Part shown: positions 1 through 64,000 of the stretch, one piece after another
Layout of the letters: each line of letters begins with the position of its first letter
Position numbering within the stretch: position 1 is the stretch's first letter
From: Streptomyces marianii
GTDB taxonomy: Bacteria; Actinomycetota; Actinomycetes; Streptomycetales; Streptomycetaceae
Assembly (NCBI RefSeq): GCF_005795905.1
Contig: NZ_VAWE01000001.1
Coordinates: 1,798,001-1,862,000 of the forward strand
Length of the DNA stretch: 64,000 bases
Direction: 5' to 3'
The notes under the pieces: model-generated
The model's input: the letters and a program-made list of their open reading frames with translations, nothing else
Databases searched by the model: none
Told to the model about the DNA's origin: nothing
Made by a program: the position numbers and the translations under genes

Positions 1-961
1 CCTGACGTCGATCAGAATATCGAGCATCTTCACGAAGCGGATCATCTGTCATCGCCTGGTCGAGTTTTCGCAGCGCCAGGATATTGATGGCCTGCGGGGT
101 TCGGTCAACCACTTCGGTGCCGAGGAGGCATTCGAATGACGCATACAATGGCGCGAACTCGTCGGTTGCTTCCGTGAGGTGCCTTGCTGCAGCCCAACTG
201 CCGTAGCCGAAGCTACCAGCAATGACCAGAACCGGAACCTGGGGATTGAATGGGTTCTTGGTTTTCACTACGAGGCCGTAGTCGGTTCCTTCGTCTCCTC
301 GTGGCTGCAACTCGGGGGCGTAGATTTGATCAGTCTGGCTGTCATGGAGTGAGACATCATGGGGACTTCTTCTACTGAACCCCAGGGAGAGGGAGCTTGA
401 CAGCCGTTGCATGACTTCATCCGTGATGCCGTTGCTGTCTGGCCCTCCGATCAAGATGAGGGGGTGGCGTCTTTCTGCGCCTTTGATTCGATCACCGTAT
501 GTGATAACAGGAGATGGTGCGCCGATACGAACAAAGTATTGTTGGAGCTCGGAAAGAGCAAAAGCACAGCCGACTCCGATGAGGCCGGAAGGCTCCCAAC
601 GGCCGAGCTGATGCAAGCCGACCACCACTGTGAGGTTGGGCTTGCTGAACTCACGCCAGAACGCCCGGGATTGACGACTTCTCGTTTGGGCGGTATGTGG
701 CTTGGCTAATTGGTAAATCCGGGCCAGCGCGGCTAGCCAAGGCTCCGGATCCTCTCCGCACGCCTCAACAAATTTTTCAAGCGTCTTCTTTCTCGGGATA
801 TTGGTCTTACCGTCGATCAGGCTGTGAATCGTCGCGCTGCTGAGGCCAGCCGCGTTGGCCAGGCGGTCGAAGCTCCACCCGCCGGCAGCAAACAGCCGTT
901 CCAGCTGTTTGATCAGATCCTCTCGACTGTGAACTTGATCTGGATTGATCCGAACCCCCAC
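1..961 (-). CDS. XRE-type HTH regulator with uncharacterised C-terminal domain (3' end outside window)
   Basis: An open frame of 320 codons starts at a GTG (961-959) and runs off the left edge. The GTG is preceded by a perfect AGGAGG five bases upstream, and an in-frame stop lies just before that, which fixes the start. Residues about 5-65 form a Cro/C1-type helix-turn-helix (…[19 protein letters not shown]…). The rest is a predicted alpha/beta domain with two distinctive blocks, LILIGGPDSNGIT and NPFNPQVPVLVIAGSFGYG, which look like a ligand-binding fold; I cannot name the family. Base composition is less GC-rich than in the rest of the window, which hints at an accessory origin. It is divergent from the small membrane protein at 1133, and the 171-base gap should hold both promoters. 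Regulation of that neighbour is inference. Confidence 0.8.
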   Translation of the reverse strand, partial: MGVRINPDQVHSREDLIKQLERLFAAGGWSFDRLANAAGLSSATIHSLIDGKTNIPRKKTLEKFVEACGEDPEPWLAALARIYQLAKPHTAQTRSRQSRAFWREFSKPNLTVVVGLHQLGRWEPSGLIGVGCAFALSELQQYFVRIGAPSPVITYGDRIKGAERRHPLILIGGPDSNGITDEVMQRLSSSLSLGFSRRSPHDVSLHDSQTDQIYAPELQPRGDEGTDYGLVVKTKNPFNPQVPVLVIAGSFGYGSWAAARHLTEATDEFAPLYASFECLLGTEVVDRTPQAINILALRKLDQAMTDDPLREDARYSDRRQ

Positions 962-1132
962 GTGGTCCTCCTGGTCTGGCCGTTCGCTTCATTCGGATGG
1001 AAGCGTAGCCGAGATGCTTCATGACCTGGGAAGACGAAAAAACTGGGGCGATATCGATCATCTCTGATGCTTCCGAATGCAGGGGAGGTCCAGGGTGTGC
1101 TCACCAGCCAACACCATTGAAGAAGGAGTCCC

Positions 1133-1333
1133 GTGGTGAGCAGGAACAGGAAGAAGACTCGCCCGGTGCACGACGGTGCGGTGCCGACAGGCACGGTCAC
1201 TCAAACCCTGTGCACCATCCTCGACAAGGCCATGGCCAGCTGGTGTGCTGTCCTCCGTCTCACCGCGGCTTGCATGGCCCTGTGCCTGCCCGTCGCAGCT
1301 GCTGTCACTGTGTACCTCTTCCTCCATTGGTAG
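1133..1333 (+). CDS. small single-pass membrane protein
   Basis: 66 residues. It begins at GTG with an AAGGAG ribosome site five bases upstream; a second GTG follows at once. The N-terminal half is polar and basic (SRNRKKTRP). The C-terminal half carries one hydrophobic segment of about 22 residues (roughly 41-63), so a single-pass membrane protein with a cytoplasmic N-terminus is predicted. The family is not recognised. It is divergent from the XRE-type regulator and may be its target or partner (inference). Its 3' end overlaps the antisense tail of the broken recombinase, and its stop codon lies where recombinase similarity ends. Confidence 0.6.
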   Translation: MVSRNRKKTRPVHDGAVPTGTVTQTLCTILDKAMASWCAVLRLTAACMALCLPVAAAVTVYLFLHW

Positions 1334-2151
1334 AGCCGGACCCAGATGAACGCCTCCGCGCTCGCGGGCAGCCACTGCTCGGTCTGGGCGCCCTTGCGCA
1401 CTACACGCACGAGCTGGTCGCCCCAGTCCACGTCGGCCCCCTTCATGCCCAGGAGTTCCGAGGCGCGGGCGCCGTTGCTGATGGCGAGCGCGACGAGCGC
1501 CCGGTCTCGGTTGGAGCGCAGCGCGGCGAACAACTCGTTCCACCGTTCGTCCGACATCTGCCGGGGCCGACGGCGTGGGATTTTCGGGATGTACCGGAGT
1601 CGGCCCTCGCCCCGGTACGGATCGAGCGGGTTGTGGTGGGCGTGGGGACGGCGGCACTCGGAGCGCGCCAGCGGCACCGGGTTGATCAGTGGGCCTTCGC
1701 CTGTCTCGATCCAGAAGGTGTAGAAGCTGCGGATCACCGCGTTGCTGTGCCGGATGGTGCGGGGCTTGTAGCGGTCGTCCAGGTAGGGCTTCTTGGTGAT
1801 CGGGTTGATGGTGCCCGCTGTCGCGGTGGACACCGTCCGCGCAGCGTTGGGGACTTTGACCGTCGCCCCCAGCCACAACGCGAAGTCCCGACCTTCGGCA
1901 GGGGTGGCCTGGTTCCACGGAACATTGACCACCCGGAGCCACCGCCACCACCGCAGCAGGTCGAATGCGTAGCTGCGGACGCTGCCGGGCCGGTTGTACC
2001 GGGCGACGAAATCGATCAGGTACCGGCGTACCGGCTCGGCAGACCGCCCCTCCTCATCGAAGACCAGCCACGGCACCACGCCCGGGTTTGCGGCGACGTG
2101 GCCCCATCGGGGCAGGCGAATCGATCGGACATCACGCGAGTACTCGTCCAA
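1201..2151 (-). pseudogene. tyrosine recombinase/integrase, C-terminally truncated
   Basis: The frame starts at TTG 2151 with AAGGAG about 10 bases upstream. It encodes a core-binding domain and the first part of the catalytic domain. The first catalytic Arg is in NGARASELLGM, and the frame continues to about FIWVRLYQW. The rest of the catalytic domain (second Arg box, HxxH/R and the nucleophile Tyr) is missing. From about base 1333 the frame simply runs antisense through the small membrane protein gene and ends in unrelated residues. It is therefore a dead integrase fragment whose 3' end was removed at a rearrangement junction near 1333. Confidence 0.8.
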
Positions 2152-2331
2152 CTTTGCTGCGCTCCTTTGTCGTTCGGATGCGCAACATCTATCGACTAGA
2201 CCAACCGGGGGATGCGCCGTGGCCCGGCGAGTCGCTCGGTAGTCCGGTCAATACCTCGATGGCAGCCACCTTCGCCAAGGCCGGGCACCCGTGGTGCAGG
2301 AGCGCGTCCACCTCGGTTTCTGACCCGGTGC

Positions 2332-2356
2332 GCGCGGAGCGGGATCCGCTCCGCGC
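2332..2356 (-). terminator. hairpin downstream of the beta-glucosidase
   Basis: Perfect 11-bp inverted repeat GCGCGGAGCGG / CCGCTCCGCGC with a 3-base loop, about 20 bases past the stop codon of the GH1 gene. A second GC palindrome lies between it and the stop. Confidence 0.6.
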
Positions 2357-2378
2357 CCGGGGCCGCGCCCCGGGCCGG

Positions 2379-3755
2379 TCAGCGCTGCGGCGGACACGCG
2401 GTCCGCTGGGCGCGGATGACGTCGCGGTACCACGCGTACGACGCCTTCGTGGTGCGCTCCAGGGTGTCGTAGTCGACGTGGACCAGGCCGAAGCGCTGCG
2501 AGGCGCCCTCCGCCCACTCGATGTTGTCGGTGAGCGACCAGACGAAGTAGCCGCGGACGTCGACGCCCTCCTCCACCGCCCGGTGCAGGGCTCGCAGATG
2601 GCCGTCGAGGAACGCGATCCGGGAGTCGTCGTCGAGGCCGTCGTAGGAGCAGCCGTTCTCCGTGATGTGGACGGGCGGCAGGCGGTCGCCGTAGCGCGCC
2701 CTGAGGGTGACGAGCAGTTCCCGCAGGCCGTCCGGGACGACGGGCCATCCGAAGCGGGTGCGTTCGGCGCCCTCGATCTCCCTGAGTCCGAAGGGGAGTT
2801 CCGCGGGCATGCCGAGTCCGGCGTAGGAGTCGAGCGCGTCGGTCGCGGGTGCGCCGACCAGCATGGGGCTGTAGTAGTTCACGCCGTACCAGTCCAGCGG
2901 CTCGGAGATGACCGCGAGGTCGTCGGCGACCGGCCCCGGCATCAGTCCGTCGAATCCGTCCGGGTAGCGGCCCATCAGCAGCGGGTCGGAGAAGAGCCGG
3001 TTGGTGAGCGTGTCGTAGAGCTCGGCGGCGGAGCGGTCCTCGTCGCTGTCGCTCGACGGGTGGACGGGCGAGTGGGACACGGCGAGGCCGATGTTCCCGG
3101 CGCCCGCGGCACGCAGGGCCCGGACGGCGAGGCCGTGGGCGAGGAGCTGGTGGTGGGCGGCGGGCAGGGCGTCGAAGAGGAGCCGCTTGCCGGGGGCGTG
3201 CTCGCCGAGCGCGTAGCCGAGCATGGTGACCTCGGCGGGCTCGTTGACGGTGATCCACATGGGGACGCGGTCGGCGAGCCGTTCGGCGACGACGGCCGCG
3301 TAGTCGGCGAACCGGCCGGCGGTGTCGCGGTTGAGCCACCCGCCGGCCTCTTCCAGGGGCAGCGGGGTGTCCCAGTGGTAGAGGGTCGGCGCGGGGGTGA
3401 TGCCGTGCTCGCACAGTGCGTCGACGAGCCGGTCGTAGAAGCCGATCCCGGCGGGGTTCACCGGACCGCTGCCGCCGGGTATCACCCGGGGCCAGCTGAC
3501 GGAGAAGCGGAAGGCCCCTGCGCCCAGTCCGGCGAGCAGGGCCACGTCCTCGCGGTAGCGCGCGTGGAAGCCGGTTCCGCGGGAGGCGTCCGCGCCGTCC
3601 TTGATCCGTCCGGGTTCCGCCGCGAACACGTCCCAGCCGGAGGGGCCCTTGCCGTCGGCGTCGGCGGCGCCCTCCGTCTGGAACGCGGACGCCGAGGCAC
3701 CCCACAGGAATCCGGGCGGGAAGGAGGGCAGCGGTGTCGCGGAGGGCGATGTCAT
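2379..3755 (-). CDS. GH1 family beta-glucosidase
   Basis: 458 residues, ATG at 3755. This is a single full-length glycoside hydrolase family 1 barrel, normal in length, without a signal peptide and therefore cytoplasmic. It would hydrolyse short beta-glucosides or cellobiose to glucose. The acid/base Glu is in TVNEPAE (about residue 170) and the nucleophile Glu is in the ITENG motif (about 365). FLWGASASAFQTEG near the N-terminus is the usual GH1 opening. The frame is open further upstream, but those codons show no similarity and run into the treZ promoter region. It is divergent from treZ; no sugar-transporter or LacI gene is adjacent, so the natural substrate cannot be read from context. 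Confidence 0.93.
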   Translation of the reverse strand: MTSPSATPLPSFPPGFLWGASASAFQTEGAADADGKGPSGWDVFAAEPGRIKDGADASRGTGFHARYREDVALLAGLGAGAFRFSVSWPRVIPGGSGPVNPAGIGFYDRLVDALCEHGITPAPTLYHWDTPLPLEEAGGWLNRDTAGRFADYAAVVAERLADRVPMWITVNEPAEVTMLGYALGEHAPGKRLLFDALPAAHHQLLAHGLAVRALRAAGAGNIGLAVSHSPVHPSSDSDEDRSAAELYDTLTNRLFSDPLLMGRYPDGFDGLMPGPVADDLAVISEPLDWYGVNYYSPMLVGAPATDALDSYAGLGMPAELPFGLREIEGAERTRFGWPVVPDGLRELLVTLRARYGDRLPPVHITENGCSYDGLDDDSRIAFLDGHLRALHRAVEEGVDVRGYFVWSLTDNIEWAEGASQRFGLVHVDYDTLERTTKASYAWYRDVIRAQRTACPPQR

Positions 3756-3906
3756 GGCGCGGACCCTAGTACCGGCGAGTACGGCGCCTCCAGAGGGCGA
3801 AGTTGCCAGGATGGGGAGAACTGCCGCCGACGACACGACTCCGCCGGCGTGACGGACGCCCGGGCGACGGAGGCCGCATGACGACGCCGGCATCACCGAC
3901 GCCGAG
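3756..3906. promoter_or_regulatory. divergent promoter region between beta-glucosidase and treZ
   Basis: About 150 bases separate the two divergent start codons, and promoters for both genes must lie here. I see no clear operator palindrome. Confidence 0.5.
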
Positions 3907-5679
3907 ATGACAGGGGATCGATCACCAGTGCTGTTCGAGGTATGGGCACCGCGGGCGCAGGACCGGGTCGACTTGTGGCTGGAGGACACCGAACAGGGGA
4001 TGGAGCGCGATCCGTCGCGGGAGGACTGGTGGACGGCCGAGGCGGACGCGGGTGACGGGGACCGCTACGGCTTCCGGCTCGACGGCGGACCCGTCCTGCC
4101 CGACCCGCGCTCGCGCCGTCAGCCCGAGGGCCCGGACGGGCCGAGCGCGGTGGTCGCTCCCGACACCTACGTCTGGCGCAGCGACGACTGGCGCGGCCGG
4201 GACCTCACGGGCGCGGTCCTGTACGAGCTGCACATCGGCACCTACACCCCCGAGGGCACGCTCGACGCCGCCGCCGCCGCGCTCGGCGAGCTGGCGGAGC
4301 TCGGCATCACCCATGTGGAACTGATGCCGCTGTGCCCCTTCCCGGGAACGCACGGCTGGGGCTACGACGGGGTGGCGCCCTGGGCGGTGCACGAGCCGTA
4401 CGGCGGCCCCGGGGCGCTGAAACGCTTCGTGGACACGGCCCACGGTCTCGGGCTCGGTGTCGTCCTGGACGTCGTCCACAACCACCTGGGACCCTCCGGC
4501 AACCATCTTCCCGCGTTCGGGCCGTATCTGACGGACATTCACCACACCCCCTGGGGCTCGGCGATCAACCTGGACGCGCCCGGCTCGGACGAGGTGCGCG
4601 CGTACCTGATCGGCAGCGCGCTGGCGTGGCTGCGGGACTACCGCGTCGACGGGCTGCGGCTGGACGCGGTCCACGCCCTCGTCGACACCCGGGCGCTGAC
4701 GTTCCTGGAGGAACTGTCCGCGGCGGTGGACCGGTTCGGGGCGGACGTACGGCGGCCGGTGTTCCTGATCGCCGAGTCGGACCGGTGCGACCCGAGGACG
4801 ACCACCCCGCGCGAGGAGGGCGGCCTCGGGGTCCACACCCAGTGGAACGACGACTTCCACCATGCCCTGCACGCCTCGCTGACCGGTGAATCGCAGGGCT
4901 ACTACGCCGACTTCGCACGCGCGCCGCTCGGCGCGCTCGCCAAGACCCTCGGCCACGTCTTCTTCCACGACGGCACGTACTCCACGTTCCGCGGCCGTAC
5001 GCACGGCCGTCCCGTCGACCTCGTCCGCACACCCGCGCACCGGTTCGTCGGCTACGCCCAGACGCACGACCAGATCGGCAACCGCGCGACCGGCGACCGG
5101 CTCTCGTCGGCCCTCCCGCCCGGACTTCTGGCCTGCGCGGCGGTGCTGGTGCTGACGGGGCCGTTCGTCCCGATGCTGTTCATGGGCGAGGAGTGGGGCG
5201 CCCGTACGCCGTGGCAGTTCTTCACCGACCACACCGACCCGGAACTCGCGGAGGCGGTACGGCAGGGCAGACGGCGGGAGTTCGCCGGGACCGGTTGGGC
5301 GGCGCAGGACATCCCCGACCCGCAGGACCGCGCCACCCGGCGACGCTCCTGCCTGGACCGCTCCGAGCGGGACCGCGAACCCCATGCCCGGCTCCTGGCC
5401 TGGTACCGGGAGCTGATCGCCCTGCGCCGGGGCGAGCCCGACCTGTCCGACCCGGACCTCGCGGCCGTGCGGGTCGCCTACGACGAGGAGGCGCGCTGGT
5501 TCGTCTTCCGCCGGGGCGACATTCGGGTCGCGGTCAACCTCGGCGAGGAGCCCGTCACGATCCCGCTGGGGGCGGGGGGCGGTCGGGTGCTCGCCGCCTG
5601 GGGCGAGACCGGGCCGGCGGGGCCGGAGGGCGTGCTGGAACTGGCGGGCGAGTCGTGCGTGGTGCTGCACGACGCGTGA
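3907..5679 (+). CDS. treZ: malto-oligosyltrehalose trehalohydrolase
   Basis: 590 residues. It releases trehalose from the maltooligosyl-trehalose made by TreY. Visible order: an N-terminal beta-sandwich (LFEVWAPRAQDRVDLWL), then a GH13 barrel. The nucleophile Asp is in DGLRLDAVHAL (about 252), the acid/base Glu in LIAESD (about 290), and the third conserved site in THDQIGNR (about 387). A small C-terminal beta domain follows. Start chosen at ATG 3907; GTG 3928 is an alternative closer to the conserved VLFEVWAP block. In Streptomyces treZ usually lies with treY and treX, but neither is adjacent here. A hairpin just after the stop ends the unit. Confidence 0.93.
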   Translation: MTGDRSPVLFEVWAPRAQDRVDLWLEDTEQGMERDPSREDWWTAEADAGDGDRYGFRLDGGPVLPDPRSRRQPEGPDGPSAVVAPDTYVWRSDDWRGRDLTGAVLYELHIGTYTPEGTLDAAAAALGELAELGITHVELMPLCPFPGTHGWGYDGVAPWAVHEPYGGPGALKRFVDTAHGLGLGVVLDVVHNHLGPSGNHLPAFGPYLTDIHHTPWGSAINLDAPGSDEVRAYLIGSALAWLRDYRVDGLRLDAVHALVDTRALTFLEELSAAVDRFGADVRRPVFLIAESDRCDPRTTTPREEGGLGVHTQWNDDFHHALHASLTGESQGYYADFARAPLGALAKTLGHVFFHDGTYSTFRGRTHGRPVDLVRTPAHRFVGYAQTHDQIGNRATGDRLSSALPPGLLACAAVLVLTGPFVPMLFMGEEWGARTPWQFFTDHTDPELAEAVRQGRRREFAGTGWAAQDIPDPQDRATRRRSCLDRSERDREPHARLLAWYRELIALRRGEPDLSDPDLAAVRVAYDEEARWFVFRRGDIRVAVNLGEEPVTIPLGAGGGRVLAAWGETGPAGPEGVLELAGESCVVLHDA

Positions 5680-5720
5680 CACGGCAGGGCTGCACGCACC
5701 TCACATCGGACAACGACGTC

Positions 5721-5753
5721 GGTCCGTTCCACAAGGACGAGGTGGAACGGACC
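5721..5753. terminator. bidirectional terminator hairpin
   Basis: Perfect 12-bp stem GGTCCGTTCCAC / GTGGAACGGACC with a 9-base loop, between the convergent treZ and the FG-GAP pseudo-protease. Confidence 0.75.
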
Positions 5754-5882
5754 GGGTTCGCAGCACATGGCCGCTTCTCAACAGGGTCTCGTAGGGGGTC
5801 GGCCCCTTCGAGGCCCGGCTTGCGGATCGGGTGGGATGGTGGCTCTCCCCTCCTGCACCGCGTGCGGCCGGGCACGTGCGGA

Positions 5883-7391
5883 TCAGGTGGCAGGCGCCGG
5901 GGTGACGACGGGGGTGCCGAAGCCGCCCTTGTCGTTGCCGGGGTAGGCGTAGATGCTGCCGTTGGTGTGGATGGCGATCAGGTCGCTCTTCTGGTCGCCG
6001 TTGAAGTCGGCTTCGGAGAGCAGGCGCATGCTCTGCCAGCCACGGCCGGTCCTGCTCGCGGTATTGAAGGTGCCGTTGCCCTTGCCGGAGTAGAGGTACA
6101 GGTCTCCGCTGTTGTGGACGGCGTAGATGTCTGCCTTGCCGTCGCCGGTGAAGTCCCCGGCGGAGAGCATGCGCATGTTGGTCCAGCCGGTGCTGGTCAC
6201 GCTCCCCGAGGCGAAGTTCTTGCCGTTGCCCGGGTAGAAGAAGAGGTTGCCGTTGGTGTGGGCGGCGATCAGGTCGCCCTTCTTGTCGCCGTTGAAGTCG
6301 GCGGCGGTCATCAGGCGTATGCCGCCCCACCCGCTCGCGACGACGGAGGAGCCGGTGATGCCGTTCCTGCCGTTGCCCGGGTAGAGGTAGAGGTTGCCGT
6401 TGGTGTTCGCGGCGAGGATGTCGGCCTTGCCGTCGCCGGTGAAGTCCGTGGCGGCCAGCAGACGCATGTTGGTCCACCTGCCCTCGTTGACCTTGACGCG
6501 CTTGCCGAACTTGCCCTTGCCGTCGCCGGGCTGGGCGTAGAGGAAGTCGTCGGCCGCGTCGATCGCGAGCAGGTCGGCCTTCTTGTCGCCGTTGAAGTCG
6601 GCGGCGGTCATCAGCAGCGCCCACGACCGCCCCGCGGTGGTGGCGATCCAGTCGGCCAGGTCGTCCGTGCGCGTGGCGACGGCGTCGGTGCGGGTCTCGG
6701 ACTCGCCCAGACAGCCGCCCTGCCGTGAGCGGGTGGCGATGCCCACGAGCGCGACGCCTTCCTCGGCCTCCCGTAGCAGGGGGGCGCCGGTGTCGCCCTT
6801 GCACAGGGCGTCGTTCGCGGTGGCACCGGCCAGGGTGAGCTCGGTGTCGGAAAGCGCGCTGATCTTCATCGACGCGGTGTGGGCCGCTCCGGGCACCCAT
6901 TCGGTCCTGGTGCGGCCGAAGCCGACCGCCTGCAGGGTGTCGCCCTCGCCCGCCGGGGAGGCGGCAAGTTCGATGGGGGCGATGCCGGTGGGGGTGGGTG
7001 TCGCGAGGCGGGCCATGACCAGGTCGCCGGTGAGAGAGGGCACGAGCTCCGCGACGTCGGCGGCGTGTCCGCCGGTCCCGGTCAGGGAGCTGCGACCGAT
7101 GGTCGCGGTGGTCTTGAGGGCCGGCTTGCCCGCGGCGACCTGGGTGGGGTTGACGGGGTCGACGGCGAAGCAGGCCGCGGCGGTCAGCACCCACTGACGG
7201 TCCACCAGGGCTCCGGAGCAGGAGCGGGTGGTGTCGCCTTCACCGATGTGGAGGCGGGCGACGGATGCCTCGGTGCCGGCGAGGGCGTCCGGACCGGTAG
7301 CGGCGGTGGCGGGCGTACCGGTGAGGATGGCGGCGCCGGTGACGGCGGCGAGGGCCGCGGCGAGCATGGAGCGGTTGCGTGTACGGGACAA
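5883..7391 (-). CDS. secreted trypsin-fold pseudo-protease with C-terminal FG-GAP/VCBS repeats
   Basis: 502 residues, with a signal peptide (1 to about 31, cleavage near ATAA). Residues about 40-250 have the chymotrypsin (S1) layout, including CSGALVDRQWVLTAAACF and CKGDTGAPLL. The catalytic His of TAAHC is Ala (about residue 73) and the catalytic Ser of GDSGGP is Thr (about 199), so proteolysis is not expected. After that come five FG-GAP-type repeats (ADFNGDKKADLLAI and variants) with Asp-rich calcium-binding loops that should form part of a beta-propeller. It is an extracellular protein; binding to a surface or ligand is more likely than cleavage (inference). TTG 7391 is used as start; an ATG at 7367 is possible. 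It is followed upstream by another small secreted protein in the same direction. Confidence 0.85.
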   Translation of the reverse strand: MSRTRNRSMLAAALAAVTGAAILTGTPATAATGPDALAGTEASVARLHIGEGDTTRSCSGALVDRQWVLTAAACFAVDPVNPTQVAAGKPALKTTATIGRSSLTGTGGHAADVAELVPSLTGDLVMARLATPTPTGIAPIELAASPAGEGDTLQAVGFGRTRTEWVPGAAHTASMKISALSDTELTLAGATANDALCKGDTGAPLLREAEEGVALVGIATRSRQGGCLGESETRTDAVATRTDDLADWIATTAGRSWALLMTAADFNGDKKADLLAIDAADDFLYAQPGDGKGKFGKRVKVNEGRWTNMRLLAATDFTGDGKADILAANTNGNLYLYPGNGRNGITGSSVVASGWGGIRLMTAADFNGDKKGDLIAAHTNGNLFFYPGNGKNFASGSVTSTGWTNMRMLSAGDFTGDGKADIYAVHNSGDLYLYSGKGNGTFNTASRTGRGWQSMRLLSEADFNGDQKSDLIAIHTNGSIYAYPGNDKGGFGTPVVTPAPAT

Positions 7392-7541
7392 GGTGACGCG
7401 TTTTCCTGTCTGGGGTAACGGGAGCAGAGGCGTGGCGGGAAGCCGGAAGCGGCGTCAGGCACCGTGGAACACGGCGCGGACGGTGTGCGGCACGTCTGCC
7501 TGCCGGGCTGCGGAAGGGTCTTGTGAGCCGGAAACCGTGGG

Positions 7542-8045
7542 TCAGCCGGTGACGCGCAGCTCGACCAGGACGGAGCGCTCGCCGTTGTCGCCGGCCTCGC
7601 CGATGGGCTGGTAGTCGTTGGCCGCCGCGTGGACGACGGTCTCCTCGTTGCCGGCGGTGATGGTGGCCGTCACCGGGTACGCCTCGGTCCAGATGCCGAA
7701 TGCGTCGGGTAGTTCGAGGGTGAGGTAGCCCTGCTTGGCGCTGACGTCGAAGCAGTAGCTCTTCTTGCCGGTGCGGGACTTGACCGTGATGTCGGTGGTG
7801 CCCTCACAGGGCACCAGGGTGATGTGGCCGTCGCCGCGCTTGAGGACGATCTGCTGGTCCTGCTGGATCTGCGCGGCACCGGGGTGGGTGAAGTCCTCCA
7901 CGGCGTAGGGCAGCTCCGTGGCGGAGGGTGTACCGCCGTCCTGCGGAGCGGCGTTCGCCACGCCGAACGTTGCGATACCGGCGACGGCTACGGTCGCGGC
8001 GGTGAGAGTGGTGAAGAGCGCCGCGCGGGCACGCGAGATCGCCAT
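7542..8045 (-). CDS. small secreted protein of unknown function
   Basis: 167 residues, ATG 8045 preceded by GGGGGAA. A clear signal peptide (AALFTTLTAATVAVAGIA…ANA, cleavage near residue 32) is followed by a beta-rich mature domain of about 130 residues. Two Cys (VPCEGT and SYCFDV) could form a disulphide. I do not recognise the family. It lies 150 bases upstream of, and in line with, the pseudo-protease, so the two may be co-expressed surface proteins. It is divergent from the toxin gene. Confidence 0.75.
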   Translation of the reverse strand: MAISRARAALFTTLTAATVAVAGIATFGVANAAPQDGGTPSATELPYAVEDFTHPGAAQIQQDQQIVLKRGDGHITLVPCEGTTDITVKSRTGKKSYCFDVSAKQGYLTLELPDAFGIWTEAYPVTATITAGNEETVVHAAANDYQPIGEAGDNGERSVLVELRVTG

Positions 8046-8314
8046 GGTTCCCCCTGTTGGTCAGTGGAATGCGTGAACTCCCCCACGCAAGTTACCCAAG
8101 AGTAAATCAGATGTAGAGTGCTCCGTGCGCACACACGGACCCCTTTGGGAGGTGTGGGCATTCGGGGGGCTCGGGGATTCTCAACTGTGGTGACGTGAAA
8201 CGCCGTTCATCCTTTTGACCACCGCTTCCACACGACAAGCACGCCCGGCTGACCCCCGGGGTGCGGGGCTTGTTGTGCGCACGCTCGAAGTTGAAGGTCG
8301 AACGAGGGGTGCCG

Positions 8315-11300
8315 ATGAAGCGGCAAACAACCTCCGGAATGCCGAATTCCGGAATGTCATCTCGCATAAGGAGAGGGGTACGCAGGGGCGTCTGCGGCGT
8401 CGTCCTCCCCGTGGTGATGGGCGCGGGCTTGCTGGGGAGCACGCCCGCGCACGCCCAGGAGGAAGAGCTTGACGGCTCGATCGGCCGGTACCTGGCTGTC
8501 CAGTACTGGGACACCGGCGGGGCGGGCATCAAGGAGGCGGCTGAGCGGGCGCTGCTGGGTTCGGACGACGACGTTCGGAAGTTCCTGGACGAGGCGCCCG
8601 CCATCGAGTACGACGACGACTATGTCGACGCGAGCCGGGTCTACAACGTCGGCGGCGTGGCGGTGCGCGAGGCGACGAAGAAGGCGCTGAAGGGCACTCC
8701 GGAGGAGTTGCAGGAGTTTCTGCGCAGTGGGTGGCAGAAGCCTTTGGAGGAGGACCGGGAGGTCGAGGCGTCCCGTGTCATCAACTTCGGCGGTGTGGGC
8801 GTCAGGGAAGCGGGCAAGGCTGCGCTGAAAGCCGGGCCCGAGGCGGTCAAGGAATTCCTCGAGTCCGGTCAGTACAAGGAGCGGGAGACCGATAACGAGG
8901 TCGAGGTCTCCAAACTGATCAACTCGGGTGGGCCGAACATGAAGGCCGCCGGAAAGGCGGCGCTGAAGGGCACGCCGGAGGACATCGCCGAGTTCCTGGC
9001 CGTCGGGCAGTTCGTCGCCCGCAACCGCGACCAGGAGCATGCCACCATCGAGCAGCTCACCGAGCAGGCCAAGCAGGCAGGGCTGCAGGCGGAGGCCGCC
9101 ACGAAGAAGTCCGAGGAGGCGTCCGCTCGCGCGATCGCCGCTTCGGAGCTGGCCAAGGAAGCCGCGGCGAAGGCCGCCCGGGAGACCGAGGCGGCGCGCA
9201 AGGACTCCGTCCGCGCCGCCTACAAGGCCAAGCAGGCCGCCGCGTCCGCACGCGCCGCCGCCGCTGCCGCCCAGACGGCGATCGGCGCGGCCAACGCCGC
9301 AAACCGGGCCGCCCGGATCGCCGCGCTCGCCGCGGCGCAGACCGCGAACGCCGCCGCAGCAGCGGCGAACGCGGCCAACAACGCCTACAAGTCGGCGATC
9401 GCCGCGGCCGGCAACGCGAGCCAGGCCGACACGGCCAAGAAGGACGCGGTCGCCGCCCGCAAGGCAGCCGCGCTGGCCCGCACCGCGGCTGCCGCCGTCG
9501 ATCAGGCGGCCAAGGCATCCGCCGCCGCCGGTGTCGCCGCGGCCGCCTCCCGCAGCGCGGGCGCGAACGCGAACGCCGCCGCCGACTCCGCCGAGGAAGC
9601 CAACCGGCATGCCGAGGCCGCCGGCGTCCACTCCGCAGAGGCCCGCAACGCCGCCGCCGAAGCGCGCCGCCACGCCAACGCCGCCAACCGGGCCGCCAAC
9701 AACGCCACCGCGCTGGCCCAGCGCGCGTCCCAGCAGGCATATGCGGCCCGCGACGCGGCAAACTCCGCCGCCGGCCACGCCGAGAAGGCCGCCGACGCCG
9801 CCGATCTCGCGGCGAAGTACGCCGGGCAGAGCGCGTCCGCCGCGGCGGACTCCCGCAAGTGGGCCGCCGCTGCGAAGACCGCCGCAGACACGGCCACCAC
9901 CGCGGTCAATACCGCCAAGCAGGTCCACCAGGTCGCCCTGGACGTCGAGACCGAGGAACTCGCCTCCCGCGGCGAAGCCGCTCTGGAGCGCGCCCGCACC
10001 GAGAAGGCCCAGAGCGACGCCGTGGTCTCCGCCACCGAGGCCGTCGTCCGCGACGCGCGCGCCCTGGACGGCACGGCGGAGGCTCTGGCCATCGAGGCGG
10101 CCACGCCGGACGTGAACGTCACGGCCACCGCGGCCAAGGGCCGCGAACTCGCCCTGGACGCCCTCAAACTCCGCGGCCCCTGGCACCAGCAGGCCGCCGC
10201 CGACGCGCTGAGCGGTACGGACGCCGATGTACTGGAATACCTGCGCAGCGGCTGGAAGAACGCAGCCGCCGAAGAGGCGCGTGACAGGGTCCTCCGGCTG
10301 AGCACGGACAGCCCCTACCCCTCGGTACGGGAGGGTGCCGCGGAAGCACTCAAGGGCACCCCGGAACAGATCGCCGCCTTCTACGCCGACGGCCAGTACA
10401 CCGTCGCCGAGACCGACCTCGCCGTCGCCGTGTCCAAGGTCAACAACTTCGGCGGGACCAGCGTCAAGGACGCCTCCAAGATCGCCCTGAAGGACGGCAG
10501 CGGCAAGGCCCTTGCGGCCTTCATGGAAGTCGACCAGTACACCGCCCGCGTGACCGACGAAGAGGTCATCGCCTCCAAGCTCGTCAACGGTGGAGGCGAA
10601 GAGGTCAAGGCAGCGGCCAAGGCAGCCCTGGCGGGCCCCCCGGGCAAGCTCCACGAGTTCACAGCCGTCGGCCAGTACACCGCCACCCGCAAGGACGACC
10701 TCACCGCCACCCACCGCGCCCAGATCGGACGGCTCCTCGCCGAAGGCGAGATCATCGCCGCCAACGCCCAGGCCAACCGCTGGCGCGCCGCCGAAGCCGC
10801 TGCCAAGGCCAACAAGGCCGCCACCGAAGCGGCCAACGCCGCCGGCGAAGCCAAGAAGTCCGTTGCTGCGGCCAATGGCTACGCGGCCGCGGCCAAGAAG
10901 TCCGCCGACGCCGCCGCGGTCAGCGCCGACCAGGCACGCAAGTCCGCCACCACCGCACGCAACGCCGCCGACGCCGCCAACCGCGACGCGGACGCCGCCG
11001 AAACCTCCGCCGCACAGGCCGAGTTCTCCGCCGAATACGCCCGCCAGTCCGCCAGGGAAGCCAGCGACTCGGCGGGGGACGCCCGCTACGCCGCGATCGC
11101 AGCCGGCAAGAGCCAGGCGGAAGCCGACGCGGCCGCGAGCCAGGCATGGACCGACGTCAAGCGCAAGCGTGAAGCGGAAATCGCCGAAGCCAAGCGCAGG
11201 GCCGAAGAAGCCCGGAAGGCCGAGGAGGCCCGGAAAGAACCCGGCGCCTGCGGCTACACGATGGTGGCCGGCTACGCCCACCCCAACCCCTGCGAGGAAA

Positions 11301-12205
11301 GCGACGCCTTCGGCCTCGACGACCTCGTATGGGAACTCGTGGGCGGCGCCGACATCGAGAAATGCGTCAAGAACCCCTCCTGGGGCGACTGCGCCATGGC
11401 AGTCGTCGCCGTCACACCCGCCGGCAAGCTCAAAATCATCAAGAAGGGCGCCGATGCCGTCGAGGACGCCGCCAAGGGAACCCGCCGGGGCAAGGAAGTG
11501 GGCGAGTGCCTCGTCAAGGGGGCCAAGAAGGACAGCTTCCCTGCTGGCACTTCCGTCCTCATGGGCGACCGCACCCCACGCCCGATCGAACAAGTCAAGG
11601 TCGGCGACCACGTCCTGGCCACCGACCCCGAAACAGGGGAAACCGGCCCGCGCCGCGTCGACGCGACCATCTACACCCCCGACGACCGCGACTTCACCGG
11701 CATCACTCTCGACCAGACCAACGGTGACGGCTCCCTCACCGCGACCAGCCACCACCCCTTCTGGACCGAGAACGACAAGACGTGGAAGAACGCCGCCGAC
11801 CTCACCTCGCAGGACACCCTCCGCACCCCCGATGGCGGCACGGCACAGATCAACGCCGTCCGTCACTGGACCGGACTCGCCCCCGCCTACAACCTCAACG
11901 TCAACGACCTGCACACGTACTATGTGCTGGCGGGCAGGACTCCGGTCCTGGTCCACAATGCCGACGACGGTCTGACTCCTGAGCAGCAGAAATCCATCGA
12001 GTCGTACCGCAAGCTGATCGAAGAGCATGAGGAAAAGCTCCGTAAGTACCTGGCTGACCCAGATGCCTACGACAACAAGGGCTTTCTCAAGAATGCGCCG
12101 AGTGAAGAAGTGCGCCAGCGGATCATCGACGGGCGCACCAGGCACCTGAGAAAAGAAATCCAGACCTTCCGCGACAACATCGCAAAAATCTCCGGGAAAT
12201 GCTGA
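8315..12205 (+). CDS. secreted polymorphic toxin: ALF repeats, Ala-rich coiled coils, pretoxin-Hint and C-terminal tip
   Basis: 1296 residues from ATG 8315 (GAGGGG five bases upstream). A signal peptide ends near AHA47. Repeats of about 45 residues (VREAAxxALKGTPEExxEFL) follow, of the ALF short-repeat type, in two blocks (about 50-240 and 620-800). They are separated and followed by long Ala-rich heptad segments that should form extended coiled coils. Residues about 1075-1213 are a pretoxin-Hint domain: SFPAGTSVLM start, HHPFWT block, LHTYYVLAGRTPVLVHN end, consistent with autocleavage after the Asn. The last 80 or so residues (ADDGLTPEQQKSIESYRKLI…IQTFRDNI) are the variable tip, helical and charged; its activity is unknown. 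The stop overlaps the next gene by one base. The role is most likely interbacterial or interhyphal competition. Confidence 0.85.
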   Translation: MKRQTTSGMPNSGMSSRIRRGVRRGVCGVVLPVVMGAGLLGSTPAHAQEEELDGSIGRYLAVQYWDTGGAGIKEAAERALLGSDDDVRKFLDEAPAIEYDDDYVDASRVYNVGGVAVREATKKALKGTPEELQEFLRSGWQKPLEEDREVEASRVINFGGVGVREAGKAALKAGPEAVKEFLESGQYKERETDNEVEVSKLINSGGPNMKAAGKAALKGTPEDIAEFLAVGQFVARNRDQEHATIEQLTEQAKQAGLQAEAATKKSEEASARAIAASELAKEAAAKAARETEAARKDSVRAAYKAKQAAASARAAAAAAQTAIGAANAANRAARIAALAAAQTANAAAAAANAANNAYKSAIAAAGNASQADTAKKDAVAARKAAALARTAAAAVDQAAKASAAAGVAAAASRSAGANANAAADSAEEANRHAEAAGVHSAEARNAAAEARRHANAANRAANNATALAQRASQQAYAARDAANSAAGHAEKAADAADLAAKYAGQSASAAADSRKWAAAAKTAADTATTAVNTAKQVHQVALDVETEELASRGEAALERARTEKAQSDAVVSATEAVVRDARALDGTAEALAIEAATPDVNVTATAAKGRELALDALKLRGPWHQQAAADALSGTDADVLEYLRSGWKNAAAEEARDRVLRLSTDSPYPSVREGAAEALKGTPEQIAAFYADGQYTVAETDLAVAVSKVNNFGGTSVKDASKIALKDGSGKALAAFMEVDQYTARVTDEEVIASKLVNGGGEEVKAAAKAALAGPPGKLHEFTAVGQYTATRKDDLTATHRAQIGRLLAEGEIIAANAQANRWRAAEAAAKANKAATEAANAAGEAKKSVAAANGYAAAAKKSADAAAVSADQARKSATTARNAADAANRDADAAETSAAQAEFSAEYARQSAREASDSAGDARYAAIAAGKSQAEADAAASQAWTDVKRKREAEIAEAKRRAEEARKAEEARKEPGACGYTMVAGYAHPNPCEESDAFGLDDLVWELVGGADIEKCVKNPSWGDCAMAVVAVTPAGKLKIIKKGADAVEDAAKGTRRGKEVGECLVKGAKKDSFPAGTSVLMGDRTPRPIEQVKVGDHVLATDPETGETGPRRVDATIYTPDDRDFTGITLDQTNGDGSLTATSHHPFWTENDKTWKNAADLTSQDTLRTPDGGTAQINAVRHWTGLAPAYNLNVNDLHTYYVLAGRTPVLVHNADDGLTPEQQKSIESYRKLIEEHEEKLRKYLADPDAYDNKGFLKNAPSEEVRQRIIDGRTRHLRKEIQTFRDNIAKISGKC

Positions 12206-12492
12206 TGGTCGAGATCCCTGTTGAAAAGCTCAAGGACGTGTTCGATCTGCTGATTAAGAGAGTGTGCGCCGACGAGGAGGTAGTACGAGTCAATAGGGAA
12301 GCGTTCTGGTCCATTGCCTCGGACGAGGCCTACGAGGTCTACAGCGAGCCCGGGGAACTCACCATCGGCATGCTCTCCGAGTCGTGGAGCCAGCTTGAAG
12401 GCATGCTCGCGGATCCCGACCGCGTGGTGGGGTACGGATTCGTCTGGCTTGCCGAGGTTCTACGCGCCATTGGGGACGAAGCCACGTCCTGA
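12205..12492 (+). CDS. candidate cognate immunity protein
   Basis: 95 residues from ATG 12205, which shares one base with the toxin stop (TGATG); an in-frame ATG at 12199 is the alternative. It is small, acidic and cytoplasmic, as expected for immunity to a cytoplasmic toxin. The pattern IPVEKLKDVFDLL…FWSI…YEVYSEPGELTIGMLSESWSQL resembles a widespread small family seen next to Rhs/polymorphic toxins (recollection, not searched). The immunity assignment rests on translational coupling to the toxin tip plus that resemblance. Confidence 0.7.
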   Translation: MVEIPVEKLKDVFDLLIKRVCADEEVVRVNREAFWSIASDEAYEVYSEPGELTIGMLSESWSQLEGMLADPDRVVGYGFVWLAEVLRAIGDEATS

Positions 12493-12536
12493 GCCGTTGT
12501 GAAGGGTTCGTAAGGACGAGAAGGTGCACCTATGGT

Positions 12537-14056
12537 GGGTCTTCGAATTTAGTGGGGGGTGCGGCGGTGACGGGCGCGCTCGCCGGTCACGCTGTGTGAG
12601 GTGGTTGGGGTGCGGGCGCCCTGGACGCAAGGAGCCCGCGGGCCTTCGTGATCATGGTTGTTGTCTAGGCAACCGATCATGAAACCCCACGGGCTTGAAC
12701 AGCGACGATACCGGCATCAACGAAGCGGCAACGCGACTTCTGGGGCTGGAGGGGGTGAGTGTGACGCAGGTCAAGGACGACGGGGCGGGCGGTTCGACGG
12801 TGTACGTGGTCACGAGCGAGGACTCCGCCCGGGCCTGCCCCTCGTGCGGGGTCTTCGCCACCCGGCTGAAGGACTACCGCACCACCCGGCCCCGGCACCT
12901 GCCCTGCGGTGGACGCCCTGTGAGTATCCGGTGGCGCAAGGCACGCTGGTACTGCGCCGAACCCGCGTGCGAGCGCGGCTCGTTCACCGAGGCGATCCAC
13001 GCGGTGCCCGCCGGGATGCGCACCACCACCGCCCTGCGCCGGGCGGCGGGGGCCGCGGTCTGCGACGGATCCCGCACCGTCGTGCAGGCCGGCCGCGACC
13101 TGTCCTTGAGCTGGCCCATCGTGCAGCGATGCTTTGAGGACTACGCCGCGACGGTCCTGCCCGAGACGCCGCCCGCGACCGAGGCGGTCGGGATCGACGA
13201 GACCCGGCGGGGCAAGCCGGTCTGGGCCCAGAACCCGGCCACGCAGAAGTGGGAACTGGTCGCGGACGCCTGGCACATCGGCTTCGTCGACGCGATCGGC
13301 GGGCAAGGACTGTTCGGGCAGGTCGAAGGCCGCAACGCCACCTCGGTCGCCGACTGGCTCAGCTCCCAGCCCGCATCCTGGCGGGCACAGGTGCGCTACG
13401 TCGCCATCGACCTGTGTTCCACCTTCCGCGCCGCCGTCCACCGTGCCCTGCCGCACGCGACCGTGGTCGTCGACTGCTTCCACATCGTGCAACTCGCCCA
13501 GCGCCACCTCGCCGACCTGCGCCGACGCCTCACCTGGCGGCAGCACGGCCGCCGGGCCCGCAAGGGCGACGGCATCTACACCGTCCGCAAACTCCTGCGC
13601 CGCAACAAAGAAGACCTCACCGAAGACCAACGCCTCCTCCTGAAGACCGAGTTGGAGTACATGGGTACCTACGGCCGGCAGATCCACGCGGCCTGGCAGG
13701 CCAAGGAACTCCTGCGCGACCTCCTCGGCCTGGCCGTCAGCCGCACCCACCACGCCCCCGACCGCTCCGCGATCTCCGCCGCCCGCCACCGCTTCTTCAC
13801 CCACGTCGCCGACCACGCCCACCTGCACGAACTCCTCACCCTCGCCGAGACCATCGAGCAGTGGTGGGACGGCATCGAGACCTACCTGACCACCGGCATC
13901 ACCAACGCCGCCTCCGAAGGCAACAACCGCCTCATCAAGCTCGAAGCGCGTAACGCCTTCGGCTTCCGCAACCGCGCCAACCAGCGCCTACGCTCACGCT
14001 GTGCGACCACCCGCCGGAGCCGACGGCAGGCGCACCCCCACTAAATTCGAAGACCC
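12537..14056 (+). mobile_element. ISL3-family insertion sequence, complete, 1520 bp
   Basis: The ends are near-perfect inverted repeats beginning GGGTCTTCGAATTTAGTGGG. The left copy has one extra G in the G-run before TGCG. An exact 8-bp target duplication, CCTATGGT, flanks the element at 12529-12536 and 14057-14064. One transposase gene fills it and its stop codon lies inside the right repeat. Eight-base duplications are typical of ISL3. The intact ends and duplication point to recent insertion between the immunity gene and its terminator. Confidence 0.93.
12695..14044 (+). CDS. ISL3-family transposase
   Basis: 449 residues from TTG 12695. The start is uncertain; a GTG at GVSVTQ with a GGAGGGG upstream would remove about 20 residues. 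N-terminal zinc-finger region with CPSCG and CAEPACERG, then a helix-turn-helix (VCDGSRTVVQAGRDL). The DDE catalytic domain has Asp in AVGIDETRRG, Asp in AIDLCSTFRAA/VVDCFHIVQLA, and Glu in TNAASEGNNRLIK. Length is normal for the family. The final codons reach into the right terminal repeat. Confidence 0.92.
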   Translation: MNSDDTGINEAATRLLGLEGVSVTQVKDDGAGGSTVYVVTSEDSARACPSCGVFATRLKDYRTTRPRHLPCGGRPVSIRWRKARWYCAEPACERGSFTEAIHAVPAGMRTTTALRRAAGAAVCDGSRTVVQAGRDLSLSWPIVQRCFEDYAATVLPETPPATEAVGIDETRRGKPVWAQNPATQKWELVADAWHIGFVDAIGGQGLFGQVEGRNATSVADWLSSQPASWRAQVRYVAIDLCSTFRAAVHRALPHATVVVDCFHIVQLAQRHLADLRRRLTWRQHGRRARKGDGIYTVRKLLRRNKEDLTEDQRLLLKTELEYMGTYGRQIHAAWQAKELLRDLLGLAVSRTHHAPDRSAISAARHRFFTHVADHAHLHELLTLAETIEQWWDGIETYLTTGITNAASEGNNRLIKLEARNAFGFRNRANQRLRSRCATTRRSRRQAHPH

Positions 14057-14069
14057 CCTATGGTGGTCA

Positions 14070-14104
14070 ATAGGCCCTGCCGGATCTGGTCTGGCAGGGC
14101 CTAT
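14070..14104. terminator. terminator hairpin displaced by the ISL3 element
   Basis: Perfect 12-bp stem ATAGGCCCTGCC / GGCAGGGCCTAT with an 11-base loop. Without the element at 12537-14056 it would begin about 40 bases after the immunity gene stop, so it is probably the original terminator of the toxin-immunity unit. Confidence 0.7.
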
Positions 14105-14209
14105 CGGCTAGTGAGGACCGTGCGGGCCTCCATCTTCTGGAAGTTCACGGGATCCCTAACGTGCCGGTCACCTCGGCGACGGCCCGGCGCGCCCCCGCAC
14201 GGCGCCTCC

Positions 14210-15346
14210 CTACTCGACGATCGCCAGCTCGCGCGGCGTGTTGTTCAGCCGCCGGCCGCCCGTCTCCGTGACGGTCACGATGTCCTCGATCCGCACCCCG
14301 AAGCGGCCGGGGAGATAGATGCCGGGCTCCACGGAGAAGCACATCCCCGGGACCAGCGGCTGCTCCTCCCCCTCGATCATGTACGGCGGCTCGTGCGTGG
14401 TGACGCCGATCCCGTGGCCGGTGCGGTGGACGAAGTACGCCCCGTAGCCGGCGTCGTCGATCACCGCGCGCGCCGCCCGGTCGACGTCCTGGCAGGCGGC
14501 ACCCGGCCGGACCGCCTCGTACCCGGCCTGCTGCGCCTCGCGCACGACGTCGTGGACCCGCCGCTCCTCTTCGGTCGGCTCCCCGACGTGGACGGTCCGG
14601 CTGGTGTCGGAGCCGTAGCCGTGTTTGAGCCCTCCGAAGTCGAGGACGACCATGTCGCCTTCCTCGATCGTGCGTTCACCGGCCTCGTGGTGCGGGTTCG
14701 CCCCGTTCGGGCCCGATCCGACGACGGTGAAGTCCACCTGCGAGTGCCCGAAACGCAGCAGCAGTCCGGCGAGGTCGGCGGCCACGTCGGTCTCCCTGCG
14801 GCCGGAGAAGCGCACCTTGAGGATCTCGCGGTACGTCTCGTCGGCGGCTGCCCCGGCCGCCGCAAGCCGGGCCAGCTCCCGCTCGTCCTTGACCGCGCGC
14901 AGCATGGGCAGGGTCCGGGTGAGCGAGGTGTACGTCGTGCCGGGCAGTTCGCGCTGCATGCCGAGCAGGTGCATGGCCCAGGCGTTGTCGCTGATCCCGT
15001 AGCGGCCGCGGCCTTCGAGCAGTGCGGCGGTGACGGCGTACGGGTCCTTGCCGTCGGTCCAGTCGCGCAGCCTGAGCGCGGCTCCTCCGGCCGCGCTCGC
15101 CACGTCCGGGGCTTCCAGGGTCGGCACGACCAGCACCGGGTCCTGGCCCTCGACGAGGACCAGGAAGGTCAGCCGTTCGGTCGGCACGGGCTGGTAGCCG
15201 GTGAGGTGGACCAGGTCCGGGCCGGGGGCCACGAGGAGACCGGAGAGCCCGGCCTCGGCGGCGGACCGGGCGGCCCGGGCCATCCGCGCCCGGTAGTCGT
15301 CGGCGGTGAAGGGCGCCGGCGTCGCGGACTCTGCGGTGCTGGGCAT
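14210..15346 (-). CDS. M24 family Xaa-Pro aminopeptidase (Xaa-Pro dipeptidase-like)
   Basis: 378 residues, ATG 15346 with AGGAGGA six bases upstream. The N-terminal creatinase-like domain (about 1-150) is followed by the pita-bread peptidase domain. All five metal ligands are visible: Asp in VVLDFGG (about 236), Asp in GSDTSRT (about 247), His in HRTGHGIG (about 307), Glu in SVEPGIY (about 337) and Glu in VRIEDIV (about 352). It should remove N-terminal residues preceding proline, in the cytoplasm, with two Mn or Co ions. It is a stand-alone gene; the long repeat-bearing spacer upstream separates it from the next gene in the same direction. Confidence 0.92.
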   Translation of the reverse strand: MPSTAESATPAPFTADDYRARMARAARSAAEAGLSGLLVAPGPDLVHLTGYQPVPTERLTFLVLVEGQDPVLVVPTLEAPDVASAAGGAALRLRDWTDGKDPYAVTAALLEGRGRYGISDNAWAMHLLGMQRELPGTTYTSLTRTLPMLRAVKDERELARLAAAGAAADETYREILKVRFSGRRETDVAADLAGLLLRFGHSQVDFTVVGSGPNGANPHHEAGERTIEEGDMVVLDFGGLKHGYGSDTSRTVHVGEPTEEERRVHDVVREAQQAGYEAVRPGAACQDVDRAARAVIDDAGYGAYFVHRTGHGIGVTTHEPPYMIEGEEQPLVPGMCFSVEPGIYLPGRFGVRIEDIVTVTETGGRRLNNTPRELAIVE

Positions 15347-15700
15347 GGGCTCTCCTCCTGCGTTCGGTACTCGTCCCCGGTCGGTCGGGTCGCGGTCCCG
15401 TGCCCGGTCGGGGTTCCCGGGTCGGGTGCGTCGGTGTCCTCGCCGGGACGGGGTTCCCGGGTCGGGTCGGGGTTCCCGGGTCGGGTCGGGGTTCCCGGGT
15501 CGGGTGCGTCGGTGTCCTCGCCGGGACGGGGTTCCCGTGCCCGGTCGGGGTTCCCGGGTCGGGTGCGTCGGTGTCCTCGCCGGGACGGCCTCCCCGGTTC
15601 GCCGGGCCGGGGCCCTCGGAACGGCCCGATCCCGGGGCCCGATCCCGGGGCCCGACCCCGGGACCCGACCCCGGCACACTGGCCGGGCCTGGGGTCGGTG
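15347..15700. repeat. GC-rich tandem repeats in a 354-bp spacer
   Basis: Between about 15400 and 15590 a unit of about 40 bases (GGGTTCCCGGGTCGGGTGCG followed by TCGGTGTCCTCGCCGGGACG) occurs three times, with two extra copies of the 17-base GGGGTTCCCGGGTCGGG piece. Around 15625-15675 a shorter palindromic motif, CCCGATCCCGGGG, repeats. The spacer contains the promoter of the M24 peptidase gene near 15360 but no coding frame I trust. Confidence 0.8.
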
Positions 15701-16660
15701 TCAGTCGTCGCCGGTATGCCGTGCCACGAGACGTTGCAGCATGTCCTGGAAGTCCTCGCCGACCACGATCCTCAGCCCCTCGCCGCCCTCGTCATGGTCG
15801 CTGAGCTGGGTCAGCGCCCCGGCCCGCCACCAGTAGACGTACGGGGTGATCGCCCCCGGCGTGTCGGCGTACCCGGACGCGGCGAAGGCGGCCAGCGCGT
15901 TCAGGGACGGGATGACACCGGCGTCGCGGATGACGTGGAAGGCGATCTGGTGCCGGAAGGGCAGTGCGACCAGCGCGCCGTCGTCGGTGATCTGCTGCCC
16001 GGTGACCTGGCGGACGAGCGCGTCCAGCACGAGGACGCGGCTGGCCGTGTAGAAGGAGTCGCCCACCACCACCTCCAGGCGCATGCCCCCGGCGTCCTTG
16101 ATGGTCTGGTGGCCCTCCACGGGGAGGTCCCGCAGATTGGCCATCGCGCGCTCGCGCAGCACCGGCACGTCCCCGAGCGGCTCGAGGGCGTCGTCGGTCA
16201 GGATCATCACGCTCTCGGGCAGGTCGAGCGCGAGCACCTCGCTCAGTCCCGGCGCGAGTGCGCGGGCGTAGCGGAACGTTTCCCTGTCCAGGCCCTCGGA
16301 GCCGATCACCCGCGGGTACAGCTGGGACCGGATCTGGTCGGGCGGCAGGGTGTCGAGCGCGGACGGCGCGTCCATGGTGCGCAGCACCATGCCGACGTGG
16401 CCGCGGATGACCTTGGGCCAGACGCGGGGGCCCCGCTCCTCGTTGTGGCACACCGCGGCGAGGTTGCCGAGCCCGAACTGGCGTCCGGCGCTGTCGGTGA
16501 CGACGTCGGAGTAGACGGTGACCTCCAGGCCGCGCTCGGCGAACGCCTCCCGGACCTGGCCGCGGAAGCGTGCACCCTCCGCCACCGAGAAGAAGGCGAA
16601 CTCCGCGTCCCGGGGCGCGTCCTCCCCGTCCCGCTTCGGCCCTCGCCGGAACAGCCTCAC
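15701..16660 (-). CDS. conserved hypothetical protein
   Basis: 319 residues from GTG 16660. Soluble, with no signal peptide or membrane segment, mixed alpha/beta. Recognisable blocks are AAVCHNEERGPRVWPKVIRGHV near residue 70 and the C-terminal IPSLNALAAFAASGYADTPG followed by PYVYWWRAGALTQLS. It reads like a conserved streptomycete protein of unknown role; I cannot place it in a named family with confidence. The gene upstream, the TetR regulator, is 261 bases away, so it is probably transcribed on its own. Confidence 0.75.
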   Translation of the reverse strand: MRLFRRGPKRDGEDAPRDAEFAFFSVAEGARFRGQVREAFAERGLEVTVYSDVVTDSAGRQFGLGNLAAVCHNEERGPRVWPKVIRGHVGMVLRTMDAPSALDTLPPDQIRSQLYPRVIGSEGLDRETFRYARALAPGLSEVLALDLPESVMILTDDALEPLGDVPVLRERAMANLRDLPVEGHQTIKDAGGMRLEVVVGDSFYTASRVLVLDALVRQVTGQQITDDGALVALPFRHQIAFHVIRDAGVIPSLNALAAFAASGYADTPGAITPYVYWWRAGALTQLSDHDEGGEGLRIVVGEDFQDMLQRLVARHTGDD

Positions 16661-16921
16661 GTCGGCCCCCGCTCATCCTGTGTGGGATCGGATCCTGATT
16701 GCTCGGGTGTTGCGTGTGCTCGGTTTTCCTCTGGGTGTGCTCAGGTTTCGAGCGTACCGACCGCACCACGGGCCCCGCTTGCCAGACCCGGGCGACGCCC
16801 GCGCGCCCCTCGGGGCCACGGGGCCACGGGGCCGCATGCCTGCCGGTGCCGCGGCACGCCCTCGGGGTTCCCGAGCGGACGTCCACCGGCCGGGCCGGGT
16901 CCCGGGGAGGGTGTGCGGCGG

Positions 16922-17503
16922 TCAGTCCCCGGCGTTCCTCTCGCGCGATTGGACGGTGAACCCGGCCAGGAAGAGGGTGAGCCAGCGGTCCCGTACGGCG
17001 GGCTCCTGGTCGGTGGGGGCGGTGAGGATGAGCATCAGGAAATCGTCGACGGTGACGTCGGGGTGGAGGTCCCCGTCGGACACGGCGGCGGCGATGATCC
17101 GCTCCATCGCGCCCCTGAACCGCTCTTCCTGCTGCTCGGTCCAGTGTGCGGCGCCCAGGGTCTGGGCCGCCGCCTTGACGCTGCGGTCCCGGGCCGACGC
17201 CTCGACCGTGCGCTCGGCCAGGCGGGTGATCTCCGCCATCGCCCGGGAGCCCTCCCCGACCCGCGCAGCCGCGGCTTCGATCTCGCCGGTGATGATCTCG
17301 CTGTGCTCGGCGATGACGGCCCCCACCAGGTCCGTCTTGGTCGGGAAGTGGCGGTAGAGCGTGCCCACGGCCACGCCCGCCGCCTCGGCGATGGCGTCCA
17401 TCGGGACGTCGGGCCCGTGGCGGGTGATCTGCTCGCGCGCGGCGGCCAGGATCTTCGTCCGGTTGCGGACGGCGTCGGCACGCAGGGGGCGGGAACCGGC
17501 CAT
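16922..17503 (-). CDS. TetR family transcriptional repressor
   Basis: 193 residues from ATG 17503, chosen because GGAGG lies six bases upstream; a GTG at 17566 would add 21 residues. The N-terminal helix-turn-helix is classical (MDAIAEAAGVAVGTLYRHFPTKTDLVGAV, about 32-60) and the helical ligand-binding domain is of normal length. It is divergent from the SDR oxidoreductase gene and very probably controls it and itself. Inverted TGAAC-type half sites in the shared promoter region are candidate operators. Confidence 0.9.
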   Translation of the reverse strand: MAGSRPLRADAVRNRTKILAAAREQITRHGPDVPMDAIAEAAGVAVGTLYRHFPTKTDLVGAVIAEHSEIITGEIEAAAARVGEGSRAMAEITRLAERTVEASARDRSVKAAAQTLGAAHWTEQQEERFRGAMERIIAAAVSDGDLHPDVTVDDFLMLILTAPTDQEPAVRDRWLTLFLAGFTVQSRERNAGD

Positions 17504-17571
17504 CGGGTCCTCCAAGTCGGCCAGGGGGACGACCTCTCGCGCCGGGGTCCGCGGCGCCGCGTCCACGACAG

Positions 17572-17657
17572 GAACATGAATTGTAGTTCAGGATCACACT
17601 CCCTCCGCTTGCGCAAACATGAACCAGCACTCAGGATGATGGTGAGCCATGGTTCAC
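17572..17657. promoter_or_regulatory. candidate TetR operators in the divergent promoter region
   Basis: GAAC-N10-GTTC lies at 17572-17589. A second pair, ATGAACCA at 17619-17626 and TGGTTCAC at 17650-17657, is also inverted. Three or more copies of the GAACY half site in 90 bases between tetR and the SDR gene suggest the regulator binds here. Confidence 0.5.
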
Positions 17658-17693
17658 TTTATTGCCGCCCCCAACCCCACCGGAGGACCCGCG

Positions 17694-18527
17694 ATGCCGA
17701 ACAAGGTCGCCCTGATCACCGGAGCTTCGTCCGGGATCGGCGAAGCCGCCGCCCTCGAACTGCACACCCGCGGATTCACCGTCTACGGCGCCGCCCGCCG
17801 CGTCGAGCGGATGTCCGCCCTGGCCGAGCGGGGGATCCGCACGATCGCCATGGATGTCACCGACGAGAACTCGCTGCGCGCCGGAGTGGACCGGATCGTG
17901 GCCGAGACCGGCCGGATCGACGTCCTCGTCAACAACGCCGGGTACGGCTCGTACGGCCCCGTCGAGGACGTGGCCCTGGACGAGGCCCGGTACCAGTTCG
18001 AGGTCAACGTCTTCGGCGCCGCCCGGCTGACCCAGCTCGTGCTGCCGCACATGCGCTCCCACCGCAGCGGCCGCATCATCAACATCACCTCGATGGGCGG
18101 CAGGATCCACACCCCGCTGGGCGCCTGGTACCACGGCACGAAGTTCGCGCTCGAAGGCTTCAGCGACTCCCTCCGCATGGAGGTCAGGCCCTTCGGCATC
18201 GACGTGGTCATCGTCGAGCCGGGCGCCATCCGTACCGAGTGGAGCGGAATCGCGGCCGACCGGCTCCGCAAGGTGAGCGGCGACAGCGCGTACGCCGCGC
18301 AGATCGAGTCCATGGCCGCGGCGCTGGAGTCGGAGAGCAACGCGCGCCGGTCCTCGTCCCCGTCGGTCGTCGCCCGCGCCATCGGCCGCGCCGCCACCAG
18401 CCGCCGCCCCAGGACCCGTTACGCGGTGGGCATGGGCGCCAAGCCGCTGATCCTGACCCGCCGCGTCCTGCCCGACCGGGCGTACGACGCACTCATCGGA
18501 CGCGCGATGGGCAGCCTCGGCGCATAG
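17694..18527 (+). CDS. short-chain dehydrogenase/reductase
   Basis: 277 residues from ATG 17694 (GGAGG seven bases upstream). Classical SDR with a Rossmann fold: TGASSGIG cofactor loop (about 9-16), NNAG (about 84), catalytic Ser in NITSMGG and the YHGTK Tyr/Lys pair (about 146-150). Arg residues after beta-2 (AARRVERM) suggest NADPH preference. The substrate is unknown. It pairs with the divergent TetR gene, the usual arrangement for an inducible detoxification or modification enzyme. Confidence 0.9.
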   Translation: MPNKVALITGASSGIGEAAALELHTRGFTVYGAARRVERMSALAERGIRTIAMDVTDENSLRAGVDRIVAETGRIDVLVNNAGYGSYGPVEDVALDEARYQFEVNVFGAARLTQLVLPHMRSHRSGRIINITSMGGRIHTPLGAWYHGTKFALEGFSDSLRMEVRPFGIDVVIVEPGAIRTEWSGIAADRLRKVSGDSAYAAQIESMAAALESESNARRSSSPSVVARAIGRAATSRRPRTRYAVGMGAKPLILTRRVLPDRAYDALIGRAMGSLGA

Positions 18528-18577
18528 CGCGGCCGGGCACGGACGGCTGTGTCAGTGGGGCCGGTTACGGTTCACGC

Positions 18578-19114
18578 ATGACCGAGACGACCGTCGACGA
18601 CCGCGCCTTCCCGGCTGCTCTGGCCGAGGTGGCCAAGGTGGAGTTCGTGTACGGAGAGGACGGCGACGGCGTCGACTTCGAGCCGTACGCCGCCTTCGAC
18701 TCCGCGGAGAAGACGACCGACTGGCTGCGCCACTGGACCGGCAACCACGAACTGGACGGGGACGCCTTCCGGGTCTTCGGCCAGGACGGTTCCGGCGGCC
18801 TCGCCGCCATATGGTTCGCCCGCCCCGGCCGGCCGCCGGCCGAACAGCCCGCGGTGTTCATGGGTTCGGAGGGCGAGCGCGGCGTCGTGGCAGGGAACCT
18901 GTCGGACTTCCTCTGGGTGCTGGCCGACGGCATAGGCCCCTTGGAGGCCGTCGAGTTCGGGGAGCGCGAGGCACGTCCGAACGCCGACCCGGACCTGGCC
19001 GCCCTCGCCGAGCGGCACGCGACGGCCCCGCGCCGGGCCGCGGGGCAGATCATCGACGAGGCCGGCGCGGAATTCCCCACGTTCTCCGACGACATCGACG
19101 CGCTCTGCCGCTGA
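18578..19114 (+). CDS. SMI1/KNR4-like protein
   Basis: 178 residues from ATG 18578. Acidic cytoplasmic protein. The middle (AAIWFARPG…AVFMGSEGERGVVAGNLSDFLWVLADG) has the look of the SMI1/KNR4 superfamily, which includes many immunity proteins. Here no toxin is adjacent, so that role is not implied. A TACGGT box ends six bases before the ATG and no Shine-Dalgarno is present, suggesting a leaderless transcript. Confidence 0.65.
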   Translation: MTETTVDDRAFPAALAEVAKVEFVYGEDGDGVDFEPYAAFDSAEKTTDWLRHWTGNHELDGDAFRVFGQDGSGGLAAIWFARPGRPPAEQPAVFMGSEGERGVVAGNLSDFLWVLADGIGPLEAVEFGEREARPNADPDLAALAERHATAPRRAAGQIIDEAGAEFPTFSDDIDALCR

Positions 19115-19153
19115 GGCGGGGGCCGTGCGCACGGCAGCGGGGCGGCTCAGACC

Positions 19154-19798
19154 TCAGGCACCAGGTCCCATCAGCACCGTCAGATGGGCGCGGTGCCGGC
19201 CGCGCGCCACCAGCCGGGCGTTGAGCTCGTCGGATTCGCGGACCCAGCGTTCGGCGTACGCGCGGTCCTTGCCGAAGCGGACGTGCCGGTCGACGAGCCG
19301 GGGCACCCGTACCGCGTCGGGCAGTTCCAGGTACCAGACCTCGTCGAGCAGCGCACGGATCCGCGACCAGGCCCCCTCGTCGTGCAGCAGGTAGTTGCCC
19401 TCGGTGACGATGAGTGGGACGTCCGGAGCGACCGGGATGCTGCCCGCGACCGGCTCCTCCAACGTCCGGTCGAAGGCAGGCGCGTACACCGCCGTGCCCG
19501 CCTCGGGGCTGCGGAGGCGGGTCAGCAGTGCCGCGTATCCGGCGGCGTCGAAGGTGTCCCGGGCGCCCTTGCGCCGAGCCCGGCCGAGCCGCTCCAGCTC
19601 GGCCCCGGCGAGGTGGAAGCCGTCCATGGGGACGAGCACGGCACGCCCCGGGCCGAGTCGCGACACGAGCTCCGCGGCGAGCGTCGACTTGCCCGCCCCC
19701 GGCGGCCCGGCGATGCCGAGGAGGTGCCGCGCACCGGGGCGGGCGAGCCGCCGGGCACGGTCGGTGAGCTGCTCGATCGACGGGTCCATGCGAGGCAT
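19154..19798 (-). CDS. P-loop nucleoside/nucleotide kinase family protein
   Basis: 214 residues from ATG 19798; ATG 19789 is an alternative and neither has a clear ribosome site. The Walker A motif GPPGAGKST lies near residue 30, DGFHLAGAELERLG follows the second strand, and VTEGNYLLHDEGAWSRIR is the lid-proximal motif of the uridine kinase/phosphoribulokinase/pantothenate kinase-like superfamily. It should phosphorylate a small nucleoside- or sugar-type substrate; which one is not readable. It is convergent with the SMI1-like gene and divergent from the VOC protein. Confidence 0.85.
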   Translation of the reverse strand: MPRMDPSIEQLTDRARRLARPGARHLLGIAGPPGAGKSTLAAELVSRLGPGRAVLVPMDGFHLAGAELERLGRARRKGARDTFDAAGYAALLTRLRSPEAGTAVYAPAFDRTLEEPVAGSIPVAPDVPLIVTEGNYLLHDEGAWSRIRALLDEVWYLELPDAVRVPRLVDRHVRFGKDRAYAERWVRESDELNARLVARGRHRAHLTVLMGPGA

Positions 19799-19852
19799 TG
19801 TGCACAGCGTCGGTGATACTGGACCGCCCCCGAGCAAGGAGACCCGACCCAA

Positions 19853-20257
19853 GTGTCCACCGCACCGCTCCCCCGCATCGCCCTCGTCACGCTCGTCGTC
19901 CGTGACTACGACGAGGCCATCGCCTTCTACCGGGACGCCCTCGGCTTCGCCCTCGTCGAGGACACCGACCGGGGCGACGGTTCACGCTGGGTCGTGGTCC
20001 GGCCGGGTGGCGAAACGGGCGGCACGGACCTGCTGCTGGCGCGGGCGAGCGATGACGAGCAGTCGGCGAGCGTCGGCGCACAGACCGGCGGCCGGGTCGG
20101 CTTCTTCCTCCACACCGACGACTTCGCCCGCGACCACGCCCGGATGACGGCGGCGGGCGTCCGCTTCCTGGAGGAGCCCCGCCACGAGCCGTACGGTTCG
20201 GTCGCCGTCTTCGAGGACCTCTACGGCAACCGCTGGGACCTGCTGCAGCCCGCGTAG
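19853..20257 (+). CDS. VOC (glyoxalase/bleomycin-resistance fold) protein
   Basis: 134 residues from GTG 19853 with AAGGAG 11 bases upstream. It has the two beta-alpha-beta-beta-beta modules of the vicinal-oxygen-chelate fold: LVVRDYDEAIAFYRDALGF at the start and FLHTDDFARDHARMTAAGVRF in the second half, ending VFEDLYGNRWDLLQP with the usual metal-side Glu. It may be a dioxygenase, isomerase or antibiotic-binding protein; the sequence does not decide. Confidence 0.85.
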   Translation: MSTAPLPRIALVTLVVRDYDEAIAFYRDALGFALVEDTDRGDGSRWVVVRPGGETGGTDLLLARASDDEQSASVGAQTGGRVGFFLHTDDFARDHARMTAAGVRFLEEPRHEPYGSVAVFEDLYGNRWDLLQPA

Positions 20258-20332
20258 CGACCCGCGAGGTCCCGGTCTCCGGTCCGCACGGGTACCCGGC
20301 ATTCGCGTTCACGCGGGCGGCGGCGTTTCCGT

Positions 20333-20878
20333 TCACGCGGGCCCGCCGGTCCCGTCCGCACCGGCACCCGGCGTTCGCGTCGGACGGGCGCTCCGGGCGC
20401 TCACCACTGCAAGGTCCATCTCGGCGCGCACGGTCTTCCCTACCGGTACGCGGTCGAGGACGGACCACCGGTCGGCGAGCGCCGCGACGAGCACCAGGCC
20501 CCGGCCGGTCTCCGTGTCACCGGCCGCGCCGTCCGGGAAGCCGGTCGCTCCGGGCCGGGGCGGGCGGCGCTCGCCCCGGGCGTCCGACACGTCGACGGTG
20601 AGCGTCCCCGGCGCGAGGGCGAGCCTCAGCTCGAAGTCCCGCCCCGGCACCCGGCCGTGCGTCACCGCGTTCGCCGCCAGTTCCGCGACCAGCACGGCCG
20701 CGGTCTCGGACAGCTCCGTCCCGTGCGGAACGCCCCAGGAGTGGAGCTGGTGGAGCGCCAGGTGCCGGGCGAGCCGGGCGCCGCGCGGTGTGGAGCTGAA
20801 GCGCTGTGTGAACACACGTACGGTGACGGGCGGTTGGGGCGCGGCGGTGGCGGTCGGTGGGGTGGCCGGTGCGGTCAT
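20333..20878 (-). CDS. anti-sigma-factor-like ATP-binding protein (HATPase)
   Basis: 181 residues from ATG 20878; GTG 20887 is possible. A single GHKL ATPase domain of RsbW/SpoIIAB type: N-box ELAANAVTHGR (about 70), G1 box VSDARGE and G2-like GRGLVLVAALADRW. Flanking N- and C-terminal tails are low-complexity. In streptomycetes such ATPases commonly accompany an XRE/DUF5753 regulator and a DUF397 protein, as here (divergent, 116 bases away), in WhiJ/AbaA-type developmental loci. The partner proteins are not established for this one. Confidence 0.85.
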   Translation of the reverse strand: MTAPATPPTATAAPQPPVTVRVFTQRFSSTPRGARLARHLALHQLHSWGVPHGTELSETAAVLVAELAANAVTHGRVPGRDFELRLALAPGTLTVDVSDARGERRPPRPGATGFPDGAAGDTETGRGLVLVAALADRWSVLDRVPVGKTVRAEMDLAVVSARSARPTRTPGAGADGTGGPA

Positions 20879-20994
20879 GGACCCCAATCTGACGGCCGGA
20901 CCAGGGGTTTCTCCAGAGGACGGCCGCGTACGCTGCGTCAGCGTACGCGCACTACCGGTGGACGGTACGCGTCACCATCCGTGACCATGGTCCG

Positions 20995-21843
20995 ATGGCG
21001 ATGACGGACACCGGCGGAGCCGGTACGCACGCGACGGAACCGGAAGCCTCGGACAGTCTGAGGACGTTCGGGGCGGTCGTCCAGGCGTTACGCGAGCACG
21101 CGGGCCTCAGCCGGGGCGACTTCGCCCCGCTCGTCGGGTACTCCAAGCACACGGTGGCCTCGATCGAACTGGGCCGCCGGATGCCTGACGACGACTTCGT
21201 GGAGCGGGCGGAGACGGCGCTCGGCAACACGGGGGCGCTGCGGCGGGCCGCGCAGCACCTCTCGCGCCGGCCGGGGCTGGCGGCGTGGTTCCGGAGGTGG
21301 GCGCGGCTGGAGGCGGTGGCGAGCAGCCTCTCAACATACGAATGCCGGTTGGTTCCGGGTCTGTTGCAGACGGAGGCGTACGCGCGGACGCTGTTCGTCA
21401 ACCAGCTTCCGCCGCTGGGGGACAAGCAGATCGAGGCGCAGATGGCGGCCCGGCTGGAACGGCAGCGGCTGCTGAGGGAGCGCCCGAACACGGCCTACAG
21501 CTTCATCCTCGAAGAGCACCTGCTCCTACGGCGGACGGGTGGCGCGGCGGTGACCCGCGAGCTGGTGGGCCACATCCTCGGCCTGGCCGAACTGCGGAAC
21601 ATCGAGCTCCAGATCATGCCGCTGGTACGGGAGAGCCATGCGGGACTGGACGGTCCCGTGCAGTTGCTGGAAACCCAGGAGAACAGGCGGTTCGGCTACT
21701 GCGAGGGGCAACGAGGCGGTCAGTTCGTCTCCGACCCCAAAGAGATCAGCGTGCTCCAGATGCGGTATGCCAGGATGCGCTCACAGGCGCTTACCCTGGA
21801 GGACTCACTGAGTCTGTTGCGGCGGATGCGAGGAGCGCTATGA
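20995..21843 (+). CDS. XRE regulator with DUF5753 domain (WhiJ/Scr1-like)
   Basis: 282 residues. The helix-turn-helix is at about 25-75 (REHAGLSRGDFAPLVGYSKHTVASIELGRR) and the DUF5753 ligand/partner domain fills the rest (SLSTYECRLVPGLLQTEAYAR … FILEEHLLLRRTGG). ATG 20995 is taken as start; ATG 21001 is equally possible. The stop overlaps the DUF397 gene start by four bases (ATGA), so the two are translationally coupled. Such proteins repress developmental or antibiotic genes and are antagonised by the DUF397 partner (family knowledge). Confidence 0.92.
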   Translation: MAMTDTGGAGTHATEPEASDSLRTFGAVVQALREHAGLSRGDFAPLVGYSKHTVASIELGRRMPDDDFVERAETALGNTGALRRAAQHLSRRPGLAAWFRRWARLEAVASSLSTYECRLVPGLLQTEAYARTLFVNQLPPLGDKQIEAQMAARLERQRLLRERPNTAYSFILEEHLLLRRTGGAAVTRELVGHILGLAELRNIELQIMPLVRESHAGLDGPVQLLETQENRRFGYCEGQRGGQFVSDPKEISVLQMRYARMRSQALTLEDSLSLLRRMRGAL

Positions 21844-22088
21844 GCGGCAGCACAGAACTGGCCTGGTTCAAGAGCAGCCACAGCGGCGGCGACGGCGACG
21901 ACTGCGTGGAGGTGGCGCTCTCCTGGCACAAGTCCTCCTACAGCAGTGGTGGCGACGGCGACTGCGTCGAGGTCGCCGCCTGTCCCGCCACCGTCCACGT
22001 CCGCGACTCCAAGGACAAGCAGGGCCCCCGGCTCGCCCTCTCCCCCGCCGCCTGGACGGACTTCGTCGCCTACGCCGCCCGGGACTGA
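21840..22088 (+). CDS. DUF397 protein with duplicated motif
   Basis: 82 residues, starting inside the regulator's stop (ATGA overlap). DUF397 proteins normally contain one W-x-KSSxS…DCVEVA motif. Here it appears twice in tandem (AWFKSSHSGGDGDDCVEVA then SWHKSSYSSGGDGDCVEVA), followed by VHVRDSKDKQGPRLALSPAAW. It presumably modulates the co-encoded XRE/DUF5753 regulator. The duplicated N-terminal motif is unusual. Confidence 0.9.
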   Translation: MSGSTELAWFKSSHSGGDGDDCVEVALSWHKSSYSSGGDGDCVEVAACPATVHVRDSKDKQGPRLALSPAAWTDFVAYAARD

Positions 22089-22282
22089 CGCCTACGGCAC
22101 CGGCGTGGCCTCCAGCGCCTTGCGGTGCTGCATCGCCGTGAGACACCGGACGACGCGGACGGCCGGCACCGCGGCGGCGATGTCGAGCAGCACGGAGAGC
22201 AGCGTCAGGGCTGTCGCCTGCGGCGTCTCGGCCGGCCCCTCGGCGAGCAATTGTCAATTCCTGTGGATCACCGTGGGGAGCC

Positions 22283-22780
22283 TCAAGTGGCCCGCAGCCA
22301 TTGATCGAGAACTGTGAAGTCTTCGTTGGTGAGGCCGCGGGACGACGCGATGCGGTGGAGGAAGGCCGGAGCGGGGTGGTTGGTGGACACCCAGTCCCGA
22401 TCGGCGTCGGTGATCTCGTCATCGACCCAGATGAACGGGCGTCCGCCTGCCCATGCCGCCAGGGTTCGGGTCTTCCAGTGGAGCCCGAACCACTGGTCCT
22501 CGCGTTCCTGCGCGTCGGAGGGTTCCGGCCAGTGCACGACCGGCAGCGGCGGCAGGCCGAGCAGCGGTGCGATGTCGGTGTTCGCCGTCTCCTCCCACGT
22601 GGTGGCCCAGACCAACTCGCACGGCAGTGCCGCGAGGCGCGGTCCGAAGCGCGGGTCGAGCCGCATCAGGTGCGAATCTGTCGTGGTGCTTGACGGCTCG
22701 CGCTGCGAGCCGTCACCGAACGGGAGGAGAGGTCCGTCGACGTCCAGGAACAGCAGCGGGAGTTCCTTGGGCTCACTCAT
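22283..22780 (-). CDS. HAD-like hydrolase, passenger gene of the IS256-family element
   Basis: 165 residues, ATG 22780. Motif [12 protein letters not shown] (residues about 9-19) holds the two catalytic Asp, and [13 protein letters not shown] (about 118-130) is the acidic motif IV. The Ser/Thr motif may be [10 protein letters not shown]. It is compact, with little cap domain, like phosphatases acting on macromolecules or nucleic-acid ends; the substrate is unknown. Its start codon overlaps the transposase stop by four bases (ATGA), and it lies inside the terminal repeats. It is thus translationally coupled to, and mobile with, the transposase. Confidence 0.85.
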
Positions 22781-24030
22781 GCCGCAACCTCCCGCTCACG
22801 CTCGACCAGGACGCCACGTTCGAAGCGGGCGCCGCTGCGGACGAGGGCGACGAGGTGGGGTGCGGTGATCGCGCGCCAGCGGGCCTGGGCGGACTCGGCG
22901 AGCTTGAACACCATCGCCAGGGCCGCGGCCGGGCTGCCGGCGCCGCGGGTGACCTTGGTCCGCAGCTTCACCGTGCTGAAGGTCGACTCGATCGGATTCG
23001 TCGTGCGCAAATGGACCCAGTGCTCGGCCGGGAAGTCGTAGAACGCCAGGAGTTCATCGACGTCGTCGGTGATCTTCTTGACGGCCTTGGGCCACTTCGC
23101 GCCGTAGGAGCGCCCGAAGTCCTTCACCGCCTTCTCGGCGTGGTCGCGGTCCTCGGCGTTGTAGATCTCCTGCAGTGCCTTCTTCGCGCCGGGCTGGGCC
23201 GATCCCGGTAGGGCGTTGAGCACGTTGCGGGTTTTGTGAACCCAGCACCTTTGATGTCTGGCCTGCGGAAACACCTCGGTCAGCGCCCGCCACAGCCCCA
23301 TGGCTCCGTCGCCGACGACGAGCTCGGGATCGCGCATGCCGCGTCGGCGGCAGTCCCGCAGGAGGTCGGCCCAGGACTCGGTCGACTCGCGCAGGCCCTC
23401 AGCGAGCGCGATCAGCTCCTTACTGCCGTCGGTACGCACGCCCATGAGGACCAGGACGCAGGAGCGGGCCTGGCCGAGGCGGACCTTGGGGTGGACGCCG
23501 TCAGCCCACACGTACACGTAGTCGGCCCCGGACAGGTCCCGCTCCTGGAAGGCGGCGTGATCGTCGCTCCACTGCTTGGTCAACCGAGTCACCGTGGCCG
23601 ACGAGAGCCCAGCGGCCGAGCCGAGGAACTGCTCCATCGCGGGCACGAAGTCGCCCGAGGACAGACCGTGCAGGTAGAGCAGGGGAAGGACCTCGCTGAT
23701 CTTCGGGGACTTCCGGCACCAGGGGGCGAGGATCTTCGACGAGAACCGCTTGCGCTCGCCCGTCTCGCCGTCGACCCGCTTGTCGTTCACCCGCGGCGCC
23801 TTCACCACGATCGGCCCGGCGGCGGTGGCCACCGTCCGCTCGCGGTGGTGGCCGTTACGGACCACCAGACGGCGACCCGCCTCGTCCCGCTCACCCGCCA
23901 ACTCGGCTATGTACTGGTTGACTTCGGCCTCCAGGGCCGCGGCGAGCATCCGGCGGGCGCCCTCACGGACGATGTCGTCCATCAGGGAGCCGCTCTGGGT
24001 GGTGCCGTCCTCGTTGACTACGCTCAGCAC
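22777..24030 (-). CDS. IS256-family (mutator-type) transposase
   Basis: 417 residues from GTG 24030 with GGGAAGG about eight bases upstream. Typical mutator transposase: N-terminal [17 protein letters not shown] region, [16 protein letters not shown], and the DDE core with Asp in [19 protein letters not shown], Asp in [15 protein letters not shown] followed by [14 protein letters not shown], and Glu in [16 protein letters not shown]. Full length with no disruption, so probably functional. Confidence 0.95.
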
Positions 24031-24107
24031 GGGCGTGCCTTCCCGACCCGCGCTGCAACGCGGGCCTACTCGATGACCAGAAGTCGATCACTCGGGAAGG
24101 TACGCCC
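24031..24107. promoter_or_regulatory. inverted repeat upstream of the IS256 transposase
   Basis: GGGCGTGCCTTCCCGA (24031-24046) and TCGGGAAGGTACGCCC (24092-24107) are inverted with one mismatch. They bracket the transposase leader inside the element and could form a leader hairpin that limits expression from outside, or a transposase-binding subterminal site. Confidence 0.45.
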
Positions 24108-24461
24108 TTCGCGTTCCGCGAGGCACCCTCCCGGGTCCGATCCACAGGTCTTGAGCATTGCTCCCCCTCGGCCCTGGCGTGGCTCCATGTCGCCAGGGCC
24201 GTGAGGACGGTGCTCACGACCCAGAGCGTCCACCAGGCGTTGACGGGGTCGAGGAACATCGGAACGAAAACCGGCGCTAAAGAGCGTCCGCCAGTAGGTC
24301 ATGGGCCCGACAATGCGGTTGGCTTAGCGGGTGCGAGTTTGGTGATCATGGAGTTTCTACGGCCTGTGACTGGCGAGACAGTTCGTGTTGGCGTGCCTGC
24401 CTCTGTCATCGTGTCCGTCTAGTGAAGGGTTGGTCCGTGCAAAGTCACTGGCGGCCAGCCG

Positions 24462-24935
24462 TTACGGGGTTTGCGGAGTGTCATGAAGGAACAACTTGAA
24501 TCCGGCGTGGCTGTGGGTGAAGCCAAGCCGGGTGTAGAAGTCGTGGGCGTCGGTGCGTGATTGGTGGGAGGTGAGTTCCATGATCGCGCAGCCGCGAGCA
24601 CGCGCTTGTCGAATGGTCCAGCCCATCATGGTGGTGCCGATACCGATTCCACGGTGGTCGGGGTGGACGTAGAGGGCCTCCGTCAGGGCGCGGAGACTGC
24701 CACGCCAGGCCAGTCCTTGGAGGAACGAGAGTTGCACGGTTCCGACCACGACTCCAGTAGTTTCGGCTACGGCGAGAATCTGGTGCGGCGAGGTGTTGAT
24801 GGCGGTGAACGCCTTGCGATAGGGGTCCAGCTCCTGGGGGGTCTCCCGGGCAGCTCCCAGTCGGTCTGCCGCCAGGAGACCGACAAGCCGCGGCAGGTCC
24901 TGCTCTGCCGCTCGGCGGATGAGGATCTTAGGCAC
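24462..24935 (-). CDS. GNAT family N-acetyltransferase, likely IS5-element passenger
   Basis: 157 residues. GNAT fold with acetyl-CoA motif A in YVHPDHRGIGIGTTMMGWTI (about 90-109), motif B LTSHQSRTDAHDFYTRLGF and the usual N-terminal IRRAAEQDLPRLVGLL. The acceptor substrate is unknown; antibiotic or small-amine acetylation is possible but unproven. It lies between the left terminal repeat and the transposase gene of the IS5-type element and is transcribed in the same direction, so it appears to be carried cargo. Confidence 0.85.
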   Translation of the reverse strand: MPKILIRRAAEQDLPRLVGLLAADRLGAARETPQELDPYRKAFTAINTSPHQILAVAETTGVVVGTVQLSFLQGLAWRGSLRALTEALYVHPDHRGIGIGTTMMGWTIRQARARGCAIMELTSHQSRTDAHDFYTRLGFTHSHAGFKLFLHDTPQTP

Positions 24936-25037
24936 GGCAGCAGTGTGGCGGGATGTTGCCTCAGTGCACAGGAAGTACCGACGCGTGTCAGTCTTGGCCT
25001 GCGGCCAGGAGCCCTGCGGCAGCTGGTGACCTGAAGA

Positions 25038-25889
25038 TCATCGGATGCGAGGGCTGGCGGGTCGGGTGTCCCAGCGATGGGTGTACCAGGCTCGCCGGAT
25101 CAGGCTGCGGACGGTGATAATGGCGGTGGCCAGAGCTAGGAAGAACTCGGTGCATGCGCGTCGGCGTTCGGTGTTGCGGCGGAGTTTGCCGAAGTTGTTC
25201 ATCCACGAGTTCGTGCGCTCGACCACCCAGCGTCCGTCGGTCTGGATCGGCGTCTTCGTGCCGCGTTTGGTGATACGCGGCGTGATCTCGCGTTCGGCAA
25301 GGTCCGTGTAGACGGGCTGGTAGTCGTAGCCAGCGTCCAAGCTCAAGGCCGGGTGCTGTGGGGAGTGGTCGAGGTGCTCGGCCAACTCGGTGAATTCATC
25401 AAGGGTTTCGGGCAGCAGCGTGTGGTCACGGGTGTTAGCGCCAGCGGGCACCGTGACCACGGGTATTCCGTAGCCGTCGGTCAGCTGGGAACGCTTGAGG
25501 CCCTGCTTGCCACGGTCCACCGGGGACTTCCCGGCACATTCTCCGCCCGAGGGCGCCTTGGTGATGCAGCCGTCCGCGGCCAGGTCCTCAAGTTCCAGCC
25601 CCACCATCCGGTCGTAGGCCCGCAGCGCCGCGAAGACCAGATCGCGGGCGACGCCCGCCTTGATCCACTCATCCCGCCGCCGACGGATCGTGGTGGCCGA
25701 ACACACCTCGTCAGCGACCCGCTCGTAACCCATCCCCGACACCAGCGCCAGGACAAGCCGGTCGAACACGACCGCATCCGAGATCCGCGGGTTGTGGCAC
25801 CCGAGCGGATGTGAATCCCGTCGGACAGGCAGCAGCCTCAGGAACTCCTCACGGACCGGGGCGATGATAGACGCAGGCACGACGGGCAC
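25038..25889 (-). CDS. IS5-family transposase (5' region altered by IS4 insertion)
   Basis: 283 residues counted from GTG 25889, the probable original start (GTGCCCGTCGTG). In the pre-insertion sequence GGGGGG stood just upstream. The IS4 element entered at 25886-25893, so the frame is now open through its left end to 25931 and the native ribosome site lies 1.5 kb away. The DDE residues are visible: Asp in EDLAADGCITKAPSGG, Asp in LSLDAGYDYQPV, Glu in WVVERTNSWMNNFGKLRR. The protein itself is complete, but expression is probably disturbed. Confidence 0.85.
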   Translation of the reverse strand: MPVVPASIIAPVREEFLRLLPVRRDSHPLGCHNPRISDAVVFDRLVLALVSGMGYERVADEVCSATTIRRRRDEWIKAGVARDLVFAALRAYDRMVGLELEDLAADGCITKAPSGGECAGKSPVDRGKQGLKRSQLTDGYGIPVVTVPAGANTRDHTLLPETLDEFTELAEHLDHSPQHPALSLDAGYDYQPVYTDLAEREITPRITKRGTKTPIQTDGRWVVERTNSWMNNFGKLRRNTERRRACTEFFLALATAIITVRSLIRRAWYTHRWDTRPASPRIR

Positions 25890-25893
25890 GAAC

Positions 25894-27430
25894 CCAACAC
25901 CGTTGCGTTTGGTCTTTGAGTTGTAAGTCAAGCCCTGCTGAACAGCGCGACGGGACCACCTGATAGATCAACGATCGGCGAAGAGAGTCGATCAAGGTCA
26001 GGGGTCCCGTTGCAGGAGAAGTCTGTCATCACGTCCACGATCGAGACAGCCCGGGGTGTGTTCGCGCCGGGTCATCTGGGGGAGTTGACCCAGGTCGTGG
26101 ACTTCGCGCTGGTGGACGCGGTGCTGGAGGAGACCGGCCGGCGCGAGAAGCGCCTGCGGCTGCTGCCTTCTCGGGTGGTGGTGTACTTCGTGCTCGCTCT
26201 CGCGCTGTTCGAACACCGCTCGTACCGCACGGTGTGGTCCCAACTGACTGCCGCCCTGACCCCGCTGGCCCTGGTGCGTCCTGCGGTCTCCTCGCTGACG
26301 CGGGCCAGGCGCAGGGTGGGGGCCGCACCTCTGCGGCGTCTGTTCGAGACGCTTGCCGGGCCCGTCGCCCGCCCCGGGCAGGAGGGGTCCTTCTACCGGG
26401 GCCTGCGCACGGTGGCCGTCGACGGGACCCTGCTGCACACCCCCGACGACGAGACGCTCACCTGGCACTACCCCAAACGGGCCGGGGAGGGTCTGGAGTT
26501 CGGCTATCCGCTCCTGCGGCTGCTGACCCTGGTCGAGTGCGGCACCCGCGCGCTCATAGCCGCCGCCTTCGGACCGGAGTCCCAGGGCGAACTCCCCTAC
26601 GCCAAGCGGCTTCTGACCTCCCTGGACCAGACAATGCTCCTACTCGCCGACACGGCCTTCGACGGCAACGAGTTCCTTGATGCCGTCCATCAGAGCGGGG
26701 CCCGGTTCCTGGTGCGCTCCGGGGCCCGCCGCGTCCCCACCCCCGCCGAGCACCTGGGCGACGGCTCCTACATCGCCCGCATCGGCTACGGCGTCCTGCC
26801 GGTGCTGCTGCCGGTGCGCATAATCGAGGCGGCCCTCACCGTCACCCTGGCCGATGGCACCGTCCGCACCGAGCAATGGCGGCTGATCACCAACCTGCTG
26901 GACCCCGTCCGTTATCCGTCCGCCGAGCTCGTTGAGCTCTATCACCGCAGGTGGCAGGCGGAAACCACGTATTTTTCGATCAAGGCCACGATGCTCGACG
27001 GCCGTGTCCTGCGCTCCCGCAGCACCGACGGCCTCGACCAGGAGGTCTACGCCCTGCTCACCGCCTACCAGGCTCTGATCCGCGCCGGCGACGACGCCCT
27101 GACCAGGCGGCCGGAAGTACCCAGGGAACGGATCAGTTTCACCGTCCTGCTGGCCGCCGCAACCGACACCGTCACCGCCGGCCATGGAATCTTCCCCGGC
27201 ACCCCCATCGACCTGGTCGGCACGATCGGCCACGCCGCCCTGAGCGACCTCCTGCCCGCCCACCGACGGCAACGAGTGAAGGCCCGCACCCGCAAGAACC
27301 CCACCAGCAAGTACGGACCGAACGCCGGACAGCACCCCCAGAAGGCCCAGAACTACACCGTCCACACCACCGTCGCGTTCTTCGCCCACGGCCTCAACAG
27401 CCGCTCACAGCGCTAACGCAACGGTGTTGG
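25894..27430 (+). mobile_element. IS4-family insertion sequence, complete, 1537 bp
   Basis: Perfect 16-bp terminal inverted repeats CCAACACCGTTGCGTT (25894-25909) and AACGCAACGGTGTTGG (27415-27430). An exact 8-bp duplication, GCACGAAC, lies at 25886-25893 and 27431-27438. It holds one transposase gene. It sits precisely at the start codon of the IS5-type transposase, so it is the younger insertion. Confidence 0.95.
26010..27416 (+). CDS. IS4-family transposase
   Basis: 468 residues from TTG 26010. N-terminal ARGVFAPGHLGELTQVVDFALVDAVLEETG region, then the DDE core: Asp in LRTVAVDGTLLHTPDD, Asp in TMLLLADTAFDGNEF, and the diagnostic IS4 signature Y-x2-R-x3-E-x6-K seen intact in ELYHRRWQAETTYFSIK. 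Full length. Its stop codon overlaps the right terminal repeat. Confidence 0.95.
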   Translation: MQEKSVITSTIETARGVFAPGHLGELTQVVDFALVDAVLEETGRREKRLRLLPSRVVVYFVLALALFEHRSYRTVWSQLTAALTPLALVRPAVSSLTRARRRVGAAPLRRLFETLAGPVARPGQEGSFYRGLRTVAVDGTLLHTPDDETLTWHYPKRAGEGLEFGYPLLRLLTLVECGTRALIAAAFGPESQGELPYAKRLLTSLDQTMLLLADTAFDGNEFLDAVHQSGARFLVRSGARRVPTPAEHLGDGSYIARIGYGVLPVLLPVRIIEAALTVTLADGTVRTEQWRLITNLLDPVRYPSAELVELYHRRWQAETTYFSIKATMLDGRVLRSRSTDGLDQEVYALLTAYQALIRAGDDALTRRPEVPRERISFTVLLAAATDTVTAGHGIFPGTPIDLVGTIGHAALSDLLPAHRRQRVKARTRKNPTSKYGPNAGQHPQKAQNYTVHTTVAFFAHGLNSRSQR

Positions 27431-27541
27431 GCACGAACCCCCCAAATGATCACAGAGCGTAGACAACTCTATGATCATCCACAGTTTAACCGTCGTGTCG
27501 CTCCTTGCCACGTCTATGACCTACCGGCGGACGCTCTAAGT

Positions 27542-27571
27542 GGTCGGGGCCGGAAGTTCCTCGGGGGTTGA
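27542..27571. repeat. solo terminal repeat related to the IS630 element at 29159-30816
   Basis: A 30-base segment starting GGTCGGGGCCGGAAGTTCCT matches the left end of the IS630-type element at 26 of 30 positions, in the same orientation. No transposase accompanies it. It directly abuts the right end of the IS5-type element. Confidence 0.75.
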
Positions 27572-27653
27572 CGCTGAAGCAGCGACCGTGCATGTCGCTG
27601 CGGCAGATGTCAGGGGTCGCGGGATAGGGGGGAGCGTCCGATGAAGTGCTCGA

Positions 27654-28106
27654 TCACGTCTGCTCGGGAGTCTGTGGGGAGAGCGGCCGCTCGAAGAAGG
27701 TCTCAAGGACCACCGTGGCCTGCGTCCTGCTGACCCCCTCGATGGCGTAGATCCGGCGCAACACATCCTGCAGTTGCTCGGTGGATGCGGTCCTGACCTT
27801 CACCAGCACCGAGGCGCTGCCAGCGATGATGTGCGCCTCCAGGATTTCGGGGAGCGCGGCGAAGTCCTGCGCCGCATCACCCATCCAGGAAGTCGAGTCG
27901 ACCATCACATAGGCCAGCACGGCGCCGCCCAGCGCAGCCGGGTCCGTCTCGACGGTGGTGCGCCGGATGACGCCTCGCTCCCGCAACTTGCGCACACGTT
28001 CGTGAGCGGCGCCGGCCGAGAGGCCGGCGGCCCGGCCCAGCGCGGCGTATGACTGGGTGGCGTCTTGCTGGAGCTGCGCCAGCAGGACGCGATCGATGTG
28101 ATCCAT
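27654..28106 (-). CDS. Lrp/AsnC family transcriptional regulator
   Basis: 150 residues from ATG 28106; GGAGGG lies immediately upstream, and an ATG 27 bases earlier is possible. N-terminal winged helix-turn-helix (YAALGRAAGLSAGAAHERVRKLRERGVIRRTTV) and C-terminal RAM ligand domain (HIIAGSASVLVKVRTASTEQLQDVLRRI). It is divergent from the gluconolactonase-like gene, with 105 bases between, and probably controls it in response to an amino acid or related ligand (inference). Confidence 0.9.
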   Translation of the reverse strand: MDHIDRVLLAQLQQDATQSYAALGRAAGLSAGAAHERVRKLRERGVIRRTTVETDPAALGGAVLAYVMVDSTSWMGDAAQDFAALPEILEAHIIAGSASVLVKVRTASTEQLQDVLRRIYAIEGVSRTQATVVLETFFERPLSPQTPEQT

Positions 28107-28211
28107 AGCCCTCCGTTCGGAACCCCCTTGCATTGACCATACCTTGTCCTGCAATCTTGGCTTTGAGCCAAAGAATGTTCAGTATGCGGTGCCTGCAGAA
28201 GGGAGGGCCTC

Positions 28212-29156
28212 ATGACCGGCGAGCGCCCCGGGCTGTACGAGATGCTCGATGACCGGTTCCGTACCGGGCGGTGCATGAACGGTGACGAGGCACTGGAGGT
28301 CCTGTACACCGGCTGCCGCTGGGCCGAGGGGCCGATCTACCTGCCTGCCTGGCGGCAAGTGGTCTGGAGCGACATCCCCAACGACCGGATGCTGCGCTGG
28401 GACGAAGAAACCGGTGCCGTCAGCGTCTTCCGCCACTCCGCCGGGCACACCAACGGCAACACTCTCGACCGTCAGGGCCGGCTGATCACCTGCGAGCAGG
28501 GCAACCGTCGAGTGACCCGGACCGAACACGACGGCACCATCACCGTGTTGGCGGACCGGTGGAAGGGCAAGCGCCTGAACAGCCCGAACGATGCGGCCGT
28601 CAAGTCCGACGGTTCGATCTGGTTCTCCGACCCGGACTTCGGCATCACCAGCGACTACGAGGGCTATCGTGCGCTGAGCGAGATCGGCTCCAACAACGTC
28701 TACCGTATCGATCCGGCCACCGGCGAAGTGCGGCTGGTCGCCGACTGTTTCGGCGCCCCGAACGGCCTGGTCTTCTCACACGACGAGCAGCAACTGTTCG
28801 TCTCCGACACCCGAGCAGGCTTCATCCGGGCCTTCGACGTACACGAGGACGGCACGCTGTCCGAGGGCAAGGTCTTCGCTGAAGCGGAGGCTCGCAAGGC
28901 CGCCCGCTTCGACAATCTCCGCTTCGACGACGCCGGTCGGCTCTGGGCCGCCGCGATGGGCGACGGAGTGCACTGCTACGACCCCGACGGCACGCTGATC
29001 GGGCGTCTCAACGTCCCCGAGGCAGTTGCCAACATCTCCTGGGGCGGCGCCAAGCGCAACCGTCTCTTCATTGCCGCAGAGACCAGCCTCTACTCGGTGG
29101 TCATGGGCGTCACAGGCACGCACCCGACCGGACCGGGCCGCCGACCCTGGCTCTGA
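28212..29156 (+). CDS. SMP-30/gluconolactonase family protein
   Basis: 314 residues from ATG 28212 with GGGAGGG six bases upstream. Six-bladed propeller lactonase with typical metal-site motifs: Glu in CRWAEGPIYLP, Asn in LNSPNDAAVKSDGSIWFSDPDFGI, Asn in FGAPNGLVFSHDE, and VSDTR. It would hydrolyse an aldono- or other lactone in a sugar catabolic route. The C-terminus (VMGVTGTHPTGPGRRPWL) ends three bases before the IS630-type left terminal repeat, so the last residues may have been altered by that insertion. It is paired with the divergent Lrp-type regulator. Confidence 0.88.
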   Translation: MTGERPGLYEMLDDRFRTGRCMNGDEALEVLYTGCRWAEGPIYLPAWRQVVWSDIPNDRMLRWDEETGAVSVFRHSAGHTNGNTLDRQGRLITCEQGNRRVTRTEHDGTITVLADRWKGKRLNSPNDAAVKSDGSIWFSDPDFGITSDYEGYRALSEIGSNNVYRIDPATGEVRLVADCFGAPNGLVFSHDEQQLFVSDTRAGFIRAFDVHEDGTLSEGKVFAEAEARKAARFDNLRFDDAGRLWAAAMGDGVHCYDPDGTLIGRLNVPEAVANISWGGAKRNRLFIAAETSLYSVVMGVTGTHPTGPGRRPWL

Positions 29157-29243
29157 GCGGTCGGCTCCGGAAGTCCTTCGGGGGTTGACTTCGAAGCTGG
29201 CGCCCGGTCAGGTGTCCGGGTTGGCGAGATGGAGGTTGCAGGC

Positions 29244-29534
29244 TCAGTCGAGGGCCTGTGAGGGGGTGCCGGTGATTGAGCCGGTGGGCAGGACGGTGTT
29301 CTCGTATGTGTCGCTGCTGGCGAGGTAGAGGGCGAAGCCCCACGTGGCGGCGGTGCCGGTGTGGCGCAGCCGCATCAGCTTGACCTGTTCGCCGTCGGCC
29401 AGCTGGCCGGCTACGTAGGCGAAGGCGCCGCGATGGCGGACGTGCAGCCGAGCCAGCTGCGGCCAGGCGGTGCGGGCATGGTCGCCCAGGCGCTGTTCGA
29501 GCGAGAGCCTGGTGTGTTCCGAGGGTGCGGGCAT
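29244..29534 (-). CDS. IS630-associated accessory protein, probably C-terminally shortened
   Basis: 96 residues, ATG 29534, divergent from the transposase within the same terminal repeats. Sequence pattern: SLEQRLGDHARTAWPQLARL … GQLADGEQVKLMRLRHTGTA … WGFALYLASSDTYENTVLPTG. It has no recognisable catalytic motif and is a small basic protein. Reading past the TGA gives ACNLHLANPD before the next stop. In relatives I recall, the corresponding end reads LDCAC-G/N-L, so the TGA may be a TGC-to-TGA change that removes about 11 residues. Confidence 0.6.
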   Translation of the reverse strand: MPAPSEHTRLSLEQRLGDHARTAWPQLARLHVRHRGAFAYVAGQLADGEQVKLMRLRHTGTAATWGFALYLASSDTYENTVLPTGSITGTPSQALD

Positions 29535-29620
29535 ATGGCCATCCTGCCCGCCGGGCCGGGGCCGGGAGACGGCAGGCTACGTCTGTCGTGCTCTGCCTCT
29601 CTCATGATCGGCTCCGCTTC

Positions 29621-30786
29621 ATGCCCGTGGTCCCGGCCCGCCCGATCGCCCCGACCGCCTCCGAGCGTGAGCGGCTCAAGAAGATGGCCTACGGTCACAA
29701 GACCGAGTATCGGCTGCGGGCTCGGGCGCAGGTGGTGCTGCACGCGGCCAGGAGCCGCTCCAACGCGCGGATCGCCCGGGAGACCGGCCTGCATCTGGAC
29801 ACGGTGCGCCGGTGGCGGGGTCGGTTCGCCGAGCAGCGCCTGGCCGGGCTCGCCGACCGTCGACGCTCCGGCCGCCCGCCGGCCTTCACCGCGTTGCAGA
29901 TGTCCGAAGTCAAGGCGCTGGCCTGCCGGTTACCCGCCGAGACCGGTGCGCCGTTGTCGCGCTGGTCGTGCCCAGAACTGGCCCGCGAGGCGATGGCCCG
30001 GGGCATCGCCACCTTCGGGTCGGCGTCCACCGTGCGCCGCTAGCTGGACCGGGACGCGCTCAGACCCTGGCAGCACCGCTCCTGGATCTTCATCACCGAC
30101 CCCGACTTCCGCACCAGGGCCCAGCGCGTGCTGGACCTGTACGCCCGCACCTGGGATGGCGTCCCGCTCGGCGAGGACGAGTACGTGATCAGCGCGGACG
30201 AGAAGACCTCCATCCAGGCCCGCTGCCGCTGCCACCCCACCCTCGCTCCCGGCCAGGCGAGAGCGATGCGCGTGAACCACACTTACGAGCGCGGCGGTGC
30301 CTTGGCCTACCTGGCCACCTACGACGTCCACACCGCAGGGTGTCCGGCCGCACCGAGCCACGTACCGGCATCGGGCCGTTCATGAACCTGGTCACCCAGG
30401 TCATGAGCCGGGAACCATATGCCAGCGCCAGACGGGTGTTCTGGATCGTCGACAACGGCTCCTCCCACCGCGGCAAGAAGGCCGCCGACCGGCTGACCGC
30501 CGCGTTCCCGAACGCCGTCATGGTTCACACGCCCGTCCACGCCTCCTGGCCGAACCAGGTGGAGATCTACTTCTCCGTCGTCCAGCGCAAGGTCGTCTCG
30601 CCCAACGACTTCACCGACCTCACCGAGGTCGGGGACCGGCTCCGAGCCTTCGAAGACCGCTACAACGCCACGGCACAGCCGTTCCAGTGGAAGTTCACCA
30701 CCTCCGACCTGGACGATCTGCTGGCCAGGCTCGACCGGCACACCACCGATCACGAGGAAGAATCCTCGCTCCGCCTCGCCGCATGA
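29621..30786 (+). pseudogene. IS630-family transposase with in-frame stop and frameshift
   Basis: From ATG 29621 the helix-turn-helix part reads MPVVPARPIAPTASERERL … TVRRWRGRFAEQRLAGLADRR to a TAG at 30041-30043. The same frame continues in the DDE part (VLDLYARTWDGVP … YVISADEKTSIQAR with the first Asp). Near 30340, after YDVHTAG, the frame shifts by one base and continues GRTEPRTGIGPFMNLV … WIVDNGSSHRGKKAADRL (second Asp) … HASWPNQVEIYFSVVQRK (Glu) to 30786. Two independent lesions make it non-functional, although all catalytic residues remain readable. Confidence 0.88.
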
Positions 30787-30990
30787 TCAACCCCCGAAGG
30801 ACTTCCGAAGCCGACCACTAAGCCTCCGTTGGCCCTGGTGGGCGGCTGACGGAACGTCGGCGGCCTGACCCGTCTGAAGTCGTCCCACGGATAACACCCC
30901 AATATCTGCGGTGGCGTGATCCGCCACCTGCGGTGACGTTCTCCGGCCCCTACGTGAAGCGGCCCTGTTGTCTGTGGCAAGGAGGAAGCG

Positions 30991-31592
30991 GTGCCCACCG
31001 TCGTAAAGCTGCCGACCGGGAAGGCACTGACTGTCCGGGCGGCGGCAGACGTGTTCCTCGACTCGCTCGGCAACCCGAACACGGTTCGGAACCATGGGAT
31101 CGGGGTGGGCAAGACCGCCGAACGGCTCGGTGAGGCCCGGCCGCTGGCGTCGGTCGCGGACGACGAGATCGGCGAGGCTCTGGAACTGCTGTGGGGCACC
31201 GCGGCGGTGAACACCTGGAACTCCCGCCGGGCGGGGGTGTCGTCCTGGCTCGGCTGGTGCCGTGAGCGCGGCTACGAAGGGCCGATGGTCCCGGTATTGC
31301 AAGCCCCCGCGACGTCTGCCCGGATACCGGGCTGGCCCGGCTTTCCTACGGACAGGCCCGCGCCCTGCTGGACGAGCACACCGCGGTGCGTGGTCCCGGA
31401 ACGGGCTGGGACCTGCACGAATACCGCCACTCCGCCCTGACCCACCTCGGTGAACAGGGCGCCTCTCTGCTGATGCTCATGGCCAAGTCCCGGCACAGGC
31501 AGCCGGAGAACCTCCGCCGCTACTTCAAGCCCTCGGCCGAGGCGATCGCCGAAGTCACCAGCCTGCTCGCACCCGGCGACGCTCGGCGGTGA
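30991..31592 (+). pseudogene. tyrosine recombinase relic with internal deletion
   Basis: From GTG 30991 (AAGGAGG upstream) the frame encodes an N-terminal core-binding domain (ALTVRAAADVFLDSLGNPNTVRNHGIGV … [22 protein letters not shown]). After about residue 105 the frame changes. A second frame (about 31310-31592) reads [20 protein letters not shown] … [20 protein letters not shown] … [16 protein letters not shown], i.e. the catalytic Arg, His/Arg and the Tyr of the C-terminal box. The middle of the catalytic domain with the first Arg is missing. It marks a former integrated element at the right edge of the IS cluster. Confidence 0.82.
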
Positions 31593-31744
31593 TCCGCCCG
31601 GTCAGCTGGGACGCCGACCCTCACACGCGGTGGGGTTGGGCGAGGATCGCCGCCTTTGGCGACCACGCCTCGGCTGCCTGCCGCGCATCGCGGACCCCGA
31701 TGCGGGAGGGTCTTGTCCGTCCACAGCGGATGGCAAATAGCAAA

Positions 31745-31770
31745 GGCAAGGAGGTTACCTACTCCTTGCC
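31745..31770. promoter_or_regulatory. 9-bp dyad upstream of the RAE
   Basis: GGCAAGGAG (31745-31753) and CTCCTTGCC (31762-31770) are perfectly inverted around eight bases. They share the CCTTGC/GCAAGG core with the palindrome 24 bases downstream. It could be a second regulator site or the terminator of the upstream relic. Confidence 0.45.
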
Positions 31771-31793
31771 ACTTTCAAGTTATAGCGAAGGCG

Positions 31794-31812
31794 GGGCCTT
31801 GCGGCAAGGCCC
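31794..31812. promoter_or_regulatory. rifamycin-associated element (RAE)
   Basis: GGGCCTTGCGGCAAGGCCC is a perfect 19-bp palindrome (8-bp arms around CGG). It matches, from memory, the RAE described upstream of rifamycin-inactivating genes (rox, rph, arr, helR) in actinomycetes. The downstream gene here is a rox homologue, which makes the match specific. It should mediate rifamycin-induced expression. Confidence 0.88.
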
Positions 31813-32017
31813 GGGGCGTGGCGCAGAATCATCGGCCGAGGCCAGGACTTGGGGAAATCAGGGATTCGCGAAGTACGTGCGTTTATCGACTGTGGGTTCT
31901 GCGGGACGTGAAGCCGCCGGTGGGACTCGCGGTGCGGTTGCGGGCACGCGGCGCGGAGGTCCGGGTGTGCGCGCCGCCAAACTGCGCGGAGAGCTGGCCG
32001 CAATGCAACTTTGTTGA

Positions 32018-33457
<1,440 letters not shown>

Positions 33458-33691
33458 GCGCGCATGTGGGGCACGAAATCCCACCGGGCCTGCCGCCGGA
33501 CGGAGCGGGTACGCAAAGCTGTCACTCATGAGGGGACGCTGTACCCGCTCCAGGCCACTGACCAGCTGACGCGGAGGTGGAGTGCACCGCCGACTCACCC
33601 TTCCGGCCGGCCGGTCGGCGGGACGCGGGGCCGGGACACGGCCCATCGTGCCGCGGAGCGTCCCCCGGCAGCGCCCCACCGCACCGTGGCG

Positions 33692-34519
33692 TCACACCGT
33701 GGGCGCACCGTCACGGCCACCCTCGGTTCTCGCCAACCGATGCCCCTCCCCCGCGGCGGCGCGCAGCAGGACCGTCACCAGTTCGTCCGGCACGGACAGC
33801 ATCGGCCAGTGCCCGGTGGCGAGTTCGAAGAACCCCCAGCGCGGTTCCGCGAGCTGCCGGAACAGCGGGTTCCCCGTCGCCACCAGGGCTTCGACGCCGC
33901 CGATGTCCATCGTGCCGCCGACCGTGCAGAAGACGCCCGTCATGGGCAGCCCGCCGACCGCGTCCGTGAACCGGACCGGCTCGGTCAGGGTGCCCATCGG
34001 CTGGGGTGCGGCGAGGCGGGCCAGGCGGGCGACCCCGTGCTCGGGGACACCCGCGAGGTTTCCCCACTGCCGCCACTCGTCCCGCGTGGGCGCGGGCACG
34101 CGCCAGCCGTCCTCGGCCCGGGCGGGCTGACCCAGCATCCGGTCGCGGACGGGGCCGTGCGGCATCTGCTCGCGTACCTGGTCGAGCAGGGAGAGCCCGT
34201 CGCGGGGCAGGGGCGCGTCCACGTACACGATCCCGGCGGTCCGGTCCAGGCGCCGGCCGGCGGCACCGAGCGCCGGGTAGATGCCGTAGCAGTGACCGAC
34301 GAGGACGACCTCCGGCTCGTCCACATGGTCGATGAGCTGCACCAGGTCCTCGACATGGGTGGCCATGTCCGTTCCGGGACCGGCGAGATGGCGTCGGTCG
34401 CCCATCCCCGTCAGGGTCGCCGGGTGCGCCCCGGCTCCCGACTCCCTCAGCCCGGAGGCCACTTCCCGCCAGACCCATCCTCCGGTGTGGCCTCCCGACA
34501 CCAGCACGAACACCGTCAT
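33692..34519 (-). CDS. alpha/beta hydrolase with Cys at the nucleophile position
   Basis: 275 residues from ATG 34519 (GAGGAGGC four bases upstream; GTG 34522 also in frame). Opening FVLVSGGHTGGWVWREVA with the oxyanion HTGG is typical of the MES/HNL-like alpha/beta hydrolases. The nucleophile elbow reads LVGHCYGIYPALG, with Cys where Ser is normal. The catalytic His is in LATGHWPML near the C-terminus. It may be an esterase-like or lactone-cleaving enzyme, but Cys in the elbow makes activity uncertain. It is divergent from a MerR-type regulator gene, which probably controls it. Confidence 0.85.
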   Translation of the reverse strand: MTVFVLVSGGHTGGWVWREVASGLRESGAGAHPATLTGMGDRRHLAGPGTDMATHVEDLVQLIDHVDEPEVVLVGHCYGIYPALGAAGRRLDRTAGIVYVDAPLPRDGLSLLDQVREQMPHGPVRDRMLGQPARAEDGWRVPAPTRDEWRQWGNLAGVPEHGVARLARLAAPQPMGTLTEPVRFTDAVGGLPMTGVFCTVGGTMDIGGVEALVATGNPLFRQLAEPRWGFFELATGHWPMLSVPDELVTVLLRAAAGEGHRLARTEGGRDGAPTV

Positions 34520-34589
34520 CACGCCTCCTCGGCCAGGGCACGTTCCATACGGCCGGCCCCCGTGGGCCGGCCCGGTCCGGGTACCGTAG

Positions 34590-34611
34590 GAACTCCCCCT
34601 GAGGGAGGTTC
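34590..34611. promoter_or_regulatory. MerR-type operator dyad
   Basis: GAACTCCCC (from 34590) and GGGAGGTTC (to 34611) form an imperfect dyad of the kind MerR proteins bind between over-spaced -35 and -10 boxes. It lies just upstream of the MerR-type gene and 71 bases from the divergent hydrolase start. Confidence 0.6.
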
Positions 34612-34616
34612 AAGCC

Positions 34617-35564
34617 TTGCCGCCGGACGCCATGTTGACCATCGGGGAGCTCGCGGAACGTGCGGGCGTCACGGTCAAGACGGTCCGCTTCTACTCGGAC
34701 CGCGGCCTGCTCCCCGAGTCCGGCCGCAGCGCGGGCGGACACCGCCGGTACGGCCCCGAAGCGCTCGACCGGCTGCGGCTGATCCGCTCGCTGCGCGGGC
34801 TCGACCTGCCGGTGTCCGAGGTGGGCCGGGTCCTGGAGGGCCAGGACGGCGACGCGCCGGACGATGTCCTGGAGGACGTGATCACGGGGCGGTTGCAGGT
34901 GCTCGGCCCCCAACTGGCCGCCCTGCGCTGGCGGGAGGCGTCCCTGCGGCTGCTGCGTGACTGCGACCCCGGCGAACGCGCCGAGCGGCTGCGGCTGATC
35001 GGCACGCTGTCCGTGCCGCCCAGCACGGCGTCGATGACGCGGTTCTGGCGGTACTGGCTGCCGCCGAGGCTGCCGTCCCGGGTGGTCTCCGCGTTCCTCG
35101 ACCAGGCCGTACCGCACCTTCCCGACGACCCGACGCCCGCCCAGGTGTGGGCCTTCGCCCGCATGCACGCGCTGGTGTCCGGGAACTGCTCCGGTTCCGT
35201 CCGGCCCCAGCCCGCGGTCCACCTGCCTGACCGGGGCTACCGTCCCGCCGTGCTGTACGACGGTCTCGGCGAGGCATACGCGCTGGCCTCGGCCGAACTG
35301 CGGGCGGGGCGGCCGCCGCGGACGGGCGAGGCCCTCGACTGCTTCGTCTCGGTCTACGCCGTGTCACGCGGCACGCGCGACACGACGGCGTTCCGCCGGC
35401 TCCTGCGCCGCCAACTGGCCGCCGATCCCCGTATCGACGTGTACTGGCAGCTCACGGCCGAGCTGTCCACCCCGCCCGGCGCCCCGCCCGAACCAAACCC
35501 GGGCTCCGCCCACGACTGGCTGTGTGCGGCGCTGGACACGGGGACCGAGCGGCACGCGGGCTGA
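34617..35564 (+). CDS. MerR family transcriptional regulator
   Basis: 315 residues from TTG 34617 (GGGAGG eight bases upstream; ATG 34632 is the alternative). N-terminal MerR DNA-binding domain LTIGELAERAGVTVKTVRFYSDRGLLPESGRS … GHRRYGPEALDRL, then a dimer helix. The C-terminal region of about 200 residues has no Cys cluster for metals and is probably a ligand-binding domain (RPAVLYDGLGEAYALASAELRAG). It is divergent from the alpha/beta hydrolase gene; autoregulation through the overlapping dyad is likely. Confidence 0.9.
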   Translation: MPPDAMLTIGELAERAGVTVKTVRFYSDRGLLPESGRSAGGHRRYGPEALDRLRLIRSLRGLDLPVSEVGRVLEGQDGDAPDDVLEDVITGRLQVLGPQLAALRWREASLRLLRDCDPGERAERLRLIGTLSVPPSTASMTRFWRYWLPPRLPSRVVSAFLDQAVPHLPDDPTPAQVWAFARMHALVSGNCSGSVRPQPAVHLPDRGYRPAVLYDGLGEAYALASAELRAGRPPRTGEALDCFVSVYAVSRGTRDTTAFRRLLRRQLAADPRIDVYWQLTAELSTPPGAPPEPNPGSAHDWLCAALDTGTERHAG

Positions 35565-35978
35565 ACCCGGGCGCGCCCCCTCCACCGGAGCTTCCTTGTT
35601 GGTCACAGGTGGCCTCGGCGCGCGCGCCCATGGGGTCGGTGGCGGACAACTGCGCCGGACGTCGTGGCGTCCGTACGGTCCAGGGACACCCGGTTGCTGC
35701 GCCGTCGGCAGTGCCCCCGCGCTGGTCCGGCCGCTCGCCCTGCTGCGACGGCAGAGGGACCGCGCCATGAGCCGACCGCCAGCGCGGCCTGCTCCGTTCC
35801 CGCAAGCTCAGCCATGACAAAGGCTACGAAGACAACAAGAGGACGCGCAGCACCCACGAACCTGCCCCCCACTCCGGTGATCACGCAGAGTGAAGTTCCA
35901 GGCCTCTTCCAGATGAAATCCACGACAACAACACCGCTGTTGTGAGACTGAGCACGAACCGAACCAGATGACCCCGGA
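35565..35978. other. 414-bp region without a convincing gene
   Basis: Short open frames exist on both strands but none shows domain similarity, plausible composition or a ribosome site. One plus-strand frame at 35664-35945 contains ITQSEVPGLFQMKSTTTT and may be noise. Both flanking genes are read toward this region. Confidence 0.5.
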
Positions 35979-37151
35979 TCAGTTCGGCCGCACCACCTCG
36001 GCCGTATGCCGCTCTTCGCCGACGCGCCCGCCACCCGCCGCAGCACCCGGGCCGCTGCCGCGGAGCCGGCGCTCGAGGGGATGCTCCACCCAGCGGTAGG
36101 CGCACGCTGACAGGGTCAGGCTGACCGCGATGACCACCAGCCACACCACGGCGGTGTCGGACGCCCCCTCGGGCCGGCCGTGCCTCGCCACCCACACCCG
36201 GATGACGATCTCGTGGATCAGGTACCAGGCGAATGACCAGTGCCCGAGCCGTATGGCCCACTGCCCGCCGAGTCCCGTCGTCCGGCCGCTCAGATCCGCG
36301 TGGGCGGCCGCGGCCACGAGGAGCGCGAAGAGAGGCGTGGAGAGAAGCTGTGAGGCCTGGTACGGGCTGTACCAGAGCGCGTCGGGGACAGCCCCCGACC
36401 AGGGGATCAACGCCAAGTGCCAGCCGATCACCAGTGATACGGCGGACCACAGACCGATGGGCGGCCTCCAGCCGCGGGCCACCGCGAGCCCGGCCACCAC
36501 GCCGAGCAGGAACTGCAGAGTGCGGGTCAGCGGCAGGTAGTCGAGCGCCCAGACGCGCGGCACCCCGCTGTCGATCAGGGCACCGCTCAGCCACGCGAGA
36601 ACAACGCCCACACAGACCGTCACCCAGATCCAGCGTCGTCCGCGGCCCGAACGCACGGCCGGAAGGGCCATCAGCGCGGGAAAGATCAGATAGAACCATG
36701 CCTCGTCGCTGAGCGACCACGCGGCGGGATTGCCGCCCCGCAGTATGACCTGGTCGGGTATCCAGGCGTTGACGAGCAGCAGCGTGGCGGCCACGGCCTT
36801 CGTCGACACGGCCTTGCCGAGCGCGAGCCACACCCCCACGGACAGCACTGTCGTGGTGGCGAGGAGCGGCCAGATACGGGCGAAGCGGCGCCGGAGAAAG
36901 ACCTTCGCGGGTATCTGCTTGCCGTCGTACGTCCATGCCAGGACGAACCCGGACAGCACGAAGAAGAAGGTCACTCCGCTGCGGCCGTACCAGGCCAGCT
37001 CACTGGCCCCGGGTATCTGGCCGACCTGCCGCGAGAGGTGGTACGTCACCACCAGGAGAGCCGCCCAGAAGCGCAGTCCGGTAAGGGACGGGAGGCGATC
37101 CCTGCCGGACGGGACGGCGGAGGATCGGCTGCCGGGGGCCCTGTGTCGCAT
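35979..37151 (-). CDS. acyltransferase 3 family membrane protein
   Basis: 390 residues from ATG 37151. Polytopic, about ten membrane segments. Typical acyltransferase 3 features: SLTGLRFWAALLVVTYHL with the conserved His near residue 38, FFFVLSGFVLAWTY, RRFARIWPL, NPAAWSLSDEAWFYLIFPAL, and the C-terminal FAWYLIHEIVIRVW … RWVEHPLERRLR. Such proteins O-acylate sugars, peptidoglycan or natural products at the membrane; the acceptor cannot be inferred. It is a single gene. Confidence 0.92.
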   Translation of the reverse strand: MRHRAPGSRSSAVPSGRDRLPSLTGLRFWAALLVVTYHLSRQVGQIPGASELAWYGRSGVTFFFVLSGFVLAWTYDGKQIPAKVFLRRRFARIWPLLATTTVLSVGVWLALGKAVSTKAVAATLLLVNAWIPDQVILRGGNPAAWSLSDEAWFYLIFPALMALPAVRSGRGRRWIWVTVCVGVVLAWLSGALIDSGVPRVWALDYLPLTRTLQFLLGVVAGLAVARGWRPPIGLWSAVSLVIGWHLALIPWSGAVPDALWYSPYQASQLLSTPLFALLVAAAAHADLSGRTTGLGGQWAIRLGHWSFAWYLIHEIVIRVWVARHGRPEGASDTAVVWLVVIAVSLTLSACAYRWVEHPLERRLRGSGPGAAAGGGRVGEERHTAEVVRPN

Positions 37152-37457
37152 GGGGCGATTATCGGATGGCGCCCGAGGGGCTCCATCACGGGGGACCTGC
37201 ACAGCCATACCGGGTGCGCGTTCGGTCGGCGTCCCGCTCCGCACTGCCCAACCGGCCTTTGCCGGTTCCCGGAGCCGGGCGGCCGCCTCCGCGACGAGGA
37301 TCACTTCCCCATCGGCCCTGGTCGCGAGGTCAACGCGAGGGCCGACCCGCGGGGCCCGCGGCGGCTCGCGAGCCACCCCTACGGACGACGAGGGCCCGGG
37401 AGCGGTGTGCTCCCGGGCCTCGTGTGCACCGGGGCTCCCCGGGCTCTCAGTCGGTGA
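37152..37457. other. 306-bp spacer containing the msrB terminator
   Basis: No gene. It contains the promoter side of the acyltransferase gene and, near its right end, the hairpin at 37388-37423. Confidence 0.5.
37388..37423 (-). terminator. terminator of msrB
   Basis: Stem of about 15 bp, ACGAGGGCCCGGGAGC paired with GCTCCCGGGCCTCGT with one bulged base and a 5-base loop, 35 bases after the msrB stop codon. Confidence 0.75.
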
Positions 37458-37868
37458 TCACGCCTCCTCCGCCGGCTCCAGCCTCAGCGAGATCGAGTTG
37501 ATGCAGTAGCGCTGGTCCGTGGGCGTCGGATAGCCCTCGCCCTCGAAGACGTGCCCGAGGTGCGAGCCGCAGCGCGCGCACCGGACCTCCGTGCGGACCA
37601 TGCCGTGGGTCCGGTCCTCCAGTAGTTCCACCGCGTCCGAGTCCTTCGGGTCGTAGAAGGACGGCCAGCCGCAGTGCGATTCGAACTTCTCACCGGAGGT
37701 GAAGAGCTCGGCACCGCACGCCCGGCAGGAGTACACGCCCTTGGTCTTGGTGTCCGTGTACTCGCCGGTGAATGCGGGCTCGGTCCCGGCCTGCCGGAGC
37801 ACGGCGTACTCCGCGGGGCTCAGCTCCGCGCGCCACTGCTCGTCCGGCTTGTCGACGTCGTAGGCCAT
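37458..37868 (-). CDS. msrB: peptide-methionine (R)-S-oxide reductase
   Basis: 136 residues from ATG 37868. Complete MsrB domain with both zinc CxxC pairs (CRAC and CARC), FESHCGWPSF, RCGSH motif region CARCGSHLGHVF, and the catalytic Cys in QRYCINSISL. It reduces methionine-R-sulfoxide in oxidised proteins using thioredoxin. It lies downstream of murC in the same direction with a small GGCCC/GGGCC hairpin between, so it is probably transcribed separately. Confidence 0.96.
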   Translation of the reverse strand: MAYDVDKPDEQWRAELSPAEYAVLRQAGTEPAFTGEYTDTKTKGVYSCRACGAELFTSGEKFESHCGWPSFYDPKDSDAVELLEDRTHGMVRTEVRCARCGSHLGHVFEGEGYPTPTDQRYCINSISLRLEPAEEA

Positions 37869-37904
37869 GATCGGTCTCCCTCACCACTACGGCCCCGAAG
37901 GGCC

Positions 37905-39299
37905 TCAGTCCGACAGACGGGCCAGGATCTTCGGACCGAGGTCCGTCACATCGCCGGCCCCCATGGTGAGAACCAGATCCCCGGGTGCGGCCATTCCCGC
38001 AAGCACGTCCGGGACGCTCTCCTTGTCGTGGACGGCCGTCACCCGCGCGCCCGCCGCCTCCGCGGCAGCGGTGATCATCACGCTGGTGACGCCGGGGATC
38101 GGGTCCTCGCGGGCCGGGTAGATGTCGAGCACCACGGAGGCGTCGGCGAGCGCGAGGGCCCGGCCCATCTCGGCGCCGAGCTCCTGGGTGCGGGAGAACA
38201 GGTGCGGCTGGAAGACGACGAGCAGCCGCCGGTCGCCCGCCGCGGCGCGCATGGCCTCCAGGTCTGCGGTCATCTCGGTGGGGTGGTGCGCGTAGGAGTC
38301 GATGACCTGGACGCCCTTCGCCTCGCCCTTGAGCTGGAGGCGGCGGCCGACACCCGTGTAGGCCGTGAGGGCGTGGGCCAGCCCGGCCGGGTCCAGGCCC
38401 AGCCGGGCGCCTGCGGCGAGGGCGGCGGCGGCGTTGTGGGCGTAGTGGCGTCCGGGGACGGAGACGGTGAAGGTGATCTCCCCGGCGTCCGGGAGGACGA
38501 CCGTGACCTCGCTGGTCATGCCGTGGGGTGTGATCGAGCGGATCCGGACGTCGGCGCCCTCGTCCTCACCGACGGTGACGACGGTGAGGTCCGGGCGACC
38601 GGACACTCGGGCGGCCAGCTCGCGGGCTCCGGCGTGCTCGCCGACGACCAGTGCCCCGCCGGCGGGGATCTTGGCGACGAAGGCCTCGAAGGACTCGTAG
38701 ATCTCGTCCATGGAGGCGTAGTTGGCGTGGTGGTCGAGCTCGACGTTGAGGACGATCGCGACGTCCGGGTCGTACTTCTGGAAGCTGCGGTCGCTCTCGT
38801 CGGCCTCGGCGACGAACAGGTCGCCGTCGCCGTGCCGGGCGTTCGTGCCGGGCCCGGCGAGGTCGCCGCCGATGGCGTACGACGGGTCGAGTCCCAGCTC
38901 CGTCAGCGCCACGGCCAGCATCGACGTGGTGGTGGTCTTGCCGTGGGTGCCGGCCACCGCGATGGTCCGGGAGGCGCGCATCAGCGCGGCGAGGGCGTCG
39001 GACCGGTGGACGACCGGTACGCCGAGCTCGGCGGCACGGGCCAGCTCGGGGTTGTCGGCGCGGATGGCGCTGGAGACGACGACGCAGGACGCGTCGTCCG
39101 CGAGGTGCTCGGCGGCGTGCCCGACGTGCACGGTCGCACCCAGCGCCCGCAGCGCCTCGGCCGTCGTGGACTCCCTGGCGTCACTGCCCGCGACCTTGGC
39201 GCCCCGCTGGGCGAGGATCTTGGCGATCCCGGACATTCCGGCGCCGCCGATGCCGATGAAGTGCGGCCGTTCCATGGCGTTGGGGATGCCGGATGCCAT
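37905..39299 (-). CDS. murC: UDP-N-acetylmuramate--L-alanine ligase
   Basis: 464 residues from ATG 39299 (GGGAG eight bases upstream). The N-terminal Rossmann domain HFIGIGGAGMSGIA binds UDP-MurNAc. The ATP-binding P-loop AGTHGKTTTTSM lies near residue 115, EADESDRSF and NVELDHHANY follow, and the C-terminal domain has YAHHPTEM and FQPHLFSRT. It catalyses the first amino-acid addition in peptidoglycan precursor synthesis, in the cytoplasm. It lies outside the dcw division cluster, which fits a stand-alone streptomycete copy. Confidence 0.96.
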   Translation of the reverse strand: MASGIPNAMERPHFIGIGGAGMSGIAKILAQRGAKVAGSDARESTTAEALRALGATVHVGHAAEHLADDASCVVVSSAIRADNPELARAAELGVPVVHRSDALAALMRASRTIAVAGTHGKTTTTSMLAVALTELGLDPSYAIGGDLAGPGTNARHGDGDLFVAEADESDRSFQKYDPDVAIVLNVELDHHANYASMDEIYESFEAFVAKIPAGGALVVGEHAGARELAARVSGRPDLTVVTVGEDEGADVRIRSITPHGMTSEVTVVLPDAGEITFTVSVPGRHYAHNAAAALAAGARLGLDPAGLAHALTAYTGVGRRLQLKGEAKGVQVIDSYAHHPTEMTADLEAMRAAAGDRRLLVVFQPHLFSRTQELGAEMGRALALADASVVLDIYPAREDPIPGVTSVMITAAAEAAGARVTAVHDKESVPDVLAGMAAPGDLVLTMGAGDVTDLGPKILARLSD

Positions 39300-39341
39300 G
39301 CGCGTGTCTCCCAGGGTGCGACGTCGTACGAGGGGCCCAGC

Positions 39342-39812
39342 CTATTCGCTGTGCGCGAAGAGCTTCAGCACCGGTACGCCGACCTTGTGCCGGGCACGGG
39401 AGGCCCAGTCGCGGTGGAAGAACTCCTCGACGTAGTGGGGCGCGGTCAGGACGATCACCTCGTCGGCGCCGGCCTCCTCGACGACGGTCTTCATCTTGTC
39501 GAGCGGGTGCTCCTCGACGACCTGGCCGACGGCCTCGGCCCCGGCGGCCCGCAGGGCGTTCAGGGAGTGGACGAGGGCGAGCTCCGCAGGCTGCCGGGCC
39601 TTCGCGCCCTCGGGCTCCTCACCCTCGCGGACGGCTTCCTTGAGCTCGCCCATGGCCACGTCGTCGATGGCGCGCAGCAGCAGGTCGGCCTGGTCGCCGC
39701 GCGGCTGCATGAGCACGATGAACGACACGGGCTCGTCTCCGTGCAGCGTCGTGACGAACTCCACGTCGGTCGCCGTGAGGGGCTTCTCGATCATCAATAC
39801 GCTTGTGAACAC
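39342..39812 (-). CDS. conserved protein of unknown function
   Basis: 156 residues from GTG 39812 (AAGGG eight bases upstream; ATG 39794 also possible). Alternating alpha/beta sequence with no signal peptide: EFVTTLHGDEPVSFIVLMQPRG, VVEEHPLDKMKTVVEEAGADEVIVLT and SRARHKVGVPVLKLFAHSE. The pattern resembles a universal-stress-protein-like Rossmann fold, but the ATP-binding Gly motif is absent. It lies 42 bases upstream of murC and is probably cotranscribed with it. Confidence 0.7.
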   Translation of the reverse strand: MFTSVLMIEKPLTATDVEFVTTLHGDEPVSFIVLMQPRGDQADLLLRAIDDVAMGELKEAVREGEEPEGAKARQPAELALVHSLNALRAAGAEAVGQVVEEHPLDKMKTVVEEAGADEVIVLTAPHYVEEFFHRDWASRARHKVGVPVLKLFAHSE

Positions 39813-39914
39813 GTCAGGAGCCCTTCTGCCGGAACCGTCCTTCCCCGTGTCGGTACGGGGCCTGCGAGTAGTGTGCCCGGCCGTAGCAAACCAGTACATA
39901 ACCTGTCGGGAGCG

Positions 39915-40694
39915 TCAGGTCCGACGGTATCGGGCGAAGAGGAACCCGGCCTCCTCCAGCAGGGACGCCAGCGCGAAGCGCTCCGGCACCGCCCGGTCGG
40001 TTCCGTACGCGATCCGCTGGGCGGTACCGGAGGTGAGCGTCGGCGACACCGTCAGGCACAGCTCGTCGAGTACCCCGGATCCGACGAACTGACCCAGGAG
40101 CCTCGGCCCCCCTTCCGTGAGCAGCCGCCGCAGGCCGCGTCCGGCCAGCGCCTCGACGGCCCGGGCCGGGTCGACGCCCGTCCCGTCGCCCGCGACGAGG
40201 ACCTCCGCCCCGGCCTCCGCCGCGGCGGCGACCCGCTCCGGCGGCGCGGAGGCCCCGGTGAGGACCAGCGTCGGCACCAGGGGGGAGGTGAAGAGCGGCA
40301 GGGAGAAGTCGAGGTCGAGGCTCGCGCTGACCACGGCGATCGCGGGGGCTGGGGCCTGTCCGGCGGCCGCACGGCGGCCGGCGAAGGCGTCCCGGGCACG
40401 GGCGGGGCGGTAGCCCTCCTGCCGTACCGTCTCCGCACCGACGACGACGGCGTCGGCCAGCCCCCGCAGGGTGCCGAAGATCCGCATGTCCGAGTCGGAC
40501 GACAACGGCTGCGACTTCCCGTCGTGCTGGGCGGCCCCGTCGAGGGACGAGACCATGTTCGCCCGCAGCCAGGGGCCCTCCACGGCCGGATAGGCGTAGG
40601 CGTCGGCCAGCTCGTCCAGCCCCCACTCGCGGTCGGTCGCGGCGCGTGCACCGGCAGGGTCGTTCGGGTCGGGCAGGGGGAACAGACGTCGCAT
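39915..40694 (-). CDS. pyrimidine reductase family (RibD C-terminal-like) protein
   Basis: 259 residues from ATG 40694. RibD-C/DHFR-like fold: RANMVSSLDGAAQHDGKSQPLSSDSDMRIFGTLRGLADAVVVGAETVR is the substrate and NADPH-binding front, and LTEGGPRLLGQFVGSGVLDELCLTVSP the conserved C-terminal motif. It probably reduces a riboflavin-like pyrimidine or a related heterocycle. Lacking a deaminase domain, it is not a full RibD. A CAGACT box ends seven bases before the ATG, which may indicate a leaderless transcript. Confidence 0.88.
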   Translation of the reverse strand: MRRLFPLPDPNDPAGARAATDREWGLDELADAYAYPAVEGPWLRANMVSSLDGAAQHDGKSQPLSSDSDMRIFGTLRGLADAVVVGAETVRQEGYRPARARDAFAGRRAAAGQAPAPAIAVVSASLDLDFSLPLFTSPLVPTLVLTGASAPPERVAAAAEAGAEVLVAGDGTGVDPARAVEALAGRGLRRLLTEGGPRLLGQFVGSGVLDELCLTVSPTLTSGTAQRIAYGTDRAVPERFALASLLEEAGFLFARYRRT

Positions 40695-41333
40695 ACCGAG
40701 CAGTCTGGCACGGGCCGCGCGTCCTCATGACGCGGCCACCGGAGCACGCACGCCCGGCCGCGGAGACCTCGCGTCGGGCTTCCCGCCCACGCACGTCCCA
40801 CGCCAGTCCCGCCCACGCACGTCCCGATTGCGCACGTCCCACGCACGTCCCGGTCACGCACGTCCCACCCACGTACCGCTTGCGCACATCCCACGCACGT
40901 CCCGCTTGCGCACATCCCACGCACGTCCCGCCCGCGCACGTCCCCCGTACGTCCCGGTCGCGTGCGTCCCGGTCGCGCGCGGCGGGCCGCGGGCACACGT
41001 GCTCCGCCGCCGACGGGTCAGGTACGGCAGGGGTCCGACGGGGAGCCCCGGGAGCGCCCCTCCCCCGCGCCGAGAGGGCACGCGGCTCCCGGACGGCCGT
41101 TCCGTGCCCTTCCAAGAGCTCTTCCGGCGGCCCCAGCAGATCCGCCCGGGATCCGCCCGGGATCCGCCCGAAGCCCGTCCGACGGCCGCTCCCGGGCGCA
41201 CGCCGTTCCGGGGCGCGTGGGACGCGGGGCGTGCGACTGCCCGGGGATGCCCTGACGTGCGAGGGCGCCTGCCGTCCTGGGGCGCTGGACGCGCGGGGCG
41301 GCCGTTCTCCCGGACTCAGTACAGTGGGGGGTT
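40695..41333. repeat. 639-bp spacer with CGCACGTCCCA-type tandem repeats
   Basis: Between about 40785 and 40985 the motif CACGCACGTCCC and close variants recur about a dozen times. One 26-base unit (starting CTTGCGCACATCCCACGCAC) is repeated exactly at 40879-40904 and 40905-40930. Further right GATCCGCCCGG occurs three times in a row (about 41137-41170). No gene is convincing on either strand. Confidence 0.75.
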
Positions 41334-42404
41334 GTGTCGACCACCCCCATGACCGAAGCCGTCCCGCTCTCGCTGTGCGCCCGCGAGCCCCGTGTCCCCG
41401 CCGACCGCCTGGTCGCGGAGATGGTGCCGCCGCCGCGCTTCGACTCGGTGCGCTTCGAGACGTACGTCCCCGATCGGAACCAGCCCAGCCAGGCCGAGGC
41501 GGTCACGGTGCTGAGCTCGTTCGCCGCGGGTCTGGGCGGTGCGCACGCCACCGGCAGCGGCAGGCGCCGCTGGTTCACGAGGAAGCCCGCGGCGCCGGCG
41601 GCGCCCAGGGGGGTCTATCTGGACGGCGGCTACGGCGTCGGCAAGACCCACCTCCTCGCCTCGCTCTGGCACGCCACACCCGCCGAGCCGTCCCTCAAGG
41701 CGTTCGGCACCTTCGTGGAGCTGACGAATCTGGTCGGCGCGCTGGGCTTCCAGCAGACCGTGAAGACCCTGAGCGGCCACCGGCTCCTGTGCATCGACGA
41801 GTTCGAGCTGGACGACCCGGGCGACACCGTTCTCGTGTCGACCCTGCTCGGCAAGCTCGTCGAGGCGGGCGTCGCCCTGGCGGCGACCTCCAACACCCTG
41901 CCCGGCAAGCTCGGGGAGGGCCGCTTCGCCGCCGCCGACTTCCTCCGCGAGATCCAGGGCCTGTCCGCACACTTCCGGCCGCTGCGGATCGACGGCGAGG
42001 ACTACCGCCACCGCGGCCTGCCCGAGGCGCCCGCACCCTTCTCGGACGAGCAGGTCACCCGGGCCTCGCACGCCACCGGGGGCGCTTCGCTCGACGACTT
42101 CCCGCAGTTGCTGGAGCATCTCGCACGGGTGCACCCCAGCCGTTACGGCGCGCTGACGGACGGCGTGCGCGCGGTCTGCCTCACCGACGTGCGGCCGGTG
42201 CCGGACCAGTCGACGGCTCTGCGGCTCGTCGTGCTCGCGGACCGGCTCTACGACAGGGAGGTGCCGGTACTGGCCTCCGGTCTCCCCTTCGACCGGCTGT
42301 TCAGCGACGAGATGCTGCAGGGCGGGTACCGGAAGAAGTACTTCCGGGCGATCTCCCGGCTGACGGCACTCGCGCGGGACGCCAAGGGCCTCGTCGAACA
42401 GTAG
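41334..42404 (+). CDS. zapE: AFG1/ZapE-like cell-division ATPase
   Basis: 356 residues from GTG 41334. AAA-type ATPase of the AFG1 family: FETYVPDRNQPSQAEAV front, Walker A LDGGYGVGKTHLLASLW (about 97-110), Walker B HRLLCIDEFELDDPGD (about 148-163), sensor AATSNTLPGKLGEG, and C-terminal VLADRLYDREVPVLASG. ZapE homologues act at the division septum with FtsZ or in membrane-protein turnover. A TACAGT box ends eight bases before the GTG; G-rich sequence between could also serve as ribosome site. Confidence 0.9.
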   Translation: MSTTPMTEAVPLSLCAREPRVPADRLVAEMVPPPRFDSVRFETYVPDRNQPSQAEAVTVLSSFAAGLGGAHATGSGRRRWFTRKPAAPAAPRGVYLDGGYGVGKTHLLASLWHATPAEPSLKAFGTFVELTNLVGALGFQQTVKTLSGHRLLCIDEFELDDPGDTVLVSTLLGKLVEAGVALAATSNTLPGKLGEGRFAAADFLREIQGLSAHFRPLRIDGEDYRHRGLPEAPAPFSDEQVTRASHATGGASLDDFPQLLEHLARVHPSRYGALTDGVRAVCLTDVRPVPDQSTALRLVVLADRLYDREVPVLASGLPFDRLFSDEMLQGGYRKKYFRAISRLTALARDAKGLVEQ

Positions 42405-42465
42405 GTTCCAGTAAGTTGGGCCCGGTTGGAACCGATTCATTGAATGCTTTGAGAAGGGATCCATC

Positions 42466-42891
42466 ATGGCCACCACGCGCCAGGCCCACACCGTCTGGGA
42501 CGGCGACCTGCTCTCCGGCTCCGGCGTCGTCACGTTCGACTCCTCCGGTATCGGCGACTTCCCCGTCTCCTGGCCGTCGCGCGCCGAGCAGGCGAACGGC
42601 AAGACCAGCCCTGAGGAGCTGATCGCCGGCGCCCACTCCAGCTGCTTCTCCATGGCCCTCTCGCACGGTCTCGCGGGTGCCGGCACGCCGCCCACCCGCC
42701 TGGAGACCAAGGCCGACGTCACGTTCCAGCCGGGCGAGGGCATCACGGGCATCCACCTGACCGTCGAGGGCCAGGTTCCCGGCCTCGACCAGGAGGGCTT
42801 CCAGGCGGCCGCCGAGGAGGCCAAGAAGAACTGCCCGGTGAGCCAGGCCCTTTCGGGGACGACGATCACGCTGACGGCGAAGCTCGCGTAG
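42466..42891 (+). CDS. OsmC/Ohr family peroxiredoxin-like protein
   Basis: 141 residues from ATG 42466 (GAAGGGA upstream). OsmC subfamily: the two redox Cys are in AHSSCFSMALSH (about 59) and KKNCPVSQAL (about 122), and the Glu/Arg partners are in TSPEELIAGAHS and SWPSRAEQ. It should reduce organic hydroperoxides using lipoyl or thiol donors, in the cytoplasm. It is 61 bases after zapE and may be cotranscribed. Confidence 0.93.
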   Translation: MATTRQAHTVWDGDLLSGSGVVTFDSSGIGDFPVSWPSRAEQANGKTSPEELIAGAHSSCFSMALSHGLAGAGTPPTRLETKADVTFQPGEGITGIHLTVEGQVPGLDQEGFQAAAEEAKKNCPVSQALSGTTITLTAKLA

Positions 42892-43109
42892 CACGGCGCG
42901 GTTCGCGCAGCGACGCCTCGCCGCTCGCCCCGGGCCCTCGAATTCGCCACTCGCCCGGGGCCCTCGCCACTCGGGAGACACCGCGCGGCCGTCGCTCAAG
43001 CAGCACCGCGCGTCCCACGGGGCACGGTGACCCGCATGCTTCACGCGTGACCACACGCCTGGTACACACATGCGGGTCACATCTCTGTCCGCCAACAGGG
43101 AGTTGCCTC

Positions 43110-44546
43110 ATGACCGCAGAACACACGCAGGAATCACAGGGATTTGCCGGGGGCGGGGCCTCCGAACCCCCGGGTGCCCCCGCCGCCTCCTCCGCGACGC
43201 GGCGCCGGGTCCTCGCCGGTACGGGTGCCGCTGTCGCCGGAATCACCTTCACCGGAGCCTTCTCGGAGCTCTTCGCGGGTACGGCCGCCGCCCGCGGCCA
43301 CTCCGGCTACGGCCCGCTCGTACCGGACGCGCACGGCCTCCTCGACCTGCCGAAGGGTTTCCGCTATCGGGTGCTCTCCCGCGAGGGCGAGCCGCTGCGC
43401 TCCGGCGAGGGCCCGGTGCCCGGCAACCACGACGGCATGGCCGCCCTGCCCGGACGCCGGGGCCGGGTCCATCTCCTGCGCAACCACGAGAACCGGCACA
43501 ACGCCCGCATCGGCGTTCCCGTCGTCGACGGCCTCACCTACGACCCGGCGGCCAAGGGCGGCTGTACGGCGCTCACCCTCGACGGCCGCAACAACGTCCT
43601 CGACGAGCACGTCGCCATCGCGGGCACCGCCGTCAACTGCGCGGGCGGGCCCACGCCCTGGGGAACCTGGCTCACCTGCGAGGAGAACGAGGACAAGGCC
43701 GGCACCAACGGCTGCACCAAGGACCACGGTTTCGTCTTCGAGGTGGACGGCGCCGATCCGCGCCGGACCGGCGCCGTACCGCTGACCGCGATGGGCCGCT
43801 TCCAGCACGAGGCGGTCGCGGTCGATCCGCGCAGCGGGATCGTCTACGAGACGGAGGACGCCTTCGAGAGGCCGTTCGGGCTGTTCTACCGCTTCCTGCC
43901 GGAGAAACCACTCGGCGGCAGGGGCTCACTGCGGGCCGGGGGACGGCTGGAGGCGATGCGGGTCCCGGGGCTGCCCGACCTGTCCGCGATCCAGGAGACG
44001 GGCGTCGGGTTCGACGGCGTCGAGTGGGTCCGCGTGCCCGATCCGCAGGCGCGTCGGACGCCCGTCCGGCTGCAGGACTTCGGCCCGAAGGGCATCACCC
44101 ACGCCCAGAAGCTGGAGGGCTGCTACTGGGGCGGCTCGTCCGTCTACTTCGTCTCCAGTTTCGCCCGCAGCGCCGAGGGCTCGGCGGCCGACCACTTCGG
44201 GCAGGTGTGGCGGTACGAACCGCGGCGGCGCCGGCTGACCCTGGTCATCGTCTTCGGGCCCGCGACCGACGTGCAACTGCCCGGCGAGTCCCCGGACAAC
44301 ATCTGCCTCGCCCCGGGCGGCGGGCTGATGGTGGCGGAGGACGGGAACGGCGCCCAGCACGTGTACGGGGTCACCAAGCGCGGCGAGGTGTACGCGATGG
44401 CGCGCAACCGCCAGGACATCGGCACCCCGGAGGAGCCCGCGTGGGGCGAGTTCGCGGGCGTCACGTTCTCGCCGGACGGCGGCACGATGTACGTGAACTG
44501 CTACACGCCGGGTACGACGTTCGCGGTGACCGGACCCTGGCGCTGA
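43110..44546 (+). CDS. Tat-exported PhoX-family (DUF839) phosphatase-like protein
   Basis: 478 residues from ATG 43110 (GGGAG seven bases upstream). Twin-arginine signal ATRRRVLAGTGAAVAGITF at about 29-48. The mature part is a PhoX-type propeller: GNHDGMAALPG, LLRNHENR, WGTWLTCEENEDK, GRFQHEAVAVDPRSGIVYETEDA, FVSSFAR and ESPDNICLAPGGGLMVAEDG. PhoX enzymes are Ca/Fe-dependent alkaline phosphatases secreted under phosphate limitation. The acidic and Cys metal residues in the listed motifs are present, but activity is not certain for this subfamily. Confidence 0.9.
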   Translation: MTAEHTQESQGFAGGGASEPPGAPAASSATRRRVLAGTGAAVAGITFTGAFSELFAGTAAARGHSGYGPLVPDAHGLLDLPKGFRYRVLSREGEPLRSGEGPVPGNHDGMAALPGRRGRVHLLRNHENRHNARIGVPVVDGLTYDPAAKGGCTALTLDGRNNVLDEHVAIAGTAVNCAGGPTPWGTWLTCEENEDKAGTNGCTKDHGFVFEVDGADPRRTGAVPLTAMGRFQHEAVAVDPRSGIVYETEDAFERPFGLFYRFLPEKPLGGRGSLRAGGRLEAMRVPGLPDLSAIQETGVGFDGVEWVRVPDPQARRTPVRLQDFGPKGITHAQKLEGCYWGGSSVYFVSSFARSAEGSAADHFGQVWRYEPRRRRLTLVIVFGPATDVQLPGESPDNICLAPGGGLMVAEDGNGAQHVYGVTKRGEVYAMARNRQDIGTPEEPAWGEFAGVTFSPDGGTMYVNCYTPGTTFAVTGPWR

Positions 44547-44979
44547 TCGCCGCGGCCCGGCTCAGAGCCCGGCAGGACCGGGCCCGGACGCCCGGGCCAG
44601 GACGGGCCGGAGTCGGAACGGGGCGGAGCCGGGCCGCGGCGGGGCCGGGTCACCGCCGCCGACGGGCGCACGGATCGCTTCCGGGCGCCCGTCGGCGCAC
44701 ACCGGGCGCCGCCGCCGCGCCCCGAGGCCCGCCGTGCCGCGGACCCCCGGGTGCCGCCTCGCCGGCGGATCGGGCGTCGCTCGCGCCGGCGCCCGATCCG
44801 GTGGAGGATCGGAGGGCCGGATGGGCCCGGGGAAGACCTCGGGGCGCAACGGTGGTGGCCGACGAGGCCCCCTCCCCGGGAACACCGGTGGCCGGGCGGG
44901 ACCGGCGACCGGAGGAGAGACCGGTGGCCGGACAGGACCGTGGCCGGAGACGACCGGGAGAGAGCCCGAGGTGACCAGG
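44547..44979. other. 433-bp spacer with PhoX-side terminator, no gene
   Basis: Very GC-rich. A 13-bp stem CGCCGACGGGCGC / GCGCCCGTCGGCG with a 15-base loop lies at 44657-44697, a likely terminator. The frame upstream of the PPK2 gene is open through here but is low-complexity Arg/Gly sequence and is not considered coding. Confidence 0.6.
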
Positions 44980-45921
44980 ATGACCACGAAGAGCGGCCGC
45001 AGCGGGCGACTCCCCGACCCGCTTCCCGATCCGGGGCCGGCCCCGGCCCCGGCCCCGGACGAGGTCGCGGACCGTTACCCGGGCCGGCTCCGTGACGTGC
45101 TGCGCGTCCCGGCGGGCGGTCGCCTCGACCTCTCCTCGTACGACCCGGGCGGGGTCCCGGCCGGCCCGCGGGACAAGGTCGCGGGCCTGGAGGCGGCCGC
45201 GGCGGCGGGCAGGCGCCTGGCGGAGCTGCAGGAGCGGCTGTACGCGGCGGCGTCCGCGGGCGACCGGCGCCGGCTGCTGCTGATCCTCCAGGGCATGGAC
45301 ACCAGCGGGAAGGGCGGCACCGTCAAACACGTCATCGGCCACTTCAATCCCGCCGGCTGCCGGATCAAGGCGTTCAAGGCCCCCACAACGGAGGAGCGGG
45401 ACCACCACTTCCTCTGGCGGATCGCCCGGGAGTTGCCGCGCTCCGGCGACATCGGGATCTTCGACCGCTCGCATTACGAGGACGTCCTGATCGCCAGGGT
45501 CCGCGACCTGGTGCCGCGCGAACGGATCCGCCGCCGCTACGACGAGATCAACGCCTTCGAGCGGGCCCTCGCGGAGGACGGCTTCACCATCGTGAAGGTC
45601 TTCCTCCACATCTCCCCCGAGGAGCAGCGGCGCCGGCTGCTGGCACGCCTCGACAACCCGGACAAGCACTGGAAGTTCGACCAGGGGGACATCGAGGAGC
45701 GGGCCATGTGGCCGGCCTACCAGAAGGCGTACGAACGGGCCCTGGAGCGCTGCTCGCTCCCCGAGGCGCCCTGGTACGTCGTTCCCGCCGACCGCAAGTG
45801 GTACCGCAACTGGGCGGTGAGCAGACTGCTGCTGGAGCACCTGGAGGAGCTCGACCCGCAGTACCCGAAGGGGGACTTCGACATCGAGGCGAGCAGGAAG
45901 CTGCTGCTGGGGAACGGCTGA
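44980..45921 (+). CDS. ppk2: polyphosphate kinase 2 (PPK2) family protein
   Basis: 313 residues from ATG 44980, chosen because GAGGTGA lies five bases upstream; GTG 44971 is in frame. After a Pro-rich N-terminus comes the P-loop domain: Walker A LQGMDTSGKGGTVKHV (about 103-118), KAPTTEERDHHFLWR, lid-side GDIGIFDRSHYEDVLI with Walker B-like Asp, and FLHISPEEQRRRLLAR. It transfers phosphate between polyphosphate and nucleoside mono- or diphosphates; the subclass is not decided from sequence. It is convergent with the secreted protease gene, with a strong terminator between. Confidence 0.93.
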   Translation: MTTKSGRSGRLPDPLPDPGPAPAPAPDEVADRYPGRLRDVLRVPAGGRLDLSSYDPGGVPAGPRDKVAGLEAAAAAGRRLAELQERLYAAASAGDRRRLLLILQGMDTSGKGGTVKHVIGHFNPAGCRIKAFKAPTTEERDHHFLWRIARELPRSGDIGIFDRSHYEDVLIARVRDLVPRERIRRRYDEINAFERALAEDGFTIVKVFLHISPEEQRRRLLARLDNPDKHWKFDQGDIEERAMWPAYQKAYERALERCSLPEAPWYVVPADRKWYRNWAVSRLLLEHLEELDPQYPKGDFDIEASRKLLLGNG

Positions 45922-45971
45922 GCGCCGGAGCCGGGTCCCCGGCTCTCGGTCGTGGCCGCGAAGGCAGACGC

Positions 45972-46013
45972 GGCAGCGGCCCCGGGCATCCGCCGATGCC
46001 CGGGGCCGCTGCC
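45972..46013. terminator. strong bidirectional terminator
   Basis: Perfect 18-bp stem GGCAGCGGCCCCGGGCAT / ATGCCCGGGGCCGCTGCC with a 6-base loop, between the convergent PPK2 and streptogrisin-like genes. Confidence 0.85.
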
Positions 46014-46121
46014 ACTGTCTCTCCCCCGTTCCCTCGCTCTCCGTCGTGCCCGGGTGCCGTCTCTCCACCCGGGCAGGCCCTCGGCGGGGCGGGCCGCCGC
46101 CCGCCCCGGTGGGTGGCGGCG

Positions 46122-47234
46122 TCAGCCGATCTGTGCGCCGACCGCCTCGAGCGCGGTCGTCACCGGCTGGAAGAAGGTCTCGCCGCCCGAGGTGCAGTCG
46201 CCGCTGCCGCCGGACGTCAGGCCGATCGCATTGCCGTCCCGGGTGAACAGCGCGCCGCCGCTGTCGCCCGGCTCGGCGCAGACGTTGGTCTGGATCAGTC
46301 CGCTGACGGTGCCCTCGGGGTAGTTGACCGTGGCGTTCAGGCCGGTCACCTGGCCGCCGTTGAGGCCGGTGGTGCTTCCCATGCGGAAGACCTCCTGGCC
46401 GACGGCCGCGTCGGCGGCCTGCCCGATCTCCAGGAGCTGCCCGTTGCCCAGGTCGACGGCGCTCGGCGCCTCCGTGTTCGGGTCGTCGTACGTCACGAGC
46501 GCGAAGTCGCCCTCACCGGGGAAGACGGACTCCTGGGCGGTGCCGACGGGCTGTCCGCCCTGTTGCTCGGACCACTGTTCGGAGGCGGCGGTGCAGTGGC
46601 CGGCCGTGAGGAATCCGGGCTGTCCGTCCTGGGTCGTGACGTTGAAGCCGAGTGAGCAGCGCGAACCGCCGCCGAAGATGGCGTCCCCGCCTTCCAGGAG
46701 GGGCTTGAACTCGCCCTTGGACTTCTGGAGCCGGGCCACCCCGTCGCCGAGCGACTCGACGGCCGACTCGACGGTGTTCCACCGGTCGCCGGTGACGGTG
46801 CGGTCGGCGGTCACCAGGATCTGGTTGTTCCTCGGGTCGATGGCCCAGGCCGTGCCCGGGACCGCGGCGTCGCTCGAGAGCGAGCGGGTCGCGGACTTCA
46901 GCGTGGAGAAGCTGTTCTGCACGCTGCGGGCCACCGCACCGGCCCGCTTGATCTCGATGTTCACATCGTTGTCGTTGCCGACGACGTTCACGATGAGCTG
47001 CTGCTTCGACGCGTCGTAGTAGGCGCCGCCGTAGGAGTCGCCGAGCTGCTTGCCCAGCTGCTGGAGGAGATCCGCGGCCGAGGCGGCACTCATCTTTCTG
47101 GGAGCGGTCTTGTCGTCCTCGGATCCGGACTGCGAAGCGTTGGCATTCGGCAGCAGTATGGCGGCTGCGGCTATGCCCACCGCTCCGGCTCCGGCGAGTA
47201 TCGCCTTCCGCTTGGGTATACGCCTGTGACTCAA
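46122..47234 (-). CDS. streptogrisin-like S1 serine protease precursor
   Basis: 370 residues from TTG 47234, chosen because GGAGG lies seven bases upstream. Basic N-terminus plus signal peptide to about residue 33 (NANA), then an alpha-lytic-type propeptide (to about 185), then the chymotrypsin-like mature protease. The triad is intact: His in FLTAGHCT (about 211), Asp in GEGDFALV (about 241), Ser in AEPGDSGGALF (about 322). Cys pairs (SRCSLGF/GHC and NVCAEPG/GDC) fit streptogrisin disulphides. It is secreted and self-processing, and probably acts in nutrient acquisition or developmental turnover. Confidence 0.93.
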   Translation of the reverse strand: MSHRRIPKRKAILAGAGAVGIAAAAILLPNANASQSGSEDDKTAPRKMSAASAADLLQQLGKQLGDSYGGAYYDASKQQLIVNVVGNDNDVNIEIKRAGAVARSVQNSFSTLKSATRSLSSDAAVPGTAWAIDPRNNQILVTADRTVTGDRWNTVESAVESLGDGVARLQKSKGEFKPLLEGGDAIFGGGSRCSLGFNVTTQDGQPGFLTAGHCTAASEQWSEQQGGQPVGTAQESVFPGEGDFALVTYDDPNTEAPSAVDLGNGQLLEIGQAADAAVGQEVFRMGSTTGLNGGQVTGLNATVNYPEGTVSGLIQTNVCAEPGDSGGALFTRDGNAIGLTSGGSGDCTSGGETFFQPVTTALEAVGAQIG

Positions 47235-47516
47235 CTCTTCGCCTCCTGCGGGGGTACGGACTCCGGTCGCCGAAGGGGACCGGGAGGGGGGACGCGTCCG
47301 GCCCTTCATACGGACGCGGCACCCGTGTTTGTTCATCGCCCCCGCAAAGAAACTTGCCTGACGGTTCGTCAGGCAGGAAGTTGGGCCCCTGTCACCCCGG
47401 CGGGCCGGATGCCCGGGGGAGGGCAGCGAGCAGCGCGTTCCCTCCGGTTCACCGGCGCCGCCGGACCTGAGGCCCCGGGCCCCCGGCCGCTCGCCTCCGA
47501 CTGGCAGACTGTGCGG

Positions 47517-48251
47517 GTGAACAGCACCGACAGCCCCGGCAGCCCCTTCCGCCAGGAGCCGACACCCCGCGACGAGGCCCCCCAGTTCGTCCTGCCGCTC
47601 GTCGTCCGGATCGAGAAGGCCGCGCCGCCGTCCCGTACCGACGCGCTGGAGACCGCCGCCCGCGCGGTCGTGGTGATGCTCGCCGACGGGCGGTCCTCCG
47701 GGGACGGCGAGTGGGCCGCGCGCGTACGGGACTGGCAGGACGGCCGGATCCGGAAGGTGGTGCGCAGGGCGCGCGGCGCCGAGTGGCGCAAGGCGTCGGA
47801 ACTGCCGGGCATCACCGTGACCGGGGCCGGCGCCGAGGTCCGGGTCTTCCCGCCGGTGCCGCTGGACGGCTGGCCCAGGGAACTGTCGAAGCTCCAGGTT
47901 TCCGGCACGGAGCTCGAGGACCCCGAGGAACCGGCCGGTGACGACGGCCCCGACCGCGCCCTGATCTGGCTCAACCCGGACCTGCGCATGTCGACGGGCA
48001 AGGAGATGGCCCAGGTCGGCCACGGGGCGCAACTGCTGTGGTGGGACATGGACGAGGCCGAACGTGCGGCGTGGCGCGACGCCGGGTTCCCCCTGGCCGT
48101 CCGGACCGCCGCCGCCGGCCGCTGGGCCGAACTCGCCGCGAGCGGCCTGCCGACGGTCCGGGACGCCGGTTTCACGGAGATCGCCCCCGGCTCCGTGACG
48201 GTCGTCGCCGACCGTCCCGTACGGAAACGAATCTTCCCCGAGCGCGACTGA
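47517..48251 (+). CDS. PTH2-family peptidyl-tRNA hydrolase-like protein
   Basis: 244 residues from GTG 47517. The C-terminal half has the PTH2 signature: ALIWLNPDLRMSTGKEMAQVGHGAQLLWW (about 145-173, with the conserved GK and H). It ends with a strand-turn pattern VRDAGFTEIAPGSVTVVADRP. The N-terminal 100 residues are an extra region not found in archaeal-type PTH2. It may recycle peptidyl-tRNA, but could have another role. A CAGACT box lies six bases before the GTG, and no Shine-Dalgarno is present. Confidence 0.8.
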   Translation: MNSTDSPGSPFRQEPTPRDEAPQFVLPLVVRIEKAAPPSRTDALETAARAVVVMLADGRSSGDGEWAARVRDWQDGRIRKVVRRARGAEWRKASELPGITVTGAGAEVRVFPPVPLDGWPRELSKLQVSGTELEDPEEPAGDDGPDRALIWLNPDLRMSTGKEMAQVGHGAQLLWWDMDEAERAAWRDAGFPLAVRTAAAGRWAELAASGLPTVRDAGFTEIAPGSVTVVADRPVRKRIFPERD

Positions 48252-48357
48252 ACGGATCGGGCCTCCCGAACGTACCTTCCGGTACTGCCAAGCAGTCTGG
48301 GCCGCCGGTTCCGTGACCGGCGGTCCCGCGGTACGCACATCGGATCGGGAGGCACAC

Positions 48358-49140
48358 TTGCTGCGTCGCGTCAACGGGACAGCTCTCATCATCGCGGCAC
48401 TGGTCGCCACAGTGGGCGCGCTCGCTTTCCCCGTATGGTCGTACGCCGACCGGTCCGGGACAGGCCAGGCCAATCTCAACGCCTCGTCCGTGGCCACCCA
48501 GTGGGGGCCGCTGACGGCCACCGACCGCGACTTCCTGGTCAAGGTGCGGCTCGCCGGCCTGTGGGAGCTGCCCGCCGGGCAGCAGGCGCTCGAGCGCGCC
48601 CCGACCCAGGCGATCAAGGACGCGGGCGACCACCTCATCGTCGGTCACAGCGACCTCGACCAGCGCGCCCGCGACGTGGCGGCCAAGCTCGGCGTGGAGC
48701 TGCCGAACGTGCCCAACGAGCAGCAGCAGGGCTGGCTGAGAGAGCTGTCGGCGGCGAGCGGCCGCGAGTACGAGTACAAGTTCGCGAACCTGCTGCGCAA
48801 CGCGCACGGCAAGGTCTTCTCCCTCATCGCCCAGGTCCGCCACTCCACCCGCAACACCCTGATACGCCAGCTGGCGTCCGACGCGAACCAGACGGTGCTC
48901 GACCACATCACGATGCTGGAGAACACCGGCATGGTCGACTTCGACTCGATCGCCAACGAGGCCGCCGGTGGTGCCACGGCCAGCCCCACGGGCCCGCCGC
49001 CGCCGGACGGGAACCTGCCGCCCGCGCCGACCCCGGCCGTGCCGCCGGGCCAGACCGAGACCACCTCCCGTCCCTCGACCCAGCCGGGGCCGCCGACGGC
49101 GGTCAACACCAACCGCCCGGCTCCGGGCGCGAGCAACTGA
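48358..49140 (+). CDS. secreted DUF4142 protein with Pro/Thr-rich tail
   Basis: 260 residues from TTG 48358 (GGGAGG five bases upstream). One N-terminal hydrophobic segment (NGTALIIAALVATVGALAFPVW) is a signal anchor or signal peptide. Residues about 40-200 are the helical DUF4142 domain (TATDRDFLVKVRLAGLWELPAGQQALE … LIVGHSDLDQRARDVAAKLG). The tail after about 205 is Pro/Thr/Gly-rich (GPPPPDGNLPPAPTPAVPPG), probably spanning the cell wall. Function unknown. A strong hairpin follows, so it is not cotranscribed with the MNIO gene. Confidence 0.88.
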   Translation: MLRRVNGTALIIAALVATVGALAFPVWSYADRSGTGQANLNASSVATQWGPLTATDRDFLVKVRLAGLWELPAGQQALERAPTQAIKDAGDHLIVGHSDLDQRARDVAAKLGVELPNVPNEQQQGWLRELSAASGREYEYKFANLLRNAHGKVFSLIAQVRHSTRNTLIRQLASDANQTVLDHITMLENTGMVDFDSIANEAAGGATASPTGPPPPDGNLPPAPTPAVPPGQTETTSRPSTQPGPPTAVNTNRPAPGASN

Positions 49141-49159
49141 CGACGGGTGCGCCGGCCCC

Positions 49160-49194
49160 GGCCCCCGGGCCGGGGAATCCCCGGCCCGGGGGCC
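49160..49194 (+). terminator. terminator after the DUF4142 gene
   Basis: 17-bp perfect inverted repeat (GGCCCCCGGGCCGGGGA and its complement) about a single central A, starting 20 bases after the stop. Confidence 0.8.
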
Positions 49195-49287
49195 GCAACC
49201 TCAAATGAAGCTCTGAACGTCCCCTCCTCCGGATTGGTCGGGGCCCCACGGGGCCATGACCCCTGCAGACACGGAGGAGGGGGACCC

Positions 49288-50880
49288 ATGAAGCAGCCCG
49301 ACAGGCTCGGAACCGGTATCGGCTGGCGCCCGGAGATCGCCGCTGCCGTGGAACGGCTCCCCGGTCTCGACTGGGTCGAGGTCGTCGCGGAGAACGTCTG
49401 CCCCGGCCATCTCCCCGACTCGCTCGGGCGGCTGAGGGAGCGGGGCGTCACCGTCGTCCCGCACGGTGTCTCGCTGGGACTCGGCGGGGCGGAACGGCCG
49501 GACGCTCGCCGACTGGCCGATCTGGCCGCACGCGCCGAGGCGCTGGGGGCGCCGCTCGTCACCGAGCACATCGCCTTCGTCCGCGCGGGCGGTGCCCTCA
49601 CCGCCTCACCCCGGGTGGAGGCCGGGCATCTGCTCCCCGTCCCGCGCACCCGCGACGCGCTGGACGTCCTCTGCGAGAACGTCAGGATCGCCCAGGACAG
49701 CCTGCCCGTGCCGCTCGCCCTGGAGAACATCGCCGCCCTGATCTCATGGCCCGGCGAGGAGATGACGGAGGGCCGGTTCCTCGCGGAGCTCGTCGAGCGC
49801 ACCGGGGTACGGCTGCTGATCGACGTCGCCAATCTGCACACCAACCACGTCAACCGGGGCGAGGATCCGGTCCGGGCCCTGGACGAGCTGCCCGTCGGGG
49901 CGATCGCGTACGTCCATGTCGCGGGCGGTCTGGAGCGGGACGGCGTCTGGCACGACACCCACGCCCACCCCGTGCCGCGGCCGGTCCTCGACATCCTCGC
50001 CGAGCTGCGCTCGCGCATCGACCCACCCGGGGTGCTACTGGAGCGGGACGACGACTTCCCGCCCGAGGAGGAGCTGGCGGCGGAACTGGAGACGATCCGC
50101 GCGATCCTCGCCGCGCCCCCGCCACGGGCACCTCGCACCCAGGTGCAGGGCGCTCCGGCCGCGCGTACCGATGATGCGGACGCGGCGCGCGAGCCGGCGT
50201 CCCGTACCGCGGCGACGACGGCTCCGGTTCCGGGCACGGGACCGGGCACGGGACCGGGCACGGGTCCGGGACCAGGCACGGGACCGGGCACGGAACCGGG
50301 CACGGAACCGGGCACCGGTACGGACGCGGGACCGGGCACGGAACCAGGCACGGGACCGGGCACCGGTACGGACGCGGGACCGGGCACGGAACCAGGCACG
50401 GGACCGGGCACCGGTACGGACGCGGGTACGGATCCGCCCACGAGGACGAGCCGGAACGCGGCTGCGGACCCGGCCGCGCGGGAGCGGCTCGGGCTCGCGC
50501 AGGCCGCTCTGCTGTCCGCGCTGGTCGCCGGGACGCCCGCGCCGGAGGGGTTCGACGCCCGGCGGCTGAAGGTGCAGATCCGGGCGCTCGCGGCCAAGCG
50601 GGCCGACGTCGTCGCCAAGGTGGCGCCCGAACTGCCGGAGATCCTCGGCGCCGGCTACCGGCACGCGTACCTCGACTACGCCAAGTCCCGCCCGATGCGC
50701 GACGGTTACCGCCGGGACGCGCTGGACTTCGTCGAGCATCTGCTGGTCGCGGCCGGGCCGGAGGACCCGGTCGCACGCCGGCGGCTCACCCGCTGGTGGC
50801 AGGACCGGGCGGCACCGCGCCCGCCGCGCCGCGCCGCGCGCTTCGTCCGCGCCGCCCGTGCCGCTCTCGTCAGGAGGTGA
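49288..50880 (+). CDS. DUF692 (MNIO) enzyme fused to a C-terminal partner-like domain
   Basis: 530 residues from ATG 49288 (GGAGG upstream). Residues 1 to about 275 are a TIM-barrel DUF692 domain, the multinuclear non-heme iron oxidase family (MbnB, TglH). Candidate iron ligands: His in [10 protein letters not shown] (about 58), Glu/His in VTEHIAF (about 92), Glu/Asn in ALENIA (about 144), Asp/Asn/His in [14 protein letters not shown] (about 177-187), His in VHVAGG and HDTHAHPVP (about 210-228), Glu/Asp in LLERDDDFP. Residues about 311-385 are a [14 protein letters not shown] repeat linker. Residues about 390-490 ([17 protein letters not shown] … [25 protein letters not shown]) resemble the SCO6045-type C-terminal domain often encoded beside DUF692 genes (recollection). 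The next gene's ribosome site overlaps the stop, so both are one operon. Predicted role: oxidative modification of Cys in a peptide substrate. Confidence 0.88.
50227..50448 (+). repeat. in-frame PGTG repeats in the MNIO linker
   Basis: 12-bp GGCACGGGACCG-type units code for PGTG/PGTE. A 48-bp compound unit beginning ACCGGTACGGACGCGGGACC ([16 protein letters not shown]) starts at 50314, 50362 and, partially, 50410. The length is a multiple of three throughout, so copy number can change without breaking the protein. Confidence 0.9.
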
Positions 50881-50886
50881 ACCCGT

Positions 50887-51921
50887 ATGTCGCTGAACGT
50901 ACTCGCCGTCGTCGTGTATCTCGCCGTGGGGGTCTCCTCGGTCCTGGTCGTGAGAGGCCTGGCGCAGGCCCGCAGGGGTCCCGGCGGCCCGGTGCACGAC
51001 CTCATGGAGGCGGCGTTCCTCAACGGCGGACCCGCCAGAGCCGTCGACACCGCGCTGACCGCGCTGGTCACGGACGGGCGGCTGGCGGTCGGAGGGCCGG
51101 GCGTCGTCGCCGTCCGTCGGCCCGTCGCCCGCGACCACGTCGAACGCGCGGTCCTGGACGAGCTGGCACGGGCCCCGAGCGGAGCGCTGCACGACCTGCG
51201 GCTCGCGGTGATGCGCAACCCCGCCGTGCAGGAGATCGGCGACGGGCTCGCGGCGCGCGGACTGATGATCGCGCCCGGCGACGTCCGGCGCTGGAAGACC
51301 TGGTCCACCTGGCAGCTCGTGCTGTCCCTGGTACTGCTGCCGGTCTCGCTCGTCGCGACGTTCGTGCAGTACGCGCTCCACGAGGGCTTCGGCGACATGC
51401 CGTTCCCGTTCGTCGTCAAGGTCCTTCCCGCGTGCTTCGCGGGGGTGGTCGTCGCGGCGGTCTGCATCTCCCGGGCCCGCCGCCGCGTCAGCGCCGCGGG
51501 GCACCGCGCGGCCGCGGATTTCCGGACGGCGCACGCCCACCGCACCGACGCCGGCCATCTGGTGGTGTTCGGCGGACTGCGCGCCGTGCCCGACCCCGTG
51601 CTCCAGGCGCAGTTGATCGCGGCGGCCAGGCTGGTGCGCGCCGGCGGCGGGCGGCCTTCCCCGGCCGGTGCCCGGCCCGGTGGCCGCACCGGAGGCAGCG
51701 GCCACAGCGGTACGTCCGACACCGCGGCCTACCTCCCCGTCGCCGTGTGGTGCGCGGCCTCCGGCGGCTGTTCGAGCGGGGCCGGCGGCGGTTGCGGCGG
51801 CTCCGGCGGTGGGTCCGGCTGCGGGGGCGGCTCGGGCGGTGGGTCCGGCTGCGGGGGCGGCTCGGGCGGTGGGTCCGGCTGCGGGGGCGGGTCAAGCTGC
51901 GGCGGGGGCGGGTCGACCTGA
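50887..51921 (+). CDS. TIGR04222-like membrane protein with Cys/Gly/Ser-rich repeat tail
   Basis: 344 residues from ATG 50887 with AGGAGGTGA six bases upstream, overlapping the MNIO stop. One N-terminal membrane segment (about 4-24), a soluble part (AAFLNGGPARAVDTALTALVTDGRLAVGG, typical of TIGR04222 proteins), and two central membrane segments (about 140-160 and 178-196). A cytoplasmic or external region follows, and from about residue 285 a tail with seven Cys (WCAASGGCSSGAGGGCGG, then three copies of GGGSGCGGGS, then SCGGGGST). Tails of this kind look like post-translational modification substrates. Together with the adjacent MNIO enzyme it suggests a RiPP-like pair anchored at the membrane. 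Confidence 0.85.
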   Translation: MSLNVLAVVVYLAVGVSSVLVVRGLAQARRGPGGPVHDLMEAAFLNGGPARAVDTALTALVTDGRLAVGGPGVVAVRRPVARDHVERAVLDELARAPSGALHDLRLAVMRNPAVQEIGDGLAARGLMIAPGDVRRWKTWSTWQLVLSLVLLPVSLVATFVQYALHEGFGDMPFPFVVKVLPACFAGVVVAAVCISRARRRVSAAGHRAAADFRTAHAHRTDAGHLVVFGGLRAVPDPVLQAQLIAAARLVRAGGGRPSPAGARPGGRTGGSGHSGTSDTAAYLPVAVWCAASGGCSSGAGGGCGGSGGGSGCGGGSGGGSGCGGGSGGGSGCGGGSSCGGGGST

Positions 51922-52359
51922 CGGCTCGCCCCTGCGGGACGGCCGCGGCGTCACAACGGCGGGCCTTCCGGGTCAAGGGGACCCGGTACGGCGGCGCGCG
52001 CCGGCCCGGGGCCGGGGTTCGCTACGAGCGGGGCCCACCGACGCTTCCGGCCCGGGCCGGAAGCACGGGCCCGGGCGGGTCGCACCGCACCCGCCCCGGG
52101 CCGCGGTGGCCCGCATCCCGGAACTCCCGTGGTGCCCGGGGCCGATGCCGCTCGCCGGACCCGGCCGGCACCCGAGGCGTGACGCCTGGCCGCGGACACC
52201 CGGCGCCCGGCGCCCCCGAGCGGACGCGTCACGTCTGACGTGTGAAACACCACGTGTGCCGCAAAAGGGTCATCGACCGCGACACCCGAACAAGATCCTT
52301 TACAAAGTCCGTTGTTCTGGTGACCTTCGAGCCACGACCGGTGGCACGAAGGGAACGCG
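51922..52359. other. 438-bp spacer with terminator palindromes and the next promoter
   Basis: No gene. A perfect 22-bp palindrome lies at 52043-52064 (GCTTCCGGCCC and its complement), and a second hairpin (CCCGGGCGGGT … ACCCGCCCCGGG) spans about 52070-52101. Together they are a probable terminator of the MNIO operon. An AT-richer stretch at about 52285-52320 (TCCTTTACAAAGTCCGTTGT) may carry the promoter of the next gene. Confidence 0.6.
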
Positions 52360-53955
52360 ATGAGAGCAGCAGCCCTGTACGGAGCCGCCGGCTCCCTGAT
52401 CCTCTCCGCCCTCACGGCGGCCCCGGCCGCCGGTGCACCGCCGTACGGCGCCCGGGAGGACCGCGGAACCGTCGTCGCCGCCGCCCGTGCCGTGGCCGCC
52501 GGCGTCACGTTCGGGGCGTGCCCCGCGGAGGAGGACCTGCCGCCCACCGTCGAGTGCGCCGTCGTCCGGGTCCCGCTCGACTACGCCGAACCGTGGGGCC
52601 GGCAGATCGGTCTCGCCGTCAGCCGGGTGAAGGCGACGGGCGGGCCGGCGGTGCGGCAGGGCGCGCTCCTGTACAACCCCGGCGGCCCCGGCGGTTCCGG
52701 CATGTACTTCCCCGCGCTCGCCAAGGAGCCCGCGTGGAAGCGCATCTCGGAGGCGTACGACATGGTGGGCTACGCGCCGCGCGGCGTGGGCCGTTCCGCG
52801 CCGATCTCCTGCGAGCACCCGGTGGAGTTCACCAAGGGCCCCACCGCCGCTCCCGTCCATCCCTCCGCCGCCGAGAAGCGGAAGGGCATCGCCCGTGCGC
52901 GGGCGTACGCACGCGGCTGCGCGCACAACGCCGGTCCCGCGCTCCGGCACTACCACTCGCTGAACAACGTCCGTGATCTGGAGGTGCTGAGGGCGGCCCT
53001 CGGCGAGCGGCGGCTCACCTTCCTGGGCGCCTCCTACGGCACCTACCTGGGTGCCCTGTACGCGGTGAAGTTCCCCGAGCGGGTGCGGCGCATGGTGCTC
53101 GACTCGCCCGTCGACCCGGACCCGGCGAAGGTCTGGTACCGCAGCAACCTGGAGCAGTCGCTCGCGTTCGAGAGCCGCTGGGCGGACTTCCGCGCCTGGG
53201 TCGCCCGGCACCACGCCACGTACGGCCTCGGCACAACTCCGCAGCAGGTGCAGGGCAGTTACGACCGGGCCCGCGCCCAGCTGGCGAGGAGACCGGCGGA
53301 CGGCACCGTCGGGCCGGGCCAGTTGCACTCGGCGTTCACCCGGACCGTCTACAACGACCTGTACTGGCCGCGCCGCGCCCTCGCGCTGTCGGCGTATCTG
53401 AAGGGCGATCCGCGGCAACTCGTCAAGCAGGCGAAGCCCCGAGCCTCGGCGTCGGCCGGGGAGGAGAACGGCAACGCCGTCTACACCGCCGTGCAGTGCA
53501 ACGACGCTCCCTGGCCCGCGGACTGGGCGGTGTGGGACCGGGACAACACCGCGCTGGCGCGGCGGGCGCCGTTCGAGACCTGGGCCAATGTCTGGATGAA
53601 TCTGCCGTGCGCGTACTGGCAGCCGCCGCGGCAACGTCCGGTCGACGTGCGCACGGGGCCGGGGGACGTGCCGCCGCTGCTGATCCTGGCGGCCGAGCGG
53701 GACGCTGCCACCCCGTACGCGGGTGCCCTGAGGCTGCAGGAGCGCCTCGCGGGTTCCGTGCTGGTCACGGAGCGGGGTGCGGGAACGCACGGCATCTCGG
53801 GCGGCGACAACGACTGCGTCAACCGCCACATGGAGGCGTACCTGCTGACCGGCAGGACGCCGGTGCGGCGCGCTTCGTGCGCGCCGCACCCGCAGCCGGA
53901 CCCGGTGTCGCTGGACCAGCGGGCGGTCGAGCGCGTGCTGCCGCCCGCTGTCTGA
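52360..53955 (+). CDS. secreted alpha/beta hydrolase, S33 tripeptidyl-aminopeptidase-like
   Basis: 531 residues from ATG 52360. Signal peptide to about residue 26 (APAAGA). Then the Slp/Tap-type exopeptidase layout: VPLDYAEPWGRQIGLAVSRVKA, oxyanion region LLYNPGGPGGSGMYF, nucleophile Ser in LGASYGTYLGALYA (about 225), a helical lid, C-terminal TAP-like domain with Asp in LAAERDAATPYAGAL (about 448) and His in GAGTHGISGG (about 476). It should release N-terminal di- or tripeptides outside the cell. A terminator follows the stop. Confidence 0.92.
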   Translation: MRAAALYGAAGSLILSALTAAPAAGAPPYGAREDRGTVVAAARAVAAGVTFGACPAEEDLPPTVECAVVRVPLDYAEPWGRQIGLAVSRVKATGGPAVRQGALLYNPGGPGGSGMYFPALAKEPAWKRISEAYDMVGYAPRGVGRSAPISCEHPVEFTKGPTAAPVHPSAAEKRKGIARARAYARGCAHNAGPALRHYHSLNNVRDLEVLRAALGERRLTFLGASYGTYLGALYAVKFPERVRRMVLDSPVDPDPAKVWYRSNLEQSLAFESRWADFRAWVARHHATYGLGTTPQQVQGSYDRARAQLARRPADGTVGPGQLHSAFTRTVYNDLYWPRRALALSAYLKGDPRQLVKQAKPRASASAGEENGNAVYTAVQCNDAPWPADWAVWDRDNTALARRAPFETWANVWMNLPCAYWQPPRQRPVDVRTGPGDVPPLLILAAERDAATPYAGALRLQERLAGSVLVTERGAGTHGISGGDNDCVNRHMEAYLLTGRTPVRRASCAPHPQPDPVSLDQRAVERVLPPAV

Positions 53956-53970
53956 TCTTCCGGGTCAAAG

Positions 53971-54003
53971 GGAGGCGGGCCGCCCTTGCGGGAGCCCGCC
54001 TCC
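53971..54003. terminator. terminator between the S33 peptidase and hemQ
   Basis: Perfect 10-bp stem GGAGGCGGGC / GCCCGCCTCC with a 13-base loop between two convergent genes. Confidence 0.75.
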
Positions 54004-54019
54004 GGGTCGTTCGGGGCCG

Positions 54020-54739
54020 TCAGGCCAGACCGGCCACCAGGTCCGCGACGCTCTTGCGGCGCCCGGTGAAGAAGGGGACCTCCTCGCGGACGTGCATCCG
54101 GGCCTCGGAGGCGCGGAGGTGGCGCATGAGGTCGACGATCCGGTACAGCTCGTCGGCCTCGAAGGCCAGCAGCCACTCGTAGTCGCCGAGGGAGAAGGAG
54201 GCGACCGTGTTGGCGCGCACGTCCGGGTAGCCGCGGGCCATCTTGCCGTGGTCGGCGAGCATGCGGCGGCGGTCCTCGTCCGGCAGCAGGTACCAGTCGT
54301 AGGAGCGCACGAACGGGTACACCGAGACGTAGTCGCGCGGCGTCTCGTCGGCGAGGAAGGCCGGGATGTGCGACTTGTTGAACTCGGCGGGACGGTGCAG
54401 CGCCATGTTCGACCAGACCGGCTCCAGTGCACGGCCGAGGCGGGTGCGGCGGAACAGGTTGTACGCCTCCTGGAGCTGGTCCGCGGTCTCGGCGTGCCAC
54501 CAGATCATCAGGTCGGCGTCGGCGCGCAGACCGGACAGGTCGTATGTGCCGCGGACGGTGACGTCCTTCGCCGCGAGCTGGTCGAACAGCTCCTGGACCT
54601 CGTCCGCGTACCCGGCGCGGTCCGCGTCCTGCGGCAGCACGTCCCGCAGCCGGAAAACGGACCACAGGGTGTAGCGGATGACCTCGTTGAGGTCCTTCGC
54701 CTTCTTACCGGCGTTCGGGATCTTTTCGGGCGCACTCAT
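54020..54739 (-). CDS. hemQ: coproheme decarboxylase / HemQ (chlorite-dismutase family)
   Basis: 239 residues from ATG 54739. Full-length ChdC/Hem[59 protein letters not shown] with the catalytic Tyr in [10 protein letters not shown], the proximal-His region [15 protein letters not shown], and [17 protein letters not shown]. It converts coproheme to heme b with H2O2, the last step of the coproporphyrin-dependent pathway of Gram-positive bacteria. It lies four bases downstream of the oxidase gene, so the two form an operon. Confidence 0.95.
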
Positions 54740-54743
54740 AGGG

Positions 54744-56189
54744 CTATTCTCGCCCGTCACGGACAGTGCCCCGCACCAGGGGGGCCGTGGCGATGATCTC
54801 GTCCGCCGCGCGCTGTCCGCTGCCGACGCAGGCGGGGATGCCCACGCCGTCGTACGCCGCCCCGCAGATCCGCAGCCCGGGCAGCGCGGCCACGGCGTCC
54901 CGGACGCGGGCGACCCGGCCGAGATGCCCGACCGGGTACTGCGGCAGTCCGCCGATCCAGCGGGTGACCTCGGTGGCGACGGGGCGCGCGGTCAGTCCGG
55001 TGGCCTCGGCGAGGTCCTTGAGGGAGGCGGCGGCGAGGTCCTCGTCCTCCCGGTCGAGTTGATCCTCCTCGCCGTGGCGGCCGACCGAGGTGCGCAGCAG
55101 GAACAGTCCGGGGGCGCGGTCGGCGACCCAGCCCCACTTCCTGGCGGAGAACGTGGACGCCTTGATCGTGCGTCCGTCGACCGGCGGTACGAGGAAACCG
55201 GATCCGGCGGGCAGCGCTTCCGTGTCGCCGCTGCGGAACGCGAAGGTGACGAGCGCCATCGACGCGTACTCGACGCCGGCGAGCTCGGCGGAGGCGGCCG
55301 GGGCGACGTCGGCGAGGAGCACGCAGGCCGACCAGGCGGGCGTGGCGAGGACGACGCCGTCGGCGGTGAGCTCGCGCTCGTCGGTGCGGATCCGCCAGCC
55401 GTCGGTGCCGCGGGCCAGGCCCCGTACCGGCGTCCCGGTGAGGATCTCCCCGCCGGCGGCCCGGACGGCGTCGGCGACCGCGGGCGGGAGGGTACCGATG
55501 CCGCCGTCGAGGCCCATGAAGACCGGGCCGGTCTCCTGCCGCTCGGCGGCCCGGCGCTGCACCTCGCGGACGCCCTCCAGCAGGCTGCCGCCGGCGGCTC
55601 CGGCCGCGTCGAAGAGTGCGGGGACGGCGGCCCGCATGGAGATGCGGTAGGCGTCGCCCGCGTACACGCCGCCGAGCAGTGGCTCGACGAGCCGGTCGAC
55701 GACCTCGCGGCCGAGGCGTTCGGCGACGAAGCCGCCGACGGCGACGTCGTCCCCGAGTTCGGCGGGGGGCAGTTCGCGCTCCCGGCCGATCCTGGCGATG
55801 CCCTCGGCGGACAGCAGCCCGGACAGGGCCTCGGGGCTGCCGGGGACGCCCATCACATGGCCTCGGGGCATGGGCCGCAGGGCGTCGCGGGTCCACACGG
55901 AGGCGGTGGTGGTGGCGGGGGCCTGCAGCCGGTCGCCGAGCCCGACGGCGCGTGCGAGGGCGACCGCCTCGGGCCTGCGGGCGAGCACCGACTCGGCACC
56001 GAGGTCGACGGGGGCTCCGGCGACCTCGCCGGTCAGGAGCTTGCCGCCGAGCTGGTCGGTGGCCTCCAGCAGGGTCACCCGCACCCCGGACGTGGCCAGC
56101 CGGTGGGCCGCCGCGAGGCCGGCGATCCCGCCGCCGATGACGACGACGCGGCCGGCGCCGGACGAGGGGTGCTCTGACGAGGGCGACAT
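54744..56189 (-). CDS. hemG: coproporphyrinogen/protoporphyrinogen oxidase (HemY-type)
   Basis: 481 residues from ATG 56189. FAD-dependent oxidase: dinucleotide motif [17 protein letters not shown] (about 15-31), [47 protein letters not shown] (membrane-associated substrate domain), [18 protein letters not shown], and C-terminal [26 protein letters not shown]. In this lineage it most likely oxidises coproporphyrinogen III to coproporphyrin III, ahead of ferrochelatase and HemQ. It is followed four bases later by hemQ. Confidence 0.94.
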
Positions 56190-56459
56190 GCCTCCACTCT
56201 CTCAAACCGCTCCGGGCCGGACGGCATCGGCTCGGACGCCCCGGCCGGTGCCCCGTCCCCGGGTGGCGCGGTGCGCGCCGTCGCACGGGCCGCGCGTCCC
56301 GTGCGACGCGGCCCGCGGTCCGCTTCGCACCGCACGGTGGCCCGGCGTGCCGTAACGAGTCCCTACCGTGACCGCTTCGGAACCGGGACGGGGCAACCGC
56401 GTTCGGCGGCCGCACGTCGAACCGGCACCGAACTCACCGCATCCCTTGGGGGGACCATC

Positions 56460-57395
56460 ATGCGTGCACGGCACAGGCCGGCGGCGGCACTTCTCGTCGC
56501 CTCACTCGCACTCGCCGGCTGCGGCGCCTCCGACGACGAGTCCGCCTCCACCGCCGAGCGGTCCGTCGTGGGCGGGGGCTCGAAGGCCGATGCCCCCGGC
56601 GCGGCCGCCGACGCCGCGGCCGGAGCCGCGGGGCCGAAGGCCGGCGGGCCCGGTGACGGCGGCGGGCGGCGGCTGCCCGCGACGCACGTCATCAGGACCG
56701 CCGAGCTGGCCGTTGAGGTCGGGGACGCCGCCCGCGCGCTCGCGGGCGTCCGTACCGCGGTCGAGGGAGCCGGCGGGCATGTCGCCGACGAGTCCACGGA
56801 GCGGGTCGACGGGGACCGCGTCGAGTCCACGGTGGTGCTGCGGGTGCCGCAGGACCGGTACGCGTCGGTCCTCGCCCGGCTCTCGGGTTCGGGGAAACTG
56901 CTGTCCCGCAAGGCGGACGCCAAGGACGTCACGGACCAGGTCGTCGACGTGGAGAGCCGGGTCGCGACGCAGCGGGCGAGCGTGGCACGGGTGCGGGCGC
57001 TGATGGACCGGGCGACGAAGCTGTCGGACGTCGTCACGCTGGAGGGAGAGCTGAGCAGGCGTCAGGCCGAGCTGGAGTCCCTGCTGGCCCGCCAGGCTTC
57101 GCTGGAGGACCGGACGGCGATGGCGACGATCACGCTGCGGCTGTCCGAGCCCGAGAAGCGGGAGCGTCCGGGCGAGGAGGGCGCTCCGGGCTTCCTGGAC
57201 GCGCTGTCGGGTGGCTGGGACGCGCTGGCGTCGACCGCCCGGTGGGCGGCCGCGGTGGTGGCCGCGGTGTTCCCGTTCGGCGCGGCGCTCGCGCTGCCGT
57301 ACGCGGTGTGGCGGTGGCTGGTCCGGCCGATGCGGGCGCGGCGGACCGCCCGGGATTCCGGCACCTCGTCGGCGCAGGGCCCCGGGCAGGACTGA
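56460..57395 (+). CDS. DUF4349 lipoprotein
   Basis: 311 residues from ATG 56460 (GGGGGGA upstream). Lipoprotein signal with lipobox LALAGC (Cys20-21), then a low-complexity Gly/Ala linker, then DUF4349 (about 75-290): THVIRTAELAVEVGDAARALAG, VLRVPQDRYASVLARLSGSGKLLSRKADAKDVTDQVVDVESRVATQRASVARVRAL with a coiled coil, and a C-terminal membrane segment (about 258-285). It is anchored at both ends to the outside of the membrane. Function unknown; anti-sigma-type surface signalling has been suggested for relatives, not for this one. Confidence 0.9.
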   Translation: MRARHRPAAALLVASLALAGCGASDDESASTAERSVVGGGSKADAPGAAADAAAGAAGPKAGGPGDGGGRRLPATHVIRTAELAVEVGDAARALAGVRTAVEGAGGHVADESTERVDGDRVESTVVLRVPQDRYASVLARLSGSGKLLSRKADAKDVTDQVVDVESRVATQRASVARVRALMDRATKLSDVVTLEGELSRRQAELESLLARQASLEDRTAMATITLRLSEPEKRERPGEEGAPGFLDALSGGWDALASTARWAAAVVAAVFPFGAALALPYAVWRWLVRPMRARRTARDSGTSSAQGPGQD

Positions 57396-57423
57396 ACGGC
57401 CGCTCCCCCGTAGCGTGTTCCGC

Positions 57424-58797
57424 ATGGAACGCATGGTGGTCGTCGGCGGCGACGCGGCGGGGATGTCCGCCGCGTCGGGGGCGCGCAGGCTCAGAGGTCC
57501 GGGGGAACTGGAGATCGTCGCCTTCGAGCGCTCCCCCTTCGCCTCGTACTCGGCGTGCGGCATCCCGTACTGGATCGGCGGCGACGTGGCGGAGCGGGAC
57601 TCGCTCATCGCACGGACGCCCGAGGAACACCGGGAGCGCGGTATCGACCTCCGGACGCGCCACGAGGTCACGGAGATCGACGTCGGGGCCCAGCGGGTCA
57701 GGTCCCGGGACCTGGTGGCGGGCACCGAGACGTGGACGGGCTTCGACAAGCTCGTCATCGCGACCGGTGCCCGGCCGGTGCGGCCTCGGCTGCCCGGGAT
57801 CGACGCCCCGGGGGTGCACGGCGTGCAGACCCTCGACGACGGCCAGGCACTGCTGGACGCGCTCGGCAGGACGGCGGGCCGCCGCGCGGTGGTCGTCGGC
57901 GCCGGCTACATCGGTGTGGAAATGGCGGAAGCGCTGCTGAAACGCGGCTTCGACGTCACGGTCGTCAACCGCGGGGAGCAGCCGATGGCGACGTTGGACC
58001 CCGACATGGGCCTGCTGGTGCACGAGGCGATGGACGCCTTGGGCATCACCACCGTCGACGGCGCCGATGTGACGGGCATCCCGACCGGCGGGGACGGCCG
58101 GGTGCGTGCGGTGTCGACGGCCGAGGGGGAGTACCCGGCCGACGTGGTGGTGCTGGGGATCGGCGTGGAGCCGGAGACGACCCTCGCGGGGGCGGCCGGC
58201 CTCCCCCTCGGGGTGTACGGGGGGCTGCTCACGGACCGTGCCATGCGGGTGCGCGGTCACGAGAACGTCTGGGCCGGCGGCGACTGCGTCGAGGTGCACG
58301 ACCTGGTGTCGGGCCGGGAGCGCCACGTCGCTCTCGGTACGCACGCGAACAAGCACGGCCAGGTCATCGGCGCCAACGTGGGCGGCGGCTACGCGACCTT
58401 CCCGGGGGTCGTCGGCACGGCCGTGAGCAAGGTGTGCGACCTGGAGATCGCCCGCACGGGTCTGCGCGAGAAGGACGCCCGCGAGGTGGGGCTGCGCTTC
58501 GTGACGGTGACCGTCGAGTCGACGAGCCGGGCGGGCTACTACCCGGACGCTGCCCCGATGACCGTCAAGATGCTCGCCGAGCTCCGCACGGGACGCCTGC
58601 TGGGCGTGCAGATCGTGGGGCGTGAGGGCGCGGCGAAGCGGGTGGACGTCGCGGCGGTCGCACTGACCGCCGGGATGACGGTGGAGCAGATGACCGCCCT
58701 GGACCTCGGCTACGCACCGCCGTTCTCCCCGGTGTGGGACCCGGTGCTGGTGGCGGCACGGAAGGCGGCGGCGGCCGTGCGCGCCGCGAGCGGCTGA
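57424..58797 (+). CDS. CoA-disulfide-reductase-like FAD/NAD(P) oxidoreductase
   Basis: 457 residues from ATG 57424; ATG 57433 is also possible. Pyridine-nucleotide disulfide oxidoreductase fold of the single-Cys type: FAD motif VVVGGDAAGMSAASGARR, the redox Cys in FASYSACGIPYWIGG (about 44), ATGARPVRP, NAD motif VVVGAGYIGVEMAEAL (about 158), WAGGDCVEVHDLV, and the C-terminal dimer domain. It may reduce CoA or other disulfides, persulfides, or O2. A TAGCGT box ends seven bases before the ATG and no ribosome site is present, so a leaderless mRNA is likely. Confidence 0.9.
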   Translation: MERMVVVGGDAAGMSAASGARRLRGPGELEIVAFERSPFASYSACGIPYWIGGDVAERDSLIARTPEEHRERGIDLRTRHEVTEIDVGAQRVRSRDLVAGTETWTGFDKLVIATGARPVRPRLPGIDAPGVHGVQTLDDGQALLDALGRTAGRRAVVVGAGYIGVEMAEALLKRGFDVTVVNRGEQPMATLDPDMGLLVHEAMDALGITTVDGADVTGIPTGGDGRVRAVSTAEGEYPADVVVLGIGVEPETTLAGAAGLPLGVYGGLLTDRAMRVRGHENVWAGGDCVEVHDLVSGRERHVALGTHANKHGQVIGANVGGGYATFPGVVGTAVSKVCDLEIARTGLREKDAREVGLRFVTVTVESTSRAGYYPDAAPMTVKMLAELRTGRLLGVQIVGREGAAKRVDVAAVALTAGMTVEQMTALDLGYAPPFSPVWDPVLVAARKAAAAVRAASG

Positions 58798-59432
58798 CCC
58801 GGACACGTCGCGGGCTGCGCGAGGTGCGGGGCCGGCGCCGCTCGGTGGCGCGGCGCGGGACGTGCGGGGAGCCGCGCCGACCCCCCGAGGCGGTCAGACC
58901 GGTACCCGCTGCTCCTCGGTCTTCGCAGGCACCGCCCGGTCGTCGTCCGCGCGCCGCGGCAACGGCTCGATGCCGTCGGCCGAGCCGCGGTCCGGGCAGC
59001 TCCACCAGGTGGTAGGTGAGGGCGCTCAGCACGAACAGGACGACGGGGAAGGCGAGCAGCCAGAGCAACTGCGCGGCTCCGCGGGGGTTGTCCCACGCGC
59101 GCCATGGGCCCGGACAGCACGGAGAGCAACGGGCGGTGCAGCAGGTACAGGAGAAACCGACCACGCCCAGCTAGTGTCCTGCGCCAGCAATCCTTCGGTA
59201 GATCTGCCGCGCCTCGGCGACCGGGGTTCCGGACGCCGATCAAGCGCGTCGGCCGTTCGGGCCAGGCGCAGTCGTCCGGTCTCGGTCAGGGGTGCATCAC
59301 GGTGGGGCATGAGGGCCTTCTGATGGTCGGTGCAGATATCGCAATCCACACCGAACCCGGAAGGCCCTCACCCGTTCAAGATCCCTCAACCGAGATCTGC
59401 CTCACCGTCCACAACCTCCCGGGACAGAACAC
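58798..59432 (-). pseudogene. relics: acyltransferase C-terminus and IS481-type transposase N-terminus
   Basis: This 635-base gap holds two minus-strand fragments and no intact gene. At about 58870-59165 pieces in two frames read GRFLLYLLHRPLLSVLSGPM then RGAAQLLWLLAFPVVLFVLS and LTYHLVELPGPRLGRR, the typical end of an acyltransferase 3 protein with a frameshift. At about 59250-59310 the frame reads MPHRDAPLTETGRLRLARTA, the N-terminus of IS481-type transposases, and breaks off within about 25 residues. Insertion followed by deletion probably removed the 5' part of the acyltransferase gene. Confidence 0.6.
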
Positions 59433-60545
59433 CTAGCGCGCCGTCCGGGTGTGGACGTACTCCACGAGCCGGGTCAGGGCGTCGGGGTCCGTCGTCGGCA
59501 GCACGCCGTGGCCGAGGTTGAAGACGTGGCCCTCAAGGCCGTGTGCCGCGTCCAGGACCTCGCGGGTCCTGGCCTCGACGGCCTCTCGGGTGGAGAACAG
59601 CACCGCCGGGTCCAGGTTGCCCTGGAGCGCCTTGCCGGGCCCGACGCGGCGGGCCGCCTCGTCGAGCGGCACGCGCCAGTCGACGCCGACGACGTCCGCG
59701 CCGGCCTCGCCCATCGGGCCGAGCAGTTCACCGGTCCCGACGCCGAAGTGGATGCGCGGCACACCGTACCCCTCGACCGCGGCGAAGACCTTCGCGGACG
59801 CGGGCATGACGAAGCGGCGGTAGTCCGCGGGGGCCAGCGCGCCGACCCAGGAGTCGAAGAGCTGCACCGCGGAGGCGCCGGCCTCGATCTGCACCTTCAG
59901 GAAGGCCGAGGTGATCCCGGCGAGCCGGTCGAGCAGGTCGGCCCACAGCTGCGGGTCGCCGTACATGAGGGCCTTGGTGTGCTCGTGGTTGCGGGACGGG
60001 CCGCCCTCGACGAGGTAGCTGGCGAGGGTGAACGGGGCGCCGGCGAAGCCGATGAGCGGGGTGGCGCCGAGCTCACCGGTGAGCATCCCGATCGCCTCGG
60101 TGACGTACGCGACGTCCTCGGGGGTCAGGTCGCGCAGCCGGGCGAGGTCCTCGCGGCGGCGGATCGGCTCGGCGACGACCGGGCCGACGCCGGGCTTGAT
60201 GTCGAGGTCGATGCCGATGGCCTTGAGCGGCACGACGATGTCGCTGAAGTAGATCGCGGCGTCCACCTTGTGTCGGCGCACCGGCTGCAGCGTGATCTCG
60301 GTGACGAGCTCGGGCCGCATGCACGACTCCAGCATCGGGATGCCCTCGCGCACCTTCAGGTACTCGGGCAGCGACCGTCCCGCCTGCCGCATGAACCACA
60401 CCGGTGTGTGCGGCACGGGTTCGCGTCGGCACGCCTTCAGGAAGGCGGAGTCCCGCAGGGCGTCGGTCGTCGTCTGCTGGCCCTCGGACGGGGCGTCCCC
60501 GGCGGGGGCGGTGCCCCGAGCCGGGGGAAGGTCGTTGGCGCTCAC
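59433..60545 (-). CDS. hemE: uroporphyrinogen decarboxylase
   Basis: 370 residues from GTG 60545. Complete Hem[20 protein letters not shown] with the RQAGR substrate motif (about 48-56), [16 protein letters not shown] containing the catalytic Asp, [60 protein letters not shown], and [12 protein letters not shown] with the conserved His. It makes coproporphyrinogen III, the substrate of the oxidase encoded at 54744-56189. It is divergent from the DUF3000 gene. Confidence 0.96.
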
Positions 60546-60635
60546 GCCCAGAATCTTCGCATGTGCGCGCACGGAGCATGCGCGGGTGGGTGTCCCTCCC
60601 TGCGCCGGGCCCGCGTTCCGCCTACTCTTCCCCGC

Positions 60636-61307
60636 ATGGCTGCGGCTCAGGGACAGTTCTCCGATCCATCCGACGGCGCCGAGGACACGGACGGCGCCGA
60701 GCGGAACTCCGTGCCGCGGGCGTTCCGCCTCGCGGTCGACGCGCTGCGCGCGGCACGGCCGCGGCCCGGGATCGAGGTGGACCCGGCCCGGCCGCCGCAG
60801 CGCCTCGCCCCGCACGCGTACGCCCTGGAGGCGGCGGTCGTCGACGACGACGACGAGGACCTCGCGGACGGCCGGCTGGTCCTGCTGCACGACCCGGCCG
60901 GGCACGACGCGTGGCAGGGCACGTTCCGGCTGGTGACGCTGGTGCGCGCCGAGCTGGAGCCGGAGATGGCGGCGGACCCGCTGCTGCCGGAGGTGTGCTG
61001 GTCGTGGCTGACCGGCGCGCTGGAGGCGCGGAACCTCTCGTACGGGGAGCCGAGCGGCACCGTCACCCGGGCGGGGTCTCACTACTTCGGTGGACTCGCG
61101 GAACGCCGCCCGGCGACGCAGATCGAGATCCGGGCGTCCTGGACCCCTCGCGAGGGCCGTGACGGGGCGCCGGACACCGCGGCGCACCTCGCGGCCTGGT
61201 GCGACCTGCTCTGCCAGATCGCCGGACTGCCGCCGGCGGGCGTCCCCGACGGCACGACGGCGGGCGTCGTCACACTGCCGCAGCGCCGGGGCCCGCACGC
61301 GCCGTAG
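60636..61307 (+). CDS. DUF3000 protein
   Basis: 223 residues from ATG 60636. Actinobacteria-specific DUF3000 pattern: [85 protein letters not shown] and [15 protein letters not shown] … EIRASWTP. Soluble, function unknown. It sits between hemE and an HRDC-type RNase D, as in other streptomycetes (recollection). A TACTCT box ends seven bases before the ATG, consistent with leaderless translation. Confidence 0.93.
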
Positions 61308-61749
61308 CTCCGGTGGGCACCCGGCGCGCCGGAGCACGGGCGCGAGAAGGCGGAGCGGCGGCGCGCGGTGCGGTGGGGGCGAGTGCAAGCGCCCAAAGGC
61401 GCGCCGGTCCGCCGGGCGGCGCACGGTGCGGTCGCGACGGGGGTGCGCGGGTCATCGGCGGATCCGCCGGCGCGGCGGGCTCCGGGTGCCTCCGGTGGCC
61501 GTCCGCCCGGGATCCGAGACGGCGGTGCCGGCCGCAGGTCCGGGGCGCGGAAGGGCACCGGGGATGTCCGGACAGGATCGCAGCATGATCGATCACGCGT
61601 CCTAATTGCCGGAATTGTTACTCACCAAATCGTGATCTTTCTCTAAAGGCGACCAGGTTTGCTGCCGAAGAGGTGGTGACCCATCAAGCACGGTTCGCCC
61701 CGGCTTCATCCCCGAGCCGGCTCCGTCCCCCACCTTCCCAGGAGGCCTG
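61308..61749. other. 442-bp spacer with an AT-rich promoter patch
   Basis: No gene. The first 270 bases are GC-rich without structure I can interpret. At about 61590-61645 an AT-rich stretch (TAATTGCCGGAATTGTTACT, then ATCTTTCTCTAAAGG) stands out and should be the promoter of the LuxR-type regulator gene, 105-160 bases before its start. Confidence 0.5.
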
Positions 61750-62412
61750 GTGTCCGTTCTCCTCGAGCAGCCCGCAAGCCTGGTCGCCTACCGCCCGAAC
61801 AAGCCGACGGCCATGGTCGTCGTGGCCGACCCGCGCGTCCGCTCCACCGTCACCCGCCACCTGTGGGCGCTCGGGGTGCGCGATGTCATCGAGGCGTCGT
61901 CCATCGCGGAGGCCCGTCCCCGCGTCGGCAACCCGCGCGACATCTGCGTGGCCGACGTCCACCTGCCCGACGGCAGCGGGCTGACCCTGCTGTCCGAAAC
62001 CCGCGCCGCGGGCTGGCCCAACGGCCTCGCCCTCTCCGCCGCCGACGACATCGGCGCGGTCCGCAACGCGCTGGCCGGTGGGGTCAAGGGCTACGTCGTG
62101 ACCGGTACGCGCACCAACCTCGGCCACCCCACCCGCCCCGGAGCCGCCCCGATCGGCGCCGCGGCCGCCCGGCTGCACCGCCGTCCCCCCGGCGCCCCGA
62201 GCCACCCTGGCGGCTACCGCGAGCTGTCCGGCCGCGAGGTGGAGGTGCTCCGGCTGGTCGCCGAGGGGCAGTCGAACAAGGCGATCGGCGTCTCGATGGG
62301 CCTGTCCGCGCTGACGGTGAAGAGCCACCTGGCCCGCATCGCGCGCAAGCTGGGCACCGGCGACCGTGCCGGCATGGTGGCCGTGGCGCTGCGTACCGGC
62401 ATCATCCACTGA
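61750..62412 (+). CDS. LuxR-type response regulator
   Basis: 220 residues from GTG 61750 (AGGAGG four bases upstream). Receiver domain at about 20-120 with phospho-acceptor Asp in CVADVHLPDGSG (about 69), LSAADDIGAV and the Lys in GGVKGYVVTG (about 115). Linker, then a NarL/LuxR helix-turn-helix at about 155-215 (YRELSGREVEVLRLVAEGQSNKAIGVSMGLSALTVKSHLARI). The usual pair of acidic residues at the receiver's N-terminus is reduced (VVVADPRVRS). No histidine kinase is adjacent, so it is an orphan regulator. Confidence 0.92.
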   Translation: MSVLLEQPASLVAYRPNKPTAMVVVADPRVRSTVTRHLWALGVRDVIEASSIAEARPRVGNPRDICVADVHLPDGSGLTLLSETRAAGWPNGLALSAADDIGAVRNALAGGVKGYVVTGTRTNLGHPTRPGAAPIGAAAARLHRRPPGAPSHPGGYRELSGREVEVLRLVAEGQSNKAIGVSMGLSALTVKSHLARIARKLGTGDRAGMVAVALRTGIIH

Positions 62413-62434
62413 GCCTCCTCTACACCGGTCCGGT

Positions 62435-62464
62435 GCCCGTCGACGGAACGTTCCGTCGACGGGC
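62435..62464. terminator. 30-bp perfect palindrome between the regulator gene and rnd
   Basis: GCCCGTCGACGGAAC followed immediately by its complement, with no spacer, 23 bases after the LuxR-type stop and just upstream of the rnd start region. It could be a terminator or an operator (centre GGAACGTTCC). Confidence 0.6.
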
Positions 62465-62492
62465 GCTTGCCGTTCACGGATACCCTTGACAG

Positions 62493-63776
62493 GTGACCGA
62501 CGCCCAAGAGACCGCAGCAGAGCCGGACCTGCGCACCACCGGGGGCGGCCCCCCGGACGACGGCGTCTCTGACGAAGGGGCGCCGATCCCCCTGCTGGAG
62601 CCGCGGGAGGGCATCCCTCCGGTGGTCTCCACACCCGAGGCACTGGAGTCCGTCGTCGCCGCGTTCACCGCCGGCACCGGCCCCGTCGCCGTCGACGCCG
62701 AACGCGCGTCCGGCTACCGCTACGGGCAGCGCGCATACCTCGTGCAGCTGCGCCGCCAGGGCGCCGGCACCGCGCTCGTCGACCCGGTCGGCTGCCCCGA
62801 CCTCTCCCCGCTCGGCGACGCCCTCGCCGGCACCGAGTGGATCCTCCACGCGGCCACCCAGGACCTCCCGTGTCTGCGCGAAATAGGCATGCTGCCGACG
62901 AGGCTCTTCGACACCGAACTCGCCGGGCGGCTCGCGGGCTTCCCCCGGGTGGGCCTCGGGGCCATGGTCGAGTCGGTGCTCGGCTACGCCCTGGAGAAGG
63001 GCCACTCGGCGGTGGACTGGTCCACCCGCCCCCTCCCCGAGCCCTGGCTGCGGTACGCGGCGCTCGACGTCGAGCTGCTCGTGGACCTGCGGGACGCGCT
63101 GGAGAAGGAACTGGACCGGCAGGGGAAGCTGGAGTGGGCGCGGCAGGAGTTCGACACCATCGCCTCGGCCCCGCCCGCACCCCCGCGCAAGGACCCGTGG
63201 CGGCGCACGTCGGGCATGCACAAGGTCCGCCGCCGCCGTCAGATGGCCGTCGTACGGGAACTGTGGACGGCCCGGGACAAGGTGGCGCAACGCCGCGACG
63301 TGTCCCCCGGCAAGGTGCTCGGCGACGCGGCGATCATCGAGGCGGCGCTGGCGCTCCCGCTGAACGTGCACGCACTCACGGCCCTGCCCGGGTTCGGGCA
63401 CCGCATGGGCCGGCGGCAGCTGGAGCAGTGGCAGTCGGCGGTGGACCGGGCGCGTGCACTGTCGGAGGCGGAGCTGCCGCAGCCGGGGCAGCCAGTGGCC
63501 GGACCGCCCCCGCCGCGCTCCTGGGCGGACAAGGACCCGGTGGCGGCGGCACGGCTGTCCGCGGCGCGGGCGGCGGTGTCCGCGCTGGCGGAGCAGCTGA
63601 ACCTGCCCCAGGAGAACCTGATCACTCCGGACACGGTGCGGCGCCTGTGCTGGGAGCCGCCGGTGGAACCGGACCCGGAGGCGGTCGCCTCGGCACTGGC
63701 CGCGCTGGGTGCGCGGCCGTGGCAGGTCGAACTGGTGACGCCGCTCCTGACGAGGGCGCTCCAGGCGACTCCCTGA
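62493..63776 (+). CDS. rnd: ribonuclease D (DEDDy 3'-5' exonuclease with HRDC)
   Basis: 427 residues from GTG 62493. DEDD exonuclease: Asp/Glu in GPVAVDAERASGYRYGQRAYLVQLRR (about 66-90), Asp in ILHAATQDLPCLREIG, Tyr/Asp in LRYAALDVELLVDLRDAL. It is followed by an HRDC domain (about 235-320; VRELWTARDKVAQRRDVSPGKVLGDAAI) and a second helical HRDC-like region. It trims tRNA and other small RNA 3' ends. A TACCCT box six bases before the GTG and no Shine-Dalgarno suggest a leaderless start. Confidence 0.95.
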   Translation: MTDAQETAAEPDLRTTGGGPPDDGVSDEGAPIPLLEPREGIPPVVSTPEALESVVAAFTAGTGPVAVDAERASGYRYGQRAYLVQLRRQGAGTALVDPVGCPDLSPLGDALAGTEWILHAATQDLPCLREIGMLPTRLFDTELAGRLAGFPRVGLGAMVESVLGYALEKGHSAVDWSTRPLPEPWLRYAALDVELLVDLRDALEKELDRQGKLEWARQEFDTIASAPPAPPRKDPWRRTSGMHKVRRRRQMAVVRELWTARDKVAQRRDVSPGKVLGDAAIIEAALALPLNVHALTALPGFGHRMGRRQLEQWQSAVDRARALSEAELPQPGQPVAGPPPPRSWADKDPVAAARLSAARAAVSALAEQLNLPQENLITPDTVRRLCWEPPVEPDPEAVASALAALGARPWQVELVTPLLTRALQATP

Positions 63777-64000
63777 CGCCGTACCGCGCGGGCTCCGGGC
63801 GTCGCACGTCCCTGCACGGCGCCGCACGCGCGGCGCCCGTCGCGGTGCGCTGCCTCCGGGGCAGGTGCGGCGTCCGGGGGCCTCCGGCCCGCAGGCGGGA
63901 CGGCATGGGGTCCGGCCCCCGACCGTGCACCGGCCGCGGTCCGGTTGGGGCGCGGCACATGACGGAACGTCCCGAGCACGCCCCTCCGCGCTCGGACTCC
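63777..64000. other. right end of window, no gene identified
   Basis: 224 GC-rich bases after rnd. I see no coding frame with domain similarity; a gene on either strand could begin just beyond the edge. Confidence 0.4.

Follow-up and report, generated by a model that had tools for sequence, protein, structure and literature searches.

Two adjoining genes in the window, the whole stretch of 64,000 nucleotides of Streptomyces marianii DNA that was analysed, appear on balance to constitute a protein-modification unit, in which an MNIO enzyme joined to its partner in a single chain would act on the tails of membrane proteins. The genes and their parts are listed in Table 1. The idea of a membrane TIGR04222 substrate is already in print: TIGR04222 proteins were proposed as MNIO substrates, and PME-type 2 partners were defined, in PMC12452194 (Antoine et al. 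2025), which like the other papers cited here is drawn on in portions.

Table 1. Positions in the window of the two genes and their parts, with those of a small protein from related loci.
Feature	Position	Strand	Remark
GGAGGAGGGGG, probable ribosome site of fused gene	49273..49283	+	read from sequence
Fused MNIO-linker-partner gene	49288..50880	+	530 aa, stop included
MNIO (DUF692) TIM-barrel domain, residues 9-274	49312..50109	+	
Low-complexity linker, residues 275-392	50110..50463	+	mostly low confidence in structure model
PGTG repeat within linker	50237-50426	+	48-base unit, 4.1 copies
C-terminal helical, probable partner domain, residues 393-530, putatively DUF2063/TglI-like (PME-type 2)	50464..50877	+	
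AGGAGGTG, ribosome site of second gene	50872..50879	+	read from sequence; overlaps fused-gene stop
TIGR04222 membrane protein with Cys/Gly/Ser tail	50887..51921	+	344 aa, stop included
TIGR04222 domain, residues 10-235, predicted membrane segments	50914..51591	+	
Trp-Cys motif (W288 C289) then Cys/Gly/Ser repeats, presumed substrate segment	51748..51918	+	7 Cys including C289
Six-Cys protein of tail-less Streptomyces	L104:1250-1436, L107:1614-1812, L113:1525-1714		offsets in reoriented loci

The two genes and their products

The ATG of the TIGR04222 gene stands six bases past the stop of the fused gene, and given this gap and the overlap of AGGAGGTG with the stop the two genes are probably translationally coupled. 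The source genome gave a single match to PF05114 and a single match to TIGR04222, and both fall on these adjacent genes, so their pairing is not due to chance.

The product of the fused gene matched PF05114 (MbnB_TglH_ChrH) over residues 9-274 (9.7e-79; 264.8 bits against a cut-off of 25; profile positions 2-262 of 263) and so contains an MNIO-type TIM barrel, for which the nearest NCBIfam model was BufB. Residues E146, D179, N182, H210, D223, H225 and E252 are kept in all 101 aligned MNIOs, and H59 and H94 in 100 of them; these conserved His/Glu/Asp/Asn positions we take to be the iron ligands. The DUF692 barrel with conserved His, Glu, Asp and Asn blocks that the first-pass annotation had recognised is borne out by the PF05114 match and this conservation, and the PGTG-repeat linker, the C-terminal helical domain and the three-segment membrane protein with seven tail Cys six bases further on proved equally real. 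Additional, very divergent PF05114 matches of 49-92 bits in five Streptomyces genomes (G431, G523, G589, G651, G295) were excluded from the counts.

The second protein matched TIGR04222 over residues 10-235 (1.3e-41; 142.7 bits against a cut-off of 43). Hydropathy disclosed three segments at about residues 9-27, 142-160 and 176-194, the first of which may begin nearer the N-terminus, and no Lys or Arg precedes it. The protein has nine Cys, seven of them in the tail past the domain. With 344 aa and three membrane segments it differs from the small Sec-signal precursors of captophorins and bufferins.

Both families (PF05114 and TIGR04222) were searched in 393 genomes of the class. The locus survey comprised 100 MNIO loci scoring 140 bits or more and the window locus, 101 in all, 13 MNIO rows below 140 bits being left out; adjacency was counted on the 97 rows of at least 190 bits. 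TIGR04222 genes were counted at E <= 1e-12, with about seven candidates scored per genome. A TIGR04222 gene was found within 8 kb of 73 of the 97 MNIO genes, on the same strand in all cases. The first-pass annotation, for which rare adjacency in relatives would have spoken against a common system, is therefore upheld in this respect. Linkage is nevertheless not required, since an MNIO with split partner and a Cys-tailed TIGR04222 protein occur unlinked in the same genome in G363, G370, G438, G522 and G546 (G370 has two TIGR04222 copies, one without tail).

Cys/Gly/Ser tails and the genomes that encode them

With a GS-Cys tail defined as one in which three or more Cys are bordered by Gly, Ser or similar residues, 68 of 130 TIGR04222 genes encode one (about seven candidates scored per genome). 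An MNIO is present in the genome for 66 of these 68 and for 38 of the 62 untailed genes (Fisher 2.6e-7), and, counted per genome, in 62 of 64 with a GS-Cys tail and in 20 of 43 without, although neither set of counts is phylogenetically independent. In the two exceptions the tailed gene lies at a contig end (G350), where an MNIO gene would follow if the gene order were that of its relative G360, or the reading of the tail is doubtful (G423). Gly directly follows 292 of the 365 tail Cys, and a Trp-Cys pair occurs in the tail of 16/18 tailed Streptomyces proteins and of 1/50 in other families. It is likely that these Cys/Gly/Ser tails are the substrates of the MNIOs.

A Cys-tailed membrane protein was detected in the genomes of 84 of 94 loci with the partner domain, and two of the ten loci without are from Streptomyces. 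Of the 34 fused Streptomyces loci, 20 belong to genomes in which no Cys-tailed TIGR04222 protein was detected; a short tail-less TIGR04222 paralogue adjoins the MNIO gene at 17 of these, and none is near at the other three. The 20 loci form a single clade (support 99) on a quick barrel tree, computed without bootstrap and bearing a long-branch warning, and thus the tailed TIGR04222 protein was probably lost once. Their MNIOs have the conserved residues intact and a mean identity of 88%, which rules out relaxed enzymes and indicates that they still have work to do. The adjacent tail, which the first-pass annotation had named as the substrate, can therefore be retained as a substrate, given the distribution of tailed genes, but not as the only one.

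In the 20 tail-less Streptomyces, the 700 bases flanking the MNIO gene on each side were inspected by eye for same-strand frames of at least 18 residues with at least two Cys, and no shared small Cys peptide was seen. A six-Cys protein of 59-66 residues, its gene upstream of the MNIO gene at a distance of about 3 kb, is conserved in several of these strains; gene calling in the window listed none.

With the window protein as query, a search of the 20 genomes led to an unlinked 123-residue protein in G637 (L197:3002-3373), in which a single membrane segment at the N-terminus precedes a basic region, Trp-Trp and repeats of the SCGGG type. Proteins of this kind are about 100 residues long. Querying 80 genomes with a single sequence recovered the small protein from 12 of the 20 tail-less ones, and a profile built from those 12, which match by construction while the other eight do not, found it in all 20. 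The same profile matched the tailed Streptomyces G104, G422, G491, G596 and G610, more weakly G575, and gave no match in the three Streptomyces of that set without MNIO (G162, G474, G547). That the two substrates exclude each other, as the 12/20 against none in tailed genomes had suggested, was discarded upon this co-occurrence. In a sample of 200 Streptomyces, which partly overlaps the earlier one and includes nine profile members, at least 130 encode the small protein (25 of about 200-450 candidates scored), namely at least 127 of the 189 in which PF05114 was matched and at least three of the 11 others (p 0.018, for the candidates scored). The three latter genomes (G660, G744, G806) are 95-98% complete, and the completeness-filtered test of the same co-occurrence (0/7, p 5e-4) used a filter picked after seeing the data. 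Trp-Trp occurs in 25/25 small proteins and, together with the Trp-Cys of the TIGR04222 tail, suggests that the Streptomyces substrates may share a Trp recognition element. The unlinked single-pass protein is thus a probable second substrate, and a much simpler one to work with. If so, MNIO targets need not adjoin the enzyme gene, and cluster-based mining would miss them.

Downstream of the gene for the small protein comes a DUF2617 gene (assigned by Pfam in L284, L285 and L296, and by an N-terminus that looks the same to the eye in L197, L294 and L305), beyond which, where the stretch reaches, lies a spermidine-synthase-like gene; an Aspzincin_M35 gene is upstream in G637.

An enzyme acting elsewhere, with the Cys tail an unmodified metal-binding or disordered tail, comparable to those of Gly and Ser in related membrane proteins, and the neighbourhood a reflection of a shared stress response, would agree with the tail-less paralogue that still adjoins the MNIO gene at 17 of 20 loci of one Streptomyces clade, and with the ten of 94 partner-domain loci that have no detected Cys-tailed protein in the genome. 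It would also suit TIGR04222 itself, which seems akin to DUF2207 proteins in their C-terminal half, as the two weak TIGR04222 matches tested (L037, L045) are DUF2207 proteins with DUF2207_C. Such an explanation is unlikely, though it is the best of the alternatives, because nearly all Cys tails are in MNIO genomes, with a contig end and a doubtful reading as the exceptions, and because the very clade without a tailed neighbour bears the same tail on another protein.

The tail might, alternatively, be modified and then freed as a small peptide, which would make this an ordinary RiPP pathway whose precursor is membrane-delivered. RiPP precursors are the described targets of MNIO enzymes (PMC12452194, PMC13174530, in the portions drawn on), and an alpha/beta hydrolase that includes a TAP-like domain is encoded downstream (52360-53955). 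Release is nonetheless rather improbable: the two-gene unit is without peptidase or exporter, tail-less loci too are followed by a hydrolase gene that looks similar by eye, and the small protein has no obvious leader/core boundary, its basic region, Trp-Trp and repeats being continuous.

The side of the membrane on which the tails lie was approached by counting charges. Three or more hydrophobic segments are present in 72 of 78 MNIO-adjacent TIGR04222 proteins (54 of the 78 tailed), and 69 of the 72 have more Lys/Arg after segment 3 than in the loop that joins segments 2 and 3. Because the N-terminal ends had been trimmed to the last Met/Val preceding the domain, N-terminal charge counts are too low, and the loops past segments 2 and 3 were used. 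All 25 small proteins have zero Lys/Arg before the segment and a mean of 6.4 after it. The charge counts in both protein families argue for a tail on the cytosolic side, whereas PMC12452194, in the portions drawn on, places the tail of TIGR04222 proteins outside; 17/78 show a fourth hydrophobic segment, which immediately precedes the tail in some families and could flip it. With rather less than even confidence, the whole may be regarded as a membrane protein-modification system and not a RiPP pathway, in which the single-chain enzyme would mark a portable tail on unrelated anchors, probably at the cytosolic face, and the marked proteins would provide fixed metal sites that are never released.

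The probable partner domain, fused or split

The domain was located in other loci by means of a profile for which the C-terminal domain of the fused protein was the seed. At the 101 actinobacterial MNIO loci it was fused in 46, encoded by a separate downstream frame on the same strand in 48, and not found in seven. Among the separate domains, 40 start no more than 240 bases past the barrel end, and the remaining eight, none of which has a TIGR04222 neighbour, at 240-708 bases; four of the 48 match half the profile only. The survey of DUF692/TIGR04222 co-occurrence and of fused or separate partners that the first-pass annotation had suggested gave the domain at 73/73 TIGR04222-linked loci, 40 of them fused and 33 separate (four of these 33 matching half the profile).

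Fusion was seen in f1 (Streptomyces, a genus assignment made from named relatives, 34/41 loci) and f79 (12/24 loci) and in no other sampled family of the 101 loci; at 80 named Streptomyces loci the domain was fused in 77, split in two and not seen in one. On the barrel tree, with its lack of bootstrap and its long-branch warning, at least five changes between fused and split are required, and a single clade, nested within fused loci, contains the six split ones of Streptomyces. Such repeated joining and splitting is as expected for subunits of one enzyme. The linker measures 25-185 residues in 45 of the 46 fused loci, the 46th value (-114) being an artefact. At three of the seven domain-less loci (G529, G491, G472) a true DUF2063 gene occupies the partner position, and DUF2063 was found in four of six genomes searched.

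The best match to the predicted structure of the C-terminal domain was TglI, the partner of the MNIO TglH, with modest similarity; Foldseek alone gave no match below E 0.001 and TglI seventh at E 5.2. The sole recurrent Pfam match was DUF2063, weak, and nothing rose above cut-off in Pfam or NCBIfam. Comparison of the domain profile with the DUF2063 profile by hhalign was not significant, nor was any hit in a sequence search of the PDB. The reading of this domain as the MNIO partner fused in cis, put forward by the first-pass annotation, is very probably right, in view of the separate 3' frame at 48 of 101 loci and the TglI match, to which the weak DUF2063 match adds. A DNA-binding or other accessory domain merely travelling with the MNIO gene, as might be read from its helical fold, its weak similarity to DUF2063 and the putative DNA-binding label that Pfam still attaches to that family, is very improbable for a domain that accompanies every TIGR04222-linked MNIO, fused or split, has an MNIO partner as its best structural match and stands where a DUF2063 gene sits at three other MNIO loci.

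Relation to known MNIO systems and possible chemistry

The loci described in PMC12452194, in the portions drawn on, resemble the present one in combining an MNIO with a TIGR04222 protein whose C-terminal Ser/Gly/Cys tail is the proposed substrate, mostly in Actinomycetota, and in the PME-type 2 partners that some of them have. They differ in that many seemed to be without a partner gene, a puzzle that a partner in cis, or split off at short distance, answers for every TIGR04222-linked locus sampled here. The small unlinked tailed protein was not found in those portions, and neither there nor in the portions of other MNIO papers was a natural MNIO-partner fusion of the present kind.

A close parallel is an engineered fusion of HvfB and HvfC (PMC13419390, in part), in which MNIO and partner stand in the same order on one chain and which makes 5-thiooxazoles: HvfB and HvfC gave no product singly or as a mixture, and the fusion markedly surpassed the co-expressed pair. 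Since a partner in cis works there, the fused gene looks like a natural counterpart. That construct is man-made and linkerless, with a DUF2063-RRE partner and a small exported substrate, whereas the present fusion is natural, with a linker and a shorter partner domain, and should be handy for expression and structure work. MovX, a natural MNIO barrel with a C-terminal RRE/winged-helix domain of suggested partner role, and PflD, a natural MNIO-nitroreductase fusion, are alike in being fused but have different fused domains and different substrates (PMC12452194, PMC13419390, PMC13060819, portions of each). TglHI, which makes 3-thiaglutamate, consists of two separate chains (PDB 8hi7, 8hci), uses a small scaffold peptide and, according to the part of PMC13174530 drawn on, performs a carbon excision. 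Captophorins and bufferins (BufB, HvfB, FonB; PMC12668002, in part) share the presence of several Cys units per substrate, and 5-thiooxazole metallophores are known from these related enzymes, fontiphorin having seven such rings and bufferins a UV absorbance maximum near 305 nm (PMC12452194). Their substrates are small and exported with Sec signal peptides and their PME-type 1 (DUF2063-RRE) partners are separate, in contrast to the membrane protein and the PME-type 2-like domain of the present system, which is fused in cis and scores below the DUF2063 cut-off.

The first protein would be a single-chain MNIO holoenzyme made of an iron barrel, a flexible linker and a PME-type 2 partner domain. 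The partner domain probably grips the substrate, and the barrel would oxidise successive (Gly/Ser)-Cys-Gly-Gly units of the C-terminal Cys/Gly/Ser tails, that of the adjoining TIGR04222 protein here and, in other Streptomyces, that of the small single-pass protein as an additional or sole substrate. We infer that the modified protein would probably remain in the membrane and have metal binding as its function, through Cys-derived heterocycles of the 5-thiooxazole kind and with copper as the foremost candidate metal; both the thiooxazole chemistry and the copper binding are tentative proposals. A thiooxazole corresponds to about -4 Da per oxidised Cys.

Other genes nearby were recorded as well. 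On the - strand, 2 kb downstream, a chlorite-dismutase-family gene (54020-54760) and an amine-oxidase-family FAD gene (54744-56189) are presumably the HemQ/HemY pair of haem synthesis; the former was seen by eye in six of ten relatives compared, and in the others the stretch may stop short of it. A protease-like gene with a GDSGGALF motif is upstream (46125-47093, - strand), and none was seen by eye among the genes called in the ten relatives. Just upstream of the fused gene is a DUF4142 gene (48313-49140), and several tail-less Streptomyces have a DUF4142-like gene, judged by eye, of similar length and with 0-1 Cys, which has the fused MNIO gene on one side and the tail-less TIGR04222 gene on the other.
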